A stretch of DNA of 24,847 bases from a virus, in IMG/VR virus record IMGVR_UViG_3300048583_000077, positions 1 to 24,847 of that record; one strand, given 5' to 3'. Positions 1-24,847 of this stretch are shown here, piece by piece. The notes below the pieces were generated by a model that saw nothing but the letters and a program-made list of their open reading frames with translations, had not been told where the DNA came from and searched no databases. A program made the position numbers and the translations under genes. Numbering within the stretch: the first letter of the stretch is position 1; every line of letters begins with the position of its first letter.

Positions 1-100
1 ATAGAAGTTGCATGCCCTCAAGAATCATTTTGGAGCAATGTTTATCGACATGATATTCCGCATTTGTGTCAGGATCACGGTCCAATAAAAAGATGTTCAT
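1..100 (-). CDS. Partial phage protein, N-terminus only
   Basis: The open frame starts at an ATG (98-100) exactly 14 bases after a CACTAG promoter element and runs off the left edge without a stop. About 33 residues are visible, beginning MNIFLLDRDPD and continuing with a YHVDKHCSKMILEGMQLL segment. The pattern 'short beta strand, LDxDP, YHxDKHxxKMILE' matches a protein family I know from many tailed phages, some members of which are labelled pyrimidine-dimer-glycosylase-like. I cannot confirm that function from the fragment. It is the first gene of its unit. Confidence 0.75.
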   Translation of the reverse strand, partial: MNIFLLDRDPDTNAEYHVDKHCSKMILEGMQLL

Positions 101-124
101 GTATATGTTATACTCTAGTGTTTA
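101..124 (-). promoter_or_regulatory. CACTAG-type promoter P1
   Basis: Minus-strand TAAACACTAG is followed by AG and a -10-like TATAAC. CACTAG lies at 115-120, with 14 bases to the ATG at 98-100. The TAA inside the element is the stop codon of the gene at 122-463. Confidence 0.75.
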
Positions 125-463
125 ATGTTTACTATTTTTCCAAACCTTATCAAATTCTTTTTGACTGATCCACCAAGTATGCTCAATTTCTGGATTCCAT
201 TTATTGGTCTCGTTTGTCCAAAATACATATCCCTCTCCATCCAAAATCAAAAGAAATGGATATTCTTTGGGTGGATTTTCCAGAGTATATTTTTTATTAT
301 GTATTAGTTGACCACCATCACCATCAGACCAAGACCATTCACATTTATAAAATTCAGGAGAAGGACTATCAGCATGATACATACTTCTATCTGTCTTAAT
401 ACAAAGAATATATTCTTGATCCTTTGGTAGTCTTTGTTTTGTTGATATAAATTCAAGCTTCAT
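122..463 (-). CDS. Hypothetical phage protein (113 aa)
   Basis: Function not recognised. The N-terminus, EFISTKQRLPKDQEYILC, resembles the 'W-I-S-x-x-x-R-L-P' opening of DUF551-type phage proteins, but the rest does not clearly follow that family, so this is only a hint. The protein is rich in Trp, Tyr and acidic residues (CEWSWSDGDGG; HTWWISQKEF), has no membrane segment and looks like a small soluble globular protein. Its ATG overlaps the TGA of the upstream gene as ATGA, so the two are probably translationally coupled. Its TAA stop is built into promoter P1. It is last in its unit. Confidence 0.75.
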   Translation of the reverse strand: MKLEFISTKQRLPKDQEYILCIKTDRSMYHADSPSPEFYKCEWSWSDGDGGQLIHNKKYTLENPPKEYPFLLILDGEGYVFWTNETNKWNPEIEHTWWISQKEFDKVWKNSKH

Positions 464-681
464 GATATGATGGCTATTCCGTTTTCGATTGTTATACCTT
501 TAGTTTTACCAGCAACAACCCATCTAGGTTGAGAGTTCCTAATTCTCCCAGCAGTGGGAACCTCACAAATCACATTATCTACAATATGGCATTGCTTATT
601 GTAATGGATAGTGATTTGTGGTTTCTTAGCTTGGGATGAAGCGGGTTTGTTATAATGGAACCAGAATGCTTTGGGTCTCAT
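460..681 (-). CDS. Small conserved phage protein (73 aa)
   Basis: Function unknown. The ATG at 679-681 gives MRPKAFWFHYNKPASSQAKK; a GTG six codons upstream (697-699) is the alternative start, and a GGAG about 12 bases before the ATG could serve either. The sequence is basic and all-beta in character, with a CHIVDNVICEVPT segment and a QPRWVVAG segment. It resembles small phage proteins that begin 'KxFxFHYNKPxS', but I cannot name a role. It overlaps the next gene by 4 bases. The plus-strand HNH gene now separates it from its likely promoter P2 by about 570 bases, so its expression may depend on read-through. Confidence 0.75.
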   Translation of the reverse strand: MRPKAFWFHYNKPASSQAKKPQITIHYNKQCHIVDNVICEVPTAGRIRNSQPRWVVAGKTKGITIENGIAIIS

Positions 682-721
682 ACTTTTAGTTTTCTCCACA
701 TGTTGAAATTTGGTGCGATAT

Positions 722-741
722 GACTAAATATATATATATAC
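722..741 (+). promoter_or_regulatory. T4-late-like promoter of the HNH gene
   Basis: GACTAAATA (722-730) is followed by a TA run and the ATG at 742. The box resembles the T4 late promoter TATAAATA. The spacing here is 11 bases rather than the 5 seen at the other four homing genes, although the TA run allows a shifted -10. The preceding TTGGTGCG is shared with the promoter near 15905. Confidence 0.6.
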
Positions 742-1266
742 ATGAGTAACTATACAAAGTTTAAAGAATTAGGGTTGTGTATTCGATGTGGTGATAATAG
801 ATGGAATGGTAAAACTCGTTGTGAAAAACACCATAAAGAACATTTACAATATCAGTCCAAGGCTAAGAATAAAGCAATTGCCAAAGGTCTGTGTCGTCAT
901 TGTTTGGTTGCGCCTGTCCAAGAACAAAAGTCTATGTGTTCACCCTGCCTAGAGTCTCATAAGATCAAAGAAAAAAATCGTTATTTTAACGAAAGAATTT
1001 TATGTGTAAATGCTTATGGTGGAAAATGTAAATGTTGCGGACTTTCAGTTGAAAAATATCTCCAATTAGACCATATAAATAATGATGGAGGAATTCATAG
1101 AATAGAAGTGTTTGGAAACGATAGTAAAGGATCTATGTATAGATGGGCAATTAAAAATTCATTTCCTGTCACCTTGCAATTACTTTGTGCAAATTGTCAC
1201 CAAGCTAAAACATCTGGAAGACCATGCACCGAAGAAGACCATATTCATACCACTATGATAGTGTAG
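742..1266 (+). CDS. HNH homing endonuclease with zinc-binding CxxC pairs
   Basis: Probable free-standing HNH endonuclease of 174 aa. The first 70 residues hold several Cys pairs (C13/C16, C51/C54, C66/C69), likely zinc knuckles. The catalytic part has C96, C98 and C99, the core DHINNDGG at 110-117 (the D-H pair and N of HNH), and LLCANCHQAK at 148-157, which supplies the second Cys pair and the last His. This spacing is typical of phage HNH enzymes. It lies on the plus strand between minus-strand genes and is preceded by its own CTAAATA box. Its last codons run through minus-strand promoter P2, so the element overlaps that control region. It is most likely a mobile gene, not an intron-borne one. 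Confidence 0.9.
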   Translation: MSNYTKFKELGLCIRCGDNRWNGKTRCEKHHKEHLQYQSKAKNKAIAKGLCRHCLVAPVQEQKSMCSPCLESHKIKEKNRYFNERILCVNAYGGKCKCCGLSVEKYLQLDHINNDGGIHRIEVFGNDSKGSMYRWAIKNSFPVTLQLLCANCHQAKTSGRPCTEEDHIHTTMIV

Positions 1267-1273
1267 TGTTTTA
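1249..1273 (-). promoter_or_regulatory. Degenerate CACTAG-type promoter P2
   Basis: Minus-strand TAAAACACTAC (the usual G is C) is followed by a TATCAT -10-like box. The 14-base spacing leads to an ATG at 1246-1248, which now opens only a 22-codon frame. The final HNH codons overlap it on the other strand. It probably once drove the 460-681 gene. Confidence 0.55.
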
Positions 1274-1990
1274 CCAGTAGAAGAGTCCCAAGGTTTGATT
1301 GATCTCGGTATTTGGAAGATCCCAGTGCATTATCTCTTTGGATGAAAGTTGACGAATATGTGTAGCAGGGATCGCAAATTTTGGACCTCTGTAACTCTTA
1401 TTCTTTCTTCTATCCGTATAGATAAGGTGATACTCTGTTCTATGATAATCTGCCGAGGAAGTTACCCACAGATCTTTAGCTGGGATAGATTTATCAGTGG
1501 GTGCTTTGAAGTAAATGTTGTTATGCTTAAAGACGACAAATCCATCCACATAAGTCACTTTGACTTTACTAGTGTCAGGTTTCCACTTAAGACTATTTCT
1601 CTGTTCTCCAAGAATACCATCCATCACATAGAAACCACGAACTTCTTGTTCTCCCCAATATGAAAGAGAAACGATAGTTCCATCTGCTCTCTTATAAGCA
1701 TTAAGAGCTATCCACCATTTAATATCTTCCTTCTTATACCCCAATTTTTGGGATAGCTCAGAATAAATATCATCCCAACGTTTTCCGATATTTGTTCGAA
1801 GACATCTAACGAAAGCTTTCGAAAAGTATTGTCCCCCATAAGACGTTACAGAAGGAGACTTAGTTGGAAGATCATCCAGCTTGTCTTCATCCTGAATCTG
1901 CATAGGATTCTTTTGCTTTGTTCTGGCTTTTTCGTATCCTCGATGATCCCCTTTGAAATAGTCCTTCTTTTTGAATTTGTCGGGTTTCAT
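1271..1990 (-). CDS. Conserved hypothetical protein (239 aa)
   Basis: Function not known. The ATG at 1988-1990 is 14 bases from CACTAG of promoter P3, which fixes the start. The N-terminal 35 residues are very basic (KFKKKDYFKGDHRGYEKARTK) and may bind nucleic acid or be disordered. The middle holds FVRCLRTNIGKRWDDIYSEL (about 60-80). This resembles a widespread uncharacterised family with the pattern 'R-W-L-x-x-x-x-G-R-x-W-D-x-V-Y-S-E' and a later 'GFYVMDG' (about 120), which I remember only as 'hypothetical'. The C-terminal half is beta-rich. It is the only gene between P3 and P2, and its TAA stop is embedded in P2. Confidence 0.8.
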   Translation of the reverse strand: MKPDKFKKKDYFKGDHRGYEKARTKQKNPMQIQDEDKLDDLPTKSPSVTSYGGQYFSKAFVRCLRTNIGKRWDDIYSELSQKLGYKKEDIKWWIALNAYKRADGTIVSLSYWGEQEVRGFYVMDGILGEQRNSLKWKPDTSKVKVTYVDGFVVFKHNNIYFKAPTDKSIPAKDLWVTSSADYHRTEYHLIYTDRRKNKSYRGPKFAIPATHIRQLSSKEIMHWDLPNTEINQTLGLFYW

Positions 1991-2015
1991 ATTATGAGTA
2001 TATTCTAGTGTTTTA
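1991..2015 (-). promoter_or_regulatory. CACTAG-type promoter P3
   Basis: Minus-strand TAAAACACTAG is followed by AA, TATACT and the ATG at 1988-1990. CACTAG lies at 2005-2010 with 14 bases to the ATG. The TAA is the stop codon of the gene at 2013-2348. Confidence 0.75.
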
Positions 2016-2348
2016 CCACTCTACGTAAAAATAACTATCCTCAATCTTTCTCCTCGATGCTGTTTCAGTCAAATCAGTGATAAATCGAATACATACATCA
2101 TCAGTCGGAAATCCTCTAAGACCTTGTAATTTGATGACCCCATCTCGACTAATTTCGCCGAAACATTGGGTATCTGGATATTCCGTCATTATCAATATAG
2201 TTCTTAGAACTGGTATATCCTTACCAATAATGCACCCACTCTCCATGATATTTCGCAACTGTGTGAAGCTTATATTATCGAAAGAAGCCCACCCGTTGTT
2301 AAAATGGGTGGGCTTAAGATTTAAAATCGGGCAAATTTTACCAATCAT
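2013..2348 (-). CDS. Hypothetical protein (111 aa)
   Basis: Not recognised. The ATG at 2346-2348 overlaps the TGA of the deoxyribosyltransferase-like gene as ATGA, which supports the start. The protein is a small soluble one with mixed alpha/beta character: a possible helix at SFTQLRNIMESG (about 27-38), then strands PVLRTILIMTEYP and GEISRDGVIKLQG. Codons for residues about 12-21 form a perfect 10-bp GC-rich inverted repeat (2285-2294 with 2306-2315). This is unusual for this AT-rich DNA and could act on the mRNA. It is last in its unit. Confidence 0.7.
   Translation of the reverse strand: MIGKICPILNLKPTHFNNGWASFDNISFTQLRNIMESGCIIGKDIPVLRTILIMTEYPDTQCFGEISRDGVIKLQGLRGFPTDDVCIRFITDLTETASRRKIEDSYFYVEW
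2285..2315 (-). repeat. 10-bp perfect inverted repeat inside a coding region
   Basis: Arms AAGCCCACCC (2285-2294) and GGGTGGGCTT (2306-2315) surround an 11-base loop. It is far more GC-rich than its surroundings and lies 31-64 bases after the start codon at 2348. In the mRNA it would form a strong stem-loop. It could attenuate transcription, shield the 3' end of upstream genes or slow translation. Confidence 0.7.
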
Positions 2349-2854
2349 ACGCTATTCAATATTCTCTCGATTTCATCCAACCAAGCCTTTTTATCGTTAA
2401 AGCACTCGACTCCGTATCTATCGCAAACGATATCAACATTCCCTTTTCTCCAATATCCGTCAGGACAGCATACGATCATTTTTTGATCATACCCATCCGT
2501 ATTTGTAAATAATCCAAGTTCCAATAACGATATCGGAGACTTTGTTGCTGGGTCAAAATACATTAAAATCAAATTAGACACATGTAGCATGTCTAGTTCC
2601 CAATTTACTTGACCATAGAATTGTTGATTATCTTTGGTTTGTTCCCAAGAGGAATCCCAATCTGGTCTCCTAGGGTTAAAAAATAAAACCTTATCCGTAT
2701 AAGGTTTACCAATGGTCGAGTTTAGCAATTCGGTCTGCCAATCTTCAGCTAATCCCATTTCAATGGAACCACCCATAAAGACCTTAAATTTCTTAGAGTC
2801 GGATGGATGACTCCTCATAGGAGGAGTGATATAAGTAGATCCATGAACAATCAT
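2345..2854 (-). CDS. Nucleoside 2-deoxyribosyltransferase-like protein
   Basis: Likely a member of the Nuc_deoxyrib_tr family, which swaps bases on 2'-deoxynucleosides or cleaves their N-glycosidic bond. Counting from the ATG at 2854 (169 aa), the family signatures appear in order: FKVFMGGSIEMG (strand 1 and the GGSI loop), FFNPRRPDWD (phosphate/base-side NPRR), QVNWELDML and, near the middle, SLLELGLFT, whose Glu is the usual nucleophile position. The length suits the family. A TTG nine codons upstream (2879-2881) is an alternative start; an AACTTAG plus 14-base arrangement in front of it imitates the CACTAG promoters. The protein could modify nucleotide pools during phage DNA synthesis. The substrate cannot be read from the sequence. 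Confidence 0.8.
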   Translation of the reverse strand: MIVHGSTYITPPMRSHPSDSKKFKVFMGGSIEMGLAEDWQTELLNSTIGKPYTDKVLFFNPRRPDWDSSWEQTKDNQQFYGQVNWELDMLHVSNLILMYFDPATKSPISLLELGLFTNTDGYDQKMIVCCPDGYWRKGNVDIVCDRYGVECFNDKKAWLDEIERILNSV

Positions 2855-2881
2855 AAAAAGGGGTCCGGTTTTCAACTTCAA

Positions 2882-2957
2882 AATAGGAAACTATACTAAG
2901 TTTTGAAATTTCAAGTTTAACAACTAAATCACTAAGTCTTAAAGTTTAAGTTTTTGG
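2882..2957. repeat. AT-rich intergenic segment with small palindromes
   Basis: This gap contains TTGAAATTTCAA (perfect 12-bp palindrome), CTTAAACTTTAAG (6-bp arms) and iterated ACTTAG/CTTAAA words. On the minus strand AAACTTAG is directly followed by TATAGT, a possible diverged promoter for the deoxyribosyltransferase-like gene. Nothing coding is seen. Confidence 0.45.
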
Positions 2958-3044
2958 TTATAATAACCGTTTCTTATCTTTAACATTATCGAAGTGCGTA
3001 GGTTCATTCAAGTGAATGAGAGTTGTTGTCTCTTCTTTTTCCAT
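2958..3044 (-). CDS. Possible 28-aa small protein
   Basis: A short frame begins at the ATG at 3042-3044 (MEKEETTTLIHLNEPTHF...) and ends in KDKKRLL then TAA at 2958. It is hydrophilic with no membrane segment or recognised motif. It lies 16 bases after the stop of the 3061-3516 gene, in the same direction. No convincing Shine-Dalgarno is visible, and part of the frame is a 7-bp-arm palindrome (3004-3019). It may therefore be regulatory DNA that happens to be open. Low to moderate confidence. Confidence 0.35.
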   Translation of the reverse strand: MEKEETTTLIHLNEPTHFDNVKDKKRLL

Positions 3045-3060
3045 TGAAACCGGATGAGTA

Positions 3061-3516
3061 TTAGATCGAAGTCGTGCCGTTATAAGCGTCAATTTCGTCT
3101 TGAAGCTTTTCAATCAAAGATTGAACTCGGTCTTGGTTCTCCAAGACTTGAGCACTGGTGATAGTATGAAAGAATTTCTTCTCAATCTTCACATACTTAT
3201 CACCAACATATTCGTGAGCATCTTCAATCTCAGTTTGTTGACCAGTATTTCTAAACGAGTTCCAGAATTGGAGTTCAGCTTTTGCTTCAGTCAAAGAGAC
3301 CAACTTATCGGAGATACCGATATTTGCCTTGGATAGACGCATCTTCACATCAACAAGGTGCGCCCATTCCTCTTGAAGCTTAATCAAGAGCTTATCAGCA
3401 TAAACATCTGGCACTTTCTTATCAGTGTATTTATTGCTATTGTAAACTTGCGCTTGAAGTTTAGCGATTCTTCCAGAGATACGATTCTTTTCCTTTAGTG
3501 CCTGTGCGATGTTCAT
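3061..3516 (-). CDS. DIP1984/septicolysin-like helical protein (151 aa)
   Basis: The architecture is a long helical hairpin. MNIAQALKEKNRISGRIAKLQAQV opens like the DIP1984 family (also called septicolysin in some annotations), with the characteristic 'A-x-A-L-x-x-R-x-x-L-x-x-R-I-x-x-L'. It is followed by a charged coiled-coil segment around residues 45-85, a central EIEDAHEYVGDKYVKIEKKFF (about 97-117) and a C-terminal helix. The family has no firmly established biochemical role and occurs in bacteria and phages. The ATG at 3516 is about 100 bases from the expected start of promoter P4, making this the one unit here with a real leader. It is the first gene of its unit. Confidence 0.75.
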   Translation of the reverse strand: MNIAQALKEKNRISGRIAKLQAQVYNSNKYTDKKVPDVYADKLLIKLQEEWAHLVDVKMRLSKANIGISDKLVSLTEAKAELQFWNSFRNTGQQTEIEDAHEYVGDKYVKIEKKFFHTITSAQVLENQDRVQSLIEKLQDEIDAYNGTTSI

Positions 3517-3618
3517 AATTTTTATTTGTTTTAAAGTGGTGTGTGTTCAGACTTTTACTGCTATTGGTTTCCAGACCCTCACAAATTCTGGCATAGTTTG
3601 CTTTCAGGTAATTAATCT
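3517..3618 (-). other. Structured 5' leader of the 3061-3516 gene
   Basis: From the predicted start of P4 (an A at 3618) to the ATG at 3516 there are about 100 untranslated bases. Seen on the minus strand: a TTTCAG/CTGAAA hairpin at its very beginning, a CCAGA/TCTGG hairpin, and a 15-codon frame (MPEFVRVWKPIAVKV, 3547-3594). It could be a regulatory leader, a short-peptide gene or remnant DNA. No known riboswitch was recognised. Confidence 0.4.
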
Positions 3619-3643
3619 GAAATGAGTATATCCTAGTGTTTTA
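3619..3643 (-). promoter_or_regulatory. CACTAG-type promoter P4
   Basis: Minus-strand TAAAACACTAG is followed by GA and TATACT; CACTAG lies at 3633-3638. This is the only copy with no start codon at the 14-base position: the predicted start is an A at 3618 and a leader follows. It comes directly after the stop of the gene ending at 3644. Confidence 0.7.
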
Positions 3644-3874
3644 TTAGAAGGACTTGATCGTGTTACGACGCAATTCACATGCGAAGTCACGAACATCAAC
3701 GTTTGCCCATTCAGACACATGTTGATTCTTTCTAACTAGAACTCTTGCGCCACCACCTAGAATGTGGAAGCTTCCATCCGTATTTCTGACCATGTTCACA
3801 TTGAACATTTTAGGGGTCTTGATTTGATCAGGGTTACGGAACCAACGTTTATTTTTTCTATTACTCGTTTTCAT
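3644..3874 (-). CDS. Small basic phage protein (76 aa)
   Basis: Function unknown. The protein starts MKTSNRKNKRWFRNPDQIKT and is strongly basic at the N-terminus. The rest is beta-rich, with GSFHILGGGARVLVRK around the middle and a C-terminal VRDFACELRRNTIKSF. I chose the ATG at 3872-3874 because it follows the upstream TAA as TAATATG, the same junction used at 12511 and 13526. In-frame ATGs at 3883 and 3913 (the latter overlapping the upstream gene by 38 bases) are alternatives. No Shine-Dalgarno decides among them. It is last gene of its unit, before P4. Confidence 0.75.
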   Translation of the reverse strand: MKTSNRKNKRWFRNPDQIKTPKMFNVNMVRNTDGSFHILGGGARVLVRKNQHVSEWANVDVRDFACELRRNTIKSF

Positions 3875-3875
3875 A

Positions 3876-4124
3876 TTATTCATTTGGGCTATGTTGAGAT
3901 CTACCTGCTCCATGTTGGAGAAAATGTTCTACTGCGAGAATATCATCAAGTTCCTCATATTCTTTTTTTAATTTAGCTAGTTTGTCAGTGTGTGCTTTGA
4001 GAATTTTAGGCTCTAGGTAATCTAGATCTTCCATCATTTTCTCGCTCTGTAAACGATGTTCTGTAACACGTTTACAGAGGTTTTCGACTTGTTCTGCCAA
4101 TTCACTTTCCTCTGTTTTTGTCAT
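3876..4124 (-). CDS. Small acidic coiled-coil protein (82 aa)
   Basis: No family recognised. Residues about 5-65 are almost entirely helical heptad-like sequence (ESELAEQVENLCKRV; KILKAHTDKLAKLKKEYEEL), predicting a two-helix coiled coil or hairpin. The C-terminal 15 residues (HGAGRSQHSPNE) look disordered. The ATG at 4122-4124 comes only 14 bases after the CRISPR-repeat-like element, on the same transcript. Small size, charge and position beside that element make it a candidate partner or an anti-defence protein, but nothing in the sequence proves this. Confidence 0.75.
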   Translation of the reverse strand: MTKTEESELAEQVENLCKRVTEHRLQSEKMMEDLDYLEPKILKAHTDKLAKLKKEYEELDDILAVEHFLQHGAGRSQHSPNE

Positions 4125-4138
4125 AAGTTATCTTTGAC

Positions 4139-4166
4139 GTTTCAATCCGCACCCGTGAAGGGTGAC
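4139..4166 (-). CRISPR. Solitary type I-C-like CRISPR repeat (SRU / Racr candidate)
   Basis: A 28-base minus-strand element between two genes. It begins GTC, then has arms CACCC and GGGTG around the loop TTCAC, then CG, and ends GATTGAAAC. Typical type I-C repeats begin GTCGC or GTCTC, have a CACCC-type stem with a TTCAC/TTCAT loop, and end GTGGATTGAAAC. This copy matches except for two 2-base deletions, one before the stem and one before GGATTGAAAC. There is a single copy, with no spacers and no cas genes nearby. The repeat's sense strand is also the sense strand of the operon, so it would be transcribed. I infer a repeat mimic of host CRISPR RNA, as in RNA anti-CRISPRs. Chance similarity is possible. 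Confidence 0.6.
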
Positions 4167-4186
4167 ATAAGATACTCTCATCTTAT
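4167..4186 (-). repeat. Stem-loop directly beside the CRISPR-like repeat
   Basis: Perfect 7-bp arms ATAAGAT (4167-4173) and ATCTTAT (4180-4186) enclose a 6-base loop. On the minus transcript it immediately precedes the repeat-like element with no spacer. It could delimit a small RNA, or form a tandem-hairpin structure with the repeat. Confidence 0.6.
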
Positions 4187-4203
4187 CATATTCTCGTCCA
4201 TTG

Positions 4204-4866
4204 TCAAGTCGCTGAATCATGATGATCATACAATTTAACTGTTTTAGTTTCCATAACTTCTTCAATTTCATCAAATGACCAAACATTTTTTTTCCAATCC
4301 CATGAACAATCTAGGCATTTACCTAGAGGGAAATCCGGATTTCTGGTGTGATCATTGTTATGCGAATGGCCGTGAAGGTTATAGCTCGCACGGCCAATAT
4401 GATTCCAGTTATGGATCGGGAAGTGATTCATAATAATTCGCTTTTTACCAATTTGGATTTCTTGGTGATTTCCAAGAAATGTTACTTTCCCCATTGTAAT
4501 TGGATATACTTCAATATCATCTCGTCCAAACTGATTCATTATTTCTTGTCTATATAAACGAAAAGTATTTGAACAATGATTCCCCCAAAGCTTATAGATA
4601 TTATCACATTTTAACCCGGAGAGCCATTCTAAACATTGTTCATCAGACGAATTCAAAAACAAATCACCCATCACCCACAATATATCCTCTTTGCCGACCT
4701 TATCATTTATTGTATTTTGTATAATTTGAGCGGATTCTTTAGAACTGTTATACCCTCTAGATTTCCATATTGGGATCGGCCAATTGGGATCGTGATAAAT
4801 ATGCCAATCGCTCGTAAAAAAGTGTTTATCTTTATCGCTCCAAGGATATTTTAATAATTTATTCAT
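4204..4866 (-). CDS. Calcineurin-like metallophosphoesterase (220 aa)
   Basis: The metal-binding blocks of the calcineurin-like fold appear in order: D20-W-H22 in FFTSDWHIYH, G67-D68 in WVMGDLF, G95-N96-H97 in LWGNHC, H148 in MNHFP and H165-G-H167-S-H169 near the C-terminal third. The protein is cytosolic with no signal peptide. Phage members of this family hydrolyse phosphodiesters, cyclic nucleotides or 2',3'-cyclic RNA ends; the substrate is not decidable here. With the ligases and P-loop kinases in this window, RNA end processing is a reasonable guess. Its upstream neighbour is now the plus-strand LAGLIDADG gene, which separates it from the thioredoxin-like gene of the same unit. Confidence 0.9.
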   Translation of the reverse strand: MNKLLKYPWSDKDKHFFTSDWHIYHDPNWPIPIWKSRGYNSSKESAQIIQNTINDKVGKEDILWVMGDLFLNSSDEQCLEWLSGLKCDNIYKLWGNHCSNTFRLYRQEIMNQFGRDDIEVYPITMGKVTFLGNHQEIQIGKKRIIMNHFPIHNWNHIGRASYNLHGHSHNNDHTRNPDFPLGKCLDCSWDWKKNVWSFDEIEEVMETKTVKLYDHHDSAT

Positions 4867-4883
4867 TTAATTGATTCGTGAAT

Positions 4884-4897
4884 GACTAAATAATGGC
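4884..4897 (+). promoter_or_regulatory. T4-late-like promoter of homing gene 2
   Basis: GACTAAATA is followed by five bases and the ATG at 4898. In T4 the TATAAATA box ends at -6, so transcription is expected to begin on the A of this ATG. Confidence 0.6.
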
Positions 4898-5617
4898 ATG
4901 GATAAAATTAAAAATTACAAAGTTAATCATGATAAATTTATATCTCAAGTCGATTCAGAAATTAGTTATATTTTGGGGTATTTGTGGGCAGATGGGAGTA
5001 TATTTAAGAACCAAATCAATCTTGAACTATGTAGGGGTGATGTATTAGATATTTTTCCAATTTTTGAAAAGTCTGGGACTTGGAATTATTACGAGCGTCA
5101 AAGAATGACATCAGGAAAACCATTCGGCAAAATTCAAGCTAAATTAAACACTTCTAATCCAGAATTAGTGAAGTTTTTAATTTCTATGGATTATAAAAAT
5201 AAAGATATTGGTCCATATAAAATATTGGAACATATTGGACACACTTATCATGACGACTTTTGGCATGGTTTTTTTGATGGTGATGGATGCCTATATATAC
5301 AGAATAAAAAAGGAGGTTCCACCACTTTACAATTTTGGTCCACCATAGACCAAGATTGGACACCACTAGTGACTTACTTGGACAAGTTCAATTATCGAAT
5401 TTGGAAATATGTGAGAATTAAAAAGAATGGAAATATTCATAAATCTTCTTGTTTAGGTGTTAAAAATACTGTAAATATAAAATTATTTTTAGAAAATTTC
5501 TATAAAAATGAGCTTATCGGATTAAGCAGAAAATATGAAAAGTTTCAATTGTTGAGTTTCAATTTAAAGAACAGAAAAACATCATATCCAAAAACAGGAA
5601 CCAGATTTTATACCTGA
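4898..5617 (+). CDS. LAGLIDADG homing endonuclease (239 aa)
   Basis: Two LAGLIDADG helices are visible: ILGYLWADGS (about 25-34) and FWHGFFDGDG (about 121-130). Each carries the acidic residue needed for metal-dependent cleavage (D32; D127 or D129). The length and single-chain two-motif layout fit a monomeric homing enzyme making a 4-base 3' overhang cut. It lies on the plus strand between the minus-strand thioredoxin-like and metallophosphoesterase genes. It has its own CTAAATA promoter and overlaps the 3' end of the thioredoxin-like gene by 10 bases. Its AT content is higher than its neighbours, as expected for a mobile gene. Confidence 0.93.
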   Translation: MDKIKNYKVNHDKFISQVDSEISYILGYLWADGSIFKNQINLELCRGDVLDIFPIFEKSGTWNYYERQRMTSGKPFGKIQAKLNTSNPELVKFLISMDYKNKDIGPYKILEHIGHTYHDDFWHGFFDGDGCLYIQNKKGGSTTLQFWSTIDQDWTPLVTYLDKFNYRIWKYVRIKKNGNIHKSSCLGVKNTVNIKLFLENFYKNELIGLSRKYEKFQLLSFNLKNRKTSYPKTGTRFYT

Positions 5618-5847
5618 TCATCGTCTTTTAATTTTTTAATAATATCCTCAACACCAGTGATTCTATCAACAACTTCCTCGTTGTCAAATACTAAAAGCAC
5701 CGGGCATGACTTAATGTTGTGCTCATAGAAAAAATCTCTATGGTCTGACATATTTCTCTGTTCGACCTCAATTTTTTCTCTGGCTAGAGCACGTTTCATC
5801 ATGAAACATACTCCTTCCCAAGGATTATTACAGAGAATGAAATTCAT
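5608..5847 (-). CDS. Thioredoxin/glutaredoxin-fold protein with altered active site
   Basis: A 79-aa protein with the small thioredoxin fold: strand MNFILC, active-site loop N8-P9-W10-E11-G12-V13-C14, a helix (FMMKRALAREKIEVE), and a cis-Pro region SCPVLLVF with P50. In true thioredoxins or glutaredoxins W10 is followed by C-x-x-C. Here the nucleophilic first Cys is Glu and only the second Cys (C14) remains, so ordinary disulfide reductase chemistry is unlikely. C6 and C49 could take part in something else. Its ATG overlaps the YqeY TGA as ATGA. It may be a structural or binding variant, or a thiol sensor. Confidence 0.85.
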   Translation of the reverse strand: MNFILCNNPWEGVCFMMKRALAREKIEVEQRNMSDHRDFFYEHNIKSCPVLLVFDNEEVVDRITGVEDIIKKLKDDDQV

Positions 5848-6290
5848 ACCAAGTGTGATCCAACAATAGAAGAGATTCGCTTGTTATCGGCCTTGCCATT
5901 AGCTTTGTCCATGACATGCTTGATAACTCTACCCATATCCTTCTTAGTGGTAGCACCAAGTTCCTTGATAGAATCTTGGATAGCTTTCTCCAGTTCTTCA
6001 CCAGACCACTCAATAGGAAGGTAACGTTGAAGAATTTCGATCTCCAATTTTTCCTTATCGATCAATTCACCACGATTAGCTTGCTTAAAAGCTTCGATGG
6101 AATCATTTCGCTTGGATATTTCCTTACGAACCAATCCAATGATTTCAGCGGGTGCAACTTCCGCATCAATATTACCCTTGGTTAGGGCAGTATTCGTAAT
6201 AGAAGTTTTGAGAGCACGAAGAACATTAAGAACATTCGTATTCTTATCCCTCATGGCTTGCACCAAATCATTTTGAATAGTATTAATCAT
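5844..6290 (-). CDS. YqeY / GatB-tail family protein (148 aa)
   Basis: Strong family match. The protein starts MINTIQNDLVQAMRDKN and continues NVLRALKTSITN, the standard YqeY opening 'L-x-x-D-L-x-x-A-M-x-x-x-D-x-x-x-x-x-x-L-R-x-L'. It keeps EIGLVRKEISKRNDSIEAF in the middle, YLPIEWSGEELEKAI and a C-terminal MGRVIKHVMDKANGKADNK. The length matches the family. The domain resembles the tail of the GatB amidotransferase, which recognises tRNA; stand-alone YqeY is not firmly understood. The ATG at 6288-6290 is 14 bases from CACTAG of P5, so the longer upstream reading is wrong. It is first gene of its unit. Confidence 0.92.
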   Translation of the reverse strand: MINTIQNDLVQAMRDKNTNVLNVLRALKTSITNTALTKGNIDAEVAPAEIIGLVRKEISKRNDSIEAFKQANRGELIDKEKLEIEILQRYLPIEWSGEELEKAIQDSIKELGATTKKDMGRVIKHVMDKANGKADNKRISSIVGSHLV

Positions 6291-6315
6291 ATAAGTAGTA
6301 TACTCTAGTGTTTTA
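6291..6315 (-). promoter_or_regulatory. CACTAG-type promoter P5
   Basis: Minus-strand TAAAACACTAG (CACTAG at 6305-6310) is followed by AG, TATACT and, after 14 bases in all, the YqeY ATG. The TAA of the upstream gene comes just before it. Confidence 0.78.
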
Positions 6316-6909
6316 TTAGATACCAATGGTATATGCTTTACTTGCATCCAATGTTTTGGCATTCGGGTGGAGAATTTTGGCATCTTCCAAGAAGCTCTTG
6401 ATATCCCCACATGTATATTTCTTGATAGCAGATTGAATACGCTTAGTGGTCACATTACCCTTACCCTTTATAAAGTCCAAAATCTTAACTTGATCATTAT
6501 AATTCAAGTTATATGAGCTACTGGCTTGTGGGTTAGGTCTAGCACTAGTAGGGACTCCAAATGTTCCAGCAGGAATAGGGGTAGGTTTTTGAGGAATTGT
6601 CAACAATGGATTTGTTGGTGGTAAGTGCAATTTCGCTGCGGTCTTCTTGGTGAACAAACGATACGGAATATAAGTATTGGTGTTGTAATCAATATCATAT
6701 TCATCCAGAAATCCGTTCTCAAGAAGAGTCACAAAAGCTTTACGAACTTCGTTGTGCTCGATGTTATTGTCCTCATACTTTTCGATGCTATATTCACCGT
6801 CATTAACATCTTCCCTCAATTGGGTAGTGATGTTTGCGACAGAGAATGGTGTAGTATCAAAGTTCTTGATAGCTAGGAGGATTGCGATAGTTAGGTTAAT
6901 AGTTTTCAT
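6316..6909 (-). CDS. Putative winged-helix protein downstream of PARP (197 aa)
   Basis: No exact family recognised. The N-terminal 90 residues (TIAILLAIKNFDTTPFSVANITTQL... VRKAFVTLLENGFLDEYDI) look like a winged-helix fold: helix, DNA-type recognition helix, then a 'LLENGFL' turn before the wing. A Pro-rich linker of about 35 residues (PPTNPLLTIPQKPTPIPAG) leads to a second helical domain (DQVKILDFIKGKGNVTTKRIQSAI), also helix-turn-helix-like. It overlaps the PARP gene by ATGA and shares promoter P6. The two may act together, for example as PARP substrate or DNA-targeting partner; this is inference. Confidence 0.75.
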   Translation of the reverse strand: MKTINLTIAILLAIKNFDTTPFSVANITTQLREDVNDGEYSIEKYEDNNIEHNEVRKAFVTLLENGFLDEYDIDYNTNTYIPYRLFTKKTAAKLHLPPTNPLLTIPQKPTPIPAGTFGVPTSARPNPQASSSYNLNYNDQVKILDFIKGKGNVTTKRIQSAIKKYTCGDIKSFLEDAKILHPNAKTLDASKAYTIGI

Positions 6910-8153
6910 TTGATTTCGATTAGATATTTTAGTTTGATTTGGTTTGAGTTGTATACGATCAACTCATCGTTTTGGAGTCTTGTTTTTTCAGGTAAAGCCC
7001 AACATGAGTCATATCCTGCTGGAACTTTACTTAATCCATTACCACCAGTTGGATAATAGGCGTTACCCATGACAAAGTCACAGACAAACAACCAACCAGA
7101 ATCTCCCTTACCTTGTCCCCAGCGTCCTAGGCTATATCCTAGGCTCTTAGATGATGTCTTTGATCCATATACCCCATTACCGAACATTTTGCCAGCAATG
7201 GCAGCGGTAGAAGGTGGAGACACAGCCAATCCCGATTTAAGGATAGATAAGATATTTGATTGTCCTGATCCGTGCCAAACCTCTTGAATGTTGGCAAGCT
7301 TTGAATTGAAATTAGCATTGTAATCCAAAATGTCAATAGCATAAACATTAGCCACTTTCAAATTGGTGTAATAATGCATCGCTTTGTTGGTTTTAGTATA
7401 CCAATCAGAAATTTGTTTAATGATCTTGGAGTCTGTCACTAAACCCATTTCGAGGTTAAAGACCTTTTCAGCCGAAACCTTACCATCGCTATCTTTTGGT
7501 TTGAGAGCTAGTTCGACACTGTTCGCAAGGGCATCTAAAACATCAGATTCTTTCTTGACCGTTTCGATATCAGGAAAAATGTTTTCATAATACAGACCCG
7601 AACCCTTTGGTCTAGGAATAATCTTCAGATAATCATCGATTTTCTCATTGAAGTCATCCTTACCGTTCTTTTTGATATTTTTATGAAAGAAATCTAATAG
7701 GTTTCGAGCCTCGTCAATACCCTCTTTGGTGACGATACCTAGAGGAGTTTGAAATACACCATTATCAAAGCTAATACTGGTGGAGCTTGTGATTTTATGA
7801 ACATTGCTATCTGCAAGCCTCTTAACCAAAGGTTGGAGACTTTTATCAGAAAGTTGAATTTGTGAAAGTGCGATATCAGCAAGTGAAATATTGGCTCCTA
7901 TATGGGCAGTGGTCACTACCCCATCCATGAGAACTTTAGCGTGGGAATATCCCTTCTTTTCTTTTTCTCGAATTTTCTTTCTGAAAAAAGATTCACCAAC
8001 ACAACCAAAATCTTTAGATTGTGGATTTGTGGCCCCAACTACACCGAATCTGGAAACGACTCTCCCATCATCATGTAGTTCACCATCCCAGTATTTATAA
8101 CTGTGTTTTGCTAGGTCGGAAAAGACCAAACGCACTTTCTCTTTGATAGCCAT
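6906..8153 (-). CDS. WGR-domain poly(ADP-ribose) polymerase (PARP)
   Basis: A 415-aa protein with the full architecture of DNA-dependent PARPs. Residues 1-80 form a WGR-like domain, but the W-G-R signature reads RFGVVG (35-40). Residues about 90-215 resemble the helical regulatory domain, including FQTPLGIVTKEGIDEARNLL. The catalytic domain covers about 255-415. The H-Y-E triad is present: H294 in VWHGSG, Y329 in FGNGVYGS and E397 in LQNDELIVY. It transfers ADP-ribose from NAD+ to proteins or nucleic acid ends; the conserved Glu suggests chain elongation is possible. The ATG is 14 bases from CACTAG of P6. Targets could be host polymerase, DNA ends or defence proteins. Confidence 0.93.
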   Translation of the reverse strand: MAIKEKVRLVFSDLAKHSYKYWDGELHDDGRVVSRFGVVGATNPQSKDFGCVGESFFRKKIREKEKKGYSHAKVLMDGVVTTAHIGANISLADIALSQIQLSDKSLQPLVKRLADSNVHKITSSTSISFDNGVFQTPLGIVTKEGIDEARNLLDFFHKNIKKNGKDDFNEKIDDYLKIIPRPKGSGLYYENIFPDIETVKKESDVLDALANSVELALKPKDSDGKVSAEKVFNLEMGLVTDSKIIKQISDWYTKTNKAMHYYTNLKVANVYAIDILDYNANFNSKLANIQEVWHGSGQSNILSILKSGLAVSPPSTAAIAGKMFGNGVYGSKTSSKSLGYSLGRWGQGKGDSGWLFVCDFVMGNAYYPTGGNGLSKVPAGYDSCWALPEKTRLQNDELIVYNSNQIKLKYLIEIK

Positions 8154-8178
8154 GTAATGATGATAATCTAGTGTTTTA
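8154..8178 (-). promoter_or_regulatory. CACTAG-type promoter P6 (PARP unit)
   Basis: Minus-strand TAAAACACTAG (CACTAG at 8168-8173) is followed by AT, TATCAT and the PARP ATG at 14 bases. The TAA is the stop of the 8176-8571 gene. Confidence 0.78.
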
Positions 8179-8571
8179 CGAATAGGTCTCGGTGATTATT
8201 TGTTCATATTCATAATCACCTCTATTCATGACAAATTTTACCATTGCCTTGTCATCAATTTTGGCCATTTCAAATAATCTAGCATCTGCCTTGTCGTCAA
8301 TATAATAACTGAGGTTGTTTTGATATGCCCTAAGCTTAGATTCATCAATTAAATCCTGAATACTGGGATCTGTCATTCTTGTGATCTGTTCTCGAAGATT
8401 TGTGATTTTAGCATCATACTCATCTTCTTTATAATACACATAAAAATTATTTCGATTGTTGATATCGAAAATTTTTCTACATGTCTCAACGAAATCACTC
8501 TCACTATTAACATGGAAATAGTGTTTCCCATGTTTACCGTTCAAAATCATTAGATATGGATAACTTTTCAT
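8176..8571 (-). CDS. Hypothetical protein (131 aa)
   Basis: Not recognised. The N-terminal strand MKSYPYLMILNGKHGKHYFHV is followed by a helix (SDFVETCRKIFDIN), a Tyr-rich strand (FYVYYKEDEYDAKI) and a long helical segment (LREQITRM... IQDLIDESKLRAY). It is acidic, soluble and has no Cys pairs beyond one Cys. The ATG at 8569-8571 directly abuts the stop of the upstream gene (TAAATG), indicating coupled translation. It is last in the RNA-ligase unit, and its own stop lies in promoter P6. Confidence 0.75.
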   Translation of the reverse strand: MKSYPYLMILNGKHGKHYFHVNSESDFVETCRKIFDINNRNNFYVYYKEDEYDAKITNLREQITRMTDPSIQDLIDESKLRAYQNNLSYYIDDKADARLFEMAKIDDKAMVKFVMNRGDYEYEQIITETYS

Positions 8572-8973
8572 TTACCAATCAATATTAATGATATATTCCC
8601 CAGCTTCCAACAACCCTCTTTTGTGGAGATCGTTAGCAACAGTTCCAAGGCAAGGATAGAAATTTCTTTCCCACCAAAGATCGATCACCCATTGATCTCC
8701 TCGTCCTTCCACATCATCGTCATCTTTCAAAGGTTGTTTAGGATCACGTTCGAGCCACTTGGCAAACTTAACCCCCATCTCTGGCCCATTGACAATTTCG
8801 GGAATTTCCTCATGCATATCGTCATCATAATCATCGGATGGGACGGTCAAATATTCAACTCCCCTACTCTTACAACCATTTTGTTGTTGGAAGGAATATA
8901 CCTTACCATAGGTCTCTGATACGAGCGCATCCCATTCCTGCACATCCACTACTTGTTCTGTTCTGATTTTCAT
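8572..8973 (-). CDS. Conserved phage protein (133 aa)
   Basis: Function unknown, but the pattern is familiar from hypothetical proteins of diverse phages. VQEWDALVSETYGKVYSFQQQNGC (about 11-34) is followed by an acidic, probably flexible stretch, then FAKWLERDPKQPL and a highly conserved-looking C-terminus WWERNFYPCLGTVANDLHKRGLLEAGEY. The Trp/Tyr-rich blocks suggest a compact alpha/beta fold. A good Shine-Dalgarno (TAGGAGAC) lies 5-12 bases before the ATG, one of the few in this window. The start overlaps the stop of the preceding 59-aa gene. Confidence 0.8.
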   Translation of the reverse strand: MKIRTEQVVDVQEWDALVSETYGKVYSFQQQNGCKSRGVEYLTVPSDDYDDDMHEEIPEIVNGPEMGVKFAKWLERDPKQPLKDDDDVEGRGDQWVIDLWWERNFYPCLGTVANDLHKRGLLEAGEYIINIDW

Positions 8974-9149
8974 AATCTGTCTCCTATAAATTGTTGAATG
9001 AAGTCTGAAACATCCAAAACCTCAACACTCTCTGTTGTCATACCTACTCTAGGGACTGTTACCCATTCGTGTATGATAAATTTCTCCACTAAAGCTATTG
9101 CTAGTTCAGTGGAGAAATCACCAATCTCTTTACCACCTTCAAACTTCAT
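8970..9149 (-). CDS. Small protein downstream of RNA ligase (59 aa)
   Basis: Not recognised. It reads MKFEGGKEIGDFSTELAIAL and continues through VEKFIIHEWVTVPRVGMTTE to a C-terminal VSDFIQQFIGDRL. A perfect GGAGGTGATC Shine-Dalgarno, formed by the last codons of the RNA ligase gene, precedes the ATG at 9147-9149. The frame overlaps the ligase stop by 11 bases and the next start by ATGA. Such tight coupling on both sides makes it a real gene despite its size. It may be an accessory subunit or simply an unrelated small phage protein. Confidence 0.75.
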   Translation of the reverse strand: MKFEGGKEIGDFSTELAIALVEKFIIHEWVTVPRVGMTTESVEVLDVSDFIQQFIGDRL

Positions 9150-10251
9150 CGATCACCTCCATCATACCTTGCTTTATAAGCTTGTCTGGAGCATCTTTGT
9201 TATCCAACAATAAAAATGCGAGAGAACGTCTCCAGTCAGTATATCGTTCAACAATTTCCAATGCTTGGTCCTTGCGGGTATATGAGTCACCTCTGATAGT
9301 TTCGATAAACTTTCCGACCACATCGATCTTGAACAGAGTCTTATTATAAGCATCGATAACGATCACGATATCGTCCTTGATCTTTTCAGCAAGTTCGAAA
9401 TCTACAGTGGTTTCGACATAAGTATAAAAATCCTGACAGGTAGTGAATCGGTCTGTTTCCAAGAACATATCAACAACATTTTCAATGGTTCTAACACCAG
9501 TGCAAATCTTGTGTAGTTCACAGTATTCAGAAGCCTTGATCTTCTTGAGTGTTTGACCATCTGGGGAGTAAAGAACTACACCTTCCTTACCGGACCAAGC
9601 ATCCACATCAAGAATACAATCATGGATCGAATTATACTCATATCGAGCAGGACGTTCAAACCCAAATTCCTCCCCAATGAGATCCAAATATTCTTGTGAA
9701 TAATAAGTGCAATCTTCGTTGAGAACAGCGCCAACCAAGATTAATTTTGGCTCATTTGATTCACGCAAAACAATGATATTGGTTGGAGTCACCCATTCGA
9801 ATAACCATGATACGCCCACTGCTTGGGTAAAATCCTTATTACCCTGTTCAAAAAACTTTGGATACTTCGACATCAACAAATCTATCTCATGACCATTAGC
9901 CATGCTTCTAGCATCCTTTGTTCCGCGAGTTCTGAGAATCCACTCATTCTTATAAACCGAAACGATCAATAAAGATCCATCCAGCTTATGACGAGCTTCG
10001 AACTTCCACTCATTGTTCCATGGTTGGAAATCAGGCTTTTCTGAGAAGTTTACAAACTTACCAAAACCTTGTGACACCACATAATTGTCAGATTGTCTAA
10101 CAATACATGAGCGAAAACGAGCATTAGAATCATCCCAATGCGTTCCCATTGTTGATGGTGTTATCAACCAACAATCATCCCCTCCTATGACACAAGGTTT
10201 GAAAATAAACTCTGGATTTTTGGAGTCTATAAATTTTGAAATATTACCCAT
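9139..10251 (-). CDS. T4 Rnl1-type RNA ligase (370 aa)
   Basis: An ATP-dependent RNA ligase of the T4 Rnl1 group, which seals 5'-phosphate to 3'-OH RNA ends. Nucleotidyltransferase motifs in order: motif I K89-L-D-G-S with the adenylated Lys, RTRGT (107-111), motif III FEWV (151-154), motif IV KEGVVLY (222-228) and motif V LKKIKASEY (235-243). The length is close to T4 Rnl1, and the remaining 130 residues correspond to its C-terminal specificity domain. The start ATG lies 29 bases from the divergent GIY-YIG gene, which separates it from promoter P7. The usual role is repairing tRNAs cut by host anticodon nucleases. Confidence 0.93.
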   Translation of the reverse strand: MGNISKFIDSKNPEFIFKPCVIGGDDCWLITPSTMGTHWDDSNARFRSCIVRQSDNYVVSQGFGKFVNFSEKPDFQPWNNEWKFEARHKLDGSLLIVSVYKNEWILRTRGTKDARSMANGHEIDLLMSKYPKFFEQGNKDFTQAVGVSWLFEWVTPTNIIVLRESNEPKLILVGAVLNEDCTYYSQEYLDLIGEEFGFERPARYEYNSIHDCILDVDAWSGKEGVVLYSPDGQTLKKIKASEYCELHKICTGVRTIENVVDMFLETDRFTTCQDFYTYVETTVDFELAEKIKDDIVIVIDAYNKTLFKIDVVGKFIETIRGDSYTRKDQALEIVERYTDWRRSLAFLLLDNKDAPDKLIKQGMMEVIDEV

Positions 10252-10266
10252 TTTGTAAGTATGTTT

Positions 10267-10280
10267 GACTAAATAATGAT
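10267..10280 (+). promoter_or_regulatory. T4-late-like promoter of the GIY-YIG gene
   Basis: GACTAAATA is followed by five bases and the ATG at 10281, the same arrangement as the promoters at 4884 and 15917. Confidence 0.6.
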
Positions 10281-10919
10281 ATGAAAATGACTGATAAATT
10301 AGAAAATCTTGGCGGTGTATATATTATAACAAATAAACTAAATGGTAAAGTATATGTTGGCGAAACCGTAAATCTTAGAAAGAGGATTGTTCGATATTTG
10401 ACGGAGAAAACTCAAGTTATATCAAGGGCTATCGAAAAATATGGCGTAGAAAATTTTGATTTATATGTGGAATATCTTCCAGATTTTGATAAAGTGGCTC
10501 TTCTTAAGTTAGAAGAGCAATTAATAATTAGATTCAATTCCCTTGTTCCATACGGGTATAATGTATGCCAACAAGGCACTGATGGAACAGGGAGAACCCA
10601 TACACAAGAAACTAAAGATAAAATAGGTAAGGCACATAAAAATAAAATAGTCACCAAAGAAACAAGAGATAAGTTATCAGTAGCATTGAGGGGGAAAATT
10701 CCGACCCAAGATACCATTCATAAAAGGACAAAACATTTAAGTAAACCAGTTATTCAAATGGATAAAAACACCAATGACATCATCAAAGAATGGCCTTCTG
10801 CGATTGCTGCGACCAAAGAGTTGTCCAATGGTAAAAATAGAAGCGGAGACATTTGTAGGGCTATTAAAGGAATAAAAATGAAAAGTGCATTTGGGTTCAA
10901 ATGGAAATTTAAAGATTAA
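10281..10919 (+). CDS. GIY-YIG homing endonuclease with NUMOD repeats (212 aa)
   Basis: The N-terminal catalytic module has GGVYIITNK (11-19) and KVYVGET (23-29) as the GIY and YIG strands, Arg in LRKRI (about 32-36) and the metal-binding Glu in LEEQLIIRF (about 77-85). The DNA-binding part carries a NUMOD3-like RTHTQETKDKIGKAHKNK (105-122), repeated as KETRDKLSVALRGK, and a NUMOD1-like KPVIQMDKNTNDIIKEW (155-171) ending in the usual CRAIKG...GFKWKF. It resembles the seg and I-TevI type enzymes of T-even phages. It lies on the plus strand between RNA ligase and a small gene, overlapping the latter's end by 4 bases. Confidence 0.94.
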   Translation: MKMTDKLENLGGVYIITNKLNGKVYVGETVNLRKRIVRYLTEKTQVISRAIEKYGVENFDLYVEYLPDFDKVALLKLEEQLIIRFNSLVPYGYNVCQQGTDGTGRTHTQETKDKIGKAHKNKIVTKETRDKLSVALRGKIPTQDTIHKRTKHLSKPVIQMDKNTNDIIKEWPSAIAATKELSNGKNRSGDICRAIKGIKMKSAFGFKWKFKD

Positions 10920-11119
10920 ATGTATAAAGCTATTTCTTCAAATTTTTCACCATAAGCATTATCGTGCCTACCATAATACCATTCATTATTAACATTCAAG
11001 TTAATTTTGACTTCCTGAAATTCACCAAGATCATTATATCCACCTTCATATCCAGAAGTCACCACACGCATTTCAGGATCGTATTTTTGTAATTCTGAAA
11101 TCAATTCTCGAATGTTCAT
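10916..11119 (-). CDS. Small phage protein, MNIRELISEL family (67 aa)
   Basis: The 67-aa acidic protein starts MNIRELISELQKYDPEMRVV, the opening common to many small phage and plasmid proteins of unknown function ('M-x-x-x-E-L-x-x-x-L-x-x-x-D-P-x-x-x-V'). It then has strands (VTSGYEGGYNDLG; EVKINLNVN) and a Tyr-rich middle. It is probably a small alpha/beta soluble protein. The ATG is 14 bases after CACTAG of P7, so it heads the RNA ligase unit. The GIY-YIG homing gene now separates it from the ligase. Confidence 0.82.
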   Translation of the reverse strand: MNIRELISELQKYDPEMRVVTSGYEGGYNDLGEFQEVKINLNVNNEWYYGRHDNAYGEKFEEIALYI

Positions 11120-11144
11120 GGTATGATAATACGCTAGTGTTTTA
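11120..11144 (-). promoter_or_regulatory. CACTAG-type promoter P7
   Basis: Minus-strand TAAAACACTAG (CACTAG at 11134-11139) is followed by CG, TATTAT and the ATG at 14 bases. The TAA is the stop of the 11142-11465 gene. Confidence 0.78.
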
Positions 11145-11465
11145 TCGATTATTCTTAAACTTAGCTTTCTCTTTTCGGATCGCTTTAGCTTCTTGCTTAT
11201 TAGGAATATGTTCCCTAGTTGCGAGAACTGCTTTAATCCTAGTCATATAAGCTTTCAGTTCATCGAGACGAGGCTTAACTTCTGCATCCCAATCAGGACC
11301 AACATATTCATTACAAATTTCACAACAACGATGCCCAGTATACATAGCATGTTGGGTGTGTAGAGCCTTCATCCCATTCTTGAGATTAATAAGTTGCTTT
11401 GTGTGTAAAGCTTGGAGTTTTTCGTCTGAGAGATCTTCCCAATATACTTGTTTGTTATTCTTCAT
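11142..11465 (-). CDS. Hypothetical helical protein with a CxxC pair (107 aa)
   Basis: Not recognised. It is mostly helical and basic: SDEKLQALHTKQLINLKNGMK, then HRCCEICNEYVGPDW, where CCEIC plus nearby His could bind a metal. A second helix (LDELKAYMTRIKAVLATREH) and a Lys/Arg-rich tail (AKAIRKEKAKFKNNR), suited to nucleic-acid binding, follow. It overlaps the upstream gene by 11 bases and is last in the P8 unit. Its TAA is part of P7. Confidence 0.75.
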   Translation of the reverse strand: MKNNKQVYWEDLSDEKLQALHTKQLINLKNGMKALHTQHAMYTGHRCCEICNEYVGPDWDAEVKPRLDELKAYMTRIKAVLATREHIPNKQEAKAIRKEKAKFKNNR

Positions 11466-12105
11466 CTTTGTTTAAAATTATAATTGTTTTCGTATCGGGT
11501 GTATAGTATGTAGAATCGTGGGCAGTACAGAACACACTCCAAGCATGTCTCAAATATTCTGGGATAGCAGGGCGATCATAATCCTCCAAGTTGAGAGACT
11601 CAAAATGATTATCAAGCATTTCGTCCAATGTTCCCGGTTCCAGAGTGGAGTGATCATGAACTCCAAACACATAATCTGGAACATCGTCACCCTCCATTTC
11701 TCTCAATCCATATATACCATCGTAATAATAGTTATCATTCGCATAGATCGGAGTATCGCCATAGTCATCTTCTGTCAGCTTGGTAGCTTCGTCGTAGATC
11801 TTCTTTTCTCTTTCCTTAAAATAGGTATTATACCCATCCATTTGGCATTTCCAAAGTTCTTCAGGGTGTAAGTATCTCTCTAAGACTCTTACCTTATTCA
11901 TCTTTTCGGTGTATGTGTCTTGATTAGATGATACAAATACAATCATCCCGGTTTCAGGGTTTCTCATAAATTCCTTGATAGTTTCCCCAGTATCCAATAC
12001 GACTGGTCTCCAGTTATTGACTACTTCAAGAATTTTTTCCCACCTCTCTTCTGTGAAAAGAGGTTTATAATATTCCAAGGGATAATTCAAAGAATATTCA
12101 CTCAT
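11455..12105 (-). CDS. Hypothetical acidic protein (216 aa)
   Basis: No family recognised. It is a soluble acidic protein, very rich in Asp, Glu and Tyr (YGDTPIYANDNYYYDGIYGL around 130-150). Its N-terminal half is helical with several Trp (RWEKILEVVNNWRPVVLDTGE). There are no membrane segments or signal peptide. The ATG at 12103-12105 lies inside the 3' end of the preceding gene (8-base overlap) and its own end overlaps the next gene by 11 bases. It is third of four genes in the unit headed by the P-loop kinase. Confidence 0.75.
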   Translation of the reverse strand: MSEYSLNYPLEYYKPLFTEERWEKILEVVNNWRPVVLDTGETIKEFMRNPETGMIVFVSSNQDTYTEKMNKVRVLERYLHPEELWKCQMDGYNTYFKEREKKIYDEATKLTEDDYGDTPIYANDNYYYDGIYGLREMEGDDVPDYVFGVHDHSTLEPGTLDEMLDNHFESLNLEDYDRPAIPEYLRHAWSVFCTAHDSTYYTPDTKTIIILNKDEE

Positions 12106-12511
12106 ACTTTGCTTTCAGTTTCTTCAAAAGAGCTTTTTCTTTGGCAATGGCTTCTTTGGCAAGTTTTTCATCCCAAAGAACTTTCAATCTTTCCCATTCT
12201 GCTAAGATCTCTTGATGCTTCTTTAGATTGGTATTATATACCTTCATCTCCTTCTTATAATTAGGATTTAGGGTATCTTCTGGTAGGTATCCAATCAAAT
12301 AAATGGTGGGGTCGTCTCCGGGATAATAACATCCAGAAAAATCCTTCTCTACCTTATATGTTAGAGATGGCTCGAATGTTATCACATCACCGTCATCAAG
12401 ACAAATTCTAGACTTCTCCGTATTCTTTAAATACATTTCTTTTGGTTCACCCTGCATAAACCTTGGTGGTCGATGTGGATCAAACCACGATGGAAATACT
12501 TGTTTAGCCAT
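12098..12511 (-). CDS. Hypothetical protein with C-terminal coiled coil (137 aa)
   Basis: Unknown function. The ATG at 12509-12511 follows the kinase stop as TAATATG, giving MAKQVFPSWFDPHRPPRF; longer upstream readings lie inside the kinase gene. The N-terminal two thirds is beta-rich (CLDDGDVITFEPSLTYKVEKD). Residues about 85-137 form a long Lys/Glu helix (LKKHQEILAEWERLKVLWDE... EKALLKKLKAKYE), probably a coiled coil. It belongs to the unit with the P-loop kinase. Confidence 0.78.
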   Translation of the reverse strand: MAKQVFPSWFDPHRPPRFMQGEPKEMYLKNTEKSRICLDDGDVITFEPSLTYKVEKDFSGCYYPGDDPTIYLIGYLPEDTLNPNYKKEMKVYNTNLKKHQEILAEWERLKVLWDEKLAKEAIAKEKALLKKLKAKYE

Positions 12512-12512
12512 A

Positions 12513-12923
12513 TTATTGAAGTTTAAGAGTTTGACGAATAGTGTTTTCTTGTCTATCAAGAACTGCTTGTGGAACACCATGAACATTGATGTTATCATGT
12601 CTCTTTTCGAGAACGACAAAGAATACCAAAAGACCAGCCTTCTCAGCTTGGTCTGCATAATACTTCCATTCGCTTTCCTTGGTATTGGTGTTAGCAATGA
12701 CAATATTATTGATGATGGGATCTTTCAGAGCTTCGTCAAATTTGGCCCTACAAGCACCATGAGCAGCACCAAGCTTGGTTGCGTCGAAATTATAATTACC
12801 ATCCTTATCGGTGAAGTAATCATCTGCGCTACAAATAATTTTCGGGTCTGCTATCCTTTCGGAGAAGGTAGTTTTACCGGAACCAGAAGTGGCTCTAAGA
12901 ATTGTGAGAGTGCGTTGTGTCAT
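12513..12923 (-). CDS. P-loop kinase, AAA_33 / polynucleotide-kinase-like (136 aa)
   Basis: The N-terminus LTILRATSGSGKTTFSERIA (6-25) is a Walker A loop in the 'L-x-I-L-R-G-x-x-G-S-G-K-S-T' form used by AAA_33/PNK-type kinases; the first Gly is Ala here and K17-T18 are intact. CSADDYF (about 31-37) supplies the catalytic or metal Asp pair. AHGACRAKFDEAL and IVIANTNTKESEW (the 'NTN' sensor region) follow as in this family. It has no phosphatase domain. It could phosphorylate RNA/DNA 5' ends or nucleosides. Its ATG is 14 bases from CACTAG of P8, and it heads the unit. Confidence 0.88.
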   Translation of the reverse strand: MTQRTLTILRATSGSGKTTFSERIADPKIICSADDYFTDKDGNYNFDATKLGAAHGACRAKFDEALKDPIINNIVIANTNTKESEWKYYADQAEKAGLLVFFVVLEKRHDNINVHGVPQAVLDRQENTIRQTLKLQ

Positions 12924-12948
12924 AATTATATGATAATCTAGTGTTTTA
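12924..12948 (-). promoter_or_regulatory. CACTAG-type promoter P8
   Basis: Minus-strand TAAAACACTAG (CACTAG at 12938-12943) is followed by AT, TATCAT and the kinase ATG at 14 bases. The TAA is the stop of the 12946-13236 gene. Confidence 0.78.
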
Positions 12949-13236
12949 TAGATGGGTATTGTAAGCCTCTCTGATACCATTCAGAGTATCCTCTTTAGTC
13001 TTACCAATAATCGATATACCTAAAGGTTGGTAACACGAAATCCAATGAGATTCTTCACCAGATCCCATTTCCAAATATTGGATGTCATCAATTATCTCAT
13101 CAAACTCTGGTAAACCGTTTTTACCACGCTCCCTACTCTTGGAAACTTTCCATCCAATATTAGAGCATGTTGAACAATCATCAGCGGAATGTATTGAAAG
13201 AGAAGATTTTTCATTCTTTTTACCGTATGGTTTCAT
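12946..13236 (-). CDS. Hypothetical protein (96 aa)
   Basis: Not recognised. The N-terminus is basic and polar with CSTCSNIGW (about 22-30), a possible metal or thiol site. The rest is acidic, with an amphipathic helix (EFDEIIDDIQYLEMG), a SHWISCYQPLGISIIG strand pair and a last helix (TKEDTLNGIREAYN) that resembles the end of small sensor-like or HicB-like folds, though I see no clear homology. It overlaps the upstream gene by ATGA and is last in the P9 unit. Confidence 0.72.
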   Translation of the reverse strand: MKPYGKKNEKSSLSIHSADDCSTCSNIGWKVSKSRERGKNGLPEFDEIIDDIQYLEMGSGEESHWISCYQPLGISIIGKTKEDTLNGIREAYNTHL

Positions 13237-13526
13237 TTATCTACGATTTCGATTGTTCGATCTATTTCATTTCTGGGATCACATAATTTATACCACCATC
13301 TACCCATGAATTCTTGACCGGGACAAAAATGTTTCTTATCATCATAGGGCAGATCATAATAGAGTTGATTTGTGAGTTCGAGATCTTGTTTAGTGAAGAA
13401 TGCATCGATGATATCTAATAATTTATCACGCATATTGGGATCATATTTGAACTCTTTCTTGATACGTTTGATCTCAGCATCTAAATCGACTTCTTCCTCG
13501 TATATTTTAGTAATCTTGATTTTCAT
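13233..13526 (-). CDS. Hypothetical protein (97 aa)
   Basis: Unknown. A strand (MKIKITKIYEEEVDL) precedes two charged helices (AEIKRIKKEFKYDPNMRDKLLDIIDAFF is the region about 18-45) and a C-terminal part with HFCPGQEFMGRWWYKLCDP. The ATG at 13524-13526 follows the upstream stop as TAATATG. It is soluble and mildly acidic. It sits between a small membrane protein and the 96-aa gene, coupled to both. Confidence 0.75.
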   Translation of the reverse strand: MKIKITKIYEEEVDLDAEIKRIKKEFKYDPNMRDKLLDIIDAFFTKQDLELTNQLYYDLPYDDKKHFCPGQEFMGRWWYKLCDPRNEIDRTIEIVDK

Positions 13527-13527
13527 A

Positions 13528-13659
13528 TTACCAATATTTCATGATGAAATGTGCCGCCACCCACAACAGTCCGAAAGAGATTGCGAGTGAGAGTATAGTG
13601 GAGATAGCTATGGTTATAAAAACCATCCACTCTATAAGCGTAAATTTAGTTGTCTTCAT
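13528..13659 (-). CDS. Single-pass small membrane protein (43 aa)
   Basis: A 43-aa frame with a short basic N-terminus (MKTTKFTLIEW) and one long hydrophobic helix, about residues 12-38 (FITIAIST and LSLAISFGLLWVAAHF), ending KYW. It is probably inserted in the inner membrane. The ATG at 13657-13659 overlaps the 2H gene's TGA as ATGA, and AGAAGGA lies about 11 bases upstream. The stop is one base before the next ATG. Function unknown; small phage membrane proteins may affect superinfection or lysis timing. Confidence 0.75.
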   Translation of the reverse strand: MKTTKFTLIEWMVFITIAISTILSLAISFGLLWVAAHFIMKYW

Positions 13660-14090
13660 TTGATTGTTATTCCTTCTGGCCAATGAGGAACTGCTGTTCC
13701 CGCTTTACCGTTTGCAATAGTTAAGTGGAGACCTCTGTAACGAGTGTTATCCACGATACCTATTTCTTTCTTGATCTTATCGATTTCATCAGATTGGACT
13801 CGAAGATAATACATCAAGAAACCTTTAGTGTAACCACCCTCGACAAGATATTCATCATATTCGAATTCGATTTTTTTACCATGATGAGCCATGGCTTTCT
13901 TCCAGTTGATACCGGAGTGAATTTTAGGCGATGCGATGGTGATATGAGCACCATGCATCGGAGTGTTCATCTTGATCCAATATTGTTTCATGATGAACCA
14001 GTGGTATAATTTAACAAAGTCAAACCCTACATCTACCACCATTCTCCCCTTGTGGGGTTGGACATTGATTATACCAGTGGACTTGAGCAT
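13656..14090 (-). CDS. 2H phosphoesterase-like protein (144 aa)
   Basis: Two H-x-T motifs occur at the right spacing: H49-I-T51 in MHGAHITIA and H122-L-T124 in YRGLHLTIA. Each sits at the end of a strand followed by I-A, as in the 2H phosphoesterase superfamily (RNA ligases/cyclic phosphodiesterases of the LigT/AKAP7 type). Such enzymes open 2',3'-cyclic phosphates or cut 2'-5' linkages, and phage members are known to destroy 2-5A or cyclic-nucleotide signals. The length is short for the superfamily, giving one compact domain. The ATG is 14 bases from CACTAG of P9. It fits the RNA-repair or anti-signalling theme. Confidence 0.78.
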   Translation of the reverse strand: MLKSTGIINVQPHKGRMVVDVGFDFVKLYHWFIMKQYWIKMNTPMHGAHITIASPKIHSGINWKKAMAHHGKKIEFEYDEYLVEGGYTKGFLMYYLRVQSDEIDKIKKEIGIVDNTRYRGLHLTIANGKAGTAVPHWPEGITIK

Positions 14091-14115
14091 ACGTATAATA
14101 TACTCTAGTGTTTTA
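14091..14115 (-). promoter_or_regulatory. CACTAG-type promoter P9
   Basis: Minus-strand TAAAACACTAG (CACTAG at 14105-14110) is followed by AG, TATATT and the ATG at 14 bases. The TGA of the SPFH gene directly precedes it (TGATAAAAC). Confidence 0.78.
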
Positions 14116-15087
14116 TCACTTCATTTGCATCAACATATTCACCGCATCCCCAGTGATCATAGTAGGCGTCTTACCATCCCACTTCAATACTGCGTCGGCG
14201 AATGCTTTTGCTTTGATCATTTCGATCTCAATATCTACAAGTTTCTTACGTTCTTCGGCAGCAGCAGAGAATTCCATAGCTTGTGCCTTTTGTCCTTGTG
14301 CTTCTGATAGTAGACGTTTGTTGATTTCTGTTTGTTGAGCAGTCTTTTGTTTTTCTCGTTCTACTTCCATTTCAGCGATATAGGCATCGTTGATAGCTTT
14401 TTGGATTTCGGGTTGATCGAAGAACAAACCTTCAGCAAGACCAATAGATGTGATGGTAATGCCATATTTCTTAAAATGTTCCGCCACTTGAGTTTTTAGA
14501 GCCATGGTGATCTCATTCTTTTGTGTTTTACTATCTTGAAGAGATCTTGCTGCGAATTCTTGTGACAGAACAGTGTGGACCTTTTCTCTAACATTTTGAT
14601 CCATAACATCCCTCAAATCCCCACCCCTATAGTAATATAGGTATGTCGCGGTGTCGGTTTCTTCAACGTGCGCTGATGCATTAACACCAACACTAAACCC
14701 GATACTGTCTTTAGATTCAACCCCAAATGTCTTTGTCGATAAAGTTACACCAGTATTCTCCTTTGGGGAATAAATCCAATTTCGAGTAACCGGACTCCTA
14801 TTAACCGTAATAACTCTAACAGTTGGAATCCATTCAATGTTATGACCAAATCTTCCGATTTGTCTTTCGCGTTGAGGGATGACAATTCTCTTGGCGGCTA
14901 CTTGATTCGCCTTTAGGAACTCTACTGATTCAAGCTTCTCTTGATTCTCTGTTCCCATTTCAAGAGGGATAACAAAGGCAGTCTCATTAGGTTCAATTTC
15001 TTTAACTGGATCTACTCGAACTGGCTTCATACAAGAAGTCAGTGTCAGCATTGATACAATTGCTAGTGTTGTTAGTTTATATTTCAT
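14116..15087 (-). CDS. SPFH/Band 7 (prohibitin-like) lipoprotein (323 aa)
   Basis: The N-terminus MKYKLTTLAIVSMLTLTSC is a lipoprotein signal with lipobox L16-T-S-C19, so the protein should be lipid-anchored at the cell envelope. An SPFH/Band 7 domain follows (about 40-210), with IPQRERQIG, GVTLSTKTFGV and SVGVNASAHVEE strands and LSQEFAARSLQDS near its end. A long helical coiled coil (about 235-295, EREKQKTAQQTEINKRLL) typical of prohibitin-like proteins comes next. Relatives occur in large T4-like phages and in bacterial membrane microdomain proteins. It may form rings that protect or remodel the membrane. It ends its unit just before P9. Confidence 0.9.
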   Translation of the reverse strand: MKYKLTTLAIVSMLTLTSCMKPVRVDPVKEIEPNETAFVIPLEMGTENQEKLESVEFLKANQVAAKRIVIPQRERQIGRFGHNIEWIPTVRVITVNRSPVTRNWIYSPKENTGVTLSTKTFGVESKDSIGFSVGVNASAHVEETDTATYLYYYRGGDLRDVMDQNVREKVHTVLSQEFAARSLQDSKTQKNEITMALKTQVAEHFKKYGITITSIGLAEGLFFDQPEIQKAINDAYIAEMEVEREKQKTAQQTEINKRLLSEAQGQKAQAMEFSAAAEERKKLVDIEIEMIKAKAFADAVLKWDGKTPTMITGDAVNMLMQMK

Positions 15088-15088
15088 A

Positions 15089-15337
15089 TTATTTATCTGT
15101 TTGTTTTCTTGGAAAAAATGATGTGATAAAGAAGACTACGGAGACCCAAAATCCGACATTTACAGCGGATTTAATAGTTCCCCAAAAAGCCATTTCAGTT
15201 CTGGCAGCTTGGTAGTCGAATCCGGTCAAAACTTGCTTAGTTGCAGCGATTGCTGTTTGTCCATCAAAGAACCATTGAAAGTTAAATGATATCACTCCAA
15301 GAATGATTGCTAATGTTGCGTATATATATGTTTTCAT
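15089..15337 (-). CDS. Two-pass small membrane protein (82 aa)
   Basis: MKTYIYATLAIILGVISFNF forms a first hydrophobic helix or uncleaved signal. AVNVGFWVSVVFFITSFFP (about 59-77) forms a second, followed by a charged tail RKQTDK. The loop between them (about 40 residues) should face the periplasm. The ATG at 15335-15337 overlaps the upstream TGA as ATGA; a TTG two codons earlier is less likely. It lies immediately upstream of the SPFH lipoprotein gene with a 1-base gap, so the two may act together at the envelope. Function unknown. Confidence 0.8.
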   Translation of the reverse strand: MKTYIYATLAIILGVISFNFQWFFDGQTAIAATKQVLTGFDYQAARTEMAFWGTIKSAVNVGFWVSVVFFITSFFPRKQTDK

Positions 15338-15900
15338 GTCCAAAGGTATTCTCTATGTTTGATGATAGTCATCATCGTTTCGGTGTCTCGTTCAAAGATC
15401 AGTTTTTCCAATCGATGAACTTCCCCATAAGCTTCCTCATAGGACATCCCATAAATTTGCTCACATGATCTCATGGTGTAATGTTTGATTTTACCATCTT
15501 CTTGTATAACAGGATCAACATGATCAAGCAAACTGCCCCCATCAAGAGCTTCGGGATATGATTCGTCCAATTCTTTTTGCAATAAAGGTCTATCGGTTTT
15601 GATGTAGTTGTAAGCATCTTCTAGTTCTTTTCTAACTGGTTCTCTTATGGATTTCCATGTGTCGCTTTCTTCGTAATGTGGTCCCCAAATTCCATCAAGA
15701 CCTTCTTCATCTTCCACGAAGTGAATCAACATTTCAAACATAACTAGTGGAATGAGTTCCACCTTATCACAAAACTGTCTCGGAAGTTTATCCACTAACC
15801 ATTGCTGCCTCGGTCTAAAATAACAGATAATATCCCATTTGAGTTCTCTTCTATGATACGATGAAGTTAGTAAATTTTTTATTTTCTCAATAATTTTCAT
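15334..15900 (-). CDS. Conserved phage protein (188 aa)
   Basis: No function known; the pattern is familiar from large myoviruses. CYFRPRQQWLVDKLPRQFCD is followed by KVELIPLVMFEMLIHFVEDEEGL (about 45-70) and a long helical, acidic C-terminal part (SYEEAYGEVHRLEKLIFERDTET...). I start it at the ATG at 15898-15900 (MKIIEKIKNLL). The longer frame begins inside the homing-gene promoter and is probably an artefact of that insertion. It is a soluble, predominantly alpha-helical protein. Confidence 0.82.
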   Translation of the reverse strand: MKIIEKIKNLLTSSYHRRELKWDIICYFRPRQQWLVDKLPRQFCDKVELIPLVMFEMLIHFVEDEEGLDGIWGPHYEESDTWKSIREPVRKELEDAYNYIKTDRPLLQKELDESYPEALDGGSLLDHVDPVIQEDGKIKHYTMRSCEQIYGMSYEEAYGEVHRLEKLIFERDTETMMTIIKHREYLWT

Positions 15901-15916
15901 AAAATTGGTGCGCTCT

Positions 15917-15931
15917 GGACTAAATAATACC
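15917..15931 (+). promoter_or_regulatory. T4-late-like promoter of homing gene 4
   Basis: GGACTAAATA is followed by five bases and the ATG at 15932. TTGGTGCG lies a few bases upstream, as it does before the HNH gene. Confidence 0.6.
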
Positions 15932-16768
15932 ATGAAGTATCCTTACTATAAACTAAAATCTCAATTAGTCAACCCAACTGATCCCACATTCATATATTTC
16001 ATGGGTCTATTATGGGCCGATGGACATGTTGATAAAGGGAAAGTAACATTAAAAATTTCTTGGGATGATTTTATCGATATCAAAGAAAAAATAGAAACGT
16101 TATTAGAAAGACCGATAAAAGTTAAAAAAAGCAGACGTGAAAATTGGAAAGACCAATCAGATCTATCTATTTGTTCTATGGAGTTTGTAAAATTTTTAAA
16201 AGTGTTTGAATATGATACAAAATCCAAAAATGGCTCACCTGTAAAATTTTTCAATTTTATTTCTCCTGAATTATTGCCTTATTGGTGGATGGGGTATATT
16301 GATGGTGATGGATATGTTGGCAAAGATAAAATCACAATTACTAGCAACTATGCCCAAAATTGGGATTTCTGCGAATGTTTATCTAAACACAAAGTTTTCT
16401 ACAAAATTTATCAAAATACCAATAAAACGATGTATTCCAATATAACCATAGGAAATAAATCGTCCATAATGAGATTATGGGATTATATATATTCAAATAC
16501 TGAAAATATCGGATTTAGAAGAAAACGAGAAAAGGTAAAAGTAATTAAAGATGATATTATTATCAAAAAACAATCCAAATCTTCACCATATAAGAATATA
16601 CAATTATTGGGAAACATTTATAGGGTAGATATCACAAACAAAAAATTATCTAAAAAAATCACAAAGAAATTTAAAGTTTTAGAAGATGCTCTCCTATATA
16701 GAGATTTGATATATGTTGACATTTTACAAAGAACTCCCCCAGATGACTCATACGTAATTTTCTCATAA
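15932..16768 (+). CDS. LAGLIDADG homing endonuclease (278 aa)
   Basis: The two LAGLIDADG helices read YFMGLLWADGHV (22-33) and WWMGYIDGDGYV (118-129), with catalytic acids D30 and D124/D126. The C-terminal 60 residues (PYKNIQLLGNIYRVDITNKK... KFKVLEDALLYRDLIY) resemble an AP2-like DNA-binding domain often attached to phage homing enzymes. The ATG at 15932 is 5 bases from its TAAATA box. The gene lies between the 55-aa gene and the 188-aa gene, overlapping the former by 6 bases. Strong local AT bias (Lys/Asn/Ile-rich) separates it from its neighbours. Confidence 0.93.
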   Translation: MKYPYYKLKSQLVNPTDPTFIYFMGLLWADGHVDKGKVTLKISWDDFIDIKEKIETLLERPIKVKKSRRENWKDQSDLSICSMEFVKFLKVFEYDTKSKNGSPVKFFNFISPELLPYWWMGYIDGDGYVGKDKITITSNYAQNWDFCECLSKHKVFYKIYQNTNKTMYSNITIGNKSSIMRLWDYIYSNTENIGFRRKREKVKVIKDDIIIKKQSKSSPYKNIQLLGNIYRVDITNKKLSKKITKKFKVLEDALLYRDLIYVDILQRTPPDDSYVIFS

Positions 16769-16930
16769 GTCTGTCATGCATCGAATTCCTTTATATAAGC
16801 CAATTCCAATATCTTCATTGGCATCAGCCATAGCACCATCAATATCATCGAATAACAATTTCTTGTCGTCATCTGACAATTCTTCTAAAGGGATTTGTTT
16901 TTCGTAAATTTCTTCTAATCTATCAATCAT
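16763..16930 (-). CDS. Small acidic protein (55 aa)
   Basis: A short minus-strand frame reads MIDRLEEIYEKQIPLEELSD, then DDDKKLLFDDIDGAMADANE and IGIGLYKGIRCMTDL. It is strongly acidic and helical, with no family recognised. The ATG at 16928-16930 overlaps the SLOG gene's TGA as ATGA, and the stop overlaps the 3' end of the homing gene by 6 bases. Codon-level coherence and tight junctions support a real gene. It may have been separated from the 188-aa gene by the homing-gene insertion. Confidence 0.72.
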   Translation of the reverse strand: MIDRLEEIYEKQIPLEELSDDDKKLLFDDIDGAMADANEDIGIGLYKGIRCMTDL

Positions 16931-17490
16931 CGTAGTAAATTTAATTTATTGATTTCGTTCAAAACTTCAATCCCATTCATATGAAACATATTGAATACTG
17001 GGATGTCGTAATGGTTAGCTATACGTATAGCTTGACCAGTTCCACCAACAGCGGTTCCATCATGTGTCCAACAAACGACAAATTCAGAATCAGGTTCACC
17101 CAGACCTCTAACTTGTCGATAATTCCTAGACATGAAATTCATGAAATTAATATACTTAATTTCATGAATTTCAACCATCTTTTTATAATTTGGATGAAAC
17201 TTTTCAACGGAATCCCATGCTTCCGGGTCATCCTCTCCAAGAGAATAATGATTACCGACTAATCTATACTCATGATCTGGGTGCTCATCTCTGAATTCTT
17301 TTTCAAAATCTCTCCATGGCAACCAAATTTGTGCTCTGGTTGCACCACTCGCAAAAGCTTGATCTGATCCAGTAGCATTACCAGACCTAAGTGTATATCC
17401 CATATGACTCAATTCGATGGCCAATTTGGTCATTTCATATTGAGTCTTTGGAGTAATCTGACGACTACCGATTCCGGCGTAATACTTCAT
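16927..17490 (-). CDS. SLOG / DprA-like Rossmann protein (187 aa)
   Basis: The start MKYYAGIGSRQITPKTQYEM shows the GIGSR-x-T-P nucleotide-binding loop of SLOG proteins (the LOG/DprA/TIR-like Rossmann superfamily). YTLRSGNATGSDQAFASGA (about 32-50) matches the second phosphate-binding loop 'L-R-S-G-x-A-x-G-A-D-x-A-F', and GTGQAIRIA (about 153-161) is the third. Phage members are usually annotated 'DprA-like'; they are thought to bind nucleotides or nucleic acid, with no proven function. A 41-bp near-perfect palindrome lies within the codons for about residues 106-120 (IHEIKYINFMNFM). It overlaps both neighbours by ATGA. Confidence 0.9.
   Translation of the reverse strand: MKYYAGIGSRQITPKTQYEMTKLAIELSHMGYTLRSGNATGSDQAFASGATRAQIWLPWRDFEKEFRDEHPDHEYRLVGNHYSLGEDDPEAWDSVEKFHPNYKKMVEIHEIKYINFMNFMSRNYRQVRGLGEPDSEFVVCWTHDGTAVGGTGQAIRIANHYDIPVFNMFHMNGIEVLNEINKLNLLR
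17133..17173. repeat. 18-bp-arm perfect palindrome inside the SLOG gene
   Basis: Arms at 17133-17150 and 17156-17173 are perfectly complementary around a 5-base centre (TATAC). Each arm also contains the smaller palindrome TTCATGAA. It is AT-rich and sits in a less conserved stretch of the protein, so it could be a small inserted or expanded element, a protein-binding site or an mRNA hairpin. Confidence 0.85.
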
Positions 17491-17879
17491 TTAAATTCTA
17501 TTTCTTCTTTTTGAGTATCAAATCCAAAACTATTCTTTTTGAAATAATATCGCTTAACCATAGGTTCTTCTGCTTTTGCTCTGACGACATCTTTATAGAT
17601 GCTATAGTTGATCTTCTCGCCTTCGGATGTCAATAGAACCATTTCGTCTCCTATCATTTGTCGATGGACAATAGTTACAGGGACTTCTGCGGTCATGGTA
17701 AACTTTTCACTATCAGTAATAGTGGATAACACCATACATGTACTTAAATACATAGCCATTAAGGCAAATACTGGGACAATTTCCGGTTCACCGTTGTATG
17801 ATAAAGAACAACTAAACATCAGTCCACCAATAAAGATTATTGGGATTAATGATAAAAATATAATTTCGTAGTATGTCAT
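17487..17879 (-). CDS. Membrane protein with two N-terminal helices (130 aa)
   Basis: MTYYEIIFLSLIPIIFIGGLMF (1-22) and VPVFALMAMYLSTCMVLSTI (about 35-54) are two transmembrane helices. They are followed by a soluble beta-rich domain (KFTMTAEVPVTIVHRQMIGDEM..., about 59-130). The ATG at 17877-17879 overlaps the kinase TGA as ATGA, so an in-frame TTG upstream is not needed. The layout suggests an inner-membrane anchor with a cytosolic or periplasmic domain. T4-like phages carry many such uncharacterised membrane proteins. Function unknown. Confidence 0.8.
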   Translation of the reverse strand: MTYYEIIFLSLIPIIFIGGLMFSCSLSYNGEPEIVPVFALMAMYLSTCMVLSTITDSEKFTMTAEVPVTIVHRQMIGDEMVLLTSEGEKINYSIYKDVVRAKAEEPMVKRYYFKKNSFGFDTQKEEIEFK

Positions 17880-18262
17880 GGTTGCCAAATTTCTCTAACG
17901 TTAACTCCTTCTGGGATCGTGTAATTGAATACTTCAAATCTCTGTATCACTCTATCGTCATCCCTATGGGCCAGATTTCTCAAGCATTTTTCCTTATCAT
18001 TTTCAAAGAAAACCCAAGTAATCTCATAGTCCCACCCTTTGAATGCTGTCTCCGCTAGGCTTCTATACCTAGCATCACACATCCATGGATCAGAAATGAT
18101 GATATCTTTACCACTTTTCATCACCTCCACAATTTCTTTTTGATCACCCCTCATAGGATCATCAAAAAGATGAATCGTGTGGATATATCCCTGAATTTCT
18201 TTTGCAAGATGTGTTTTTCCTGAACCCGGAAGCCCAACAATTATGATTGCTTTTCTAGCCAT
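17876..18262 (-). CDS. P-loop kinase-like ATPase (128 aa)
   Basis: KAIIIVGLPGSGKTHLAKEI (4-23) is a textbook Walker A loop (G10-x-x-x-x-G15-K16-T17). IIISDPWMCDARYR (about 54-67) carries the Asp expected for a kinase of the AAA_33/adenylate-kinase-like group. TWVFFENDKEKCLRNLAHRDDDR (about 82-104) looks like the lid with its Arg residues. It is short and single-domain. The substrate is unknown: nucleotides, tRNA/RNA ends or a small molecule are possible. It overlaps its upstream neighbour by 22 bases. Confidence 0.87.
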   Translation of the reverse strand: MARKAIIIVGLPGSGKTHLAKEIQGYIHTIHLFDDPMRGDQKEIVEVMKSGKDIIISDPWMCDARYRSLAETAFKGWDYEITWVFFENDKEKCLRNLAHRDDDRVIQRFEVFNYTIPEGVNVREIWQP

Positions 18263-18723
18263 CCCTTTTGTTTCATGTAATCATACAATTTCTCCAGTTC
18301 AACAGATACAGAAGCATAGTCGGAACTATTACCATAATATTCACCAACTGAGCGAGTATTATGCTCAACAACAGAAGAACAAAGGTTCTTATATTGTAAG
18401 AAATTGATATTTGGGTTGAATTTTTCCAAAATTTCATCCAATAGAACTAAATCTTCGGGTTTTTCACCAGAAGATTCATAAGTTGGTTCATTATCGTTCC
18501 AACAGTTTCCACCAGACATACCACCAGTATACCATTCAGCTTGAAGAACATCCTTATACTTGGAATACTTTTTCTTCTCCCATGAATAAGTCGAAACTTG
18601 TTCCCAGCCGCCACCCCAACCTCTACCTCTACCCTCAGTATACCCCATCCTCACATATTGATGTTTTTTGTCGGATTCAAGAACAATTTTTTCAATTTCT
18701 TCTTTAAATTTCTGAAATGTCAT
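18241..18723 (-). CDS. Conserved phage protein (160 aa)
   Basis: Function unknown. After an N-terminal helix (QKFKEEIEKIVLESDKKH) comes a Gly/Trp/Arg-rich segment (YTEGRGRGWGGGWEQVSTYS, about 28-47), then EWYTGGMSGGNCWND (about 63-77), which looks like a conserved core of a phage family I cannot name. The C-terminal half is helical (LVLLDEILEKFNPNINFLQ) with NTRSVGEYYGNSSDYA. The ATG is 14 bases from CACTAG of P10, so it heads the largest unit in the window. Confidence 0.8.
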   Translation of the reverse strand: MTFQKFKEEIEKIVLESDKKHQYVRMGYTEGRGRGWGGGWEQVSTYSWEKKKYSKYKDVLQAEWYTGGMSGGNCWNDNEPTYESSGEKPEDLVLLDEILEKFNPNINFLQYKNLCSSVVEHNTRSVGEYYGNSSDYASVSVELEKLYDYMKQKGWLEKQS

Positions 18724-18747
18724 ACCTTTATAGTATCCTAGTGTTTA
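18724..18747 (-). promoter_or_regulatory. CACTAG-type promoter P10
   Basis: Minus-strand TTAAACACTAG (CACTAG at 18738-18743) is followed by GA, TACTAT and, 14 bases after CACTAG, the ATG at 18721-18723. An AAAGGT just before the ATG might act as a weak ribosome site. The TAA ends the histidine phosphatase gene. Confidence 0.75.
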
Positions 18748-19410
18748 ATGATGACTGTTTGTCGTCGGAGTCAAAGTGCTTAACTTACCATCTTCAATCA
18801 AGAAAACTTCTCCATTTTTAGAATTAGCCACACTATTGAATTCGTCAACTGTCCAGTGCATCAGATACATCAAATACAATTTATTGAATTCACCATGAGC
18901 AACCACAATATTGTTTTCGTATTTGGTAGTATTAAGCAAGTATTGATGAAATAATGCTGCTCTATCAAAACAGTTAGCGAAGCTTTCTCCACCACTAGGC
19001 TTATAATAGAAATTCCAGTGCTCATCAGTGTGAAGTCTAGAATTCAATATATCTCTCAGAGATCCCCATTCACGTTCTCTACATAAAGGAGTCTCATAAA
19101 CATTATTGATGTGATAACCCTCAAAAGAAGTTATCCTATCTCTGATTATCCCAGCAGTTTGCACCGCTCTAGTATAAGAGCTTTGGTATAAGTTGAAATG
19201 ATACGGTCCACCCTTCAATCCTAAATCTGTGACATGATCACCATTCTTACCGGACACATGATCGCAGAGATCCATAATCATGTTAGCAGCATTCAAGGCA
19301 TCCTCTTGCCCTTTGTCTGTAAGTTGTATATCACAATCCAATTTTTCAAAGTATTTTGCATTATTTACATTTCCTTCACTCTGACCATGTCTTACGAGAT
19401 ATATACGCAT
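18745..19410 (-). CDS. Histidine phosphatase / phosphoglycerate-mutase-like (221 aa)
   Basis: The N-terminal IYLVRHGQSEGN (3-14) contains the R-H-G motif with the phosphorylated H8. ETPLCREREWGSLRD in mid-protein matches the 'L-x-E-x-x-x-G' acid region, and NIVVAHGEFNKLYL near the C-terminus contains the second catalytic His. The length fits the branch 1 histidine phosphatases, which remove phosphate from sugars, nucleotides or proteins. The substrate is not predictable. No signal peptide is seen, so it acts in the host cytosol. It is last in the unit led by the PEP-CTERM gene. Confidence 0.92.
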   Translation of the reverse strand: MRIYLVRHGQSEGNVNNAKYFEKLDCDIQLTDKGQEDALNAANMIMDLCDHVSGKNGDHVTDLGLKGGPYHFNLYQSSYTRAVQTAGIIRDRITSFEGYHINNVYETPLCREREWGSLRDILNSRLHTDEHWNFYYKPSGGESFANCFDRAALFHQYLLNTTKYENNIVVAHGEFNKLYLMYLMHWTVDEFNSVANSKNGEVFLIEDGKLSTLTPTTNSHH

Positions 19411-19412
19411 AT

Positions 19413-19730
19413 TTATTTTCTGGATTTATGGTTGACCTGTGTTACTGGGTCGAGATCTCTGATAGGGATTGGGCAAGATGTCCTAATAGGAGGATACGTC
19501 GGAAATTCCATGAGTCTATTCAAGACATCAGGAGTATCCATAATTGGATCTAACGCATCTTTATCACTTTCTATAAAAGATTCTTTAGATGAATAGATAT
19601 CAGCCTTAGAGGAATATCCTTCATCCTCTTCTACAACCTCAACAATTTCTCCCTTAGCACTAGTAGTGAATTTAGGTACATAATAATTGGGCTTGTGGAA
19701 CAATAGATAGATAGCAATTAAAAAGCTCAT
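19413..19730 (-). CDS. Hypothetical protein with short N-terminal hydrophobic helix (105 aa)
   Basis: Not recognised. MSFLIAIYLLFHKPNYYV is a short hydrophobic stretch, a possible membrane anchor. The rest is acidic and low-complexity (EIVEVVEEDEGYSSKADIYSS; ESFIESDKDALDPIMD) and ends with a Pro-rich tail (PTYPPIRTSCPIPIRDLDP). I start at the ATG at 19728-19730, which overlaps the PEP-CTERM gene's TGA as ATGA; the longer frame lies inside that gene. Its position between a secreted protein and a phosphatase gives no clear role. Confidence 0.72.
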   Translation of the reverse strand: MSFLIAIYLLFHKPNYYVPKFTTSAKGEIVEVVEEDEGYSSKADIYSSKESFIESDKDALDPIMDTPDVLNRLMEFPTYPPIRTSCPIPIRDLDPVTQVNHKSRK

Positions 19731-20302
19731 TTCTTTCTGCGTAAGAGTGCTGCGAGCCCAATCATTCCCATGATAGCGACACTTGGTTCTGGAATACATG
19801 GAACACTCGGTCCAAGTTTTGTGCTATATTCACCATCAATACCCTGAGCATGAGCAATTGGGTTGGTGAGATTGGTAGAGTCTACAGTCCCAGAACCAGT
19901 GTATGACAACACGACATAAAAACTATCGTTGTTGTTAAAACGCTTGGAACCATTCGATCTATTGGATGTTTCGAAATCAAATGTGATGTGGTCTCTCCCA
20001 AATTTAGCTTCTGGAGCACTAAAAGTTCCCCATTGATTGTAGCTAGTGTCCGTAAACTTCCTAGCGTCCATATTCGTGAAATCGAATGTCACAGAGTGAT
20101 AAAACTCTGAACTTTTCGAAAGTGTGGATTGGACAAAAATACCAATTTGATTGATACCGACATCTTCCAACGAAATTGTCATCCAAGGACCATCACCATA
20201 AGGGGTGATTTCGTTGGTGGTCGGGTTATTCAAATAGAAGTTTTGTGCGCTTGCTGGGAGACAAGCGAGTAACAGCATTAGGGCAACAGTTTTTGTTTTC
20301 AT
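19727..20302 (-). CDS. Secreted PEP-CTERM-tailed protein (191 aa)
   Basis: MKTKTVALMLLLACLPASAQ is a Sec signal peptide with probable cleavage after A19. The mature part is a beta-rich domain of about 150 residues (FYHSVTFDFTNMDARKF; DHITFDFETSN) with no recognised enzyme motif. The C-terminus is a complete PEP-CTERM sorting signal: P171-E172-P173, a hydrophobic helix (VAIMGMIGLAALL) and RRKK. Host exosortase/EpsH-type machinery normally processes such tails, sending the protein to the outer surface or exopolysaccharide. The ATG follows P11 with a 16-base instead of 14-base gap. This is a rare cargo in a phage and the best pointer to the host group. Confidence 0.92.
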   Translation of the reverse strand: MKTKTVALMLLLACLPASAQNFYLNNPTTNEITPYGDGPWMTISLEDVGINQIGIFVQSTLSKSSEFYHSVTFDFTNMDARKFTDTSYNQWGTFSAPEAKFGRDHITFDFETSNRSNGSKRFNNNDSFYVVLSYTGSGTVDSTNLTNPIAHAQGIDGEYSTKLGPSVPCIPEPSVAIMGMIGLAALLRRKK

Positions 20303-20329
20303 ATAAGTATAGTATAAGCTAGTGTTTTA
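20303..20329 (-). promoter_or_regulatory. CACTAG-type promoter P11 (PEP-CTERM unit)
   Basis: Minus-strand TAAAACACTAG (CACTAG at 20319-20324) is followed by CT and TATACT. 16 bases separate CACTAG from the ATG, the only spacing exception. The TAA is the stop of the 20327-20686 gene. Confidence 0.75.
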
Positions 20330-20686
20330 TCGTTCTTTGTAGTTTTCAAACCATTCCTCTAGTGTGAGGACTTTTGGACATTCTCCCATACAACTAAATT
20401 CTCTTCCAGCAAATTTAAAATAGGGCAAATTTGCTCCGTCTTTGGCACGCTCTTCAAATTCAGATCTCCAAATTTCTGCGTATTTCTCAAATTTATCCTT
20501 ATGGTTATCTTTTGGAATTATGGATTGTTGCCATGTTGTGAACTTTTCAAATTTTTCCTTATGATTTTCTGAAAAGGTCAAATAATCAAATTCGAAATCT
20601 TCTTTAGATTCATATTCGAAGGGTATGGTGTCTGTCCCATATCCAGAATATTCATCCCCCCATTCGATTAACATTACGAGTCTCAT
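20327..20686 (-). CDS. Hypothetical acidic protein with internal repeat (119 aa)
   Basis: Unknown function. An N-terminal strand (MRLVMLIEWGDEYSGYG) leads to an acidic, Phe/Tyr-rich middle. Two copies of a similar helix are visible: ENHKEKFEKFTTW and, about 20 residues later, DNHKDKFEKYAEIW, a small internal duplication. The C-terminal part (FKFAGREFSCMGECPKVLTLEEWFENYK) may be a separate small fold. It overlaps the 49-aa gene by ATGA and is last in the P12 unit. Confidence 0.75.
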   Translation of the reverse strand: MRLVMLIEWGDEYSGYGTDTIPFEYESKEDFEFDYLTFSENHKEKFEKFTTWQQSIIPKDNHKDKFEKYAEIWRSEFEERAKDGANLPYFKFAGREFSCMGECPKVLTLEEWFENYKER

Positions 20687-20832
20687 AATTTCCTTATTTC
20701 ATAATATCCCGACAATCCCATAAATTTACTAATGTGAAGAAATACCTTCGCACCAAATTTAGTGTGGAATTTTTTATCTATGGTCCATTCTCGAAATGGT
20801 GGGTCTATACACACCATTACCCATTTTTTCAT
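20683..20832 (-). CDS. Small basic protein (49 aa)
   Basis: A short frame reads MKKWVMVCIDPPFREWTIDK, then KFHTKFGAKVFLHISKFMGL and SGYYEIRKL. It is basic, with one beta strand and one amphipathic helix; no family was recognised. The ATG at 20830-20832 overlaps the Pth2 TGA and its own TGA overlaps the next ATG, both as ATGA. This double coupling makes it a real gene although it is very short. Confidence 0.75.
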   Translation of the reverse strand: MKKWVMVCIDPPFREWTIDKKFHTKFGAKVFLHISKFMGLSGYYEIRKL

Positions 20833-21242
20833 AGTAGTGGCAAGTGGTCTGTTATTCCTTCAAATTTTTCATCCTTGTGTGGACCAATAGCTAAACAAGT
20901 CTTGGTGGGGACACCTTTGAATTCGGTATCACCATTATCGATGATTAAATGAACCACAAGACCAACATCTTCAGCTTTTTGTTTGAGTTCATCTAATTCT
21001 TGTTCAGAGTTAACATATACACAAATTTTTCGAAACGAGTTTTTCAGCCAGTGATCAACTTCTATCCAATGATCGTATGAGAAATCTTTTCCGGTTTCAA
21101 CATACCCAAACTCGGTGTCGCCAGTTTTATATAGCCCACCTTTAGTAATAAAGGACATAGATGCATGTGATGCCTGAGCGCAGGCTTTTCCGGTCCTCAT
21201 TTTAAGATCTTTTCTGATAACGATAACTTGTTTCGTATTCAT
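20829..21242 (-). CDS. pth2: Peptidyl-tRNA hydrolase 2 family protein (137 aa)
   Basis: MNTKQVIVIRKDLKMRTGKACAQASHASM is a clear Pth2 opening ('Q-V-I-V-x-R-x-D-L-x-M-x-x-G-K-x-x-A-Q-x-x-H-A-S'). It includes the catalytic Lys (in TGKACAQ) and the conserved His. The C-terminus has CVYVNSEQELDELKQKAEDVGLV, then HLIIDNGDTEFKGVPTKTCLAIGPHKDEKFEGITDHLPLL, matching the family's 'T-x-L-A-I-G-P' end. An insertion of about 20 residues (TKGGLYKTGDTEFGYVETGK) separates the first helix from the next. Pth2 enzymes release peptides from stalled peptidyl-tRNA. A phage copy could sustain translation when tRNAs are under attack. Confidence 0.92.
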   Translation of the reverse strand: MNTKQVIVIRKDLKMRTGKACAQASHASMSFITKGGLYKTGDTEFGYVETGKDFSYDHWIEVDHWLKNSFRKICVYVNSEQELDELKQKAEDVGLVVHLIIDNGDTEFKGVPTKTCLAIGPHKDEKFEGITDHLPLL

Positions 21243-21478
21243 TCTATAAAATTTGGTATTCGGAATTCTTCTGTTTTAAAAACTTTTGCATAGTCAACAG
21301 ATCCAATCGTATCCCAATGAACTATCATCTGAATTATGAACTCATAAGCATCTTGACACCCTTTAGCGTGTTTACGCTCCAAATCATCTCTTAGGAGATC
21401 ATTGGCTAAAAACATGTTTAAATCTCTATGATGCTTGGAAGCTTTGTAGATGTTCTGAAGTAGTTTTTTATGCGTCAT
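21239..21478 (-). CDS. Small helical protein (79 aa)
   Basis: Not recognised. It is nearly all-helical: HKKLLQNIYKASKHHRDLNM, a second helix (DDLERKHAKGCQDAYEFIIQMIVHW), then VDYAKVFKTEEFRIPNF. His-rich positions (HK, HH, KHAKG, VHW) could bind metal or be chance. The ATG lies 11 bases inside the end of the PrimPol-like gene, and its stop overlaps the Pth2 start by ATGA. Confidence 0.75.
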   Translation of the reverse strand: MTHKKLLQNIYKASKHHRDLNMFLANDLLRDDLERKHAKGCQDAYEFIIQMIVHWDTIGSVDYAKVFKTEEFRIPNFIE

Positions 21479-22160
21479 CTTCTTTCATTCTATAGACGAA
21501 CTTCACTTCATGACCACCTTGATAGGTTCCAACAGGACAAGACATAAGGTCTCCAGACTGGTCAGCAAACTTAGCAATCTTGGGATACCACATCTTATCA
21601 GTGAAGAGATCCTTCTTATCTGCTCTCACAAATACATGATAACCACCGCGAGTCTCTACAACATCACAATATCCATCACATAGATCGATTACAATTTTCA
21701 GAGTCTCATCATTCTTTTCATCGATATCGAAGATGATGAACTTGCGATTACCAGAGATCTTTTGGATTTCTGACATACATTCTGCTTGAGGATTGGAATT
21801 TCTCCCATTACACTCAAGAACTTTAGCCAGTTGTCCGATGGAACGCACTGTAGCCTTCCACAAGTCTCTAGGATTAACACTAATATAACAGGCTAATGCT
21901 TCTTGTGAAACTGGATGGCCATCCAGTTTATAAGCCCCTAATTTACACTCCATCTGAGAAATTTTATCAAATATAAATTCTTTTTTTGCCGTCTTTCTAA
22001 CAAGCTGACCTTTGTCTGATTTTATCCACGGGATGTCGGGACAATATTTTTTCCTAGCAAAAAGAGTCAAATAAAACTGTTCGTGTTCTAGACAATCCGG
22101 CAACCACTCAATATAATTGAGTAATTCTTTTTCATTAGTAATAATTTCGTAAGTTTTCAT
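21468..22160 (-). CDS. Archaeo-eukaryotic primase-like (PrimPol) protein (230 aa)
   Basis: The core signatures of the AEP superfamily occur in order. CYISVNPRDLWKAT (about 91-104) resembles the 'Y-x-x-x-N-P-R' segment. FIIFDIDEK (141-149) supplies the metal-binding D145-x-D147, and ETRGGYHVFV (169-178) supplies the 'G-x-H' motif with H175. A later Asp region (DQSGDLMSCP) may carry the third acid. Such proteins make primers or extend DNA, and many phage/plasmid versions are short like this one. No helicase domain is attached. It lies downstream of the plus-strand LAGLIDADG gene in the P12 unit. Confidence 0.72.
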   Translation of the reverse strand: MKTYEIITNEKELLNYIEWLPDCLEHEQFYLTLFARKKYCPDIPWIKSDKGQLVRKTAKKEFIFDKISQMECKLGAYKLDGHPVSQEALACYISVNPRDLWKATVRSIGQLAKVLECNGRNSNPQAECMSEIQKISGNRKFIIFDIDEKNDETLKIVIDLCDGYCDVVETRGGYHVFVRADKKDLFTDKMWYPKIAKFADQSGDLMSCPVGTYQGGHEVKFVYRMKEDDA

Positions 22161-22179
22161 AAAAGTCTATTCGGTTTGG

Positions 22180-22191
22180 TTAAATATATAC
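22180..22191 (+). promoter_or_regulatory. T4-late-like promoter of homing gene 5
   Basis: TTAAATA is followed by five bases (TATAC) and the ATG at 22192. It has T instead of C at the first box position, but the same spacing. Confidence 0.55.
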
Positions 22192-23055
22192 ATGTCTATT
22201 AGAAAGAAACGCTCTTGCGGGAAAATTAGTGATCATCAAATCAAAAATATTATTAAGCTTTATTTGGAAGGAAATACGACTAAAGAAGTCGCTATTATGG
22301 TTAATTTATCATATACCACTATAATAAAATGTTTGAATGATAATAATATTGATAAACGACCAAGAATTAGGAATTACACGTTAAACGAAAACTATTTCAG
22401 TAGTATTAACACAATCGATAAAGCTTATTTTCTAGGATTCCTATACGCAGATGGAAATATATCAAAGACTAAAGATGGTTATAGAGTTAAAATAGGATTA
22501 CAAGAAAGAGATTCTTATATTTTAGAGAGATTTTCAAATTATTGTGATTTTAGTGGTCCTATTCTTTTCAGAAAAGGCGCAACCGAAAAACATCAAAATC
22601 AAAAGCTTTTACAAATTTATAGTAAAGTGTTCTACGAAAATGCTTGTAAACAAGGATTGCATGATGCTAAGACATTTACTCTCACCTTTCCAAAAATCGA
22701 TCCAGAATTTATTAGCCATTTCATTAGAGGATATTTTGACGGTGACGGAAATGTTTTTATTAAAACATACGACTACCAAACATCAACATCAATCCATTTT
22801 TTAGGAACCTATGAAATGTGTCAATCAATTAAAAATCACCTTAAAACTACATTAAATTTACAATCAGATACTAAAATCGTTACAAAGAAAAACATTTTTA
22901 AATTTACCATCAATGATCGAAAAGACTTACTGAAGATTAAAAATTATTTATACACTGATTCAAAAGATTGTTTTCTTTCTCGAAAACTTGAAAAATTCCA
23001 AGAAGTGGAGAAATATATTCGAGAATACTATGAGTCACACCCCAACAGATATTAG
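22192..23055 (+). CDS. LAGLIDADG homing endonuclease with N-terminal HTH (287 aa)
   Basis: Residues 12-52 form a helix-turn-helix (IKLYLEGNTTKEVAIMVNLS, then YTTIIKCLND), probably extra DNA recognition. The two LAGLIDADG helices are AYFLGFLYADGN (78-89) and FIRGYFDGDGNV (177-188), with acids D87 and D183/D185. The length and layout fit a monomeric enzyme. It sits on the plus strand between the PrimPol-like gene and a Pth2-fold gene, overlapping the latter's stop by 4 bases. The TTAAATA promoter is its own. It is more AT-rich and Lys/Asn-rich than its neighbours, as expected of mobile cargo. Confidence 0.93.
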   Translation: MSIRKKRSCGKISDHQIKNIIKLYLEGNTTKEVAIMVNLSYTTIIKCLNDNNIDKRPRIRNYTLNENYFSSINTIDKAYFLGFLYADGNISKTKDGYRVKIGLQERDSYILERFSNYCDFSGPILFRKGATEKHQNQKLLQIYSKVFYENACKQGLHDAKTFTLTFPKIDPEFISHFIRGYFDGDGNVFIKTYDYQTSTSIHFLGTYEMCQSIKNHLKTTLNLQSDTKIVTKKNIFKFTINDRKDLLKIKNYLYTDSKDCFLSRKLEKFQEVEKYIREYYESHPNRY

Positions 23056-23459
23056 TTACTAGCTAGTCTAAATCCTTTCAAAAATTCGCTAAACTGGAAT
23101 TCTCTTTCGCCATACATCGGATGACCTAATTCATATTTTTCAATATCGAAGTTATAAACATTTTCCCCTACCAAAAATGCGATGGCGCTCATGGCATTAT
23201 TTAAATCGGGTTCATAAAAATTAGCATGCTTGATGTCATACCCCCAAAGTTTTTCTGCTAACTTTAGCATATCACCAGAACTTCCACCATCAAGAATAAT
23301 TACAGTTTTGTCCACATTAGACCATTGGAGATAGTTTTTATCTTGGCCATAACAATTACTATATTCAACAGTAGCATGTAAACTCTGGATTCCCTTTTGG
23401 ATTCCAGATAAATTATACATACAGAAATGATACATTCGTTGCGGCAATGGTCTACTCAT
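23052..23459 (-). CDS. Pth2-fold-like phage protein (135 aa)
   Basis: RMYHFCMYNLSGIQKGIQSLHATVEYS (about 8-34) mirrors the first strand and helix of Pth2 ('x-x-x-Y-N-L-x-x-x-x-x-G-x-x-x-x-H-A'). TVIILDGGSSGDMLKLAEKLWGY and NFYEPDLNNAMSAIAFL (about 81-97) follow the Pth2-like pattern 'E-P-D-L-x-x-x-x-T-A-I-A'. The catalytic Lys position is held by K22 or Q21, so activity is uncertain. I read it as a diverged Pth2-fold protein. Its ATG is 14 bases from CACTAG of P12, and it heads the unit that also contains a standard Pth2. Confidence 0.7.
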   Translation of the reverse strand: MSRPLPQRMYHFCMYNLSGIQKGIQSLHATVEYSNCYGQDKNYLQWSNVDKTVIILDGGSSGDMLKLAEKLWGYDIKHANFYEPDLNNAMSAIAFLVGENVYNFDIEKYELGHPMYGEREFQFSEFLKGFRLASN

Positions 23460-23484
23460 GGGTTGATTGTATCCTAGTGTTTTA
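23460..23484 (-). promoter_or_regulatory. CACTAG-type promoter P12
   Basis: Minus-strand TAAAACACTAG (CACTAG at 23474-23479) is followed by GA, TACAAT and the ATG at 14 bases. It follows the TAA of the 52-aa membrane protein gene directly. Confidence 0.77.
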
Positions 23485-23643
23485 TTATTTCAACTCAACA
23501 TTTTGATTAACGTTGATTTTTACATCAGCATTTTGAAGCATGGAGCATGTCCCAATACCTAAACAAATAAGTAGCGACATAATACCATATCCAACATATC
23601 CCCAAAATTCACTTTTATCACAAGTCTCTTCTTCGTCTGGCAT
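23485..23643 (-). CDS. Small single-pass membrane protein (52 aa)
   Basis: An acidic N-terminus (MPDEEETCDKSEF) is followed by one hydrophobic helix (GYVGYGIMSLLICLGIGTCS, about 15-34) and a polar tail (DVKINVNQNVELK). It is likely inner-membrane with the tail outside or in the periplasm. The ATG at 23641-23643 lies 26 bases inside the 3' end of the preceding gene. The stop is immediately followed by P12. Function unknown; a lysis or superinfection role is possible but unproven. Confidence 0.75.
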   Translation of the reverse strand: MPDEEETCDKSEFWGYVGYGIMSLLICLGIGTCSMLQNADVKINVNQNVELK

Positions 23644-23857
23644 AATTTTTAACTTTCTTATATTCTTCGTTTGTCATTATATTCAGTTCTGTGTCATAGC
23701 ACTCAATTTCCCATCTTTTATATTTAGGCTTAACCATGACATAACAACCATCAATAGAGACAACCCTCCCATATTGACCACATGTTTTATAATCAACATT
23801 AGAGGGTTGTAACAATTTGATAAATGGAATTATTGAAACTGGATCACCTATTTTCAT
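23618..23857 (-). CDS. Small KOW/SH3-like basic protein (79 aa)
   Basis: I start at the ATG at 23855-23857, giving MKIGDPVSIIPFIKLLQPSN; a TTG at 23932 would force a long overlap. The opening 'M-K-x-G-D-x-V' followed by GQYGRVVSIDGCYVMVKPK resembles small SH3/KOW-type beta barrels that bind RNA or protein. The C-terminal 20 residues (NEEYKKVKNYARRRRDL) are strongly basic. The gene overlaps its upstream neighbour by 14 bases and its downstream neighbour by 26. Function not known. Confidence 0.75.
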   Translation of the reverse strand: MKIGDPVSIIPFIKLLQPSNVDYKTCGQYGRVVSIDGCYVMVKPKYKRWEIECYDTELNIMTNEEYKKVKNYARRRRDL

Positions 23858-24038
23858 TTCGGTATTGTTCCAATGCTTCGTGACATCTACCAGCACCAAA
23901 GTAATATTCCATCGCTTGTCTATATTCTTCAAACATAGATACTACTGCGGAACCACTAAGCTTTTCGATTTCTATATCTCTACGAGCTTGGGATAATAGT
24001 TCTTGCAACTTTTCGGTATAATCTATGTAGTCATCCAT
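23844..24038 (-). CDS. Small acidic helical protein (64 aa)
   Basis: Not recognised. It is entirely helical: MDDYIDYTEKLQELLSQARR, then DIEIEKLSGSAVVSMFEEYR and AMEYYFGAGRCHEALEQYRN. It has amphipathic heptad-like spacing, so perhaps a helical hairpin or dimer. A GGAGGAA Shine-Dalgarno formed by the last ligase codons precedes the ATG at 24036-24038. It is directly downstream of the RNA ligase (2-base gap), suggesting co-expression. Confidence 0.75.
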   Translation of the reverse strand: MDDYIDYTEKLQELLSQARRDIEIEKLSGSAVVSMFEEYRQAMEYYFGAGRCHEALEQYRNENR

Positions 24039-24040
24039 AA

Positions 24041-24847
24041 TTAACTTTCTTCCTCCATGTCTTCTTCACCAGTATCTCTAGCAGAGGACTCTCCGATGAT
24101 AAATTTAGGAGATTTGAACTTATACACTGGCTTGCCTTCTCTAGTGTTGTTCTTGAGAACAACACCTTCGTTGATTACACCAGTTGTGCAAATTTCACAC
24201 TTCTTATCAAGATATTTCGCCTTTAGAGCTTCCAGATAATTGGAACCCCAATTTTCATCAAGAGGAATATCAGGAAACAAATCCTGTGCTAGACCTTCAT
24301 AATAAACTGGAACAGTTTGCAATCCAAGTTTAAAAGCAATTCCGCTAATAGTATTAAAATCAAATTCTACGACAGTTCCAAAACTATCAGTTGTGGTTGC
24401 GCGATAAAGTCTAAACTCGGATTCTCCAAGAGGACATCCATAATCATATCCTTTACCGCCCATACTTTGAATACATTTACCCGGAGAAGCATAGCCTACG
24501 ATTTCACCAAACAAGGTGATGCCTTCAGGAATTTGACCAGACAATTCTTTCATATGTCTACCCCAAACGTCATCAGTAAATTTCCCATCGCGACGATTCT
24601 TAAGAACACTTCTACTAGAATAAACTTCAACATATTCGGTCTCTGGATATTTCTTACCGAAAAGACCTAGTAGACTTTCTGTTAGAGTTTTATTTCTCTT
24701 GCAGAGAATATTACCAAAGATAGCACTGGTTCCATGCATCTTAGAAGAGATAGTAATGTGGTCATTTGGATTAAGCACCCAAATATTTTTACCAAGGTGT
24801 TCAGTCTTGTAGTGGAACTTAAATTGTCCTTCTATAATACGTGCCTT
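24041..24847 (-). CDS. Rnl2-like RNA ligase, 5' end cut by the window edge
   Basis: The frame stays open to the right edge (first visible residues KARIIEGQFKFHYKTEHLG), so the true start lies outside. At least 268 residues are present. Ligase motifs: motif I KMHGTSA with the nucleophilic Lys, YSSRS (motif Ia), LFGEIVGY (motif III), INEGVVLKN (motif IV) and YKFKSPKF (motif V). This set matches the Rnl2-like nucleotidyltransferases found in large phages and differs from the Rnl1 at 9139. An insertion with CEIC (near the three-quarter point) and an acidic tail (DTGEEDMEEES) follow the core. The probable role is sealing nicks in RNA duplexes or repairing tRNA. Confidence 0.88.
   Translation of the reverse strand, partial: KARIIEGQFKFHYKTEHLGKNIWVLNPNDHITISSKMHGTSAIFGNILCKRNKTLTESLLGLFGKKYPETEYVEVYSSRSVLKNRRDGKFTDDVWGRHMKELSGQIPEGITLFGEIVGYASPGKCIQSMGGKGYDYGCPLGESEFRLYRATTTDSFGTVVEFDFNTISGIAFKLGLQTVPVYYEGLAQDLFPDIPLDENWGSNYLEALKAKYLDKKCEICTTGVINEGVVLKNNTREGKPVYKFKSPKFIIGESSARDTGEEDMEEES

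Follow-up and report, generated by a model that had tools for sequence, protein, structure and literature searches.

What does a phage do with a PARP whose WGR domain has lost its arginine, and with the small gene that is coupled to it? Phage PARPs have been surveyed since 2005, and PARP is among the most frequent viral ADP-ribosyltransferase (ART) families (PMC9503650), with no description of a partner, trigger or substrate found in the literature searched. Here we analyse such a PARP in a viral stretch of 24,847 nucleotides, hereafter the window, together with its relatives, its partner gene and its genomic surroundings.

The PARP and its relatives

The product of 8153-6906 is a WGR-HD-ART PARP (Table 1). 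The preliminary description, made from the letters of the window, had placed the gene at 6906-8153 and had read from it WGR, helical regulatory (HD) and H-Y-E catalytic domains; the coordinates are correct, with the gene on the minus strand, and the architecture is upheld by Pfam, by a collinear profile and by a full-length superposition on PARP1. Pfam identifies the catalytic domain (PF00644, E 2.6e-25, aa 245-415, 89.5 bits versus a cut-off of 26.7) as well as, both slightly under cut-off, PARP_reg (E 8.4e-5, aa 104-211) and WGR (E 3.8e-4, aa 6-72), which gives the canonical order WGR, HD, ART. A profile of 18 relatives is collinear with human PARP1 (DNA-break complex) and PARP2 across WGR, HD and ART alike (E 4e-47 to 6e-47). 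The AlphaFold2 model, built from the same 18 diverse sequences since nine close sequences gave a pLDDT of 43, has pLDDT 81.8 and pTM 0.67. Its best Foldseek match is the PARP1-DNA complex 4dqy (E 4e-25), VIA-align superposes its residues 1-415 on PARP1 543-1006 (Z 26.2, rmsd 3.9 A, 367 residues), and PARP2 is the next-best structural match (Z 24.9). The structure alignment begins at residue 1, so that the WGR fold is present, and the HD between WGR and ART is recovered by PARP_reg as well as by the profile and structure alignments.

Residues H294, Y329 and E397 are invariant across the family alignments and pair with H862, Y896 and E988 of PARP1, which we take to be the PARP1 numbers of the H-Y-E triad. 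They had been proposed to share one NAD pocket; the predicted structure agrees with this at the level of fold, and the alignment to PARP1 would place the three residues as in the pocket of that enzyme. We predict that the window PARP is probably active.

Table 1. Features of the window around the PARP gene
Feature	Position	Strand	Basis or remark
PARP gene, 415 aa	6906..8153	minus (ORF 8153 down to 6906)	WGR-HD-ART
WGR domain, aa 1-75	7929..8153	minus	Pfam WGR; profile alignment to PARP1/2; clade comparison
W-G-R triad, F36-G37-V38	V38 codon 8040-8042	minus	
Helical regulatory domain (HD), ~aa 101-235	7449..7853	minus	PARP_reg; model helices versus PARP1 HD
ADP-ribosyltransferase (ART) domain, ~aa 236-415	6909..7448	minus	Pfam PARP; invariant residues
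H294; Y329; E397	7272-7274; 7167-7169; 6963-6965	minus	ART domain
Start-proximal element TAAAACACTAGATTAT	8163..8178	minus	9 nt before PARP ATG
Next element copy, before YqeY	6300..6315	minus	Recurring motif
Partner gene, 197 aa, two predicted winged-helix domains and Pro-rich linker	6316..6909	minus	ATGA overlap with PARP
YqeY-like gene, 148 aa	5844..6290	minus	Pfam YqeY E 2e-40; start set by element
Phosphoesterase-like gene, downstream of PARP and conserved within the window clade	4204..4866	minus	phrog_547 E 4e-34; synteny
T4 Rnl1-type RNA ligase, upstream of PARP	9139..10251	minus	Pfam E 1.6e-10; synteny

Human PARP1 and PARP2, members of clade 1, have the domain order, fold and H-Y-E triad in common with the window PARP at 20-25% identity, but the latter lacks the WGR arginine and an insertion of ~25 residues before the catalytic Glu of PARP1. 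It also differs at the HGS-R and Y-F positions of PARP1, where the Arg865 position is Gly or Ser and the Phe897 position is Gly throughout the window clade and in several near relatives. The T4 proteins Alt, ModA and ModB are phage ADP-ribosyltransferases like the window PARP and are not known to contain WGR or HD. Their active site is of the R-S-E type (PMC9503650), which is absent from the window PARP with its H-Y-E site. A PARP catalytic domain is also found in phages Aeh1, pf16 and Cellulophaga phi17:2 and phi4:1, of which Aeh1 and phi4:1 were described earlier (PMC1266365, PMC4245714), but these matches are limited to the catalytic domain or weak elsewhere, and in Aeh1, pf16 and Lysinibacillus the domain forms part of a large protein.

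Relatives that span the full length were identified in phages XacN1, RAS14 and CM1 and in three Klebsiella phages. The depositors annotated the XacN1 and FBKp34 proteins as PARP, that of FBKp34 with all three domains, and the XacN1 protein (BBA65562.1) is named in PMC7824862. The suggestion that a WGR-HD-ART protein is unusual for a phage hence finds no support, given these and other annotations (PMC7824862, PMC9503650). The full-length proteins of XacN1 (Xanthomonas), RAS14 (Stenotrophomonas) and the Klebsiella phages FBKp34, KP13-16 and 05F01 show 30-33% identity with the window PARP; unlike it, they keep the WGR arginine (YGR or FGR) and come without the partner gene.

Bacterial PARPs have the same architecture (PMC5966428), among them CdPARP and HaPARP from the literature. 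Those that we compared, from Pseudomonas, Variovorax and Vibrio megaplasmids and from Leifsonia and Agromyces, show 29-35% identity and, unlike the window PARP, keep Gly-Arg in all cases examined. The bacterial relatives reside largely on plasmids of 0.3-1.2 Mb, and those closely related to the phage PARPs (L081-L087 and H33-H52) are found on megaplasmids. PARP is rare in the sampled bacterial genomes, with 0/398 from the phylum of L032 and 1/396 from that of L030, the single case being the centre genome itself. Two Pseudomonas megaplasmids have a different gene of ~200 aa directly before PARP, and in FeN3W a gene for RNA 2'-phosphotransferase (KptA) follows it. The gene class is therefore already known; what look new are the fixed loss of the WGR arginine and the obligate partner.

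A clade-fixed change in the WGR signature

The preliminary description had correctly read the WGR signature as changed to RFGVVG. The triad [FY]-G-V occurs in the window and in seven other non-redundant contigs that are 70-76% identical, i.e. in 8/8 members of the window clade, whereas the arginine is kept in every relative examined outside that clade, be it from phage, plasmid or actinobacterium. The nearest sister, L040, retains it (FGRVG) at 50.6% identity. Since the GVV group forms one clade in the tree (support 100/100) with L040 as its sister (100/98), a single derived Arg-to-Val change explains the pattern most simply. The window clade retains an aromatic residue at the first position of the triad; that position was already known to vary in bacterial PARPs (PMC5966428).

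Val38 is encoded by GTA, GTT, GTG and GTC, all four codons, across the clade, whose synonymous sites approach saturation (pS 0.74-0.77), from which we conclude that the valine is held by selection. Omega, approximate as it derives only from pairs with finite dS, is ~0.12 for the WGR domain and ~0.09 for the whole PARP gene; because of this strong purifying selection the domain is considered altered rather than decayed. In place of the W-G-R signature of clade 1 PARPs the window has F-G-V, and we therefore class the protein as a WGR-PARP variant, apart from the DNA-break-activated PARPs of clade 1.

What the lost arginine may do is suggested by the eukaryotic enzymes. Its equivalent in PARP1 takes part in inter-domain contacts, and PARP1 with the patient mutation R591C still arrives at damage sites but comes off them quickly, without being trapped (PMC5945626). 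In PARP2, R140 of the WGR triad contacts a second nucleosome (PMC8150716). Given the inter-domain contacts in PARP1, gating could differ or vanish in the window clade, and we infer that the loss likely changed coupling or partner choice rather than plainly abolishing nucleic-acid binding. The preliminary description had allowed that activation by DNA ends may be lost or altered; the arginine is gone, but the aromatic residue is retained and the domain stays under purifying selection. A clade-fixed Arg-to-Val variant appears to be undescribed so far.

The partner gene and the two-gene unit

The partner start overlaps the PARP stop by 4 nt (ATGA), in agreement with the earlier proposal that PARP is coupled to a possible winged-helix gene. 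In sequence pattern the partner consists of two winged-helix segments joined by a Pro/Thr-rich linker, and its weak database matches are mostly of winged-helix types (Z-alpha, HTH_24, MarR, TFIIE-beta). Given these weak matches and the pattern, the winged-helix fold is a prediction, and the partner probably binds nucleic acid. Searches of Pfam, PDB, NCBIfam and PADLOC gave no significant match, and tblastn gave none among 50,697 phage records. For the PARP itself PADLOC returned only a marginal Cas5b match (E 0.008), and for the window partner none. One relative (L045) gave a REase_II match in PADLOC, which falls in its low-complexity linker repeat.

The partner is obligately linked to PARP in its clade. 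In an all-against-all BLAST comparison of neighbouring genes it is the most widely shared PARP neighbour (15/31 loci), including the distant loci L021, L034, L035, L036 and L045 that otherwise share little with the window. When 2.9 million viral contigs were scanned blindly, with the partner alignment as the sole query, 13 loci came up, of which 13/13 contain PARP; three of these contigs, identical over the locus, had escaped the PARP scans. Whole-record profile searches further located the partner 0.4 kb downstream of PARP in L051 (the twin of L044), 1.9 kb downstream in L037 and ~9 kb upstream in L040 and L046. In total it is present in 17/17 phages of the wider PARP clade, as defined from the tree, versus 0/11 PARP phage records outside. 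A gene downstream of PARP in L047 is weakly similar (E 0.001); judged by eye, the similarity lies in its N-terminal segment. Neither the PARP neighbours inspected on two megaplasmids nor the Leifsonia genome include the partner. No published description of the pair was found in the literature searched, an incomplete set.

The two ORFs overlap or nearly overlap in several loci; in L002, L017 and L020 they are 0.3-0.9 kb apart, and a separate copy of a start element precedes the partner. This element, TAAAACACTAGANTATNNT, recurs in the window in 11 coding-strand copies at <=2 mismatches versus 0.15 expected, with minus-strand 5' ends at 23484, 20329, 14115, 12948, 11144, 8178, 6315, 3643, 2015, 1273 and 125. 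Nine of the 11 copies lie exactly 9 nt before an ATG, including those of PARP (8178) and YqeY (6315). Because the partner stop at 6316 abuts the next element, PARP and partner form one closed two-gene unit. Close relatives have an own version of the element, TTAATTAAAACCGAANTAYAAT, just before the ATG; concerted own versions were seen in L002, L003, L004, L016, L017, L020 and L043, and the element also occurs on contigs L098-L100 and L102.

PARP had been thought to have its own promoter. A sigma-70 scan of the window lends this no support: it found 22 versus 16.9 +- 4.5 expected, i.e. chance level, with none just upstream of PARP on the minus strand. The recurring phage-specific element, however, lies directly before the ATG. 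Its -10-like TATNNT, 6 nt before the ATG, would suggest leaderless transcripts, and the element is possibly a phage-specific leaderless promoter or, alternatively, a translational signal.

Neighbouring genes and possible functions

A gene for an Rnl1-type RNA ligase is conserved upstream of PARP in every window-clade locus, a synteny almost wholly limited to closely related phages; a query with the RNA ligase returned no viral loci. YqeY-like relatives measure 146-149 aa. The window is rich in genes for nucleic-acid repair, with an Rnl2-like second RNA ligase (24041-24778), two polynucleotide-kinase-like genes or fragments (12513-12980, 17876-18262) and a DprA-like protein (16927-17490). A nucleoside 2-deoxyribosyltransferase-like gene (2345-2881, minus strand, Pfam E 1e-29) places another enzyme of N-glycosidic bonds near the PARP unit. 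Three members of the phrog_4645 endonuclease family (4898-5617, 15905-16768, 22192-23055) and HNH and GIY-YIG homing-endonuclease-like genes (742-1266, 10281-10919) are all on the plus strand, against the minus-strand direction of the genes around them; in L020, related copies of the homing-endonuclease-like kind adjoin PARP.

Genes for NAD+ salvage and for the probable removal of ADP-ribose accompany phage PARPs elsewhere. A NadV-type gene is present in 20/23 PARP-phage records (17/20 with duplicates merged); the published background, which served as comparison, is 22% of medium and 33% of jumbo phages (PMC9503650). The excess persists with one count per PARP clade (11 to 12/13, binomial p 2e-4 or less), where the clade groupings are our own choice and shared genome ancestry is allowed for only roughly. 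L061 has within 6.5 kb (L061:80-6558), in this order, NadV, PNKP, Prs, three small genes, PARP and partner, a cluster that unites NAD+ salvage, end repair and ADP-ribosylation. Three window-clade records carry a divergent macrodomain gene 12-15 kb upstream, on the same strand; in the Klebsiella phages and L040 such a gene precedes PARP by a few genes, and LR756511 has an ADP-ribosylglycohydrolase (ARG) 4-5 kb from PARP. No macrodomain was found in the window, itself a 24.8 kb fragment. The divergent phage family, often upstream of phage PARPs (L040:3007-3516, L006:3064-3579, L074-L078), is mostly missed by the Pfam Macro model: in a 206 kb relative neither that model nor the ARG model of Pfam gave a match, but the phage macrodomain query did.

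By analogy, the PARP is most likely a nucleic-acid-gated ADP-ribosyltransferase that would be aided by its partner. Tentatively, with a probability of roughly 0.42, we favour a gated PARP and a nucleic-acid-binding partner acting in a phage response to nucleic-acid damage or attack. Reasons for this are the PARP1 fold and triad, the purifying selection on WGR and the obligate linkage of the partner; neighbours that act on nucleic-acid ends, namely Rnl1, the polynucleotide-kinase-like genes and the second RNA ligase; NadV-PNKP-Prs upstream of PARP and partner in L061, and KptA beside a megaplasmid PARP; and the NadV excess in PARP phages together with macrodomain homologues in window-clade records. 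PARP and partner would be made as one two-gene unit and, by analogy with PARP1-3, the HD would keep the NAD+ site closed until the WGR domain, probably jointly with the partner or by way of it, binds an end or structure of DNA or RNA. NAD+ would then be split and ADP-ribose placed, as mono units or short chains, on candidate targets: the enzyme itself, its partner, bound proteins or the ends of nucleic acids. This would belong to the response to damage or attack. NAD+ would be resupplied by the NadV-type salvage of the phage and the mark probably removed by its macrodomain protein. A bolder version, which we consider doubtful, is that the partner took over nucleic-acid sensing or substrate direction for the WGR-altered PARP, the pair being a counterpart of PARP1-HPF1 by function and not by descent, with NAD+ supplied by the salvage genes of the phage and a phage macrodomain undoing the modification.

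Could the PARP instead modify host RNA polymerase or translation factors, as Alt, ModA and ModB do in T4, with the partner targeting or regulating it? We hold this to be somewhat unlikely, since the PARP keeps HD and WGR, modules not known from T4-type ARTs, and is not beside recognisable head or packaging genes within the window. The translation-related YqeY-like gene, located within two or three genes after PARP in most window-clade loci and also near PARP in the Klebsiella phages, speaks for such a host takeover, which has been proposed for phage PARPs (PMC7824862) and for viral ARTs generally (PMC9503650).

The obligate linkage and the ORFs that overlap or nearly so in several loci would also fit superinfection exclusion or a toxin-antitoxin pair, with PARP as NAD+-consuming effector and the winged-helix gene as antitoxin or autorepressor, and ART-ARG pairs exist in other phages (PMC9503650). 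We regard this as improbable: PADLOC has no substantial match for PARP or partner, three window-clade phages separate the two genes by the gap and own start element described above, and these genomes also encode NAD+ salvage, which speaks against a deliberate exhaustion of NAD+. About equally improbable is that PARP ADP-ribosylates RNA or DNA ends and so protects them or marks them for processing by the ligase and kinase of the phage. Nucleic acids are reported as ADP-ribosylation substrates (PMC8385414), and Rnl1 in all window-clade loci, PNKP in the L061 cluster and KptA next to a megaplasmid PARP would suit such a role, but Rnl1 does not adjoin PARP in the majority of the more distantly related PARP phages. 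That PARP is an inactive relic or scaffold, as the lost WGR arginine and the changed Phe897 and Arg865 positions might indicate, is rejected as highly improbable on account of the invariant H-Y-E triad and the omega of the gene.

For the study of phage PARPs, this PARP with its partner offers two concrete handles, the obligate partner and the clade-fixed Arg-to-Val change, which lend themselves to co-expression and to a search for the trigger. As a natural variant of the WGR domain, the window clade gives a handle on the contacts by which DNA binding is coupled to catalysis, an issue that also bears on human PARP1 and the trapping by its inhibitors.
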